The position numbers were made by a program, and so were the translations under genes. A stretch of 40,155 nucleotides of DNA from assembly GCA_030648955.1 (NCBI GenBank), contig JAUSHB010000018.1:1-40155 (forward strand), read 5' to 3'. The stretch is from a bacterium. GTDB lineage: Bacteria > Patescibacteriota > Minisyncoccia > Phycocordibacterales > JAUSHB01. The notes below the pieces were generated by a model. The model did not search any database and had not been told where the DNA came from. It worked only from the letters and a program-made list of their open reading frames with translations. Below, one piece after another: positions 1-40,155 of this stretch; position 1 is the first letter of the stretch; each line of letters begins with the position of its first letter.

Positions 1-1
1 A

Positions 2-3000
2 ACACTCTACTGGAGTTCAAAAAACGCCAAATCATGCACGGCATCAGGCGATTGGACCGGCCCTAAAACAGTAAATTCTGCAAATGATAATACGGGAGGG
101 TATGACGGCGATGAACGGATGGGTCCACTCACTTCAACCAAAACGTATACCATCACGTGCTCAAATTCTGGCGGCACCTCCGCACCCGCTTCCGTCACCG
201 TAAATGTACGTCCTCAATCAGACCCGAGCCTCACCTTTGCCGCAGATACCACCTCAATCATTTCTGGCGGTTCGGTCGTCCTCACGTGGGATCCGAAAAA
301 CATAAGCTCATGCACGGCAAGTAATGGCTGGACTGGAGGAAAAGCAACCACACTCACCTCACAGACAATTTCCAATGTCACTGCGGACACTGTGTATGAG
401 ATGACATGCAAGGGGAATAACGGAGTAGATGTTTGGAGGAGTGTTGCTATCGCGGTAACCGGTCCCACCCTTAAACTCACAGCAAACTCCACTTTGATCC
501 CCAACGGCGCTTCGGCTACGTTGTCGTGGATGTCAACAAACTTGAAGGCAAACTCCTGCACCCCAAGTGGTGGAGGATGGACAGGCACAGGGCTTGCAGG
601 ATCAGGCACCAAGACCTTCACTGGTCTCACTGCAAATACCACCTACACCCTCACCTGCACAGGAACCAATAATGCCAGCATTAGCTCATCGGTGTCAGTC
701 ACTGTAACGCCTGCACCGCAACCCACTGTTGACGAAATCATGAAAAGCGAAGGCGAACCAAGCTTTGGAAACTGCATGGTAGGCAACCCCTGCAACCCTG
801 CAACGGGCAACAAGTATCAAGTAGAAGAAGATTTTGCAAGTAGTAACGCAGGTCTTTCACTCACGCGATACTACAACAGTATCGATACCAAAAATGGAAA
901 AGATTTCGGCAACAAATGGTCATTTACCTACGGTAGTAAATTAGATGTCGATTGGGGACCAGCCGGTGCACCACAGTGCATCACGCAAGCAAGTAGCACG
1001 GTGGCACGTGCGGTAACCGTCCGCGAACCCGATGGAGGAGGCATTCCCTTTACCTGCAAACCTGCAGTGTCCGACGCTACTACCTATCAGTGTACAGGTC
1101 AGGCAGATGCGGGGCGTGTACGCTTGTATCAAGAAGCATGCAACTTCCGATTGATCCGTCCCACCGGGGAACGTGAATATTACACGCTCGGAGGAAGAAA
1201 GCAGTTTGATGCCGATAAGGTGGGACACATCACCAACTATGCATACAACGCCAAGGGTACTCTTAGTAGAATTTCCGGCCCCTTTGGTCATTACTTAAAG
1301 TTCAGCTATCGCGTGAACGATGATCGCATCTCTACCGTGGAGAGCAGTGAGAGTATGAGCAAAATCAGTTACTTCTACGACACCAATAACAACTTAACCA
1401 AGGTCACGTATCCCGACAATACCTCAAAAATCTATCACTATGAAAAAGTCGGGTTTCCCAACCACTTGACCGGTATTTCGTATGTGGATACCGCAGGAGT
1501 GATCAAACGCTTTTCCAAATTTGATTATGACAGCAATGGGAAGACAACCCTCACCCAGCATGTGCCGCTCACTGCCGCAAGCGTAGATGCGCAAGAGAAG
1601 TTTTCCTTTGCCTATGACTCGAGCATACAAACTACGGTCACTGATGCAATTGGCATCAAAAGTGTGATGAAGTATTCCACACAGTGGGGCATGAAGAATC
1701 TTATCGAGGTCTTCTCTCCGAGCGACGGGAAATCAGTGAAACAAACATACTATCCCAACAACAACTTGAAGTGCCACAAAGATGAAGAGGGGCATGTGAC
1801 TACGTATGGATACAGCAGTACCGGCCAGCTGTCTTCCGTGACGGAGGGACAGAAAGGAGATTGTGTGACTCCCATCACTGTGCCGGGGGTGACCCGTACG
1901 TCGATGTACTGGTACCTGACCGACTATACCGATGAGATTGAAAGCACCTATTCCCCGAGTGTTGAAGATGCCTATGTGGCGCCGTCTGGTTCAAAATTTG
2001 CCTACACAAAAGCGACGGTCTTCTCCTATGATGACCCGCGTTTCTATTTGCCCACGGGAATCACCGTCCGATCGGAGGTTATTCAATATTCATCGGTCAC
2101 CAAAAACGCCCGCACCACCAAAATCGGCTACAACGACCTGGGTCAGATTAACTCCATCGATGGACCCCGCACTGATGTGAGTGACATCACCAAGTTTGAT
2201 TACTACCAATGCAACACCGGCTTTGAGTGCGGACAATTGAAATCAACCACCAATGCGCTCAATCATGTCACCACCTACAACACCTATGACGCCAATGGAA
2301 GATTAAAGAAGATGACCGACCCCAATGGCCTCGTCACCGAATACGTCTATGATTTACGCGGTCGCGTCAAAACGGTGACCGAAACAACGCCTTCCGGCGG
2401 CACAGTACGCACCACCACCTTCACCTACAAAGCCTGGGGTGATATCGAGACCGCAACATTCCCTGACGCCACCAAGTTGACCTATGACTACTACGATTCA
2501 CACGATGTATACAAGGTGACCGATCGAGGAGGAAACTACATCAACTATTTCTACGATGCAAAAGGAAATGTGATCGCCACCGAAAATCATGACTTAACAA
2601 ATGCACTCTCCCGCTATGTCACCTATACCCATGACATTCGTAATCGCTTGGACACGATCAATGCCGCAGGGAGCATCACCAATGTCGATTATGACGCGGT
2701 GGGGAACTTGGTGAAAGTGATCGATCCGAACAACAACCCTGCGACGACCTTCACGCCGGATGAACTCAACCGCAACACACTTGCCATTGAACACGGACTT
2801 GCGCCCACGAACTTTAAGTATAATGCCGCCGGGAATCTCGCCACCACCTCAAGTCCCTTCGACTATCCCACAGGAGTGAATCAAAAACATGAGAACACCT
2901 ACAAGTACAACGACCACGGTGACCTCCTTACCTCTGTCTCACCTGATACTGGCAAGACAACCTACACCTATGACGAAGCAGGAAATGTCAAAACCAAAAA

Positions 3001-5413
3001 AGATGCACGCAATGTCACTGTCACGTACACCTATGATGCACTCAACCGTCCCACCTTCATTGACTATCCTGGTACTAACGAGGATGTGACGCTAAAATAT
3101 GACACAAGCATTTCATCTGATCCCACATGCACGTCAGGCAAAGGAAGACTCTGTCGTGTTGAGGATCAAAGCGGTACGACAAACTACGCGTATGATGCAT
3201 TCGGTAATGTAGTCATGGATGCGCATTCTCAAATCGGCACCCTAAGCTACATGTACGACAAGGTCGACCGCGTGAGCACGATCACCTACCCGAGCGGTAT
3301 GACCATCTTGTACAAACGTGATCCATATACCGGAAGAATCAAAGACATCGAACGTACCGGCAACGGCATCACCACGCCCATTGTCATCGTAAAGAACCGC
3401 CTCTACTACTCCGACGGACTCTTGAAGAGTCAAACCTACGGCAACAATGTGAACGAAGTGCTCACCTATGACCGCCAAGGACGCATGACCAAACAGACCG
3501 TGGGGGGCGTAGTGCGTGACTATTCGCTCTATGATGCCAATGGTAACTTAAAGACACTCACGGTCACCGGATTAAGTGGACTCACCGCTGCTCTCGCCTA
3601 CACGTACAATATCTTTGATCAGCTTGAGTCGGATACCTACCGATTTAAGTACACCTACACCTACGACTTCAACGGCAGTGGTAATCGCACAAGCAGTGTG
3701 AGAACAACACTGGCAGGGTTAAGCCCCAGCACAAGTTCCAACACCTACACGCCGTCAACCAACCGCTTGAGCACCGCCTATGGAAAGAGTGCTGTCCTCG
3801 ATGCGGCAGGAAATACCAAAAGTGATTACCTTGCAGGGGTTACTCCGCGCACGTTCACCTACTATGCCGCGGGGACGCTTCAGAATGCCGTAGTAGAAGA
3901 TGTGAACGCTACGTATGTGTATGACTATCGAAATCTCCGCCGACAGAAAACATTGCTGGGTCGCGGAAGCATGGGGTATCTCTATGGCCTCGCGGGAGAG
4001 CTTTTGGCAGAGAAGGGTCCCAACAAGGTCTATGTTGAATATATTTATGCCGATGGCATGCCGGTTGCGCAACTGCGCTATGATACTGACCCTATGATGC
4101 CGATCACCGCTCCACCCAAGATATCGGGATTCTCACCAAGCACCGGTAAACCAAACGATCTCATCAGTGTTTTCGGAAGCGGCTTTGTTCCCGGGTCCGG
4201 TACTACCAAGGTGAAAATAGGTAGTGTTGATGCTCCTATTGTTCAAGTCCTCGATACAAACATGCTCGCCGTGTTTCTTCCTACGGGCGTTACCACCGGC
4301 CCGATTCAGATTGTTACTAAAAATGGTACCACTACCAGTAGCACGAACTTCGGTGTTTCATCACCGGGAGTCTCTATTAGTGGCATCTGGCCTTCAAGGC
4401 TCGACATCGGCAAAGCGGGAACCGTATTTATCTTCGGCGGAGGATTTGCATCGACGAGTCCGAAGGTATACTTCTCAGGCACTTCAGGAGACATCCCTGC
4501 TCCATTAGTTCAACCGATGGACTCGACGCTCTTACTTGTGTTTCCGCCAGCAGGAATTGCTACAGGAATATATCAGATCAAGGTCGTGACTGCACAGGGA
4601 ACGACCACATCCCCCGGTGATATCGTTCTGGAAAAAGAATCCTTGTCGGGAGGCGGTGTCATGTCGTACCTCCATGCTGATCACCAAGGCACGCCGCGTT
4701 CGGCGACCGATAGCACCGGCAAGCTTGTTTGGTACAACGAAGGGTACGCCTTCGGATGGTTATCGCCCACAGAAGATCCGGATCGAGACGGCAAAGCAAC
4801 AATCATTAACTTACGTTTTCCGGGACAGTACTACGACTGGGAAACAAAACTCCACTACAACTGGAATCGCTACTACGATCCCTCGCTTGGACGCTACATC
4901 ACGAGTGACCCGATCGGCTATGCGGGAGGACTCCATACCTACAACTATGCGAACAACAATCCGGTGAGGTTTACGGATAGGACGGGGTTGCTTAGTGAAT
5001 TCTGGCAGGACGTGGGCAAGGCCATTAATCCGAATGCGGTAGTGAATGCGCAAGCGTTAGTACAAAATCTAACAAACAACGCCTTCACAAAAAAAGAACT
5101 AGACTCTGTTACTCCGCAAGTGATGAAGACACTAGGCTTTTGGGATGCCAAAGCTGTAACACCACTTCTGTCTGAACCTCGCACTAGACCAGTAACCAAA
5201 AAAGACCCTATTGTCCTCACTCCAAGACAGGATGAAGCCATGGTAAATACATTTCAAAATCTTCTAAAGCCATTCAAAAATAAAACACCGGATCAGTTGT
5301 CTCCAAATGAAAAACTACTTAGGACATTAGATTCTCGATACACCCGGGCAAAAGCTGACGGTTTATGTGTAATCAGAGAACCCGTGTATCAACAGTTCGA
5401 TAACAATCAATAG
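2..5413 (+). CDS. RHS/YD-repeat surface protein, 5' end cut by window
   Basis: This is a giant RHS-family protein, probably exported, of which 1803 residues are visible. The frame is open from base 2, so the ATG at 119 is internal and the true start is upstream. Domains in order (visible residues): three Ig-like repeats with recurrent Trp and Cys (about 1-240), a DUF6531-like opening (GNPCNPATGNKY, about 260), many YD repeats (about 330-1360), two tandem IPT/TIG domains (about 1370-1545), the RHS-associated core (YLHADHQGTPRSATD to NPVRFTDRTGL, about 1553-1663) and an unrecognised C-terminal region of about 140 residues. In this family the segment after the core is often a toxin or effector released from the RHS shell; I see no known toxin motif here. 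TIG domains placed just before the core are unusual. The protein could mediate contact with a host or competitor cell. Family assignment is firm; toxicity is inference. Confidence 0.93.
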   Translation, partial: TLYWSSKNAKSCTASGDWTGPKTVNSANDNTGGYDGDERMGPLTSTKTYTITCSNSGGTSAPASVTVNVRPQSDPSLTFAADTTSIISGGSVVLTWDPKNISSCTASNGWTGGKATTLTSQTISNVTADTVYEMTCKGNNGVDVWRSVAIAVTGPTLKLTANSTLIPNGASATLSWMSTNLKANSCTPSGGGWTGTGLAGSGTKTFTGLTANTTYTLTCTGTNNASISSSVSVTVTPAPQPTVDEIMKSEGEPSFGNCMVGNPCNPATGNKYQVEEDFASSNAGLSLTRYYNSIDTKNGKDFGNKWSFTYGSKLDVDWGPAGAPQCITQASSTVARAVTVREPDGGGIPFTCKPAVSDATTYQCTGQADAGRVRLYQEACNFRLIRPTGEREYYTLGGRKQFDADKVGHITNYAYNAKGTLSRISGPFGHYLKFSYRVNDDRISTVESSESMSKISYFYDTNNNLTKVTYPDNTSKIYHYEKVGFPNHLTGISYVDTAGVIKRFSKFDYDSNGKTTLTQHVPLTAASVDAQEKFSFAYDSSIQTTVTDAIGIKSVMKYSTQWGMKNLIEVFSPSDGKSVKQTYYPNNNLKCHKDEEGHVTTYGYSSTGQLSSVTEGQKGDCVTPITVPGVTRTSMYWYLTDYTDEIESTYSPSVEDAYVAPSGSKFAYTKATVFSYDDPRFYLPTGITVRSEVIQYSSVTKNARTTKIGYNDLGQINSIDGPRTDVSDITKFDYYQCNTGFECGQLKSTTNALNHVTTYNTYDANGRLKKMTDPNGLVTEYVYDLRGRVKTVTETTPSGGTVRTTTFTYKAWGDIETATFPDATKLTYDYYDSHDVYKVTDRGGNYINYFYDAKGNVIATENHDLTNALSRYVTYTHDIRNRLDTINAAGSITNVDYDAVGNLVKVIDPNNNPATTFTPDELNRNTLAIEHGLAPTNFKYNAAGNLATTSSPFDYPTGVNQKHENTYKYNDHGDLLTSVSPDTGKTTYTYDEAGNVKTKKDARNVTVTYTYDALNRPTFIDYPGTNEDVTLKYDTSISSDPTCTSGKGRLCRVEDQSGTTNYAYDAFGNVVMDAHSQIGTLSYMYDKVDRVSTITYPSGMTILYKRDPYTGRIKDIERTGNGITTPIVIVKNRLYYSDGLLKSQTYGNNVNEVLTYDRQGRMTKQTVGGVVRDYSLYDANGNLKTLTVTGLSGLTAALAYTYNIFDQLESDTYRFKYTYTYDFNGSGNRTSSVRTTLAGLSPSTSSNTYTPSTNRLSTAYGKSAVLDAAGNTKSDYLAGVTPRTFTYYAAGTLQNAVVEDVNATYVYDYRNLRRQKTLLGRGSMGYLYGLAGELLAEKGPNKVYVEYIYADGMPVAQLRYDTDPMMPITAPPKISGFSPSTGKPNDLISVFGSGFVPGSGTTKVKIGSVDAPIVQVLDTNMLAVFLPTGVTTGPIQIVTKNGTTTSSTNFGVSSPGVSISGIWPSRLDIGKAGTVFIFGGGFASTSPKVYFSGTSGDIPAPLVQPMDSTLLLVFPPAGIATGIYQIKVVTAQGTTTSPGDIVLEKESLSGGGVMSYLHADHQGTPRSATDSTGKLVWYNEGYAFGWLSPTEDPDRDGKATIINLRFPGQYYDWETKLHYNWNRYYDPSLGRYITSDPIGYAGGLHTYNYANNNPVRFTDRTGLLSEFWQDVGKAINPNAVVNAQALVQNLTNNAFTKKELDSVTPQVMKTLGFWDAKAVTPLLSEPRTRPVTKKDPIVLTPRQDEAMVNTFQNLLKPFKNKTPDQLSPNEKLLRTLDSRYTRAKADGLCVIREPVYQQFDNNQ

Positions 5414-5440
5414 TAACCAACCTCATACTCCCGAATTGTC

Positions 5441-5477
5441 ATGCGTTCGCATTGTATATGATGCAAAGCGAACGCAT
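5441..5477. other. hairpin downstream of the RHS gene
   Basis: ATGCGTTCGC (5441-5450) and GCGAACGCAT (5468-5477) form a perfect 10-bp stem with a 17-nt loop, 28 bases after the RHS stop codon. There is no T-run on either side, so it is at best a weak terminator or an mRNA 3' end stabiliser. Confidence 0.45.
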
Positions 5478-5492
5478 GTATAGAAATGAAGA

Positions 5493-5527
5493 AAAAGAAA
5501 AAACGCTCCGGATTGTTATCCGGAGCG
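5493..5527 (-). terminator. Rho-independent terminator of the exported-protein gene
   Basis: CGCTCCGGAT (5504-5513) pairs with ATCCGGAGCG (5518-5527) around a TGTT loop. Read on the minus strand, the stem is followed by a T-run (TTTTTTCTTTTTC). It lies 19 bases beyond the stop of the minus-strand gene at 5546, which makes it that gene's terminator. Confidence 0.8.
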
Positions 5528-5545
5528 GGGCGATGCGTCTTCTTT

Positions 5546-6049
5546 CTATTTATTCCTTTCCGACCTGAACACATACATAGAATCTGAATATGTCCATGCA
5601 TCGAACATTGAATCGTCACCCATGACTTGCTTCCCTAAAAAATGTTGTGTATCGGCATCGAATATTTTTATTTTATTGTCAGTATCTAGGAACAGATAAA
5701 CCAACACGTTAACCTTACCCAGACAGATGTCCGAGTGCGTTTCACCGCGTTCATGAGGCAAGCTTCGTCTATCCCAATCCAAACGCGAATAGGTAAACCA
5801 CGAAAGACCAGAAATTCCTCGTTCAGTTGTAGCTGTAGCACCTGTTCCATCTGGAGCAAACAGACACGCTGTCATTATGCCCATGTAATTATCAGGCCCT
5901 GAAACATCGGGTAACAACGAGTCATTCGTGGATGCTTGGGATGAATCCACCGAAGCAACTGTCGTATTTTCGACACCCTCGGCGAACGTCTTAGACGCTA
6001 CTAATACCAACAGAAGTAAAGCAATCAAGAAATTGAAAAATATTCTCAT
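5546..6049 (-). CDS. exported hypothetical protein, 167 aa
   Basis: Residues 1-23 form a classic signal peptide: a short basic start, a leucine-rich core (LIALLLLVLV) and an AxA-type cleavage region ending near TFA-EG. The mature part is about 144 residues, with two cysteines (near TACLF and DICLG) that could form a disulphide; I recognise no family. The start is supported by a strong Shine-Dalgarno (AAAGGAGGG) about 6 bases upstream, a consensus promoter at 6105-6132 and a terminator at 5493-5527, so it is a complete monocistronic unit. It converges on the RHS gene. An immunity or partner role for the RHS C-terminus is possible, but there is no direct evidence and the genes are not co-transcribed. 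Confidence 0.8.
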   Translation of the reverse strand: MRIFFNFLIALLLLVLVASKTFAEGVENTTVASVDSSQASTNDSLLPDVSGPDNYMGIMTACLFAPDGTGATATTERGISGLSWFTYSRLDWDRRSLPHERGETHSDICLGKVNVLVYLFLDTDNKIKIFDADTQHFLGKQVMGDDSMFDAWTYSDSMYVFRSERNK

Positions 6050-6074
6050 GACACCCTCCTTTAGGGGTTGGATT

Positions 6075-6108
6075 TAATATGTCGAAATACTCTATCTACG
6101 ACATATTA
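6075..6108 (-). promoter_or_regulatory. inverted repeat in leader, overlapping the -10 box
   Basis: TAATATGTCG (6075-6084) and CGACATATTA (6099-6108) are perfect inverted repeats 14 bases apart. The upstream arm overlaps the -10 box and the other lies in the leader of the exported-protein gene. This could be an operator for a dimeric repressor or a leader hairpin. Confidence 0.5.
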
Positions 6109-6132
6109 TACTTATTTTCACTAGTTTGTCAA
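6105..6132 (-). promoter_or_regulatory. sigma70-type promoter for the exported-protein gene
   Basis: On the minus strand, TTGACA (6132-6127) and TATAAT (6110-6105) are separated by 16 bases. Both boxes are perfect consensus. The leader to the ATG at 6049 is about 50 bases and carries AAAGGAGGG. Confidence 0.85.
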
Positions 6133-6225
6133 ATGTACATCCCTGAATTCTCCACTGAAATGCAATTGGCGGGAACGTTTGTGTTTTTGCTGTAAACTAC
6201 TAAACTATCAACTATAAACTAATCT

Positions 6226-6312
6226 ATGGCAACTCTCTATACTCACCAAGAACAAAATATTTGTAAAACATGGTTTTTGATGACTGTGCTCCCCACAGTG
6301 ATTCATGATTAA
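6226..6312 (+). pseudogene. truncated duplicate of the htpX 5' end
   Basis: The 28-codon frame starts MATLYTHQEQNICKTWFLM and matches the first 19 residues of intact htpX at 6839 except for Cys in place of Trp. It then diverges and stops at 6310-6312. The similarity also includes bases upstream of the ATG (the ACTAATC-type leader). Most of the gene is absent, so this is a remnant. The hicBA pair lies exactly between remnant and intact gene, suggesting a local insertion or duplication at the 5' end of htpX. Confidence 0.8.
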
Positions 6313-6338
6313 CAAAGGCTGTACGTGCTCTCGCATGC

Positions 6339-6367
6339 TTGCAGGGCGCCCTTAAAAGCAGTAATAT
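6339..6367 (+). promoter_or_regulatory. promoter of hicBA, leaderless
   Basis: TTGCAG (6339-6344) and TAATAT (6362-6367) are 17 bases apart. The hicB ATG begins 7 bases after the -10 box, so transcription probably starts on or next to the start codon and the mRNA would be leaderless. Confidence 0.6.
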
Positions 6368-6373
6368 ACAAAT

Positions 6374-6604
6374 ATGGAAATACAAAACTTTTCTGTTGTT
6401 ATAGAGCAAGATAAAAACGGCTTTGTCGCCGAGTGCTTAGACTTGCAAGGGTGCTATACAGAGGGGAAGACTTACGAGGAGGTGGTGAAAAATATCAAGG
6501 ACGCCATTAAATTGCATGTCGCTGACAGGCTGTCAAAAAAGGAAAAATTAGTCAAATCAGAAAGATCTTTTAGTTTATCTAATTTTCAGATATCTGTCGC
6601 GTAG
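6374..6604 (+). CDS. hicB: HicB-family antitoxin
   Basis: This 76-residue protein has the HicB partial RNase-H-like fold: a first strand (FSVVIEQDKNGFVAECLDLQGC) with the typical FVAECLDL core, a short Thr/Tyr turn, then a helix (TYEEVVKNIKDAIKLHV). It lacks the C-terminal HTH or RHH of long HicB proteins and so belongs to the short class. HicB binds and blocks the HicA mRNA interferase and usually autorepresses the operon. It ends 3 bases before hicA, antitoxin first. The codon 7 bases after the -10 box suggests a leaderless message. Family call is strong; activity is inferred. Confidence 0.9.
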   Translation: MEIQNFSVVIEQDKNGFVAECLDLQGCYTEGKTYEEVVKNIKDAIKLHVADRLSKKEKLVKSERSFSLSNFQISVA

Positions 6605-6607
6605 CTT

Positions 6608-6814
6608 ATGTCCCCAAAATCTCTTCGTTTTACTGCGCGACAAATAATTAAGTTGATAGAAGAGCATGGATTTTCGCTCTCTCGCCAAAATGGAAGTCAC
6701 ATGATTTTTCATAATGATAAAGGCACGCGTATCACGGTACCAAAACACAGTTCTAAAATTCTTCATCCAAAAATCGTAAAGAATATTTTGCGAGACATGG
6801 ATGCTGGGTACTAA
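6608..6814 (+). CDS. hicA: HicA-family toxin (mRNA interferase)
   Basis: This 68-residue protein matches HicA throughout: a lysine-rich N-terminus, a helix (ARQIIKLIEEHGF), then strand SRQNGSHMIFHN with the catalytic histidine (His31) in the GSH motif, the strand RITVPKHSSK and a C-terminal helix ending LRDMDAG. HicA has a double-stranded-RNA-binding-like fold and cleaves mRNA, halting growth until HicB is replenished. It follows hicB by 3 bases with no separate promoter. All key residues are present, so it is probably active. The pair interrupts the htpX locus, consistent with horizontal insertion. Confidence 0.92.
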   Translation: MSPKSLRFTARQIIKLIEEHGFSLSRQNGSHMIFHNDKGTRITVPKHSSKILHPKIVKNILRDMDAGY

Positions 6815-6838
6815 AAACTACTAACCACGAACTAATCC

Positions 6839-7741
6839 ATGGCCACCCTCTACACCCACCAAGAACAAAATATTTGGAAAACATGGTTTTTGATGGCCAC
6901 GTTTTTTGGGCTGGTGATGCTCATTGGTTGGGTGGTGAGTTGGTATTATGACAACCCATCTATTCTCTATATCGCAGTTATTTTCAGTGTTATGATGAAT
7001 ATCACGAGTTATTGGTTCTCTGATAAAATTGTACTCAAGCTTGCAGGCGCGCGACCTGCAACGCGTGAGGAATATAGCGATCTTTGGAACATTGTTGAAA
7101 ATCTTTCCATCACTGCGGGACTTCCGATGCCTAAACTTTATATTGTTAATGATCCATCTCCCAACGCGTTTGCAACGGGACGAAATAAAGAGCACGCGGT
7201 TGTTGCTGTCACGACCGGCATTCTGCCGCTTTTGAATAAGGTTGAGCTCGAAGGAGTGATTGCGCACGAACTTTCACATATCGGCAATCGCGATATGTTG
7301 GTCTCAACGGTTGCTGTGGTGCTCGCGGGATTTGTTACCATTCTTTCCGATATTTTTCTCCGCTCGCTTCACTTTGGCGGTGGACGCGGCGGTGATCGAA
7401 AGGGAAGTGGCGTGCTGGTGATTGTAGGAATTGTACTCGCGATTCTTGCGCCCATTTTTGCGATGCTCATCCGTCTCGCGGTCTCACGCAAGAGAGAATC
7501 TTTGGCTGATGCTTCCGGTGCGCTTCTTACGCGTTACCCGGAAGGGCTTGCTTCCGCGCTTCTAAAAATTTCTGCTTCGGCACAACCGATGCACGTAAGT
7601 AAAGCGATTGCCCATCTTTATATTTCCGATCCGTTCGCAAAACAACCGAAGACAAGTTTTTTTGCCAAGTTATTTATGACCCATCCGCCGGTTGAAGAAC
7701 GCGTGGCGGCATTGCGGGGGAATCAGCTTACACAAGAGTAA
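6839..7741 (+). CDS. htpX: HtpX-like membrane metalloprotease (M48)
   Basis: This 300-residue protein has two N-terminal membrane segments (about residues 18-36 and 42-58), the M48 body with FATGRNKEHAVVAVT, the zinc motif HELSH (His143, Glu144, His147) and the downstream glutamate in RKRESLADASGA. Two more membrane helices lie at about 155-175 and 195-213 around a glycine-rich loop. HtpX degrades damaged membrane proteins together with FtsH. Length is normal. The ATG at 6839 is supported by the conserved MATLYTHQEQN start, also seen in the upstream remnant. It lies 24 bases after hicA; its original promoter may remain upstream of the remnant. Confidence 0.95.
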   Translation: MATLYTHQEQNIWKTWFLMATFFGLVMLIGWVVSWYYDNPSILYIAVIFSVMMNITSYWFSDKIVLKLAGARPATREEYSDLWNIVENLSITAGLPMPKLYIVNDPSPNAFATGRNKEHAVVAVTTGILPLLNKVELEGVIAHELSHIGNRDMLVSTVAVVLAGFVTILSDIFLRSLHFGGGRGGDRKGSGVLVIVGIVLAILAPIFAMLIRLAVSRKRESLADASGALLTRYPEGLASALLKISASAQPMHVSKAIAHLYISDPFAKQPKTSFFAKLFMTHPPVEERVAALRGNQLTQE

Positions 7742-7772
7742 GGAGCCTATTTTTCGTGCAAGGAATGTGTGG

Positions 7773-7800
7773 TTGAAATAATTGTAAAAAAATGTACCAT
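7773..7800 (+). promoter_or_regulatory. promoter with extended -10 TGTACCAT
   Basis: TTGAAA (7773-7778) and TACCAT (7795-7800), preceded by TG, are 16 bases apart. The same unusual -10 and the same spacing occur at 27069-27096 before another orphan small gene. A terminator at 8121 completes the unit. Confidence 0.55.
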
Positions 7801-7865
7801 TGAAAATGGAATTTAGTACGGTGAGTGTTTTTTTAATTAACGGTGTTTATTCATGGAGCCTTGCG

Positions 7866-8081
7866 ATGATAAAGAGAAAATCGAACGTGAAAGTTCTGAA
7901 GCCAGCAACATCATATGTGGGTGAAACGGGTGAGCGGCTTAATCCACCACTTGCAATAGAGCAAACAACAGAACATAAAGAAACTGTGTCGAACGCTCAC
8001 GTTGGAGGGGCACGTGGTGCCAACGCGGAAATCATTTCCGCTAGAGCTCAAGATGAGGGAATGGCCGATCTTGAGCTCTAG
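7866..8081 (+). CDS. hypothetical small protein, 71 aa
   Basis: No family is recognised. The product is hydrophilic, with a basic start (MIKRKSNVKVLK) and an acidic tail (DEGMADLEL). The ATG at 7866 is preceded by GGAG at a good distance. The frame is open back to an ATG at 7806 and a TTG at 7800; the 7806 start would be leaderless relative to the promoter at 7773-7800 and would add 20 rather hydrophobic residues. The gene has its own promoter and a strong terminator, so it is probably transcribed. Compositional bias (Ala, Glu, Asn) fits a small, perhaps disordered protein. Confidence 0.55.
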   Translation: MIKRKSNVKVLKPATSYVGETGERLNPPLAIEQTTEHKETVSNAHVGGARGANAEIISARAQDEGMADLEL

Positions 8082-8120
8082 TGTGAGACACACAACAAAT
8101 CCATACTAAGTAGGGAAGCA

Positions 8121-8167
8121 TAGAGGGTGGGGAGATATTCTCCTCACCCTCTATTATTTTTTGCCGT
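8121..8167 (+). terminator. Rho-independent terminator
   Basis: TAGAGGGTGGGGAGA (8121-8135) pairs with TCTCCTCACCCTCTA (8139-8153): 15 bp including one G-T wobble, with a 3-base loop, followed by TTATTTTTT. It terminates the orphan small gene and separates it from tRNA-Ser. Confidence 0.9.
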
Positions 8168-8259
8168 GCAATATTTCGGTTTTTTTGCTAAAGTCTTGTG
8201 GATGGGAAAACATGGCTAATCTCGACATAGTGTCGGGACGCCCGATTGACATAGATTAG

Positions 8260-8346
8260 GGAGGGGTCGCATAGTGGTTTAGTGCACCACCTTGGAAAGG
8301 TGGCATACCTTTATCGGTATCGGGAGTTCGAATCTCCCCCCCTCCG
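8260..8346 (+). tRNA. tRNA-Ser (GGA)
   Basis: Acceptor GGAGGGG (8260-8266) pairs with CCCCTCC (8339-8345), with discriminator G at 8346. The anticodon stem CCACC/GGTGG encloses a loop with anticodon GGA, reading UCC and UCU. A long class II variable arm (ACCTTTATCGGTAT region) and a T-arm GGGAG-TTCGAAT-CTCCC are present. At 87 nt it is typical for serine. CCA is not encoded (the sequence continues GCAATGG). A second copy of the T-loop-to-acceptor end lies 190 bases downstream, with CCA. Confidence 0.96.
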
Positions 8347-8358
8347 CAATGGCCCGTT

Positions 8359-8383
8359 CGCAATGCGCTCTGCGCGCATTGCG
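8359..8383 (+). other. hairpin between tRNA-Ser and the structured element
   Basis: CGCAATGCGC (8359-8368) pairs with GCGCATTGCG (8374-8383): 10 perfect base pairs, loop TCTGC. It lies in the same position as the hairpin between tRNA-Gly and its element at 30350-30385, but the two stems are unrelated in sequence. Confidence 0.7.
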
Positions 8384-8398
8384 GCGAGACATCAATAT

Positions 8399-8536
8399 GG
8401 AGAAGGAAGCGGAGCTTTCGTGAGGTTCGAACAGCGGAGCCATGTTTTTTCAGCAGGAAAAACAGGCGAGCTGGTGCCCAGACAAACTTTTACGACGGTA
8501 AAAGTTTAGTCGCGGGCGAATCTCCCCCCTCCGCCA
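8399..8536 (+). ncRNA. tRNA-adjacent structured element, copy 1
   Basis: This is a homologue of 30391-30538. Shared blocks are TCGAACAGCGGAG (8427-8439), CATGTTTTTT, CGAGCTGGTG-C-CCAGAC (8467-8483) and AGTCGCGG. Helices: terminal GGAG/CTCC (8399-8402/8529-8532); GGAAGC/GCTTTC (8405-8410/8414-8419); GAGGTTCG/CGAATCTC (8422-8429/8517-8524); GCC-TGTTTTT/AAAAACA-GGC (8439-8449/8458-8467); CTGG/CCAG; and a local hairpin AAACTTTTAC/GTAAAAGTTT. The last 20 bases repeat the 3' end of tRNA-Ser from the T-loop, followed by an encoded CCA. It is either a tRNA-targeting non-coding mobile element or a structured RNA processed with the tRNA. I know no named family that fits. Confidence 0.6.
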
Positions 8537-8628
8537 GATTACCAAGTTTGAACCGAAGCAAAATAAGGGTTTTAATGTACATCTAAAAGATTTATAATAA
8601 AGATATTAACTACTTTATAAAATAATTT

Positions 8629-8910
8629 ATGAATTGCACAAATTGTAATAACCCAGTTCCAGAGGATGCAAAATTTTGTATGAGATGTGGCAAAGAACAG
8701 GTTAAGCCACAAGTAAAAATTGATGAACCCCAAAAGGAGCAAAAGAGCTTTAAGCTCGATATGTCCAAAGATGCAAACAGGAGAGGTCTGATGGGTGTTG
8801 CCTTTTTGATTTTATTAAAAGTGTTAGGACCTTTGGTCGGATCATATCTATTGGCCGGTATAATTTTGGGAGTACTATTCGCAGTAATAGATTACTCATC
8901 AAGAAAATAA
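8629..8910 (+). CDS. zinc-ribbon membrane protein, 93 aa
   Basis: The N-terminus is a zinc ribbon with two CxxC knuckles (CTNC at residues 3-6 and CMRC at about 17-20). A charged linker of about 35 residues follows, then one or two membrane helices (VAFLILLKVLGPLVGSYLL and AGIILGVLFAVI). Such zinc-ribbon membrane proteins are common in bacteria and their role is unknown. The next gene starts 6 bases after the stop and also encodes a membrane-anchored protein, so the two are probably one operon. A TATAAT at 8593-8598 upstream is a plausible -10 box. Confidence 0.8.
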   Translation: MNCTNCNNPVPEDAKFCMRCGKEQVKPQVKIDEPQKEQKSFKLDMSKDANRRGLMGVAFLILLKVLGPLVGSYLLAGIILGVLFAVIDYSSRK

Positions 8911-8916
8911 TATTTT

Positions 8917-9513
8917 ATGAATGAAGAAAATAAACAACCAAATAAGACTTTAATATCAATCTTTGTAGTTATTTTGCTTGTTATGGTAACTGGGTATTTA
9001 ATTTACAGAAATTCTAATTCCTCTGGTACGGCAACAATTCCTGATTATTTTATAGATTCCACATCGTGGAAAGAATTCAATTCTGTAGAAGGAAATTTTA
9101 AGATTACTTTTCCAACCCTCCCAAAACATGAATCAAATACAATAGCTATACCTAGTTCTGATTTGACTGGTACAGTTGATCTTTACTCGGCATCAAAAGG
9201 AGACGATTCATATTTTGTTCAAGCGATTCGTTATAGCGGTGAGATTGATGTTTCAAATCCCAACGCTGTTTTAGAGGGTGCTTTTAACGGTAGGGTTGCG
9301 GAAATACCAAATCATAAAGTGGTCTCATCAAATTTCGGTAGTTTTGTTTCGAACGATTCCCTCGATTATCTGGTGCAGAGTGATAGTTATTATATCTACG
9401 GAAAACTCGTCTTAGTAGGTCAAAAACTTTATTCTCTCGAAATGGCATGCGAAATTCAAAAATGCTCTACTACAGATTATCAAAAATTTACAGGCTCTTT
9501 CCAATTACAATAA
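8917..9513 (+). CDS. membrane-anchored extracytoplasmic protein, 198 aa
   Basis: A single N-terminal membrane helix (LISIFVVILLVMVTGYLIY, residues 12-30) is followed by a soluble domain of about 165 residues outside the membrane. The domain begins KEFNSVEGNFKITFPTLPK and ends LYSLEMAC...YQKFTGSFQL. This pattern recalls small lipoprotein-like domains of unknown function in which a segment of the form F-x-I-x-F-P precedes a beta-rich fold. Two cysteines near the C-terminus (ACEIQKC) may form a disulphide. It is coupled to the zinc-ribbon gene upstream, and codon use is AT-rich. Function unknown. Confidence 0.75.
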   Translation: MNEENKQPNKTLISIFVVILLVMVTGYLIYRNSNSSGTATIPDYFIDSTSWKEFNSVEGNFKITFPTLPKHESNTIAIPSSDLTGTVDLYSASKGDDSYFVQAIRYSGEIDVSNPNAVLEGAFNGRVAEIPNHKVVSSNFGSFVSNDSLDYLVQSDSYYIYGKLVLVGQKLYSLEMACEIQKCSTTDYQKFTGSFQLQ

Positions 9514-9610
9514 AATAATCAGCGGAAAAGGTACTTATTTTGAACGAGGTGTGCCTTCCTAACTCTATGAGGTTTAAACATGGAGAGGGTTAGAAATGAT
9601 TCTGTATGGA

Positions 9611-10717
9611 TTAAGCTGGTTGAACAAATTTAACTCGAGGTCTTAGATGAGAAAATTTCTTCCAAGCATCTTTTACCCCCATTTCGTGTAGTTCGTGCGC
9701 TACCCTCCCAGCAACAATAGCCGGTGATACATTAATCTCCTTCGCAAAGTTTGTTATACGATCATCAGCTGAAACCCTACCACCAGATTTAAATTCATTA
9801 AACTTGGCATCGGAAATTAAAGTTTTACGCGCAAATTCATCAGCTTCTTTCTCTTTGTCTTTTAATTCACTATTTTCTCTTTTTTCAAATTCTATAAACT
9901 GTTCTTTTTTACCATGCTTAAGTAGGTGACCGATTTCATGAAAGAAAGTGAACCAAAAACGATCAATATGAGCACCTCTTAAACTAACTTGTATAAGTGC
10001 CTTATCTGCTGAAAGCCATCTGGTAGCACCATCAACAAAAGTATTTGAAAAATAAGGCACAAAAGCTACAGCAACACCGGATTCCGAACAAATCTCCTGG
10101 ATACCTTTTTCAATACCAGTAACATCTTTTGTCGTTAATGCCCTTAAATTTTCAATAGAATTGGTTAGCTTGTCTTTATCAAAAGATTTAGTTTGTATTT
10201 TGTTTCCCTCGATCTCACCACATCTTAGCCATGCAGCAAGACATTCATGCGACAAATTACTTTGTTTAGATTGCCTAAACGCAACATCATGAGTTTTTTG
10301 GACGAAATCAAGAGAGCTTACACCAAAAAAATTCAAAAGATTAAGCACTTTCTCTTTCGGATCCTTTGATTGAGGCACATACTTCCATCTAGCTAATTCT
10401 TTATAACAATCAAATTTCTGTAAAAACGGCAACTCATTTTCAAGTTTTTTATCTCTCTCTATCCTTGCAAGAGTTTCTCGATAGTTTCTTTCGAGGTTAT
10501 TCCAAAAAACAGGAGACATGCCAAATACTGCAGAAAGCTTTAATGCTGTTTCTGGTGTGATAGGATTCTTTCCCTGAATAATCTCATTGATTGTTTTTGG
10601 GGTAAGGTCCGTTCTTCCCGCAAGATCGGTCTGGGTCATGTTTACTTTATCCAGTAACTCTTTAAGAGTATTACCTGGATGAATTGCTATATTTGGATTG
10701 AAATCGTTTGTAGTCAT
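9611..10717 (-). CDS. higA: HigA-like antitoxin with ImmA/IrrE metallopeptidase domain
   Basis: The protein has 368 residues when started at the ATG at 10717; the frame extends to a TTG at 10735 that overlaps the toxin gene. The N-terminal helix-turn-helix (HPGNTLKELLDKVNMTQTDL, with DLTPKTINEIIQG as recognition region) is of the XRE/HigA type. A connecting helical region follows, then an ImmA/IrrE domain with HEIGH (His260, Glu261, His264) and downstream EKEADEFARK as the third zinc ligand region. Fusion of HigA to an ImmA-type peptidase is a known architecture. It follows the toxin gene directly on the minus strand. It should bind the promoter region at 11081-11145 and neutralise the toxin; whether it cleaves a partner is unknown. 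Confidence 0.9.
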   Translation of the reverse strand: MTTNDFNPNIAIHPGNTLKELLDKVNMTQTDLAGRTDLTPKTINEIIQGKNPITPETALKLSAVFGMSPVFWNNLERNYRETLARIERDKKLENELPFLQKFDCYKELARWKYVPQSKDPKEKVLNLLNFFGVSSLDFVQKTHDVAFRQSKQSNLSHECLAAWLRCGEIEGNKIQTKSFDKDKLTNSIENLRALTTKDVTGIEKGIQEICSESGVAVAFVPYFSNTFVDGATRWLSADKALIQVSLRGAHIDRFWFTFFHEIGHLLKHGKKEQFIEFEKRENSELKDKEKEADEFARKTLISDAKFNEFKSGGRVSADDRITNFAKEINVSPAIVAGRVAHELHEMGVKDAWKKFSHLRPRVKFVQPA

Positions 10718-10721
10718 ATGT

Positions 10722-11036
10722 TTAGTGGTAATCAATTATTTCAATAATCATAACCTTGCTTATCGACTTTAAATCTTGAGAATCTCCATTTAAGTAGGTG
10801 ATGATGATTCGATACGGATGTTTGATATCTAAAGCATAACATTTTTTCAGTTTACCCTTTAACGGGTGGAGTCTGACCTGGGGAAGCTTCGATATATCAA
10901 ACAGACTCTCCGCAGACAATAACTCATTAATCCTTTGGACTATTAATTCTGCTTGAAGATTGCCGTATCTCCTCTTTAATAAGGTGACATCTTCGCAGGT
11001 TTTCTTGAGTTTTTTGTCTTTAAAGGAGAGTTCCAT
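10722..11036 (-). CDS. higB: HigB/RelE-like toxin
   Basis: This 104-residue protein fits the plasmid-maintenance killer group: LSFKDKKLKKTCED start, a helix containing LLKRRYG, then PQVRLHPLKGKLKKCYALDIKHPYRIIITY, which is the typical strand pair with conserved basic residues, and a C-terminal strand (KVMIIEIIDYH). Members are ribosome-dependent mRNA endonucleases. The order, toxin first and antitoxin second, is that of higBA operons. The gene has a consensus promoter at 11081-11109 and a 45-base leader. Confidence 0.88.
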   Translation of the reverse strand: MELSFKDKKLKKTCEDVTLLKRRYGNLQAELIVQRINELLSAESLFDISKLPQVRLHPLKGKLKKCYALDIKHPYRIIITYLNGDSQDLKSISKVMIIEIIDYH

Positions 11037-11080
11037 TCTAATGCTGTAAGACGGTTATTAGAGTAAATCATTACTACCCG

Positions 11081-11109
11081 AGTGTATCAAAACACCCTTA
11101 ATATGTCAA
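11081..11109 (-). promoter_or_regulatory. sigma70-type promoter of higBA
   Basis: On the minus strand TTGACA (11109-11104) and TACACT (11086-11081) are 17 bases apart. It is back to back with a promoter for the plus-strand gene at 11224. Confidence 0.8.
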
Positions 11110-11117
11110 ATGTGGAT

Positions 11118-11130
11118 AACCCTATGGGTT
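11118..11130. promoter_or_regulatory. possible HigA operator
   Basis: AACCC (11118-11122) and GGGTT (11126-11130) form a dyad around TAT between the two divergent promoters. The position fits an autoregulatory operator for the XRE domain of the antitoxin. The palindrome is short, so this is tentative. Confidence 0.4.
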
Positions 11131-11139
11131 AATAATATT

Positions 11140-11167
11140 TTGACATTACGCAGGAAGAGCATATAAT
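11140..11167 (+). promoter_or_regulatory. sigma70-type promoter of the DUF2188 gene
   Basis: TTGACA (11140-11145) and TATAAT (11162-11167) with 16 bases between: both boxes perfect. The leader to the ATG at 11224 is about 50 bases. Confidence 0.88.
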
Positions 11168-11223
11168 TGAAAACGTTTGAGGTTCGACAAACATTTTATT
11201 CGAAATAATTTTGCAAACGCCAA

Positions 11224-11457
11224 ATGGCCACGAAACAACCTAAGCAGGTTTGGGTAAGTCCGCTCGATGGAGATTGGAAAGTAAAAAGCGCCGGAGCTGA
11301 CCGAGCTGCCGCAATCGTGAATACGAAAGCGGAAGCTGTTGAGCTAGCACGTGAAATTGCGATCAATAAGAAAGCAGAACTTATTGTTCAAAATGCAGAT
11401 GGTGAAATTGGTTGGAGGAACTCATATGGTCACGATTCCTTCCCTCCTCGGGGATAG
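11224..11457 (+). CDS. DUF2188 domain protein, 77 aa
   Basis: The whole protein is one DUF2188 domain: VWVSPLDGDWKVKSAGADRA, then the helix TKAEAVELAREIAINKKAELIVQ and the hallmark C-terminal DGEIGWRNSYGHDSFPPRG. Members are small, widespread and of unknown function, often seen near stress or mobile genes. It has its own consensus promoter and terminator, divergent from higBA. Confidence 0.9.
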   Translation: MATKQPKQVWVSPLDGDWKVKSAGADRAAAIVNTKAEAVELAREIAINKKAELIVQNADGEIGWRNSYGHDSFPPRG

Positions 11458-11463
11458 TACAAA

Positions 11464-11499
11464 GAAAACTGACCAATGGCCAGTTTTCTCCGTCTTTTA
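11464..11499 (+). terminator. Rho-independent terminator of the DUF2188 gene
   Basis: GAAAACTG (11464-11471) pairs with CAGTTTTC (11481-11488), followed by TCCGTCTTTTAT. A second hairpin, AAAGTCG/CGACTTT (11503-11509/11522-11528), follows at once. Confidence 0.75.
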
Positions 11500-11566
11500 T
11501 TCAAAGTCGTCCAGCAATGGGCGACTTTGTTATCATAACATGTGCCAAATTCAGGTTATCCACTTT

Positions 11567-12095
11567 TTAAGAAATTGAGTAATCTATAATATTTTGCCCT
11601 TTATCTGATTTTGGTTTAGGCACTTCAAACCATTCAGGGTGAATTTTGTAGATAGCTCTCAATTTCTGTATACTTGTATCAAGATCCTTGAATTTGAGCC
11701 ATGTTTTCCTTCGACTTTGCTCAGGACAGGTCGGTTCAAACTTCGGGACATCGCCACCGCCAAAATTTGAATTCCGAACTTTGTTTAATACACACCGCAA
11801 CGTAATATCATCGGTCTGTGTTGCCATCAAATTGAATGGAGAACGCAAGGAAAACTCTAGCTTTTTTCCGTTTAATACACAGTTAGAAAGTAGGAAACCT
11901 AAAAGTTGCCATTTTTTCGCTTACTTCAGAACTTATAAAGATTTCCTTTGCTCGTTTAGCTAGATTTAACACTGTACCTGCACTGATATAGAACTGTTCG
12001 TCAGCATCAGAGCGGTCTTTCATCTATTCAAGTATTTCTGCTTGTCTAGATTTGTAATCTCTTAAAAAGTTGTCATACATTTCTTCTGTAATACA
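11567..12095 (-). pseudogene. decayed serine recombinase, C-terminal remnant
   Basis: On the minus strand from 12092 the frame reads ITEEMYDNFLRDYKSRQAEI, then a stop (TAG), then DADEQFYISAGTVLNLAKRA and IFISSEVSEK. This is the coiled-coil C-terminal region of large serine recombinases common in CPR genomes. After an A-run (GAAAAAATGG) the similarity shifts frame to WQLLGFLLSNCVLNGKKLEF then SLRSPFNL, which is the family's final strand region; the frame continues to a stop at 11567. The catalytic N-terminus is missing. One stop, one frameshift and an inserted CPEQSRR-coding repeat (near 11715-11735) show decay. No intact recombinase gene is nearby. Confidence 0.75.
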
Positions 12096-12149
12096 CCCTC
12101 ATTATACTATTAAGTGATATAATCTTTACATTAGCTAACAAAAACTCAT

Positions 12150-12593
12150 ATGCACCAATCACAATACAAAAAACTCGTTCCAATGGTCATTCTTTCCTTT
12201 ATTGCGATGTATTTCCTTATGTTCGCTATGGTTAACTCTATGAGCAACATCTTCATAGGAGTAAACCAGTTCTATATGGCTGGTCTTATGACTGCTCCGA
12301 TGATAATCATTGAGCTTTTAGTAATGAGCGGAATGTATATGAATAAAAAGCTTAATGTAATTATCATAGCTTTGAGCATAGTATTTGGATTGAGTTTCTT
12401 TATGTTGATACGAAATCAAACTGCTATTGGAGATGGGGAGTTCTTGAAATCAATGATACCTCATCACGCTGGAGCTATTCTTATGTGTGAGAAAGCAAAG
12501 TTGCAAGATGCTGAAATAAAAAAGCTTTGTAATGGTATTATTTCAGGACAGCAAAATGAGATAGACTTTATGAAAAATAAACTTAACCAATAA
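12150..12593 (+). CDS. DUF305-type membrane protein, 147 aa
   Basis: Three or four membrane helices (about residues 9-28, 40-60, 68-88) precede a short soluble tail with the DUF305 signature: FLKSMIPHHAGAILMCEKA, histidines at 105-106, and KLCNGIISGQQNEIDFMK. DUF305 proteins are linked to copper binding, and MxPHHxxAI is the metal-binding part. The membrane-plus-truncated-DUF305 form recurs in bacteria. It is first of three closely spaced genes (gaps 4 and 1 bases), probably one operon. AT-rich composition and recombinase debris on its left side suggest acquisition. Confidence 0.85.
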   Translation: MHQSQYKKLVPMVILSFIAMYFLMFAMVNSMSNIFIGVNQFYMAGLMTAPMIIIELLVMSGMYMNKKLNVIIIALSIVFGLSFFMLIRNQTAIGDGEFLKSMIPHHAGAILMCEKAKLQDAEIKKLCNGIISGQQNEIDFMKNKLNQ

Positions 12594-12597
12594 AAAT

Positions 12598-12804
12598 ATG
12601 ACTTACCAAGACTTTATAAAAGAACCCACAACCCGATTTGGAGAAGAGATGGGAGTACTAATGGCTCTTCGTGCAGAAGTCGGTTTCTTGCGAAAGTTTA
12701 TTGAACAACAGAACTTACCTGGATTTAAGGAACAGCAAGAAGAAATGATTAAAGATTTCCTAGAAAGACATCCAGCAGGTCATATTCGTCCCAAACATCA
12801 CTAA
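12598..12804 (+). CDS. hypothetical small protein, 68 aa
   Basis: No family is recognised. It is a soluble, helical, acidic protein (MTYQDFIKEPTTRFGEEMGV... EQQEEMIKDFLERHP) with a histidine-rich C-terminus (HPAGHIRPKHH) that could bind metal, in keeping with the DUF305 partner upstream. It starts 4 bases after that gene and ends 1 base before the next, so translation is probably coupled. Confidence 0.65.
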   Translation: MTYQDFIKEPTTRFGEEMGVLMALRAEVGFLRKFIEQQNLPGFKEQQEEMIKDFLERHPAGHIRPKHH

Positions 12805-12805
12805 A

Positions 12806-13252
12806 ATGAATAAAACACTACTTGGAATTGGAATAGGAAATTTAATACTGATTATTATAGCTGTGCTCGTACTTGGTGGAGGAGTATTTTTTTCAAAACA
12901 TAATCCTTTTGGGAATAAAGAAACTGATAATTCAGGAACAATTACAAACCAAGCTCCTGTGGTTACTTCGGGAGAAAACCCAGAACCAGGAGGAATACAC
13001 GATATGCCAGTTGAACCAGCTGGTGCAATAGCTCGCAAAGACATTGCAACAAAACTAGGTGTTGATGAAAAGAGTATCGTCATTATGCAGATTACTGATA
13101 CAACCTGGAACGATGGATGTTTAGGACTTGGAAAAGCTAACGAAAGTTGTCTACAAGCTTTAGTCCCTGGTTTCAAAGTCGAAATGCTGGCTAAAGGAAA
13201 AATTTACTTTTACCGAACTGACAAGACAGGTTCAGTTATACGGGCTGAATAG
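12806..13252 (+). CDS. membrane-anchored extracytoplasmic protein, 148 aa
   Basis: One N-terminal membrane helix (LLGIGIGNLILIIIAVLVLGGGVFF) is followed by a proline/glycine linker (about residues 35-70) and a C-terminal domain of about 75 residues: DIATKLGVDEKSIVIMQITD, then TTWNDGCLGLG...CLQALVPGFKVEM and KIYFYRTDKTGSVI. This matches small bacterial domains with a W-x-D-G-x-L-G motif of unknown function that occur alone in exported proteins. The two cysteines (DGC and SC) probably pair. Third gene of the DUF305 cassette. Confidence 0.75.
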   Translation: MNKTLLGIGIGNLILIIIAVLVLGGGVFFSKHNPFGNKETDNSGTITNQAPVVTSGENPEPGGIHDMPVEPAGAIARKDIATKLGVDEKSIVIMQITDTTWNDGCLGLGKANESCLQALVPGFKVEMLAKGKIYFYRTDKTGSVIRAE

Positions 13253-13378
13253 CAAACTTTATATACTGCATTTCTCTCTGACTATCCTTCCAATTAACAG
13301 TTCTGAACGCATCTAACCACTCCCGCCAAAATTCGGAATTCAAATTTCCGCCAAAAATATGGTCGGCGCGACCTCGTG
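13253..13378. other. intergenic spacer with possible recombinase-tail remnant
   Basis: On the minus strand this spacer reads NLNSEFWREWLDAFRTVNWK followed by REMQYIKFA, which has protein-like composition and may be another recombinase tail fragment; I cannot confirm it. The 16-mer at 13332-13347 (TTCGGAATTCAAATTT) is the exact reverse complement of 11763-11778 inside the recombinase remnant. Confidence 0.35.
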
Positions 13379-13384
13379 TATAAT
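13379..13384 (+). promoter_or_regulatory. -10 box of the helicase gene, leaderless
   Basis: A perfect TATAAT ends 6 bases before the ATG at 13391. Transcription would begin at the start codon. No good -35 box is visible. Confidence 0.55.
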
Positions 13385-13390
13385 AATTCC

Positions 13391-15199
13391 ATGACCCAAG
13401 CTGAAGCACTCGCAATTTTAAAAACCGGCGCACATGTTTTTTTGACTGGTGAACCCGGAAGCGGGAAGACACATACGATTAATCAGTATGTCGCGTATCT
13501 GCGGTCTTGCGGCATAGAACCTGCCATTACCGCCTCAACCGGCATTGCGGCAACTCATATCGGAGGATTCACCATTCATTCATGGAGCGGTATCGGCGTG
13601 CGGCGTGTACTCACCCCCTACGATCTTGATCACATCGGACAGAACAGAAATATCGTCAGACGGGTCGGCAACGCGAAGATACTCATTATTGACGAAATAT
13701 CAATGCTTTCTGCCGCCACGCTTAATATGGTCGATGCAGTTTGTCGCGAGATCCGCCGAAATAAAGATCCCTTTGGCGGACTTCAAGTCGTTTTAGTCGG
13801 CGATTTCTTTCAACTCCCACCAGTCTCATCACGCGAAGATCGAGAGGATTCTGAAAAACAAGAGTTGTTTAATCAAGATTCCAATGGCGCATTTGTCCAC
13901 GCCAAATCTGGAACAGCCGCGCCTGCCTGCGCCGTGCCCGCCGCAGCAGGCAGGCAATTCGCATTTCTTTCCACCGCATGGAACGCGCTCAACCCGCTCG
14001 TATGTTATCTCTCCGAACAACATCGTCAGGAAGATGCCGTGTTTTTGGAATTTCTCTCGGCGGTGCGGCGTGCGACGGTTGCAGAACCGCATCGTCAACT
14101 TTTGCGCACGCGCTACTCCCCGAAACCGAAAGATGGCATCACGCAACTCTACAGCCATAATGCGAATGTCGACGAGATCAATGGCGGAGAACTGGAGAAG
14201 TTGTCCGGCGAAACAAAAACATTTGACATGGAGAGCCGCGGTCCGGAAAAGCTCGTTTTCTCTCTTAAGCGCGGATGTCTTTCTCCGGAAAAATTGTTAA
14301 TTAAAATTGGCGCGCGCGTTATCTTCACGAAGAACGATATCACGATGCATCGGTATGTGAACGGCACGCTTGGGCATATCGCTGGATTCTCAAAGAAAGA
14401 CGGATTTCCTATTGTGAAAACGAACGTGGGCAAGACCATTGTTGCCACACCTGCTGAGTGGCGCATCGAGGACGGCGGACGCGTTCTCGCGCGCATCACT
14501 CAAATGCCGCTCCGTCTCGCATGGGCGATGACCGTGCACAAAAGTCAGGGCATGTCGCTTGATGCCGCCCACATGGATCTCTCTGCTGCGTTCGAATATG
14601 GGCAAGGATATGTTGCGCTCTCTCGCGTGCGTACACTCGCAGGGCTCTCACTTTCTGGTTTAAATAAGCGCGCGCTTGAAGTGCACCCGGAAGTTCGATC
14701 AAAAGACGCTGAATTTCGAGAACAATCACGCAATGCACGGCAAACATTCGCAGAGTTTCCCGCCCCAAAACTCTCGACTATGCATGCAAATTTTGTTCGT
14801 GTATGCGGGGGCCTGCCTGCCGCGCTACGCCTGGCGCAGGTAGGAAAATCGGGAATGGGACGGAAAGTTGTGGCTCCAAAAAAGGCGGGTTCGACATATG
14901 AAGCGACGAAAGTGCTTGTTTTGCGCAAGTTGTCTCTCAAGGATATGGCGAAGGAAAGAAAGGTGACAGTGGGCACCATCATGGGTCATCTGGAGAAACT
15001 TGTTGCCGAGAAGAAAATTGACCCGCTCCGCGATCTCGCGCATTTTGAGCAAAACCCAGTTCGCTTTGAGGAAATGAAAAAAGCGCTTGAAGCGGTATTT
15101 AAAAAAGAGAAAAAAATCCTGCTTGCTCCCGCCCATGAACTTCTCGGCAAACGTTACAGCTATGACGAACTGCGTCTCGCGCGGTTGTTTATGGTATAG
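13391..15199 (+). CDS. PIF1/RecD-like superfamily 1 helicase
   Basis: This 602-residue helicase starts MTQAEALAILKTGAHVFLTG. The GTG at 13376 is rejected because TATAAT lies between it and the ATG. Walker A is GEPGSGKT (20-27), followed by ASTGIAATHIGG, Walker B IIDEISMLS, VGDFFQLPP (motif III), YLSEQHRQ, and the C-terminal motifs MTVHKSQGMSLD and GYVALSRVRTL. A C-terminal helix-turn-helix of the RecQ-tail type (LSLKDMAKERKVTVGTIMGH) follows. It unwinds DNA 5'-3', probably in replication or repair. Two GC-rich palindromes (13921-13955, 14812-14844) lie in frame in linkers, adding stretches such as AAPACAVPAAAGRQ without breaking motifs. Confidence 0.92.
   Translation: MTQAEALAILKTGAHVFLTGEPGSGKTHTINQYVAYLRSCGIEPAITASTGIAATHIGGFTIHSWSGIGVRRVLTPYDLDHIGQNRNIVRRVGNAKILIIDEISMLSAATLNMVDAVCREIRRNKDPFGGLQVVLVGDFFQLPPVSSREDREDSEKQELFNQDSNGAFVHAKSGTAAPACAVPAAAGRQFAFLSTAWNALNPLVCYLSEQHRQEDAVFLEFLSAVRRATVAEPHRQLLRTRYSPKPKDGITQLYSHNANVDEINGGELEKLSGETKTFDMESRGPEKLVFSLKRGCLSPEKLLIKIGARVIFTKNDITMHRYVNGTLGHIAGFSKKDGFPIVKTNVGKTIVATPAEWRIEDGGRVLARITQMPLRLAWAMTVHKSQGMSLDAAHMDLSAAFEYGQGYVALSRVRTLAGLSLSGLNKRALEVHPEVRSKDAEFREQSRNARQTFAEFPAPKLSTMHANFVRVCGGLPAALRLAQVGKSGMGRKVVAPKKAGSTYEATKVLVLRKLSLKDMAKERKVTVGTIMGHLEKLVAEKKIDPLRDLAHFEQNPVRFEEMKKALEAVFKKEKKILLAPAHELLGKRYSYDELRLARLFMV
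13921..13955. repeat. CCTGCCTGC palindrome inside the helicase gene
   Basis: GCCTGCCTGC (13921-13930) and GCAGGCAGGC (13946-13955) are perfect inverted arms. The insertion is in frame between motif III and the YLSEQHRQ motif, where family members have a short variable loop. Confidence 0.8.
14812..14844. repeat. second, degenerate palindrome inside the helicase gene
   Basis: CCTGCCTGC (14812-14820) and GCAGGTAGG (14836-14844) pair with one mismatch. It encodes a GLPAALRLAQVG-like stretch in the linker before the C-terminal helix-turn-helix and is in frame. Confidence 0.7.
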
Positions 15200-15232
15200 T
15201 GACAGCAATTATTTTAAAATACCCCAAACATC

Positions 15233-17218
15233 ATGAACGTAAAACCATACACAAAAAAAGATTTTGCATGGACGCAGTGGACAGCAGGAGATATTAAAAA
15301 ACTCGTTCCAAAAATCCTCGAACACAAAAAACAGCGCTATTCTGAAATAAAAAAGATTCTAAAAGATAAACGAACATTTGAGAATACAATCTATGCTATC
15401 GAAGCATCAAACTATGAGATCAATCCCTTATTGTATCAAATAGAGCTTTTAATGAATGTAAGTGCCGACAAAACCACCCGTGAGACGGCAAAAAATACCC
15501 TTGATATACTTCGGAAAAAACTTATTGATATTGAATATGATGAAAAATTGTATCAGGCGGTAAAAGAATATACGAAGAAAAAAGAGAAACTTGCCGGTGA
15601 AGACAAGAAACTTCTCAAAGATATGGTTCTTGGGTATCGTCGCATGGGATTCGAACTGTCTCGGGTTAAGCGAAAAATATTTCAGAATAATATTAAAAAA
15701 CTTACATCGTTCTCCCGCCAGTTTCAAAAAAATATAAACGATTATCATGATCATATTGTGATTTCTCCAAAAGAGACACGGGGGCTTCCTGAAAGCTATC
15801 TTGCGCGTCTCACTCGTGACAAAAAGGGGAATTATCTCGTTACCCTTCAATATCCCGATCTCGGTCCTTTTATGGAAAATGCCGAGAACGCGGAAAAACG
15901 TCGCGAGCTTGCGGATAAAAATTCTCAGAAAGGGGGAGAAAAAAACTTAGTGCTTGCCAGTAAAATTCTTGCTCTCCGAAAAAAGAATGCGGCAATCTTG
16001 GGTTACAAAAACCATGCTGAGTATAAAATAGAGGATAAGATGGCGCAACACCCTTCTCGCGTGTACTCTTTTCTCAATCAGTTGATGCCAAGGCTTGCCC
16101 CACTTATCAAAAAAGAAGTTGAGGAACTCACTAATCTCAAGCGGAAGCTTACGGGCAAGAAAAATGCGGTACTTATGTATTATGATCTTGCTTATTATGC
16201 AAATCAGTTGAAAAAGAAAAAATTTTCAATAGACGACGAAGAACTAAGGCAATATTTTCCGTTTTGGAAAGTGAGACAAGGAATTTTTAAGATATACCAA
16301 AATCTTTTAGGGGTAAAATTTGAACAAGTGCACGGGTATCCACTGTGGCATAAAGATGCGGAGCTCTATGTGGTGAAAACTCCCCAGGGAGCCGTTATTT
16401 CATATTTTTTACTTGATCTCTATCCTCGGGAAGGGAAATATACCCATGCGTGTGCAAGCGAGGTTGTCGATGGACGGCTGGCTTCATTTAAAGACACAAG
16501 TAAATATATTCCTCCTGTTGTATGCATGATTGCAAATTTTACAAAGCCTGTGAAGGCTGCCCCGAGTCTTTTGAGTCATGCGGAAGTTGAAACATTTTTT
16601 CATGAATTCGGGCATATTATGCACTATGCGCTCACACAGGCTTCTTATGGTTCGCAGTCCGGGTTTCATGCCGCATGGGATTTTGTGGAAGCTCCTTCGC
16701 AGATGCTCGAGAATTGGACATGGGAAGAACAAGCACTCAAGTTACTCTCGCTTCATTATAAGACGAAAAAACCGCTTCCACCTTCCATTATCAAAAATCT
16801 TCTTCAGACGAAAAAATTCATGATTGGAAATGATTCTTTACGCCAACTCGTGCTCGCGCTCTTTGATATGGAGATTCATACGAAAGGAAACGTATCATCT
16901 CTCACTCAAACATATCGTACTCTGGTGAATCAGTGGGTCGGAATATCTCCATCGCCTAAAAGTTTATTTCCCGCCTCTTTTGGACATTTTGCCGGGGGTT
17001 ACGATGCCGGCTATTATGGATACATGTGGTCCAGAGTGTATGCGGCGGATATGTTCACACGATTCAAAAAAGAGGGTATTCTTAATTCACGCACGGGACG
17101 CGATTATCGCACATGGATTCTTGAGAAAGGCGGAAGCAGGGAAGAGATTGATCTGGTGAAAGGTTTTCTCGGACGCAAGCCGAACAACAAAGCATTTTTG
17201 AAAGAGATCGGATTGTAA
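15233..17218 (+). CDS. M3-family oligoendopeptidase (PepF/thimet type)
   Basis: This 661-residue zinc peptidase has a mainly helical N-terminal half and the M3 catalytic core: HAEVETFFHEFGHIMHYAL with HEFGH at residues 457-461, then the downstream glutamate in WDFVEAPSQMLENW, and the conserved tail FGHFAGGYDAGYYGYMWSRVYAADMF. M3 enzymes cleave short peptides in the cytoplasm, for peptide recycling or signal-peptide clearance. Length is normal. There is no signal peptide. The gene lies 33 bases after the helicase and 8 bases before the spermidine-synthase-like gene, so an operon is likely. Confidence 0.95.
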   Translation: MNVKPYTKKDFAWTQWTAGDIKKLVPKILEHKKQRYSEIKKILKDKRTFENTIYAIEASNYEINPLLYQIELLMNVSADKTTRETAKNTLDILRKKLIDIEYDEKLYQAVKEYTKKKEKLAGEDKKLLKDMVLGYRRMGFELSRVKRKIFQNNIKKLTSFSRQFQKNINDYHDHIVISPKETRGLPESYLARLTRDKKGNYLVTLQYPDLGPFMENAENAEKRRELADKNSQKGGEKNLVLASKILALRKKNAAILGYKNHAEYKIEDKMAQHPSRVYSFLNQLMPRLAPLIKKEVEELTNLKRKLTGKKNAVLMYYDLAYYANQLKKKKFSIDDEELRQYFPFWKVRQGIFKIYQNLLGVKFEQVHGYPLWHKDAELYVVKTPQGAVISYFLLDLYPREGKYTHACASEVVDGRLASFKDTSKYIPPVVCMIANFTKPVKAAPSLLSHAEVETFFHEFGHIMHYALTQASYGSQSGFHAAWDFVEAPSQMLENWTWEEQALKLLSLHYKTKKPLPPSIIKNLLQTKKFMIGNDSLRQLVLALFDMEIHTKGNVSSLTQTYRTLVNQWVGISPSPKSLFPASFGHFAGGYDAGYYGYMWSRVYAADMFTRFKKEGILNSRTGRDYRTWILEKGGSREEIDLVKGFLGRKPNNKAFLKEIGL

Positions 17219-17226
17219 TACATCTC

Positions 17227-18843
17227 ATGGAACGTTTAAAGAACTTCATAATTCATAAAAAACTCCTTCTCGTCGTCTTTGTTACCGGCGCGGCGGTGCT
17301 GGTTATTGAAGTTTCCGCCACGCGGATTCTTGCGACATATTTTGGAAATACACTGTATTCGTTCTCAAGTATCTTGAGTATTGTCTTGGGAGCGCTTAGT
17401 CTCGGGTATTACTATGGCGGACGAATGGCTGACAAAAATCCCTCCCGTCGGAATTTTTATCTCATTATTCTCTATTCTGGAGTTTCCGTCCTACTTCTGT
17501 ATGTGTTATCGCTTTTAATTCTTCCCATACTCGGTTTCTTGCTTTCTCCCATGTTTGGTCCGCTTATAGCATCACTCCTCCTATTTTTCATCCCCTCGCT
17601 CCTTTTGGGAATGCTTTCACCATTCGCAATCAAACTTCAAAGCGAACATGCTCCTTCCGGAACAATTGGAACCATATCCGGTGAAGTGTTCTTTTGGTCA
17701 ACATTGGGAAGTATTGGCGGGAGTCTCATATCGGGTTTTTTCTTGATTCCCAGTTTCGGGGTTGATGTGATCATGGTGGGACTCGCGCTCACGCTTGTTA
17801 TTGTGGGGGTTCTTGGCGTTGGGGTCGGCCTGCCTGCGCCGCATATGTCGCGGCAGGCAGGCCTGCCTGTGCGTCACCGCACGCAGACAGGCGGAATTTC
17901 AAAAAATACTGCTCAAAATATAGGTTTCTTGGTTATTTCCGCACTTGTAGTTTCTTTTATGTGGTGGCAAGGGCTTCAAAAGATTTTTCTTTTTGTAGGC
18001 GACGGGATATATGAAAAACTATATGTCTACGATGGCGTATACGAAGGAAAGCCAACACGATTTTTTACGCAAGATACAACCGCTTCCGGCGCCATGAACC
18101 TAAAAGATGGCGGACTCGCGTATGAATATACAAAATACTATGACGCTTATAGGGTTTTTAATCCCGACATTAAACATACTCTGGTGATCGGCGGGGGAAT
18201 TTATTCGATCCCAAAACAGTTGCTTGCCGATATTTCTGATGTTCGAGTGGACGTTGCGGAGATTGAGCCAAGTTTATACGGTCTTGCAAAGAAATATTTC
18301 GGGCTTAAGGATGACCCAAGACTTTCTAATTATATTGTCGACGGACGGCGATTTCTGCATGATTCCACCAATGTGTATGATTTTATATTTACCGATGCAT
18401 ACAAGTCACTCTATTCAATGCCGGTGCACCTTACGACAAAGGAATTTTTTGAAACCGCAAACAAAAAACTTGCGTCAGGAGGAGTATTTATGGCAAATAT
18501 TATTGGCAGTTTATCTCCCGAAACTCCCTCGTTTACACTTTCGGAAATGAGAACATTCCGAAGCGTATTTCCCAACAGTTACTTTTTTGCAACTAAATCA
18601 CCCCAAAGCACAGAACCCCAGAATCTTATCTTTATTGGTTTTAAAAGCGATAAAACACCAAACTTTAATTCCTCGGAAGTCTTACATGACAGAAATCCCC
18701 TTGTTCGTTCTCTTGACGAGAAATTAATCGATCTTAGTGCGTTTGATTTCTCTCAATATACGATGTTTACCGATAACTACGCCCCTGTGGAATATTATGG
18801 AGCGCGTTTTCTTGCGGATGTTGTTCGGAGTAAAAATAAATAG
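17227..18843 (+). CDS. membrane protein fused to spermidine-synthase-like domain
   Basis: The first half has about seven membrane helices (LLLVVFVTGAAVLVIEVSAT onward), the start typical of fused MFS/spermidine-synthase proteins. One further helix lies at about 235-245. The second half is a Rossmann methyltransferase-like fold: HTLVIGGGIY, VDVAEIEPSL, VDGRRFL, YDFIFTDAYKS. In this fold the aspartate after FIFT matches the aminopropyltransferase catalytic position, but the substrate of fused proteins is uncertain. Two tandem palindromes at 17827-17892 encode a GLPAPHMSRQAGLPV-like linker exactly between membrane half and catalytic half, without breaking the frame. Confidence 0.88.
   Translation: MERLKNFIIHKKLLLVVFVTGAAVLVIEVSATRILATYFGNTLYSFSSILSIVLGALSLGYYYGGRMADKNPSRRNFYLIILYSGVSVLLLYVLSLLILPILGFLLSPMFGPLIASLLLFFIPSLLLGMLSPFAIKLQSEHAPSGTIGTISGEVFFWSTLGSIGGSLISGFFLIPSFGVDVIMVGLALTLVIVGVLGVGVGLPAPHMSRQAGLPVRHRTQTGGISKNTAQNIGFLVISALVVSFMWWQGLQKIFLFVGDGIYEKLYVYDGVYEGKPTRFFTQDTTASGAMNLKDGGLAYEYTKYYDAYRVFNPDIKHTLVIGGGIYSIPKQLLADISDVRVDVAEIEPSLYGLAKKYFGLKDDPRLSNYIVDGRRFLHDSTNVYDFIFTDAYKSLYSMPVHLTTKEFFETANKKLASGGVFMANIIGSLSPETPSFTLSEMRTFRSVFPNSYFFATKSPQSTEPQNLIFIGFKSDKTPNFNSSEVLHDRNPLVRSLDEKLIDLSAFDFSQYTMFTDNYAPVEYYGARFLADVVRSKNK
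17827..17892. repeat. two tandem palindromes inside the fusion gene
   Basis: GGCCTGCCTGC (17827-17837) and GGCAGGCC-ending arm GCAGGCAGGCC (17853-17863) pair over 11 bp. A second, imperfect hairpin, GCCTGT-GCGT (about 17865-17874) with ACGC-AGACAGGC (17881-17892), follows at once. Both are in frame in an interdomain linker. Confidence 0.75.
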
Positions 18844-18849
18844 AACTAT

Positions 18850-19359
18850 ATGGTGAATGTCTTAAGCGGGAAAAACAAAAAGACATTATTTTTTGCAGTT
18901 TTTATTCCCCTTGTCCTTACTATGTTCGGTGTTTATGGGAATAATGTCCTTAATCAAAACAATAATTACAAACAGAATATTGACCCAAAGAAAAATCAAC
19001 AAAACCATGTCCTTAAGGTTGGCAATATAAATATTTATGTTGATATCGCTGACACCCCACTGCTTCGAGAGAGCGGTCTTTCCGGCAGAAATACACTTCT
19101 CGATAACCAGGGGATGTATTTTGTCTTCGATCGCTCGGGGATATATTCATTTTGGATGAAAGAAATGAATTTTCCCATTGATATCATCTGGATCGGTGAA
19201 CATATGAGCGTTGTGGATATCACCGAGAGTGTTTTGCCGTCTTCATTCCCTCAAACATTCACTTCAAGGGTGCCTGCTCGCTATGTTCTCGAGGTGCAAG
19301 CGGGGTTTGCAGAGCGACATAGGGTCAACATAGGGGATCAAGTCCTACTCGACCCTTGA
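18850..19359 (+). CDS. DUF192 family protein, membrane-anchored
   Basis: An N-terminal membrane helix or signal anchor (LFFAVFIPLVLTMFGVYG, about 13-30) leads to a complete DUF192 domain: INIYVDIADTPLLRESGLSG, MYFVFDRSGIYSFWMKEMNF, PIDIIWIGEHMSVVDI and the closing ARYVLEVQAGFAERHRVNIG. DUF192 is a widespread small beta-barrel domain of unknown function, generally exported. It starts 7 bases after the fusion gene and is last in this strand group. The stop codon lies in the loop of a small CGACCC/GGGTCG hairpin (19350-19365). Confidence 0.9.
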   Translation: MVNVLSGKNKKTLFFAVFIPLVLTMFGVYGNNVLNQNNNYKQNIDPKKNQQNHVLKVGNINIYVDIADTPLLRESGLSGRNTLLDNQGMYFVFDRSGIYSFWMKEMNFPIDIIWIGEHMSVVDITESVLPSSFPQTFTSRVPARYVLEVQAGFAERHRVNIGDQVLLDP

Positions 19360-19411
19360 GGGTCGACCCGTTGGTATTTTTGTCCCCATAAAAGATAATT
19401 TTTATGAAATC

Positions 19412-19437
19412 GAGTCGGCATGAGTCGGCTCTTTTTT
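19412..19437 (+). terminator. Rho-independent terminator after the DUF192 gene
   Basis: GAGTCG (19412-19417) and CGGCTC (19426-19431) pair, with one G-T wobble, followed by six T. It separates the helicase-to-DUF192 group from nrdJ. Confidence 0.6.
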
Positions 19438-19541
19438 GAGGTACGTTGAGAAAGTCTATCAATAGGCGGGTCGGACGGAATACCCTATTTACTTTGCGAA
19501 ATTTTTGTTTCCTTGCAAAAGTTATCCACTGTTTTTTTGCT

Positions 19542-19570
19542 TCGACATGAAAAAATTTTGGGTGTAAAAT
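19542..19570 (+). promoter_or_regulatory. promoter of nrdJ
   Basis: TCGACA (19542-19547) and TAAAAT (19565-19570, preceded by TG) are 17 bases apart. I looked for a cobalamin riboswitch or NrdR boxes between 19440 and 19616 and saw none. Confidence 0.6.
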
Positions 19571-19616
19571 GATTCTACAAAGTTCCCCATTACCAACTTT
19601 TATTTTTTAAAGCACC

Positions 19617-21947
19617 ATGTCAAAATCCATCGCAAAAAATATTGTAGGAGATGCAACAGCCAACAAAGGTCCAATCAAAAAAATTCAGAAACGTGATGGA
19701 GGTATTGTTCCATTCGAACTTGAACGGGTTGCGAACGCAGTCTACAAAGCGATGGTTGCGGCGGAAGAGGGGACAGAAAAAGATGCGGAATATATTGCAC
19801 GAAAGGTGCATTCTGAACTTCTCAAGATCAGTAAATTGGTCAAAAACTTTGTTCCTGGTGTTGAAGCGATTCAAGATATTGTCGAAAAAGAGCTTATTTT
19901 TGAAGAGTTTGCGAAGACGGCGAAGACCTACATACTTTATAGAGAAGAGCGTGCTCGTTTGCGAAAAGTTGGTGTTGGTGTTCCCGAGAAAGTTCGCAAA
20001 CTTACCGAAGAAGGAAAAAAATATTTCAAAAATCCGCTCGCAGAATTTGTATATTATCGCACCTACTCGCGTTGGATGGATGGGGAAGGACGTCGTGAGA
20101 CTTGGATTGAGACCGTTGATCGTTACATGAGCTTCATGAAAGAAAATATCGGGGACAAACTCAAGGAGACTGAGTACGGCGAGCTTCGCGAAGCAATTTT
20201 AAAACAAGAAGTGATGCCATCGATGCGACTCATGTGGAGCTCGGGAAGCGCGGCGAGAAAAAATAATGTGTGCGCATATAATTGTTCATTTGTCGCTCCA
20301 ACGAAGCTCCGCGATTTCGCCGAGATCATGTACCTACTCATGTCGGGCACTGGTGTCGGTTACACTGTTGAAAGTCATGTTGTGCAGCAGCTTCCGCAGA
20401 TTAAACGGCAGACAGGGAAAAAATTAACAACTCACGTTGTGGATGACAGTAAGAATGGATGGGCTGATGCATATGTGCTCGGACTTGAAGCATGGTTTGA
20501 TGGAATGGATGTCGAGTTTGATTATTCAAATGTGCGTCCAGCGGGAGCGCGTTTGAAGACGATGGGTGGAAAAGCGTCAGGACCCGAACCCTTGATCGCG
20601 CTCATGGAATTTTCTCGCGCAAAGATTTTAAAGAAACAAGGTCGTCGACTTTCCAACATTGATGTTCACGATATTGTTTGCAAAGTTGGTGAAGTTGTCG
20701 TTTCTGGTGGTGTCCGTCGAAGCGCACTTATCTCATTATCTGATCTTGATGACCACGAGATTCGCCATGCCAAGGATGGGCAATTCTATCTTACCGATCC
20801 ACAGCGCATGATGGCGAACAATTCCGCGGTATATTGGCAGAAGCCATCCAACGCGGAATTCTTGGATGAATGGGTGTCTTTAATGAAAGCAGGTTCAGGA
20901 GAGCGGGGCATTTTTAACCGAGGATCGCTTCAAAAACAGGTTCCCGCTCGCCGATGGAAAACTCTTGAAAAAGATTGGGATACCACGGGGACCAATCCAT
21001 GTGGAGAAATAGTCCTTAAATCAAAGCAATTCTGCAACCTATCCGAGATTGTGGCACGAGCCGATGATACCGAGGAATCCCTTCTCAAAAAGGCTCGATT
21101 GGCGGCGATTTTGGGAACCTACCAATCGACACTCACTAATTTCCCCTATCTTTCAAAAGAATGGAAAGAGCAATGCGACGAAGATCGTCTTCTTGGGGTG
21201 TCAATCACCGGTCAATGGGACAGCCCAGCGGTTCGTGATGCGAATGTTATGAAAAAATTGCGCGAGATGGCAGTAAAGACAAATCAAGAATATGCAAAAC
21301 GTTTTAAAGTAAATCCTTCTACGTCGGTCACCTGCGTCAAGCCGTCTGGGACAGTATCTCAATTAGTTGATGCATCATCAGGAATGCATCCGCGTCACGC
21401 TCCATACTATATCCGCCGCATCAGAATTTCTTCGACTGATAATCTTTTCAAAATGCTTCAAGATCAAGGTGTACCGTATTATCCAGAAGTAGGGCAGGAT
21501 CCCAAGAACGCAACGACCTATGTTTTGGAATTTCCTGTCAAAGCGCCGGCAGGTTCTATATTCAAAGATGACCAGACCGCGATCGAGCAACTTGAGTATT
21601 GGAAAATGGTGAAAGAGAATTTCACCGAACACAATCCGTCAGTCACGATTTCCGTGGGGGATAATGAATGGGTTGAGGTGGCAAACTGGCTCTATTCAAA
21701 TTGGGATATGATCGGCGGGCTTTCATTTCTGCCGAGAAGCAATCACGTATATAAACTTGCGCCCTACGAGCCAATTACGAAAGAGAAATATGAAGAACTT
21801 GCAAAACGGTTCAAGCATATTGATTTCTCGAAGATCGTGACATATGAATCACAAGATGATACGCAAGGCGCGAAAGAGCTTGCATGTGTCTCGGGAGTAT
21901 GCGAAGTAGATATGGCTCCGGAAGCAAGCGAGATTGCGAAGAAATAG
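19617..21947 (+). CDS. nrdJ: adenosylcobalamin-dependent ribonucleotide reductase, class II
   Basis: This 776-residue enzyme reduces ribonucleotides to deoxyribonucleotides with adenosylcobalamin. An N-terminal ATP cone (about 20-115, IQKRDGGIVPFELERVANAV) is followed by the RNR barrel. Candidate catalytic residues are Cys219 in NVCAYNC, the finger-loop NPCGEI (Cys462) and the partner cysteine in KQFCNLSE. SGERGIFNRGS, PSGTVSQLVDASSGMHPRHA and the C-terminal CVSGVCEVD redox cysteine pair are present. It resembles the monomeric Lactobacillus-type enzyme, with an ATP cone for allosteric control. It has its own promoter and a strong terminator. Confidence 0.95.
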   Translation: MSKSIAKNIVGDATANKGPIKKIQKRDGGIVPFELERVANAVYKAMVAAEEGTEKDAEYIARKVHSELLKISKLVKNFVPGVEAIQDIVEKELIFEEFAKTAKTYILYREERARLRKVGVGVPEKVRKLTEEGKKYFKNPLAEFVYYRTYSRWMDGEGRRETWIETVDRYMSFMKENIGDKLKETEYGELREAILKQEVMPSMRLMWSSGSAARKNNVCAYNCSFVAPTKLRDFAEIMYLLMSGTGVGYTVESHVVQQLPQIKRQTGKKLTTHVVDDSKNGWADAYVLGLEAWFDGMDVEFDYSNVRPAGARLKTMGGKASGPEPLIALMEFSRAKILKKQGRRLSNIDVHDIVCKVGEVVVSGGVRRSALISLSDLDDHEIRHAKDGQFYLTDPQRMMANNSAVYWQKPSNAEFLDEWVSLMKAGSGERGIFNRGSLQKQVPARRWKTLEKDWDTTGTNPCGEIVLKSKQFCNLSEIVARADDTEESLLKKARLAAILGTYQSTLTNFPYLSKEWKEQCDEDRLLGVSITGQWDSPAVRDANVMKKLREMAVKTNQEYAKRFKVNPSTSVTCVKPSGTVSQLVDASSGMHPRHAPYYIRRIRISSTDNLFKMLQDQGVPYYPEVGQDPKNATTYVLEFPVKAPAGSIFKDDQTAIEQLEYWKMVKENFTEHNPSVTISVGDNEWVEVANWLYSNWDMIGGLSFLPRSNHVYKLAPYEPITKEKYEELAKRFKHIDFSKIVTYESQDDTQGAKELACVSGVCEVDMAPEASEIAKK

Positions 21948-21959
21948 ATTGCGAAGTAC

Positions 21960-21993
21960 TTAAAACCCCGTCACACTCGTGACGGGGTTTTAA
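21960..21993 (+). terminator. Rho-independent terminator of nrdJ
   Basis: TTAAAACCCCGTCAC (21960-21974) pairs perfectly with GTGACGGGGTTTTAA (21979-21993) around ACTC. It is 12 bases after the nrdJ stop; the T-run is part of the stem. Confidence 0.9.
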
Positions 21994-22036
21994 AATTGAG
22001 AAAAGACTTCATCGAATCCGGAGGCACATTTTTTTG

Positions 22037-22065
22037 TTTGCAAATCTTAAAAATTATTGTATAAT
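22037..22065 (+). promoter_or_regulatory. promoter of the RNase P RNA
   Basis: TTTGCA (22037-22042) and TATAAT (22060-22065) are 17 bases apart. The predicted start falls at about 22072-22074, exactly the 5' end of the P1 helix. Confidence 0.8.
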
Positions 22066-22073
22066 GTTTTAAG

Positions 22074-22658
22074 CCTTGTATTGGGCAGTTGCTCCGTAGG
22101 ATTTATCTTATGGGGAGGAAAGTCCGAACACTCGCCAATTTTGCCTGCCACAGGCAGTTGTAAAATTAAGCGTCCCGAGTTTATCGAGGGGCTCTACCCT
22201 TCGACCAGGCTCAGGGTGCTCGATTTTGAGCCACCTGCGGTGGGCAAAATCGGCAGCAAGGTAGCGGGTAACGCCCGTCGTGCGCAACCTGCCAACTGGT
22301 AGGCTGGGCATAGAGGTGCGAGCAGAGACGCTTAGACTCGAAAGGGTTTAGGGTTCCATCGCAAGATGGAATAGCCTTGATAGTAATATCGAGGGTGAAA
22401 CGGCAAAATCCTTACCCGGGTGCAAGGTCGTGTCGCTTGTGCGTAGCACAAGCAAGTTGAATGTTTGTAATGTGAAAAGTTTATAAAGCTAAACGGAAAC
22501 TCTGTGCTTTATAGATTTTATGAACTTTCTTACTTTTTACTTGCTCGTGCTGCGTACGAGCGGAGTGCCGCTTGAGTCCCCCAGTAATGTGGGACCTAGA
22601 TAAATAACTGCTATCTTAACTTCGGTTAAGACACAGAATTCGGCTTATAGATACAAGG
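22074..22658 (+). ncRNA. rnpB: RNase P RNA (type A), with two large extra domains
   Basis: P1 is CCTTGTAT (22074-22081) with ATACAAGG (22651-22658). Conserved core regions are GGAGGAAAGTCCGAAC (CR-I), GGTAACGCCC, GGGTGAAACGGCAAAATCC, and the 3' CAGAATTCGGCTTATAG (CR-V). RNase P RNA cleaves tRNA 5' leaders. At about 585 nt it is much longer than the usual 350-400. One extra domain (22135-22253) is enclosed by GCCAATTTTGCC/GGCAAAATCGGC and contains a repeat-like CCCTTCGACCAGGCTCAGGG (22197-22216). A second (about 22432-22555) is a long imperfect hairpin in the P16/P17 region. The core looks intact. Confidence 0.95.
22197..22216. repeat. CTTCGAC...GCTCAGG repeat within rnpB
   Basis: CCCTTCGACCAGGCTCAGGG ends in complementary CCCT/AGGG. 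A related unit (CTTCGAC-TTT-GCTCAGGACAGG) lies at about 11709-11730 in the decayed recombinase. This repeat type is scattered through many CPR genomes. Confidence 0.6.
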
Positions 22659-22664
22659 TTATGA

Positions 22665-22692
22665 AAGGGCCCCGCGGAAACGCGGGGCCCTT
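22665..22692 (+). terminator. hairpin after rnpB, 12 bp
   Basis: AAGGGCCCCGCG (22665-22676) pairs with CGCGGGGCCCTT (22681-22692) around GAAA. It is 6 bases after P1, with no T-run. Confidence 0.7.
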
Positions 22693-22694
22693 CC

Positions 22695-22729
22695 GCAACC
22701 GAGGATTACTTTTAGTAATCCTCGGTTGC
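22695..22729 (+). terminator. second hairpin after rnpB, 16 bp
   Basis: GCAACCGAGGATTACT (22695-22710) pairs perfectly with AGTAATCCTCGGTTGC (22714-22729), loop TTT. Two long hairpins in tandem without T-runs probably end the rnpB transcript or set its 3' end. Confidence 0.6.
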
Positions 22730-22754
22730 CTATCAAGAAACTAGGTTATATAAT
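22726..22754 (+). promoter_or_regulatory. promoter of the O-antigen-ligase-like gene
   Basis: TTGCCT (22726-22731) and TATAAT (22749-22754) are 17 bases apart. The -35 box overlaps the end of the second rnpB hairpin. The leader is about 60 bases. Confidence 0.65.
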
Positions 22755-22820
22755 AGAGTTACTTTGTCACCATGAAATTGTCAGAATTTTTTTATTGATA
22801 AATTATTTAACACTACAAGT

Positions 22821-25205
22821 ATGGACGAAAACACTCAAGTTCCTTTCAATACAGAAATCTCTCCAGGGGCAGAATTTAAAGAATCAAGATCAGACAAAAG
22901 CGTTTTTTCTATGCTGTTGGCCCTCGTAGTACTTTTACCGATTTTCTTTATTCCTCAATCAATACTTGAAGTAAGTAAAAGTGTGCTCATCTCAACATTT
23001 GTTATGGGATGTTTTTTCCTTTGGCTGATTGGACGCATGAAGGATGGCAGATTCGTATTTCCCAAAAGCCTCCTACTTTTATCGGGGCTCATGCTTCCTC
23101 TTGTTTTTTTTGTTTCATCGATTTTTTCTGAAGTTCCCCGTGCGTCATTTTTTGGTCTTGGATATGAAACGGGGACATTCAGCACGATTTTTATTTTATT
23201 TCTGTTCATGTTTCTCGTGTCAATTTTCTTTCAACAACAAACACGGATTTTTTATTTATATTTAGCATTTCTTGTATCATTTGCTATTGTATTTCTTTAT
23301 CAAATAGGAATTATTTCATTCGCGCTGCTCTCTTGGTTACCGGAGAAATTCCTTTCTGCCGTACCGGCAAATCTCATAGGAAAGTGGACCGACTTAGCTA
23401 CATTTTCCGGTCTTATTCTCATTGTGTCTCTCAGTGCATTTGAAATTATTGCGCTCCGCAAGACGCTCAAGATATTTCTATCGGTTATTATGGCACTAGC
23501 TCTCACGGTACTCATCATAATAAATTTTTCACTCCTTTGGATTATTATCGGGTTATTTTCGTTGGTTATTTCCGTTTACATGCTTTCATTTAGTTTGGGA
23601 AATGGCAAAGAAGGCACAAGTCTTACGTTGAGAAAATTTCCCATTGCGTCACTCGGAATACTTCTCTTGTCACTTATTTGTGTTCTGGGAAGTGGAATGG
23701 TGAATGATGTTCGCAGTAGAACTATCCCAATAAATATTCCAACAGAAATTATTCGTCCATCTTGGCAGGGAACTTTTGAGGTCGGAAAAAGCGCTCTGCG
23801 CGAAGATCCGATATTTGGAATTGGTCCCAATCGATTCTTAAATACATGGCTTTCTTATAAACCAAGCGAAGTTAATCAATCAACGCTTTGGGATGTGGAT
23901 TTTGATTCGGGAATCGGTCTTATTCCAACATTTGCGATAACAACAGGGGCTATTGGAATCATTGCGTGGCTTTTGTTTTTAGGTCTTTTCCTCTACTGTG
24001 GGTTCACGGCGATTCTTTCGGTTGCTGTAGGGAAAATTTCACACTACCTTCTTTTCTCATCGTTTCTTGGTGCTTTATACCTTTGGATTGTTTCATTGTT
24101 TTATGTTCCCAATATCGTTATTTTTTCTTTAGCGTTTCTTATGACGGGGGTATTTATAGCGGTATTGACCGAAGCGGGAATCGGAAAGAATTATAATTTT
24201 TCATTTCTCAAAGATCCTCGCGTTGGTTTTATTTCAGTTCTTACCCTCATTCTCTTTATTGTTGGAACAGTGGCTGGCGGGTATTTCTTGTTTCAAAAAT
24301 TTCTTTCTGTAGTATCTTTTCAAAAAGGGTTGATCGCTAGTCAGCGGGGGGATATAGAAAAAACCCTTGAATCAATCTCTCGTGCGATTACTCTTTCTGA
24401 ATACGATGTTTATTACCGTAATCTTTCCGCAGCAAACATCGTACATTTAAAGGGAATTCTTTCTCAAGAAGGTGTATCGCAAGATACCATCAAAACGCAA
24501 TTTCAGTCTGAATCTCGATATGTTATTGCTAACGCACTTCGGGCGCGCGATCTTGATCCGACCAATTATCAAAACTGGGTAGCTCTTGGTAATGCCTATG
24601 AAACACTTGCTCCATTTGGGGTAGAGGGTGCTCATGAGGAAGCAAAGAAGGCATATGACAAGGCAATCACACTTAATCCAAAAAGTCCCGCGTTACTCCT
24701 TGCTCGGGCACGTATCGATCTTGATAAAAATAAAGAAGAGTCTAAAAAATATATTGCACAAGCGCTCGCACTCAAGAGCGATTATACTGATGCAATTTTT
24801 GTTCTATCCCAAATTCAGGCAGATGAAGGAAATCTAAAAAGCGCCATAGCTTCCACAGAAGTTGCATCCGTAATTTCCCCCAACAGCATCGGAGTCTTTT
24901 TTCAGCTTGGATTCCTGCGCTACAAAAATAGGGATTGGCAAGGGGCGATATCGGCGTTTGAACGAGCACTTGAACTTTCGCCATTATATTCAAATGCACG
25001 TTATTTCCTCGGACTTTCATATGACAAATTAGGAAAGACATCTTCTGCCATTGATCAATTTAAAAAAATTCAAGAGCTCAATCCCGACAATGCTGAAGTG
25101 CGAGAAGTGCTCTTGAATCTAAGGGCGGGAAGAGACCCGTTTGAATCTCAAGCACCAACTCAAGCCCCGGAAAAAAGAACTGAACCGCCACTCAAAGATC
25201 GATAG
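22821..25205 (+). CDS. O-antigen-ligase-like membrane protein with C-terminal TPR
   Basis: This 794-residue protein has about 12 membrane helices in residues 30-510, with the Wzy_C-type loop (GKSALREDPIFGIGPNRFL, followed by a periplasmic stretch) that marks O-antigen ligases and polymerases. A soluble C-terminal half (about 530-775) of tetratricopeptide repeats follows: NYQNWVALGNAYETLAPFGV, DWQGAISAFERALELSPLYS, ARYFLGLSYDKLGKTSSAID. The fusion is common in CPR bacteria; it probably transfers or polymerises surface glycan, with the TPR domain binding partners outside the membrane. It is followed 33 bases later by murJ. Confidence 0.88.
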   Translation: MDENTQVPFNTEISPGAEFKESRSDKSVFSMLLALVVLLPIFFIPQSILEVSKSVLISTFVMGCFFLWLIGRMKDGRFVFPKSLLLLSGLMLPLVFFVSSIFSEVPRASFFGLGYETGTFSTIFILFLFMFLVSIFFQQQTRIFYLYLAFLVSFAIVFLYQIGIISFALLSWLPEKFLSAVPANLIGKWTDLATFSGLILIVSLSAFEIIALRKTLKIFLSVIMALALTVLIIINFSLLWIIIGLFSLVISVYMLSFSLGNGKEGTSLTLRKFPIASLGILLLSLICVLGSGMVNDVRSRTIPINIPTEIIRPSWQGTFEVGKSALREDPIFGIGPNRFLNTWLSYKPSEVNQSTLWDVDFDSGIGLIPTFAITTGAIGIIAWLLFLGLFLYCGFTAILSVAVGKISHYLLFSSFLGALYLWIVSLFYVPNIVIFSLAFLMTGVFIAVLTEAGIGKNYNFSFLKDPRVGFISVLTLILFIVGTVAGGYFLFQKFLSVVSFQKGLIASQRGDIEKTLESISRAITLSEYDVYYRNLSAANIVHLKGILSQEGVSQDTIKTQFQSESRYVIANALRARDLDPTNYQNWVALGNAYETLAPFGVEGAHEEAKKAYDKAITLNPKSPALLLARARIDLDKNKEESKKYIAQALALKSDYTDAIFVLSQIQADEGNLKSAIASTEVASVISPNSIGVFFQLGFLRYKNRDWQGAISAFERALELSPLYSNARYFLGLSYDKLGKTSSAIDQFKKIQELNPDNAEVREVLLNLRAGRDPFESQAPTQAPEKRTEPPLKDR

Positions 25206-25238
25206 TACAAAGAATGGTGAGCAAAATAAATCCTTACA

Positions 25239-26915
25239 ATGGTTGAGAAGATACTTAACTTTATGAACAAAGAGTTTAGCGGTCTTCATGAAGCCGCTTT
25301 TCTTCTTGGAACGGCTGCAGTTGTCTCACAAATTCTTGCGCTTATTCGTGATCGTATCTTTGCCAACGAGTTTGGTGCGGGTGCGGCGCTTGATGTGTAT
25401 TACGCCTCGTTTCGGATCCCTGATTTTATTTTTGTTTCCATTGCGTCTTTTGTTTCAGTCACCGTCCTCATTCCGTTTCTTATTAAAAAAATTGGAAATG
25501 GAGAGCAGCGCGGCAAGGATTTTCTCGACAGCGTATTTACTGTTTTTTTTACTACGATCGTTCTCGTAAGCGTTGTGGCGTTTTTTCTTATCCCCAAACT
25601 TACCGGGATGTTGTTTCCAGGGATCGAGGGATCTTCTCGAGACACACTTATTGTGTTGACAAGGATTATGCTCCTCTCGCCTATTTTGCTCGGTCTCTCA
25701 AACCTTTTAGGAAGCATCACTCAAACTGCGAGAAAGTTTTTTGTGTACGCACTTAGTCCGGTTCTCTACAATATCGGCATCATCATAGGGATACTTTGTT
25801 TTTATCCGGTATGGGGGCTTTCCGGACTTGCGTATGGTGTTGTATTGGGCGCGCTTTTCCATCTTCTTATTCAAGTTCCCACTGTTCTTCGTTTCGGATT
25901 ACTCCCCACATTTTCACGCAGAATCAGTTTTTCCGAGATTAAAGATGTGGTGTACCTCTCGCTTCCGCGCACGATCGGTCTTTCGGTCAACCAAGTCGCG
26001 CTTCTCATCCTTGTCTCTCTTGCGTCGCGGATGCCGGAAGGTTCGATCGCAGTCTTTAATTTTTCACTCAACCTCCAGTCGGTGCCGCTTGCGATTGTCG
26101 GTGTCTCGTATTCGGTTGCGGCATTTCCCACACTCGCGCACCTTTTTTCTAAGAATGAAACAGAAAAATTCGTCAACAACATTGTCGCCGCCGCACGACA
26201 TATTATATTCTGGTCGCTTCCTATCCTGGTACTTTTTATTGTTCTCCGCGCGCAGGTCGTCCGAACCATATTGGGTTCGGGCGCATTCAGTTGGTCTGAT
26301 ACGAGACTTACTGCCGCGGCGCTTGCGCTCTTCGCTGTCTCACTCGTTGCGCAGTCGCTCATCTTGCTTTTTGTGCGGGGGTATTATGCGGCAGGGAATA
26401 CTAAAACGCCACTTCTCGTGAATGTCATCTCATCCGTCCTTACTGTAGTATTTGCGTATGTTCTCGTAAATATATTTGAAGCCAATTTTTTCTTTAGGCA
26501 TTTTATGGAAGCCCTTCTTCGTATTGAAGATAATCCGGGGAGCATTATTATTATGCTTCCGTTTGCATATTCAGTGGGGATGATCGCAAACGCCCTTGTT
26601 CTATTCTGGTTTTTCAAAAGCGATTTCAAAAACATGCCCTCATTCTTGCGAAGAACATTTATGCATAGTTTTCTTGGGGCAGTGACCATGGGTTTTATAG
26701 CGTATCTTTTCCTTGGCCTCTTTGCTAAAATTTTTGATATCAATACTTTTTTTGGAATTTTCCTCCAGGGGCTTTTCTCCGGCGTGCTCGGCATCGTTGC
26801 GGGCGTGATAATCCTTAAACTTATAAAGAACCGGGAAGTTGAAGAAGTTGGAAAAGCGCTTCACTCCAAATTCTGGAAAGCGCGCGCTATTGCGCCGGAT
26901 AAAGAGGAGCTTTAA
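25239..26915 (+). CDS. murJ: lipid II flippase MurJ
   Basis: This 558-residue polytopic protein has the MATE-like/MOP fold with about 14 helices. Family signatures include AAVVSQILALIRDRIFANEF near the start, LDVYYASFRIPDF, SVTVLIPFL and the central RRISFSEIKDVVYLSLPRTIGLSVNQ. MurJ exports the peptidoglycan precursor lipid II, placing this cell among wall-bearing bacteria. An ATG at 25263 (MNKEFSGLHEAAFLLG) is an alternative start that would remove eight residues. It follows the O-antigen-ligase-like gene and may share its promoter. A 21-bp perfect hairpin lies 70 bases after the stop. Confidence 0.93.
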   Translation: MVEKILNFMNKEFSGLHEAAFLLGTAAVVSQILALIRDRIFANEFGAGAALDVYYASFRIPDFIFVSIASFVSVTVLIPFLIKKIGNGEQRGKDFLDSVFTVFFTTIVLVSVVAFFLIPKLTGMLFPGIEGSSRDTLIVLTRIMLLSPILLGLSNLLGSITQTARKFFVYALSPVLYNIGIIIGILCFYPVWGLSGLAYGVVLGALFHLLIQVPTVLRFGLLPTFSRRISFSEIKDVVYLSLPRTIGLSVNQVALLILVSLASRMPEGSIAVFNFSLNLQSVPLAIVGVSYSVAAFPTLAHLFSKNETEKFVNNIVAAARHIIFWSLPILVLFIVLRAQVVRTILGSGAFSWSDTRLTAAALALFAVSLVAQSLILLFVRGYYAAGNTKTPLLVNVISSVLTVVFAYVLVNIFEANFFFRHFMEALLRIEDNPGSIIIMLPFAYSVGMIANALVLFWFFKSDFKNMPSFLRRTFMHSFLGAVTMGFIAYLFLGLFAKIFDINTFFGIFLQGLFSGVLGIVAGVIILKLIKNREVEEVGKALHSKFWKARAIAPDKEEL

Positions 26916-26984
26916 ATCTTGTAACGTGTAACCTGCAACTTGTAGCATATCGTTCCCGCACCATCTTTTTATGATTTTTATACT

Positions 26985-27028
26985 CACTAGCACATTTCTC
27001 ATGCCTGGGCATGAGAAATGTGCTAGTG
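26985..27028. repeat. perfect 21-bp hairpin after murJ
   Basis: Arms 26985-27005 and 27008-27028 are perfect reverse complements with a 2-base spacer. The core is ATGCC-TG-GGCAT and the outer part TAGCAC/GTGCTA. It has the same core and outer block as the hairpin at 29361-29402, while the middle of the arms differs. No T-run follows. It may act as a terminator or be a palindromic repeat unit. Confidence 0.7.
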
Positions 27029-27068
27029 GGGGGTGTTATGATTCAGATTAAAACTTAAGCTAAAAAAC

Positions 27069-27096
27069 TTGACAAACTGTGTGAAAGGTGTACCAT
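27069..27096 (+). promoter_or_regulatory. promoter with extended -10 TGTACCAT
   Basis: TTGACA (27069-27074) and TACCAT (27091-27096) are 16 bases apart. The -10 element and spacing equal those of the promoter at 7773-7800. Confidence 0.65.
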
Positions 27097-27147
27097 TTTA
27101 ACAGTTTGAGTATTGCTCGTTAACTTACTGCCACCTAGGAGGGCAAA

Positions 27148-27411
27148 ATGAAATCAATCTGGAAGTTCCCACTTGAAGTCACCGATAACCAAACTGTCGA
27201 ACTTCCTGTCGGAGCGAAAGCTTTGTCAGTGCAAGTTCAAAACGAGAAGCCTTGTTTGTGGGCTATGGTGGACACAAAAACTAAGATAGAGTCACGTGTT
27301 ATTCAAATTTTTGGAACTGGGCACCCCGTATTAAACGAGGGTGATTACATCGGTACGTTTCAAATGCTCGGTGGCTCACTCGTATTCCACGCTTTCATCA
27401 AACCCAATTAA
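27148..27411 (+). CDS. small DUF7352-like protein, 87 aa
   Basis: It is a compact beta-rich protein: MKSIWKFPLEVTDNQTVELP, then GAKALSVQVQNEKPCLWAMV, a FGTGHPV turn, and the end DYIGTFQMLGGSLVFHAF. From memory this matches a small family (DUF7352) found in bacteria and phages; the function is unknown. The gene is self-contained: consensus -35, a strong Shine-Dalgarno (TAGGAGGG) 6 bases before the ATG, and an ideal terminator. The strong ribosome site contrasts with most neighbours and fits a mobile or phage origin. Confidence 0.75.
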   Translation: MKSIWKFPLEVTDNQTVELPVGAKALSVQVQNEKPCLWAMVDTKTKIESRVIQIFGTGHPVLNEGDYIGTFQMLGGSLVFHAFIKPN

Positions 27412-27412
27412 T

Positions 27413-27456
27413 AACCCGCTCAACGAGAAAACTCGTTTCGGCGGGTTTTCTTTTTT
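27413..27456 (+). terminator. Rho-independent terminator of the DUF7352-like gene
   Basis: AACCCGC (27413-27419) pairs with GCGGGTT (27441-27447), enclosing AACGAG/CTCGTT (27422-27427/27432-27437). It is followed by TTCTTTTTT. Confidence 0.93.
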
Positions 27457-27489
27457 ACCACCAACCGCTTATGTGTTATGCTGTGACCT

Positions 27490-29295
27490 ATGAATTCGTC
27501 TCAAAACATACGAAATTTCAGTATCATTGCTCACATTGATCATGGGAAAAGCACCCTTGCCGACCGGATGCTTGAGGTTACTCATACGATCGAGAAGCAT
27601 AAAATGAAGGACCAAGTGCTTGATTCAATGGATCTTGAACGTGAGCGGGGAATTACCATTAAATTGCAGCCGGTGCGAATGGAACATGAAATTGATGGTA
27701 CGCACTATATTTTAAATCTCATCGACACTCCGGGACACATCGACTTTTCATACGAGGTTTCCCGTGCGCTCAAGGCTGTGGAAGGGTCTCTCTTGCTGGT
27801 TGATTCAACACAAGGGGTGCAGGCGCAGACACTCACCACACTTGGTATGGCGCGTGAGCTCGGTATTGCGATTATCCCCGTGCTCACGAAGATAGATTCT
27901 CCACTCGCGCGCGTCAAGGAAGTTTCCGAGGAAGTTGCAAAACTTCTTCTCTGTGATGAAAAAGATATCATTGCAGTGTCGGGGAAAACAGGCGTGGGTG
28001 TCTCCCTACTTCTTCGCGAAATTATAAAGAAAATTCCTCCACCCAAAGACCCAAGCGTCTCTACGCAAGGCTTGCAAGGGCTTGTGTTTGACTTTGAATA
28101 CTCGAATCATCGAGGCATTATTGTGTACGCACGTATTTTTAGCGGGAGTATTAAAAAAGGGGACAGCCTTCTCCTTGCATCCACAAAAGAAAAATTTATT
28201 GCGCTTGAGGTGGGTATTTTTCATCCCGACCAAAGAGAAGTGGCGGAGCTTCTTCCGGGAGAGATCGGTTATATTGTTACCGGCATAAAACAGCCGGCAG
28301 TCGCATTTGTCGGTGATACAATCACCTCACTCAAAAATCCGGAACCCGCACTATTGGGATACATGCAGCCACGACCGGTTGTGTGGGCGTCACTCTATCC
28401 TGAAAGCGAGGATGGTTTTATGTTGCTTAAGCAATCACTCTTGAGGCTCAAACTTTCTGATCCGGCACTTTCGTTTGAAGAAGAAAGTTCCGGCGCGCTG
28501 GGGAGAGGATTCCGGTGCGGGTTTTTGGGGATGCTTCATTTGGAGATCATTATGGAGCGTCTCAAGCGCGAGCATGGGCTCGAGCTTATCATGACCACCC
28601 CCTCGATTACTTATGAGATTGAGTATCCAAACGGCAAAAAAGAAATGGTATATACGCCAGTACTTTTTCCTGACGATGGGGCAATAAAGAAAATTTATGA
28701 AACATGGGTGACGGGGAAAATAATCACTCCGCCTCGATGTGTTGGCGCGATTATGCAAATACTTTTTGAACACGAAGCTGAAGTGGGCGAGTCGGAACTA
28801 TTCGGCGACGATCGCACCGCAATCGGATTTCAGATGCCCTTGCGCGAGCTCATGAGGAATTTTTTCGATGATCTCAAGCGTGTGTCATCAGGGTACGCGT
28901 CGCTTTCATATGAGCTTGGTGGTTCGCGCGAAGCTGATGTGGTACGGCTTGATATCTTGGTTGCAGACGAAGTGGTACCTGCATTTTCCCGTGTTGTATC
29001 CAGACGAAAAGTAGAACAGGAAACAGAGCGAGCTGTTGAGAAACTGTATGAAGTACTGCCTCGCCAGATGTTCGTCGTCAAAATCCAAGGGAAGGCGCTC
29101 GGACGCATTATTTCCTCACGAACGCTCTCGGCGATGAAAAAAGACGTTACTGGGTATCTCTATGGAGGCGATATAACTCGAAAAATGAAACTTCGAGAGA
29201 AACAAAAGAAAGGAAAAAAGAAGATGCGCGAGCACGGAAAAGTTAATATCCCGCACGATGTATTCCTTAAAATGATGAAGGGGGATAAGGACTAG
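27490..29295 (+). CDS. lepA: elongation factor 4 (LepA)
   Basis: This 601-residue translational GTPase has all family parts: G1 AHIDHGKST near residue 14, the switch ERERGITIKLQPV, G3 DTPGHIDF, G4 TKID, then EF-G-like domains 2, 3 and 5. The LepA-specific C-terminus (VVSRRKVEQETERAVEKLYE, then KQKKGKKKMREHGKVNIP) is present. LepA acts on stalled ribosomes and in initiation or assembly. Length is normal (about 600). The ATG at 27490 follows the terminator at 27456 closely, so its promoter must lie in the short gap or inside the terminator region. Confidence 0.97.
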   Translation: MNSSQNIRNFSIIAHIDHGKSTLADRMLEVTHTIEKHKMKDQVLDSMDLERERGITIKLQPVRMEHEIDGTHYILNLIDTPGHIDFSYEVSRALKAVEGSLLLVDSTQGVQAQTLTTLGMARELGIAIIPVLTKIDSPLARVKEVSEEVAKLLLCDEKDIIAVSGKTGVGVSLLLREIIKKIPPPKDPSVSTQGLQGLVFDFEYSNHRGIIVYARIFSGSIKKGDSLLLASTKEKFIALEVGIFHPDQREVAELLPGEIGYIVTGIKQPAVAFVGDTITSLKNPEPALLGYMQPRPVVWASLYPESEDGFMLLKQSLLRLKLSDPALSFEEESSGALGRGFRCGFLGMLHLEIIMERLKREHGLELIMTTPSITYEIEYPNGKKEMVYTPVLFPDDGAIKKIYETWVTGKIITPPRCVGAIMQILFEHEAEVGESELFGDDRTAIGFQMPLRELMRNFFDDLKRVSSGYASLSYELGGSREADVVRLDILVADEVVPAFSRVVSRRKVEQETERAVEKLYEVLPRQMFVVKIQGKALGRIISSRTLSAMKKDVTGYLYGGDITRKMKLREKQKKGKKKMREHGKVNIPHDVFLKMMKGDKD

Positions 29296-29360
29296 TTGAG
29301 AACGAGAAGCTGTCTCAAATTTTTACCATGCCATTGGTCTCATGTGGGGCATTAATCAGT

Positions 29361-29402
29361 ATTAGCACCAACCAAATGCCTAGGCATTTGGTTGGTGCTA
29401 AT
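29361..29402. repeat. perfect 20-bp hairpin after lepA
   Basis: ATTAGCACCAACCAAATGCC (29361-29380) pairs with GGCATTTGGTTGGTGCTAAT (29383-29402) around TA. It shares the core (ATGCC-T-N-GGCAT) and the AGCAC/GTGCT block with the hairpin at 26985, and lies at a similar distance (65 bases) after the upstream stop codon. Confidence 0.7.
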
Positions 29403-29420
29403 CCGTAAGCTTATGTAGGT

Positions 29421-29531
29421 CTAGAAAAACGCAGGAGCGGAATAGAGGAGCACCATACTCACGATCACCATCAAAGAAATAACAGTCCAGAATATTCGTA
29501 TGCGTTTTTGGAACTTTTTCTGAAATAACAT
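29421..29531 (-). CDS. small membrane protein, 36 aa
   Basis: The frame codes for a basic N-terminus (MLFQKKFQKRIRIF) and one membrane helix (WTVISLMVIVSMVLLYSAPAFF). Similar small basic single-helix proteins of unknown function occur in Parcubacteria genomes, to my recollection. On the minus strand TATAGT (29543-29538) ends 6 bases before the ATG, so the message would be leaderless. Too short for most gene finders; the charge and hydrophobic pattern and the -10 box support it. Confidence 0.6.
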   Translation of the reverse strand: MLFQKKFQKRIRIFWTVISLMVIVSMVLLYSAPAFF

Positions 29532-29617
29532 GGGAGTACTATAGCACGGAGAATGTAAAAAGTAAAAAGTGGGAAGTTGAAAGTGAAACAAGGGGGTAAG
29601 GGCAATTTTTCCTTAAT

Positions 29618-29633
29618 ATACGATATATCGTAT
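29618..29633. promoter_or_regulatory. perfect 16-bp palindrome at a start codon
   Basis: ATACGATATATCGTAT is a perfect palindrome whose last two bases are the first two of the ATG at 29632. It looks like an operator or a dimer-binding site. Confidence 0.4.
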
Positions 29634-29839
29634 GATAAGAGAAAAATTGAATGTGATACTCAAGCAAAAATGGCAAATCATTTCTGCGGTGGTCGTCGTA
29701 TAGTCCCTGCCTGCCCTGCCTACCGGCAGGCAGGCGGCAGGCAGGGCAGGCAGGTGCGTTTGTCCGCGTGCTGCTTGAATCTTTAAAAATTATCCCCAAT
29801 ACGTTACAATTCAATTATCCCTATGGTAAATTTACTTGA
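29632..29839 (+). pseudogene. small ORF interrupted by a GC-rich palindrome
   Basis: The frame MIREKLNVILKQKWQIISAV runs three more valines and stops at 29701-29703, three bases before the large palindrome at 29706-29754. Beyond it, in another frame, AFVRVLLESLKIIPNTLQFN continues to a stop at 29837. The simplest reading is a small gene split by the palindrome, but neither part matches a family I know, and the downstream part could be chance. Confidence 0.35.
29706..29754. repeat. largest CCTGCCTGC palindrome
   Basis: CCTGCCTGCCCTGCCT (29706-29721) and AGGCAGGGCAGGCAGG (29739-29754) are perfect arms of 16 bp. The centre (GGCAGGCAGGCGGC) carries further copies of the same unit. Confidence 0.85.
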
Positions 29840-29858
29840 GGACTTTGTTTTACCATAG
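29821..29858. other. inverted repeat upstream of the FtsB-like gene
   Basis: CTATGGTAAA (29821-29830) and TTTACCATAG (29849-29858) are perfect arms 18 bases apart, ending 18 bases before the ATG at 29877. This could be an operator or a leader hairpin controlling the FtsB-like gene. Confidence 0.45.
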
Positions 29859-29876
29859 CGTCAATCTTTTACGGTA

Positions 29877-30260
29877 ATGCTTCAGGAACAGAAAAAATTT
29901 CATCAAATCTTGTATTCGCGACCCACATTTATTTTACTTGCGGTGCTTCTTTTGGTAACGCTCAACAGTACATGGAATATTTACGAAAAAGCATCTTTAG
30001 CCCGCGAACAAAAAAATCGTCTCGAAAAAGAATTATCAGATCTTAAAACTCGCAAATTGGAACTAGAAGCAAAAATTTTAAATCTGAAGACTGAACGCGG
30101 ATTAGAAGAGGAAATAAGAAGTCGATTTAATGTCGCCAAGCAGGGAGAAAGCGTTGTAGTCGTGGTGGACCCAACTTTTCCCGAAGGGACATCGACACAA
30201 AATGAATCGGGCATCAGAGGATTGTGGCATAAATTTTTGCGGTTATTTGGAGGGCAGTAA
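29877..30260 (+). CDS. FtsB/DivIC-like septum formation protein
   Basis: This 127-residue protein has a short cytoplasmic start, one membrane helix (FILLAVLLLVTLNSTWNIY, about 18-36), a coiled coil (LAREQKNRLEKELSDLKTRK to LKTERGLEEEIRSRF) and a short C-terminal tail with GESVVVVVD. This is the FtsB/DivIC layout: the coiled coil pairs with FtsL in the division complex. The tRNA-Gly gene begins 10 bases after the stop, so both may be on one transcript. Confidence 0.85.
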   Translation: MLQEQKKFHQILYSRPTFILLAVLLLVTLNSTWNIYEKASLAREQKNRLEKELSDLKTRKLELEAKILNLKTERGLEEEIRSRFNVAKQGESVVVVVDPTFPEGTSTQNESGIRGLWHKFLRLFGGQ

Positions 30261-30270
30261 TTTAAATCAT

Positions 30271-30341
30271 GCGGGTATAGTTTAGTGGTAGAATGGCTGC
30301 TTCCCAAGCAGCAGATCGGAGTTCGATTCTCCGTACCCGCA
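30271..30341 (+). tRNA. tRNA-Gly (CCC)
   Basis: Acceptor GCGGGTA (30271-30277) pairs with TACCCGC (30334-30340), discriminator A at 30341. The anticodon stem GCTGC/GCAGC encloses loop TTCCCAA, anticodon CCC, reading GGG. The D-arm contains TAGTTTAGTGGTAGAA and the T-arm is CGGAG-TTCGATT-CTCCG. CCA is not encoded (ATTGG follows). A second copy of the T-loop-to-acceptor end with CCA lies at 30519-30538. Confidence 0.96.
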
Positions 30342-30349
30342 TTGGCAAT

Positions 30350-30385
30350 CAACAAAAAACTGCTTAAAAGAGCAGTTTTTTGTTG
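30350..30385 (+). terminator. hairpin between tRNA-Gly and the structured element
   Basis: CAACAAAAAACTGCT (30350-30364) pairs perfectly over 15 bp with AGCAGTTTTTTGTTG (30371-30385); the T-run is inside the 3' arm. It may terminate part of the tRNA transcripts or be the first hairpin of the downstream element. Confidence 0.7.
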
Positions 30386-30390
30386 GCCAG

Positions 30391-30538
30391 TGCGAGGGCA
30401 GGAAGTGCCCTACGGCACTTCCGTGGGGAATCGAACAGCGGAGTCATGTTTTTTATCAAAAAACAGACGAGCTGGTGTCCAGACCGAGGCGAGTGGCGAC
30501 GAGCCGAGAGTCGCGGAAGATTCCCCGTACTCGCACCA
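30391..30538 (+). ncRNA. tRNA-adjacent structured element, copy 2
   Basis: Homologue of 8399-8536. Shared blocks: TCGAACAGCGGAG (30431-30443), CATGTTTTTT, CGAGCTGGTG-T-CCAGAC (30468-30484) and AGTCGCGG. Helices: terminal GCGAG/CTCGC (30392-30396/30530-30534), GGAAGTGCC/GGCACTTCC (30401-30409/30414-30422), GGGGAATC/GATTCCCC (30425-30432/30519-30526), GTC-TGTTTTTT/AAAAAACA-GAC (30443-30454/30458-30468) and CTGG/CCAG. Relative to copy 1, three helices change on both strands and stay paired. The 3' end repeats tRNA-Gly from the T-loop, then ACCA. Function unknown. Confidence 0.6.
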
Positions 30539-30575
30539 AAATAAAGGTTCCTCGGGGCAAGCCCCGAGGAACCTT
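30537..30575 (-). terminator. terminator of the DUF1328 gene
   Basis: AAGGTTCCTCGGGGC (30544-30558) and GCCCCGAGGAACCTT (30561-30575) form a perfect 15-bp stem. On the minus strand it is followed by TTTATTTT and lies 40 bases after the DUF1328 stop. Confidence 0.8.
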
Positions 30576-30614
30576 CAGATTGGTGTTTAAACAAGCGAGT
30601 AAACTGCTAATTTT

Positions 30615-30803
30615 TTAGATATTCCTTTCCAGCATACTGTCCACCCTCTTTGCGGTGTTAAAGAAAAAAGAAAGAATAAATAATACAACAAACACAAAAA
30701 ACAGAAATTTTGCAATACCTGTCGCCGCGACTGCGATACCACCAAAGCCGAATAAAGCGGCAATAATCGCGAGTACAAAAAATGTAAGTGACCAAGAAAG
30801 CAT
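30615..30803 (-). CDS. DUF1328 small membrane protein
   Basis: This 62-residue protein has two membrane helices ([23 protein letters not shown] and [19 protein letters not shown]) around VAATGIAK, the signature of the DUF1328/YtjA family (UPF0391). Members are found across bacteria, often induced by stress; the role is unknown. It is monocistronic with a terminator at 30537-30575. The gap to the divergent glycosidase gene carries an inverted repeat ATGCTA/TAGCAT (30845-30850/30863-30868), possibly a shared operator. Confidence 0.9.
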
Positions 30804-30926
30804 AGTAGTAGTTGGTTAGTTATTAAATATATTGAGCTTGACTTATGCTACTATACTTCTATTAGCATGAAGAACTTATGAAAGTAATGTTTTTGTCACG
30901 TTAATTATAAGAAATAGGTAAGAATT

Positions 30927-32051
30927 ATGCGCATAGTTCGTATCGTAAAATACATTGTTATTGTCGGAATAGTTATTTTTATATTCTCTAAATTAGGGCA
31001 TCGTCCTGTTTCGAATACGTCCATTGTTCAGACCACCACGCCCCCTTCGTCTACCGTGTCAACATCTACGAAACCCATTGATGTTTCGGCGAATGATATA
31101 AAAAAAGTTGTCGACGCATGTATGCCAACGAAAGGAGATATTGCGCGCGATGCTGTCGGCTTGAGTGTGGTCGGCGTTGATGACCCCGATCTTCTTGTTG
31201 CCATCGCTGACCTTAAGGTTCCTTGGGTGCGCGCTGAATTTCCATGGAGTGTAATCGCACGCGATAGCAAGCTTTATCGATGGGATGCATATGATCGTTT
31301 TGCATCCGGACTGGCAAAGAGCAACACGCAGGCGCTTGCAGTACTTCATTATTTTCCAGAACGAATCGGCACCGCGAATTTACATTGGAACGTCGCCGCA
31401 GACGACTATGCGCAATTTGTAAAAAGCATAGTGAGGCGATACAAGGCGGGAGGGGATGCAGCGAAGCAATTTTCTTGGAAGAACGGTTACGGCATACGAT
31501 ACTGGGAAATTTTCAATGAACCAAATTTGCCTGGCTACGGATGGCTCACCAATAAGGCAGATCCAGGGGAAAATATTGAAAATTACGCGCTTATGTTGGC
31601 GCGAGCAAATGCCGCCATTCATGCAGAGGATCCAAACGCAGTGATTGTGCTCGGCGGACTTTCTCCAGACGGTTATCCTTATAGAGATTTTCTTGATCGA
31701 CTCTATGCGCTTGGTGCAGGGAAATGTTTTGATGTGGTCGCGTTTCATCCCTATGGACGCATAGGAAAATTCAAAGAAGTTGTCGCCGATCTTCGCACAC
31801 ATATGGCTTCGCATGGCGATGCAACTAAACCGATTTGGTTTAATGAATTTGGAACCGACAATCAAAAGAACGTAGCAACCATGCTTACGACGGCATTTAA
31901 TGAGCGCTCTGCTACGGACGGCATTTTTTGGTTTACGCTAAAAAATTTCAAGCGAATCGGGTATGACTTCGGTCTCATTAGCTACAAAGGCGAACGACGA
32001 GATAGTTATCAAACATTCAAAAGCTTGATGACAAAACTTCCACAACATTAA
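30927..32051 (+). CDS. exported clan-A glycoside hydrolase (GH39/GH5-like)
   Basis: An N-terminal membrane anchor or uncleaved signal (IVKYIVIVGIVIFIFSKLG, about 6-24) and a Thr/Ser/Pro linker (about 30-55) precede a TIM-barrel domain. The acid/base glutamate is Glu198 in RYWEIFNEPN and the nucleophile Glu307 in IWFNEFGTDN; VVAFHPYG lies between. This fits clan GH-A, closest by eye to GH39 or GH5. It would cut a polysaccharide outside the cell, perhaps a host or self glycan. The exact family and substrate cannot be read from sequence alone. Confidence 0.85.
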   Translation: MRIVRIVKYIVIVGIVIFIFSKLGHRPVSNTSIVQTTTPPSSTVSTSTKPIDVSANDIKKVVDACMPTKGDIARDAVGLSVVGVDDPDLLVAIADLKVPWVRAEFPWSVIARDSKLYRWDAYDRFASGLAKSNTQALAVLHYFPERIGTANLHWNVAADDYAQFVKSIVRRYKAGGDAAKQFSWKNGYGIRYWEIFNEPNLPGYGWLTNKADPGENIENYALMLARANAAIHAEDPNAVIVLGGLSPDGYPYRDFLDRLYALGAGKCFDVVAFHPYGRIGKFKEVVADLRTHMASHGDATKPIWFNEFGTDNQKNVATMLTTAFNERSATDGIFWFTLKNFKRIGYDFGLISYKGERRDSYQTFKSLMTKLPQH

Positions 32052-32123
32052 AAAGCGCGCAACAAAGTCCGTGTATGGTTATTAGGGAAAGTCTAGATTT
32101 GTTTTAAAAAAGCCAATAAAAAT

Positions 32124-32702
32124 CTACACTATTTTTTTCTTAAGTTCTTTTATTTCTTCTTTGAGGTTGATCATTGCCAACTCACGACCAATCATGAATG
32201 CATTGAGTTTTTCAAGTTCCGTATTCTTTTCTTTTAGTTCTCCTTGTTGTTTTAGTAGATTTCCATTGAGTTCACCTAAATCAGCCTTAGCTTTTATGAG
32301 TGCCATACGCTCGTGTTCTTCCGTAGTAATATCTCTGAATGTAACAATACCCCCTGTTAGTTCGCCACCTTTTTCTATAATAGGAGTTACAACAAATAAT
32401 ACGGGGAACCGGCGTTTTTTTGAAGCCGTAAAAAGATATACGATTTGTTTTTTATGAGCAGGCAAAAAAGGTTTCTTGCCCTCAATTACAGTTTTATAAA
32501 TCTCACCTTCTGCAAACTCCTCTCCATTTTCTAAGACAAGGTTAAATAAACCATCGATTGGTTGACCTAAGGCCTCAACACTTAATATACCAATGAGAAA
32601 TATGGTATAGGGATTAACATAGGTTGTTTTTCCTTCCGTGTTGAATACCGCAACACCTTGCGGAATCGACGAGAGTATCCGCATGGGGTCAATTTCTGTC
32701 AT
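32124..32702 (-). CDS. PAS domain protein with C-terminal coiled coil, 192 aa
   Basis: A PAS domain covers about residues 5-130 (ILSSIPQGVAVFNTEGKTTY, VNPYTIFLIG, ending GGELTGGIVTFRDITTEEHE), followed by a PAC-like junction and a coiled coil (about 135-190, ELKEKNTELEKLNAFMIGRE, KEEIKELKKK). No kinase, cyclase or DNA-binding domain follows, so output must be through a partner. The protein is soluble. The DUF1059 gene lies upstream on the same strand, 85 bases away. Confidence 0.88.
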   Translation of the reverse strand: MTEIDPMRILSSIPQGVAVFNTEGKTTYVNPYTIFLIGILSVEALGQPIDGLFNLVLENGEEFAEGEIYKTVIEGKKPFLPAHKKQIVYLFTASKKRRFPVLFVVTPIIEKGGELTGGIVTFRDITTEEHERMALIKAKADLGELNGNLLKQQGELKEKNTELEKLNAFMIGRELAMINLKEEIKELKKKIV

Positions 32703-32787
32703 GTTTTTAGAATTAAATTAGCCCTAGAGTGTTCAAGGATTAAAACGACATAAAAACCATCAACATGTTTCTTTGTTCCTGTAATTT

Positions 32788-32967
32788 TTATGCGCTATCT
32801 GAAATCAGAGAAATACACTTTGATTCCATTTCTTCAGACATGGTTTGCACATTGTGTGCTAGTGCCGCATGTTCTTTGGTTTTTACCATAACTTCTTCGT
32901 TCGTTTCTCCTTTAAATTCTTGATCACAATCAATTCCAGCGTCTTTGCATTTAAATACTTTTACCAT
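32788..32967 (-). CDS. DUF1059 small protein, 59 aa
   Basis: The minus-strand frame MVKVFKCKDAGIDCDQEFKG then ETNEEVMVKTKEHAALAHNV is a full DUF1059 domain: conserved Cys-x-Asp-x-Gly-x-Asp-Cys at the start and a helix ending in His-Ala-x-x-x-His. The two cysteines and the histidines suggest metal binding. The family is widespread and uncharacterised. There is no Shine-Dalgarno. It is the upstream neighbour of the PAS gene on the same strand. Confidence 0.85.
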   Translation of the reverse strand: MVKVFKCKDAGIDCDQEFKGETNEEVMVKTKEHAALAHNVQTMSEEMESKCISLISDSA

Positions 32968-33123
32968 AATTTATAAATTTACACAGTTGCTAATAAAAAC
33001 TTCTTTAATAGTACATCACATGGTATGTATTGCAAATGCGGATTTCATTTCAGGCAGAGAACTGTCTGCTTCGTGGGCGAGGTCAATTCTGATGCAAATC
33101 AAATTTGGAGCAAACACAAAGGC

Positions 33124-33150
33124 AAATACAAAGGAAAGTCCTTTGTATTT
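33124..33150. terminator. 12-bp hairpin, possible terminator
   Basis: AAATACAAAGGA (33124-33135) pairs with TCCTTTGTATTT (33139-33150), loop AAG, followed by TATATTTTAG. No gene on either strand clearly ends here. The rest of 32968-33205 shows no gene. Confidence 0.4.
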
Positions 33151-33205
33151 TATATTTTAGGCGTTCTTTTTTTGTAAAACACCATACCGCAATCGCAATT
33201 TATTT

Positions 33206-33234
33206 TTGACATAAGCGCCCAAGCGTGATAAAAT
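33206..33234 (+). promoter_or_regulatory. sigma70-type promoter of the glycan operon
   Basis: TTGACA (33206-33211) and TAAAAT (33229-33234) are 17 bases apart. The start of transcription should be near 33241, giving a leader of about 70 bases to the ATG at 33311. It probably drives the whole run from 33311 on. Confidence 0.8.
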
Positions 33235-33310
33235 ATTTAGCTTATTGGGGCTTTTTTGCTTGCATAGAATTTGCGTCACGGTAGTCCCCGCAAAACACAA
33301 AATTAATAAG

Positions 33311-34588
33311 ATGATTAAAAAATCTATAGCACTGGTCCGAGAAGATACGTTTCTTAAAAATAACGTTATTTTTTTTCTGGGTTCGATCGTGATAGCTTTT
33401 TTAAATTACCTCTATCATCCGATCATGAGCCGGCTCTTGACGGTCGAAGAATTCGGTGAAGTGCAAACAATTTTTTCACTCGTTTTCCTCTCGGGAGTTG
33501 TGATGACGGTGTTTAATCGGATCGTGCTCCACATTGCGTCAAACAGCGAGCACGACGGTCTTCCCGGAGAAAGAGCTCTTATATCCAACGCCGCTTCCAT
33601 TCCCGGCCTCTACACCGCCGCGCTCGCCGTACAGCTTCCTTTTGTTTTTTTTCTCGTTATTGCAAGCCCCGCCATTTCACGATTTTTTGCTTTTGAAACG
33701 TCGTGGAGTTTTTCTGTATTTGCAGTGGCTCTCCTGTTGACCGTGCCTGCTACTTTTTATGGAGCGTACCTCCAGGGGAAAAGTGAGTTTATGGCATTAT
33801 CGTTATCGCAAGCCATCTCTGCGGGAGGCAAACTCGCTCTCGCAATCCTTTTGGTTGTTCTCGGGATGGGCGTTTTTGGTGCCATAGGGGCTCTTGCTAT
33901 CGCATCTTTCATCGCAATTTTATACATGCGATCGAGATCCAAAGGATTCGCACTTTCTCTTGTTTCTTTTAAGCAGATGGTATATGCCATCAAAAAAGAA
34001 ATCTCTTACGGTATCCTTATTTTGCTCTCCCTGGGGCTGGTAACATTTCTCTATTCTGCTGATGTTCTGGTGATCAAACGCCTTTTTAGTCCCGAAGTCG
34101 CAGGAATGTATAGTGGCGTTGCAACCATTGCAAGGATCATTTTTTTTGGCACTGCTTCGGTCGGTGCGGTACTCCTTTCTTCTATAAAGATACACAATAC
34201 GGCAGAGCAAAATCGCACAATCCTAAAAAAGGGATTTCTCTATGTAGGTGTTCTCGGCGGGGGAGCGTTTCTCATATTTGCGCTTTTCCCTGCACAGATC
34301 ATCACCCTTCTTATTGGAGCAAAATATGCCCCCCTCGCGTACCTTCTTCCTCTTTTTTCACTCTCTTCACTCCTCGTCTCTTTCCTTAGTTTGTTTGTAA
34401 CCTACCTCCTCGCCTTGCGTTCCAGGGCGCTTATTCCGGTATCTGTGGTAGGATTCATTGCTGTTTTTGTACTCATCGCCACAAATCACAGCACTCCCGG
34501 GACCATCGTGTTTGATTTTGCCGCAAGTACGGCATTCACGCTTGTGCTCCTCGCGTCATCACTTCATTTTTTTAAAAAAAGCATTTAG
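33311..34588 (+). CDS. oligosaccharide flippase (Wzx-like)
   Basis: This 425-residue polytopic protein has about 12-14 helices and starts MIKKSIALVREDTFLKNNVI. An upstream in-frame ATG at 33245 is rejected because it lies directly on the predicted transcription start and adds a non-family segment. The early motif FLNYLYHPIMSRLLTVEEFG is typical of polysaccharide exporters of the MOP superfamily. It would flip lipid-linked oligosaccharide made by the next genes. First gene of the glycan operon, 8 bases before the next. Confidence 0.88.
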   Translation: MIKKSIALVREDTFLKNNVIFFLGSIVIAFLNYLYHPIMSRLLTVEEFGEVQTIFSLVFLSGVVMTVFNRIVLHIASNSEHDGLPGERALISNAASIPGLYTAALAVQLPFVFFLVIASPAISRFFAFETSWSFSVFAVALLLTVPATFYGAYLQGKSEFMALSLSQAISAGGKLALAILLVVLGMGVFGAIGALAIASFIAILYMRSRSKGFALSLVSFKQMVYAIKKEISYGILILLSLGLVTFLYSADVLVIKRLFSPEVAGMYSGVATIARIIFFGTASVGAVLLSSIKIHNTAEQNRTILKKGFLYVGVLGGGAFLIFALFPAQIITLLIGAKYAPLAYLLPLFSLSSLLVSFLSLFVTYLLALRSRALIPVSVVGFIAVFVLIATNHSTPGTIVFDFAASTAFTLVLLASSLHFFKKSI

Positions 34589-34596
34589 AAAACATT

Positions 34597-35541
34597 ATGA
34601 GAAAAATAGATAAAAAAATATCAATCATCATTCCTGTTCACGACGAAGAGGCGAATATCCCCCTAGTGTATGCGGAGCTTGTGCGAGTGTTTGCCGCACT
34701 TCCATATTTTTACGAAATAATTTTTATTGACGATGGAAGCAAAGATGCTTCGCGTGAAGCAGTCAAGTCGCTTGCGCAAAGCGATTCGTCTGTGCGCTTG
34801 ATCGAATTTTCTCGTAACTTTGGCAAAGAGGCCGCCACAACAGCCGGCTTTCATCACGCACTGGGTGATGCGATTATCTGTATTGATGCCGATCTCCAGC
34901 ACCCGCCAGCACTTATTCCAAAATTCATTCGACTATGGGAAGAGGGTGCCGAAATCGTTTTTGGCGTACGTAATAATAATGCAAGCGACTCATTCATAAA
35001 AAAAATGGGTTCCGCGCTCTATTACAAGATCATACGGCTCATGTCTGAGACCGAGATACTGCCACGTGCAACAGATTTTCGCCTGCTCGATCGCAGTGTT
35101 GTTCTTGAGTTCAATCGCCTTACGGAGCACAGTCGCATGACGCGCGGACTCATTGACTGGCTGGGCTTTCGCCGTGTGCCCGTTTACTTTGATGCTCCGG
35201 AGCGTCTCGTTGGTGAAGCATCGTATGGTTTTTTGAAACTGATGCGACTGGCCACCGAAAGTGTCATTTCCCATAGTCTCCTGCCGCTCCGCCTCGCAGG
35301 ATATATTGGCGTAGTCATCATGATTCTCTCCAGTATTCTCGGAACAGTCATGTTTGTTGACCGCTATATAGTTTCATTGAATTTCAACTTTTCCGGGCCC
35401 GCCATCCTTGCTGACATCACTCTTTTCCTTGTAGGAATTGTCCTTGTTTCGCTTGGACTTCTCGCATACTACATCGGCCATATTCATACCGAGACACAGA
35501 ATAGACCGCTTTATATTGTGCGCAGGGATCACAAAAAATAA
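34597..35541 (+). CDS. family 2 glycosyltransferase, GtrB/DPM-like
   Basis: This 314-residue enzyme has a GT-A domain: ISIIIPVHDEEANIPLVYAE, FIDDGSKDAS, the metal-binding DAD in ICIDADLQHPP, and the R-x-x-DFRLLDR motif. It ends in two membrane helices (about 235-255 and 265-290) and a basic tail. This is the layout of polyprenyl-phosphate sugar transferases such as GtrB and dolichol-phosphate mannosyltransferase, which load a sugar on the lipid carrier at the inner face. The next gene is 2 bases away. Confidence 0.93.
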   Translation: MRKIDKKISIIIPVHDEEANIPLVYAELVRVFAALPYFYEIIFIDDGSKDASREAVKSLAQSDSSVRLIEFSRNFGKEAATTAGFHHALGDAIICIDADLQHPPALIPKFIRLWEEGAEIVFGVRNNNASDSFIKKMGSALYYKIIRLMSETEILPRATDFRLLDRSVVLEFNRLTEHSRMTRGLIDWLGFRRVPVYFDAPERLVGEASYGFLKLMRLATESVISHSLLPLRLAGYIGVVIMILSSILGTVMFVDRYIVSLNFNFSGPAILADITLFLVGIVLVSLGLLAYYIGHIHTETQNRPLYIVRRDHKK

Positions 35542-35543
35542 AT

Positions 35544-36644
35544 ATGAAAATTCTATGGTTCAGTTGGAAAGATAAACGCCATCCGCTGGCGGGGGGAGCA
35601 GAAGTGGTGACCGATGCCATACTCTCACGACTCGTAAAGGATGGACATGAGGCGACGCTCCTCACCTCCGGCTATGCTGGCGCGAGCGGGGAAGATATGG
35701 TAAACGGCTATCGAGTCATTCGTGTCGGTGGGAGAGCAAGTGTCTATTGGCATGCATTTCGCTACTACCGCGTACATTTAAAGGGTGTGCATGATCTTGT
35801 TGTTGAAGAAATAAATACCATCCCATTTTTTACCCCGTGGTACGTACAAGGGAAGCGCGCGCTCTTTTTTCATCAGCTCGCGCGGGAGATATGGTTTTAT
35901 CAAATATTTTTTCCGCTTTCGCTCGCGGGCTATTGTATTGAACCTTTCTATTTGAGACTACTCTCCAAAGAACGCGTGATCACTATTTCAGAAAGTACCA
36001 AGCGCGATCTCGCGCGCTATGGTTTCAAGAAAGAGAACATTTCAATTATAAGCGAGGGGATAGATATAAAGCCTGTGGAACGTCTCGAGAGTATAAAAAA
36101 GACTGCAATACCAACAGTTCTTTCGCTCGGAGCTGTTCGTCCCATGAAGCGCACCCTTGATATTGTCCGTGGATTTGAGATTATAAAGGCTCATACCCCC
36201 GAGGTGAAACTCGTGATTGCGGGCGACATGGCGGGGAAGTATGGAAAAAAGGTATTACGAGAAATTGCAAACAGTAACTACAAAGATGACATTGAAGTTT
36301 TGGGAAAAGTTTCGCGTCAAGAAAAAATTCGACTGATGCAAGAAGCGCATGTTCTTGCAGTTGCTTCCCTCAAAGAAGGGTGGGGACTTGTCGTTACCGA
36401 GGCAAATAGCCAAGGCACTCCGGCGGTGGTATATGATGTGGATGGTCTGCGCGATTGCGTGCGTGATGGCGTGACGGGACTCCATACAAAAGAGAATACT
36501 CCCCAAGCTCTTGCCGAGGCGATCATGAAAATGCTTGAAGAAAAGGAAGCGCATGAAACCATGCGCCAAAACGCATGGGAGTGGTCAAAAACCATTACGT
36601 TTGAAAAGCAATATCAGAATTTTTTAGAAATAATAAAAAAATAA
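35544..36644 (+). CDS. family 4 glycosyltransferase (GT-B)
   Basis: This 366-residue protein has two Rossmann halves. The N-terminal half has the glycine-rich loop GGAEVVTDAI and HQLAREIWFYQ. The C-terminal half carries VLSLGAVRPMKRTLDIVRGF, ILG-like EVLGKVSRQEKIRLM and the nucleotide-binding E-x7-E region LKEGWGLVVTEANSQGTPAV. GT4 enzymes transfer sugars from nucleotide donors with retention. It probably adds a sugar to the lipid-linked glycan. It starts 2 bases after the GT2 gene. Confidence 0.93.
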   Translation: MKILWFSWKDKRHPLAGGAEVVTDAILSRLVKDGHEATLLTSGYAGASGEDMVNGYRVIRVGGRASVYWHAFRYYRVHLKGVHDLVVEEINTIPFFTPWYVQGKRALFFHQLAREIWFYQIFFPLSLAGYCIEPFYLRLLSKERVITISESTKRDLARYGFKKENISIISEGIDIKPVERLESIKKTAIPTVLSLGAVRPMKRTLDIVRGFEIIKAHTPEVKLVIAGDMAGKYGKKVLREIANSNYKDDIEVLGKVSRQEKIRLMQEAHVLAVASLKEGWGLVVTEANSQGTPAVVYDVDGLRDCVRDGVTGLHTKENTPQALAEAIMKMLEEKEAHETMRQNAWEWSKTITFEKQYQNFLEIIKK

Positions 36645-36646
36645 AT

Positions 36647-37345
36647 ATGAAAAAATATTTAGCCCAAATATATACAAATGCGAGGCTGATGAATGACGAA
36701 CTTGTTTCAGAAACCCTGAGGAGATTTGGTCCCTTTGAGTCACTTTTAGATGTTGGGTGCTGGGATGGTGTGCTCACACTTAACTATGCAAAAGCGGCTG
36801 GTGCGAAAAAAATATATGGAATAGAGGTTGTAAAAGAGAAAAGCGATGAAGCAGAAAAAAGGGGAATCAAGTGCTTCTCCTTAAAAGCAGATCAAGATAT
36901 ATGGCCGTTCAAAGACGGGTCACTTGATTGTGTTGTTTCAAATCAGGTAATCGAGCACCTATCGGACGTTGATCATTTTTTAGGTGAAGCATCTCGAGTA
37001 CTCAGAAAGGGTGGTGTCTTGGTAACCAGTACAAATAATCTTGCAAGTTGGCATAATATTTTCGCACTATTTTTTGGTTGGGCTCCATTTGATCTCACCA
37101 ACAGTTCAAAGGTGACATTAGGTATAGGGAATCCTGTTGCTGTTCATCGAGCAGAAAAAACAGAAATTTCAAGTTGGACACATAAGTGTATTTATACACC
37201 ACGCTGGTTGTTTGAGTGGCAAGAACAATTTGGACTGTCTAAGCTAAATCACTTTGGATCGGGGTTTTACCCACTTCCTGCGAGTGTCGGGAATATTTTT
37301 AAGAATCATGCGGCGTTCATGATAATTGCAACAATAAAAAAATAA
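36647..37345 (+). CDS. class I SAM-dependent methyltransferase
   Basis: This 232-residue protein has the SAM-binding motif I (LLDVGCWDGVLTLNYAKAAG), acidic motif II (IYGIEVV), FKDGSLDCVVSNQVIEHLSD as motif IV of the Methyltransf_11 type, and LRKGGVLVTSTNN. The substrate cannot be read; in this operon it most likely methylates a sugar. It begins 2 bases after the GT4 gene, and its stop overlaps the next start (TAATG). Confidence 0.9.
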   Translation: MKKYLAQIYTNARLMNDELVSETLRRFGPFESLLDVGCWDGVLTLNYAKAAGAKKIYGIEVVKEKSDEAEKRGIKCFSLKADQDIWPFKDGSLDCVVSNQVIEHLSDVDHFLGEASRVLRKGGVLVTSTNNLASWHNIFALFFGWAPFDLTNSSKVTLGIGNPVAVHRAEKTEISSWTHKCIYTPRWLFEWQEQFGLSKLNHFGSGFYPLPASVGNIFKNHAAFMIIATIKK

Positions 37346-38157
37346 TGAAAGACTCGCTCGTATCAGTCATTATCCCCACAAAAAATTCTTCTCAATTTCT
37401 CGAGGCGTGTCTTTCGTCTATCAAAAACCAGACCTATAAAAACATTGAGATTATTGTTGTCGATAATAATTCAACAGACAATACGAAAGCGATTGCAAAG
37501 AAATACACTGATAAAGTTTACAATCAAGGTCCGGAGCGTAGTGCGCAAGTTAATTATGGAGTATCTCAAGCTACTGGAGAATATGTCTACAAGGTGGATT
37601 CTGATTTTGTGCTTGACCCTCAAGTGGTTGAGCAGTGTGTGAGAAAAGCAGGGGACGGTTACGAAGCAATTGTCGTTCATAATTCCCCCGATGTGCGTGT
37701 GAGCTGGATCGCAAAGATTCGAAAGTTTGAAGTCGACATGTATAAATATGACATAACACATTCGTCAGCTCGTTTTGTTCGCAAAGATGTTTATGAAAAA
37801 ATTGGCGGGTTTAATTCGGCTATTACCGCAGGAGAGGACTACGATTTCCAAAATAAACTCAATCGTGGCGGTTTCAAAACGGGTTTCATTGACGCAGAAG
37901 CGCTCCACCTCGGCGAACCGACAAATTTCTGGAAACACATGATGAAATATTATCACTATGGAAAGGATTTTGTGAACTATAAAAAAGAAAACAGCGAAGA
38001 AGCAAAGGAGCAATTAAGCTTTGGACGTGGTGTGTACTTTAAAAACTGGGCGAAGTTTGTTCGTCATCCGATGCTGGGCGCGGGTTTTATTTTTTATAGC
38101 TTGTTTAAGTTTGGATTTGGGGGGTTTGGATATGTGATTACAAGATTGCGTGAATAG
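37345..38157 (+). CDS. family 2 glycosyltransferase
   Basis: This 270-residue GT-A enzyme reads VSVIIPTKNSSQFLEACLSS, NIEIIVVDNNSTDNT, the D-x-D-like KVDSDFVLDP, and the base region AITAGEDYDFQNKLNRGGFK. A final hydrophobic segment (GAGFIFYSLFKFGFGGFGYV) may attach it to the membrane. It overlaps the methyltransferase stop by one base, so translation is coupled. The transferred sugar is unknown. Confidence 0.92.
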   Translation: MKDSLVSVIIPTKNSSQFLEACLSSIKNQTYKNIEIIVVDNNSTDNTKAIAKKYTDKVYNQGPERSAQVNYGVSQATGEYVYKVDSDFVLDPQVVEQCVRKAGDGYEAIVVHNSPDVRVSWIAKIRKFEVDMYKYDITHSSARFVRKDVYEKIGGFNSAITAGEDYDFQNKLNRGGFKTGFIDAEALHLGEPTNFWKHMMKYYHYGKDFVNYKKENSEEAKEQLSFGRGVYFKNWAKFVRHPMLGAGFIFYSLFKFGFGGFGYVITRLRE

Positions 38158-38213
38158 TTCACTTTCTAGGATCTTCTTTTTTGCACTGTTAATATTATTT
38201 TTTATAGATATTC

Positions 38214-39254
38214 ATGAACATAATTAATTTTTTCTTAAAGACTAACCTCGAAAAATCCTTCATCATAGGATATTATGGAGGGTTAAATTTTGGAGACGAG
38301 TTACTTCTTGAGGTTATCCTAAATCTGTTAAAAAATAACGGGGTAAAAGATATATCTTTTTATTATACTTCTCCGGAAATATATTCACACTATCACCATG
38401 ATTTTGGATATAAAAAAATACCAGCAACTCCACTGGATATGCTAAAAGAGGTTTTTAAGTGCAAAAATATAATCATTGGCGGTGGTGGGTTGTGGGGGCT
38501 TGATTTTAACAAAAATATCGCGCTATTAAGTCTAATATTATTTTTCGCAAAATACTTTCTCAGGAAAAAAATATACTTGATCGGAGTTGGTTATTATCTA
38601 TCAACCACAAAACTTGGTAGGTTCGCAGGGTGGTTAGCCGGATTTTCCAGCGATATCATCATTGCGAGAGACAATGAAACATTTAGAAATTTTAGCAGAG
38701 TATCAAGAAATATTTTCATAGACAACGATATCGTCTTTAATTTCCACGAATTAGATGAGAAGTTATACACGAGTGACGTGGATGAATTAAAAAAAGAAGT
38801 AGATATTTCTGAGAAAACCATCTTCATCACTACCAGAAGATTTTCTGGGGATAAGTATGCAAGCTTTAAGGAAGAGATTCAAAAATTTATTGAAAAAAAT
38901 ACAGATAAAAAAATCATTATGGCCCTGTTTGAGGCTAAAATAGTTGATAAGGAGGGCTATAATTTTTTCCTGGATGTTTCAAAGAAATATAAAAATATTA
39001 CTGTGGTGGATTTTCATTATAATCCCGTAGCTTTGTTGTTTCTCTTCAGTTATCACCATAAGAATATAGCTATGATTTCTCCTCAATTTCATGGGCAACT
39101 CGTTGCACACCTAACTGGTGCATCTTTTTTGCCAATTAGCTATGATAATAAAAATAGTGAACTTTTTAAATCAATTGGAATAAAATATTTTTTTGATATA
39201 AAAAATGTTTCCTATTTTGATATGCAGAATTTTATCAATCATTTTTACGAATGA
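38214..39254 (+). CDS. polysaccharide pyruvyl transferase family protein
   Basis: This 346-residue protein opens IIGYYGGLNFGDELLLEVIL, the family signature GYYG-x-x-N-x-GDE, followed by NIIIGGGGLWG, YLIGVGYYLS and the C-terminal ISPQFHGQLVAHLTGASFLP with the conserved histidine. Members (CsaB, WcaK) add ketal-pyruvate or act in surface-polymer modification. Pyruvylated wall glycan can anchor S-layer proteins. The gene is clearly more AT-rich than the start of the operon, and a 56-base gap with an AT-rich stretch precedes it, so a separate promoter is possible. Confidence 0.88.
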   Translation: MNIINFFLKTNLEKSFIIGYYGGLNFGDELLLEVILNLLKNNGVKDISFYYTSPEIYSHYHHDFGYKKIPATPLDMLKEVFKCKNIIIGGGGLWGLDFNKNIALLSLILFFAKYFLRKKIYLIGVGYYLSTTKLGRFAGWLAGFSSDIIIARDNETFRNFSRVSRNIFIDNDIVFNFHELDEKLYTSDVDELKKEVDISEKTIFITTRRFSGDKYASFKEEIQKFIEKNTDKKIIMALFEAKIVDKEGYNFFLDVSKKYKNITVVDFHYNPVALLFLFSYHHKNIAMISPQFHGQLVAHLTGASFLPISYDNKNSELFKSIGIKYFFDIKNVSYFDMQNFINHFYE

Positions 39255-39311
39255 TTGATTTTAGGAGAAATGTTTACACGTATTCCTAAGGGGATAAATT
39301 CATAAATAAGC

Positions 39312-40155
39312 ATGAAACAACTATTTATTAGCAATGCAGATTTTGTATTACCGCTCAACGGAATTGACTATTTACTCCGACACTTTTTCCTTTGGTCTGA
39401 TAATACCAGTGCTCTCTCGCTGGACGGTATTTTAAGATTATTTTCTAAATCTGAAACATTGCTTTTTTTCTGGCTTACCAACAGCGCGTTACTTACAGGG
39501 TATTTTTATATTGCGTTCGTTCTTATATTTTGTGGTATCAGTATATATACATTTTTGAAAAGATTTTTAAATGTACCAAAATATCCCGCAATGGTCGGTG
39601 CCTTGGTGTTTCTTATAAACCCGGCCTTTCTTGGTAACTACTCTAAAATCGGGCTTATTTTGTCTGCTTCTGCGTTACCACTTGCATTGGTATGCTTAAA
39701 GTCGTTCTTAGCAACACAAAGATTTAAATATCTTATATACATCATTCTATTATTAAACTTATCTTTGCTTCATCCCTTCACGTTTATTGTAAACACTTTT
39801 GTGTTGGTTGTATACGTAGTATATCACTACAAAAAAGTTTTGAACTATCAAGGTATTGTAAGAATTTTTACAGCAGGTTTGCTTTTTTTGCTACTTTCTC
39901 TCTACTTCGTACTTCCCCTTATAAGCTTAGGGACTGTAAGCAAGGACTCTATTCAAAATACATTCACAAGGGGTGGAGAAGCTGTTGATTATACACAAAT
40001 AGTGGATGTTGCTAGTGCCGGGGGGTATGTGAATGGGCTTGCTCTTTCTAAGGATGTTTTTTTAGATTTTGATTTTTACTCCGATAAAAGTCAAGCTATT
40101 TTTTATTTTAGCAACTATCTTCTGCTCATATTCATAGTTAGCTTTTTCTTGTTTG
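39312..40155 (+). CDS. polytopic membrane protein, 3' end cut by window
   Basis: The frame opens at ATG 39312 (MKQLFISNADFVLPLNGIDY) and is open to the last base, giving at least 281 residues. It has about seven membrane helices, among them FYIAFVLIFCGISIYTFL, LIYIILLLNLSLLH and FTAGLLFLLLSLYFVLPLIS. The first loop has PLNGIDYLLRHFFLW, recalling GT-C-type membrane glycosyltransferases, but I cannot assign a family. Its place and AT-rich composition continue the pyruvyl transferase gene. It probably acts in surface glycan synthesis. Confidence 0.75.
   Translation, partial: MKQLFISNADFVLPLNGIDYLLRHFFLWSDNTSALSLDGILRLFSKSETLLFFWLTNSALLTGYFYIAFVLIFCGISIYTFLKRFLNVPKYPAMVGALVFLINPAFLGNYSKIGLILSASALPLALVCLKSFLATQRFKYLIYIILLLNLSLLHPFTFIVNTFVLVVYVVYHYKKVLNYQGIVRIFTAGLLFLLLSLYFVLPLISLGTVSKDSIQNTFTRGGEAVDYTQIVDVASAGGYVNGLALSKDVFLDFDFYSDKSQAIFYFSNYLLLIFIVSFFLF

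What the first reader, a model, noticed from the sequence alone, without database searches (positions are those of the whole stretch)
8347..8536. Two homologous structured elements, each directly behind a tRNA gene
Copies at 8399-8536 (behind tRNA-Ser) and 30391-30538 (behind tRNA-Gly) share TCGAACAGCGGAG, CATGTTTTTT, CGAGCTGGTG-Y-CCAGAC and AGTCGCGG in the same order. Three helices differ in sequence yet stay paired in both: GGAAGC/GCTTTC vs GGAAGTGCC/GGCACTTCC; GAGGTTCG/CGAATCTC vs GGGGAATC/GATTCCCC; GCC/GGC vs GTC/GAC. Paired changes imply selection on an RNA fold. Each copy follows an extra hairpin after its tRNA. It is not a protein gene, and I know no named RNA family that fits. It could be a processed RNA, a tRNA-maturation element or a tRNA-targeting non-coding mobile element.
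Basis: partly seen in the sequence, partly recalled or inferred. Interest (0 to 1): 0.92.

Follow-up and report, generated by a model that had tools for sequence, protein, structure and literature searches.

The report
Tiny structured mobile elements behind tRNAs
About half the tRNA genes of this ultra-small (Patescibacteria) genome are followed by a non-coding insert of roughly 130-190 bases that folds into a conserved shape, carries both a direct and a mirror copy of that tRNA's own 3' end, and behaves like a new kind of mobile DNA passenger parked at tRNA genes.

Summary
Both window copies belong to a previously unlisted structured family (no Rfam match) found in 204 of 397 genomes sampled from the order, and sporadically elsewhere in the phylum. 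All 29 core base pairs show compensatory changes. Of 147 distinct copies examined, 120 lie just downstream, on the same strand, of a tRNA or tmRNA gene; 41 gene types are represented.

Each core sits between a reverse-complement copy (left arm) and a direct copy (right arm) of the 3' end of that particular tRNA, from T-loop to discriminator base. Uninterrupted sites in related genomes show that the right arm and what follows are the original tRNA end and trailer, so the unit is an insertion that leaves a regenerated tRNA upstream. Occupancy and core class differ between orthologous tRNAs of congeneric genomes. Cores cluster by genome, not tRNA type. A few units carry a gene (NlpC/P60, methyltransferase).

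Best reading: a mostly non-coding integrative element at the tRNA T-loop, whose folded end acts in mobility. A tRNA-maturation gene is unlikely. The enzyme, and how the arms are re-matched to each new tRNA, are unknown.

The parts
8260..8347 (+). tRNA-Ser(GGA); its 3' end (tRNA positions 53-73, T-loop to discriminator) is 8326-8346
   Evidence: ARAGORN and Rfam RF00005
8348..8397 (+). spacer with GC-rich hairpin 8359-8368/8374-8383 (no T-run here)
   Evidence: sequence; analogous terminator-like spacer hairpins in most other units
8398..8402 (+). left arm, acceptor part (complement of tRNA 3' acceptor strand; degenerate in this copy)
   Evidence: sequence; arm statistics
8405..8419 (+). hairpin hp1 that splits the left arm
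   Evidence: sequence; hp1 nearly identical across genomes and isotypes in other units
8420..8431 (+). left arm, T part (complement of tRNA T-loop/T-stem 3' strand)
8432..8517 (+). structured core: CAGC/GCTG (8432-8435/8470-8473), hairpin 1 (8439-8467), GCCC/GGGC (8476-8479/8514-8517), hairpin 2 (8481-8511)
   Evidence: model R1 hit 116.3 bits; covariation; fold
8518..8533 (+). right arm: displaced original 3' end of tRNA-Ser (A58 to discriminator)
   Evidence: matches 8331-8346; uninterrupted tRNA-Ser in G216 shows the native order
8534..8573 (+). native tRNA-Ser trailer CCAGATTACCAAGTTTGAACCGAAG..., displaced downstream of the unit
   Evidence: same or near-identical trailer directly behind intact tRNA-Ser(CGA) and tRNA-Ser(GGA) in G216 (L264, L268)
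30270..30342 (+). tRNA-Gly(CCC); 3' end 30321-30341
30346..30389 (+). spacer with bidirectional-terminator-like hairpin 30350-30364/30371-30385
30390..30396 (+). left arm, acceptor part GTGCGAG, pairs with 30530-30536
30401..30422 (+). hairpin hp1
30424..30435 (+). left arm, T part
30436..30518 (+). structured core (CAGC 30436-30439/GCTG 30471-30474; TCC 30478-30480/GGA 30515-30517, compensatory to CCC/GGG elsewhere)
   Evidence: R1 hit 101.3 bits
30519..30538 (+). right arm: displaced 3' end of tRNA-Gly (30519-30535) followed by encoded CCA (30536-30538)
   Evidence: arm statistics

Best explanation
These are short, mostly non-coding integrative elements. One unit is [spacer hairpin] - [left arm: complement of the tRNA 3' end, often split by hairpin hp1] - [structured core] - [right arm]. 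Insertion happens at the T-loop, the only sequence nearly shared by all tRNAs and tmRNA. The tRNA upstream keeps or regains an intact 3' end, and the original 3' end with its native trailer is displaced to the right of the core, where it becomes the right arm. Shown here: the arms, the target duplication, uninterrupted sites, tandem arrays, high turnover between orthologous tRNAs, no phylogenetic link between core and tRNA type, and occasional cargo genes. Inferred: the folded strand (left arm pairing with right arm, two-domain core in the loop, tRNA-sense strand) is the form used in mobility. The favoured version is a folded single-stranded attachment site, used in trans by a recombinase encoded elsewhere, like the forked-hairpin attP of CTXphi or an integron attC. 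The one tyrosine recombinase present in essentially every carrier genome (a Xer type in the window's genome) is the obvious candidate. An RNA acting as targeting guide is the second choice. Not explained: how both arms become matched to each new tRNA.
For: Position: 120 of 147 distinct copies lie downstream on the same strand of a tRNA or tmRNA, 41 gene types, median 62 nt from tRNA end to model start; most of the rest have a contig edge or an unusual or intron-containing tRNA just upstream. Arms: at the variable tRNA positions 62-64 and 66-71, both arms match the cognate tRNA at about 0.72-0.90, against about 0.25-0.57 with tRNA ends swapped between loci. Uninterrupted sites: tRNA-Ser in G216 runs directly into the trailer that in the window stands right of the right arm; tRNA-Trp of G142 lacks the 163-nt unit present in G081 with aligned flanks. 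Turnover: the tRNA-Ile(tat)/recG locus carries three different core classes in three congeneric genomes; detected occupancy 20/42, 13/41 and 14/35 differs between orthologs. Spread: on a tree of 114 cores, tRNA isotype shows no signal (87 changes, shuffled 87.6 +/- 2.2) while genome does (87, shuffled 93.9 +/- 1.7). Cargo: NlpC/P60, a 310-aa methyltransferase-like ORF with a tandem second unit, and a 192-aa ORF lie between tRNA and unit. Folded strand: core pairs show G-U well above A-C (65:12 and 51:17), at the level of tRNA stems of the same genomes. Recombinase: one tyrosine recombinase in the own genome, best NCBIfam match XerA-like, and 1-3 domain matches in each of 16 other carriers.
Against: No unit contains a recombinase, no excised form was seen, and units are absent from the plasmid and phage collections and from viral contigs apart from chance coding matches. 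Ordinary site-specific recombination does not explain how an inverted copy of a new target arises, nor why near-identical cores in one genome carry different cognate arms. Covariation and the G-U excess are equally expected of a transcribed RNA. The uninterrupted sites compare species, not strains. The cargo cases are few and could be incidental. Core trees rest on about 85 nt, and gene conversion of cores within a genome could mimic spread.
Confidence: 0.6

Rival explanations
1. A cellular regulatory or processing RNA: the left arm pairs with the 3' end of its own tRNA (or pre-tRNA) and controls its folding, 3' trimming, CCA addition or stability; the right arm is a decoy copy.
For: The left arm stays complementary to the tRNA where the right arm has diverged (164 positions against 17). 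The strand is the tRNA strand and G-U tolerance equals that of tRNA stems. Both window copies end in CCA, and the Gly copy folds with a tRNA-like 7-bp end stem.
Against: About half of the tRNAs of one genome lack a unit, including most that encode CCA. Orthologous tRNAs in one genus lack units or carry unrelated cores. In most copies a terminator-like hairpin stands between tRNA and unit. The arms decay with no G-U over A-C preference (41:36), unlike the core.
Confidence: 0.15
2. An RNA-guided insertion system: the unit is transcribed, and arms plus core form a guide for a recombinase or nuclease acting in trans on tRNA genes, in the manner of bridge RNAs or transposon-borne homing guides.
For: Conserved scaffold (core plus hp1) with interchangeable target-matched segments. 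Targets are nearly always tRNA-like 3' ends.
Against: No partner protein identified; reverse transcriptase is absent from 6 of 17 carriers; IS110-type and CRISPR-type proteins were not searched. No evidence of transcription.
Confidence: 0.12
3. An intron-like element in the T-loop: the transcript is spliced from the T-loop to the core/right-arm junction, and the left arm acts like the internal guide of a group I intron (it spans both junctions).
For: The left arm is complementary to the sequence across both would-be splice junctions. The core is under structure selection and spreads between tRNA types. Some relatives have intron-like sequence in a tRNA upstream of a unit (L078, L201).
Against: No Rfam group I or II match. 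The core is only about 85-100 nt. The upstream tRNA is already complete, so splicing is not needed. Spacer terminators would stop transcription before the core.
Confidence: 0.08
4. Remnants of replication template-switching at tRNA palindromes (quasi-palindrome correction), with no active mobility.
For: Spacer hairpins are continuous with left-arm pairing to the tRNA end in many units. Both arms look like independently decaying copies.
Against: Homologous cores recur in half of the sampled genomes of the order and in other classes, are under strong structural selection and differ at orthologous sites; random template switching would not supply the same core.
Confidence: 0.05

Closest known systems
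tRNA/tmRNA-integrated genomic islands (Islander set, PMC4383910)
   Same: Target gene regenerated upstream, displaced 3' fragment in the same orientation downstream, T-region crossover, tandem arrays.
   Different: About 130-190 nt in most cases, usually no ORF, no integrase seen, a conserved structured end, and an additional inverted copy of the target; dozens per genome at many tRNA types.
CTXphi folded single-strand attP (PMC3089051) and integron attC sites
   Same: CTXphi: two inverted copies about 90 bp apart fold into a forked hairpin whose stem is the attachment site, used by the host Xer recombinases. Here two inverted arms flank a two-domain core and carriers have a tyrosine recombinase of Xer type.
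   Different: The target is the tRNA T-loop, not dif or attI; the core is conserved and covarying; arms are matched to dozens of different targets; recombinase use is unproven.
HDV-like theta ribozymes beside phage tRNAs (PMC10879173)
   Same: Small structured RNA-like element beside tRNA genes.
   Different: Theta ribozymes abut the tRNA within about 1 nt, belong to gut phages and have an HDV fold; here a spacer intervenes, the hosts are Patescibacteria, arms copy the tRNA, and no HDV-family match was found.
IS110 bridge RNAs (PMC11208160)
   Same: A structured element encoded at a mobile element's end, with segments matched to the target.
   Different: No recombinase ORF in the unit; here the arms are complements of each other and of one target; transcription unknown.

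Membership tests
tRNA-integrated genomic island | intact tRNA plus displaced, same-orientation 3' fragment bounding the insert | tested here: met
   direct copies of tRNA 3' ends right of the core; uninterrupted sites
tRNA-integrated genomic island | insert carries an integrase gene | tested here: not met
   no ORF in most units; only cargo found is NlpC/P60, a methyltransferase-like ORF and one unknown ORF
tRNA-integrated genomic island | length of at least 2 kb (Islander filter) | tested here: not met
   most units about 120-290 nt; longest accepted cargo case about 1.6 kb
Integron cassette array | integron integrase (IntI) in the genome | tested here: not met
   single tyrosine recombinase of own genome scores 126 against a cut-off of 265 for integrase_gron; best match XerA-like
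Integron cassette array | an ORF in front of each recombination site | tested here: not met
   most units lack an ORF
Integron cassette array | attC-type R and L box motifs in the recombination site | not tested
   no attC model was run; none was apparent on reading the arms
Folded single-strand attP (CTXphi type) | inverted att copies about 90 nt apart that fold into a forked hairpin | tested here: met
   left and right arms about 75-110 nt apart with a two-hairpin core between them
Folded single-strand attP (CTXphi type) | integration by Xer recombinase at its site | not testable with these tools
   a Xer-type recombinase is present; activity unknown
HDV-like theta ribozyme | match to an HDV-type covariance model, cleavage site within about 1 nt of the tRNA end | tested here: not met
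   no Rfam match up to E = 10 at the Ser copy; median 62 nt from tRNA end to model start
Group I or group II intron | match to intron covariance models | tested here: not met
   no Rfam match in the window or in 99 kb of other unit-bearing loci
Any Rfam RNA family | score at or above gathering threshold | tested here: not met
   only tRNA and tmRNA reported
IS110 bridge-RNA element | DEDD recombinase ORF next to the RNA | tested here: inconclusive
   most units have no ORF at all; the two cargo proteins scanned have no transposase match; trans-encoded copies elsewhere not searched

The most novel reading that the evidence does not exclude
A programmable tRNA-targeting mobile system: a conserved scaffold (core plus hp1) with two interchangeable target segments that are re-written to match each new tRNA or tmRNA gene at insertion, moved in trans by a host recombinase through a folded single strand (DNA or RNA), and occasionally carrying genes, so that the tRNA genes of Patescibacteria serve as scattered cassette platforms.
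Probability: 0.25. Interest if true: 0.96.

Novelty: categorically new. Interest (0 to 1): 0.86.

Why it matters
Patescibacteria have very small genomes, yet here about half of the tRNA genes of one genome carry a structured insert found in about half of the sampled genomes of the order and absent from Rfam. The units could be the smallest integrative elements known at tRNA genes. Their arms pose a new mechanistic question, how an element obtains both a direct and an inverted copy of whichever tRNA it sits behind, which strain pairs, RNA-seq and a recombination assay can test. If cargo cassettes prove general, tRNA genes would be gene-capture platforms in this phylum.

Tried and rejected
Viral or plasmid origin: one exact-pattern hit in viral contigs was coding sequence; a gapped core pattern hit 31 viral contigs, all without the rest of the core, none with a tRNA, R1 scores at most 22.9 bits; a second core class gave no hits; blastn against phage and plasmid collections gave none. 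The non-Patescibacteria hits showed no left/right core and no tRNA. Reverse-transcriptase-based copying by a resident enzyme: RT found in 11 of 17 carriers only. Tyrosine integrase inside units: none seen. Left arm strictly tracking the right arm: rejected. Vertical, tRNA-type-specific lineages: rejected for the core and not supported for spacer plus hp1 (36 same-isotype matches, 33.5 expected). A kissing interaction between the hp1 loop (ACTGCT) and the hairpin 1 loop (AGCAG) was considered and dropped, because copies with ACCA loops lack it. Long-range cargo candidates at L071 and L367 were dropped as chance arm matches or host genes. Literature searches found no description of such elements.

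Full report
CHECK OF THE OBSERVATION. tRNA-Ser(GGA) and tRNA-Gly(CCC) lie at 8260-8347 and 30270-30342. The two downstream copies share the listed blocks in order and the listed helices are re-paired. CGAGCTGGTGYCCAGAC occurs twice in the window and not elsewhere at three mismatches (0.10 expected). Both copies fold better than all shuffles (z -4.9, -6.8). Rfam 15 reports only the two tRNAs and nothing else up to E = 10 at the Ser copy.

Comparing the copies with their tRNAs shows that the right arm is a direct copy of the adjacent tRNA's 3' end, from about position 58 in the T-loop to the discriminator base. The left arm is its reverse complement, often split between acceptor and T parts by a hairpin (hp1). 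At variable positions 62-64 and 66-71 the arms match the cognate tRNA at about 0.72-0.90, against about 0.25-0.57 when tRNA ends are swapped between loci. Where the right arm differs from the tRNA, the left arm pairs with the tRNA at 164 positions and with the right arm at 17, so the two arms decay independently. Arm positions were chosen by best match, which favours agreement; the swapped control carries the same bias, that only in part.

THE FAMILY. A pattern scan of reference genomes gave about 40 Patescibacteria loci (Taylor-, Nomura-, Kaiser-, Vogel-, Yonathbacteria and relatives); hits in other phyla lack the element and the tRNA. An alignment of 35 cores gives 29 pairs, 20 with two-sided changes. 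On 67 matches aligned to the model (some overlap with the 35), all 29 pairs have two-sided changes, 93% of cells pair, and the covariation score is 0.76 (shuffled 0.21; slid at most 0.12). That alignment was fitted to the model, which leans toward its structure. For example the closing helix switches from CAGC/GCTG to CGGC/GCCG, and CCC/GGG to TCC/GGA. The model finds 15 copies in the window's genome, matches in 41 of 60 relatives, in 204 of 397 genomes of the order, and in about a dozen genomes of other orders and classes of the phylum; every locus read from that search contains a tRNA, in most cases directly upstream. Other core classes use the same arm plan: in the window's genome I count 23 of 48 tRNA/tmRNA genes followed by a unit, by reading the sequences. 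None of the classes in the 17 loci scanned is in Rfam.

POSITION. Of 147 distinct matches in fetched loci, 106 lie within 200 nt and 14 within 201-450 nt downstream of a same-strand tRNA or tmRNA, 41 gene types in all. Most of the remaining 27 sit at contig edges or behind odd or intron-containing tRNAs; a few have non-tRNA targets.

INSERTION. In G216, tRNA-Ser(CGA) and tRNA-Ser(GGA) run directly into CCAGATTACCAAGTTTGAACCG or a near match. In the window and in G142 that trailer stands right of the right arm. The right arm is therefore the original tRNA end and the unit is an insertion; this also explains the CCA behind right arms whose tRNA gene now lacks it. tRNA-Trp of G081 carries a 163-nt unit that is absent from G142, with aligned flanks on the right. 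At tRNA-Ile(tat) next to recG, three congeneric genomes carry three different core classes. Detected occupancy in these genomes is 20/42, 13/41 and 14/35 and differs between orthologs; these are lower bounds, because some 'empty' sites carry core classes that the detector missed. Tandem units occur. In three cases an ORF lies between tRNA and unit: NlpC/P60, a methyltransferase-like protein (assigned by reading, not by profile), and an unknown 192-aa protein.

SPREAD. On a tree of 114 cores, tRNA isotype carries no signal (87 changes, shuffled 87.6 +/- 2.2), while genome does (87, shuffled 93.9 +/- 1.7, lowest of 200 shuffles 89). Near-identical cores follow Arg, Ser and other tRNAs of the window's genome with cognate arms. 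Either cores move between tRNAs and the arms are re-matched, or cores are homogenised within genomes while arms are held to the tRNA.

RNA OR DNA. Core pairs contain 2.8% G-U, like tRNA stems of the same genomes (2.5-3.4%), and far fewer A-C, so the tRNA-sense strand is the one that folds. That fits a transcript or a folded DNA single strand. The arms show no such asymmetry (41 G-U, 36 A-C).

MECHANISM. I favour an integrative element whose folded end is its attachment site. CTXphi is the nearest precedent: two inverted sites about 90 bp apart fold into a forked hairpin used by host Xer recombinases (PMC3089051). The window's genome has one tyrosine recombinase, best matched to a XerA-like model; 16 other carriers have one to three domain matches. 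Presence in every genome makes it available but proves nothing, since Xer is near-universal. Reverse transcriptase is not universal among carriers. No unit was found in viral contigs, phages or plasmids beyond chance coding matches. How both arms come to match a new tRNA is unexplained and is the most unusual feature.

COMPARISON. Islander-type islands share the regenerated tRNA and displaced fragment but carry an integrase and exceed 2 kb (PMC4383910). Theta ribozymes sit beside phage tRNAs but abut them and have an HDV fold (PMC10879173). Bridge RNAs match targets but come with a recombinase (PMC11208160). No family's defining features were all met, so I rate the system categorically new, with moderate confidence in mobility and low confidence in any particular enzyme.

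LIMITS. Genomes are mostly metagenome assemblies; uninterrupted sites are between species; cores are short; cargo cases are few; IS110-type, serine-recombinase and Cas1 proteins were not searched in the genomes; transcription was not tested.

Noticed in passing
L084 1460-1875 (G000 C13, behind tRNA-Gly(tcc)): A unit whose core is interrupted by about 300 nt containing two tandem copies of a roughly 50-nt repeat; a related inserted module also appears in the Val(gac) unit, as if cores accept nested inserts.
   Followed up: partly
L360 (G183 tRNA-Asn) and L078: At the end of the cargo, before the unit, stands a motif like AGTTCTGAACTCGTCCA...GGGGAGCA; it resembles a T-loop plus acceptor end without a tRNA and recurs in different genomes.
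   Followed up: no
L212 (G026 C7, near 423529-423636): A copy not behind a tRNA: it sits at the 3' end of an apparent protein gene, flanked by about 70 bp of near-identical direct repeat.
   Followed up: no
L281 (G000 C13:107360-107878): The only tyrosine recombinase of the window's genome lies beside what looks, by reading, like a CCA-adding enzyme gene.
   Followed up: partly
G000 tRNA-Pro(cgg), tRNA-Ser(tga), tRNA-Ile(tat) (L158, L150, L135): These tRNAs are followed by direct partial copies of their own 3' ends without a recognisable core, possibly remnants of lost insertions.
   Followed up: no
L045 and L060 (Taylorbacteria), G000 Leu(caa) L162: A different, larger core class (GGAAGGGGTCGGGAAACGGG...) uses the same antisense and direct tRNA arms; several further core classes exist and deserve their own models.
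   Followed up: no
L078, L201: tRNA genes upstream of units contain sequence resembling group I intron ends (GATATAGTCC); the tRNA finder missed these genes.
   Followed up: no
window 30544-30574: A long perfect hairpin (AAGGTTCCTCGGGGCAAGCCCCGAGGAACCTT) follows the Gly unit, probably a terminator.
   Followed up: no
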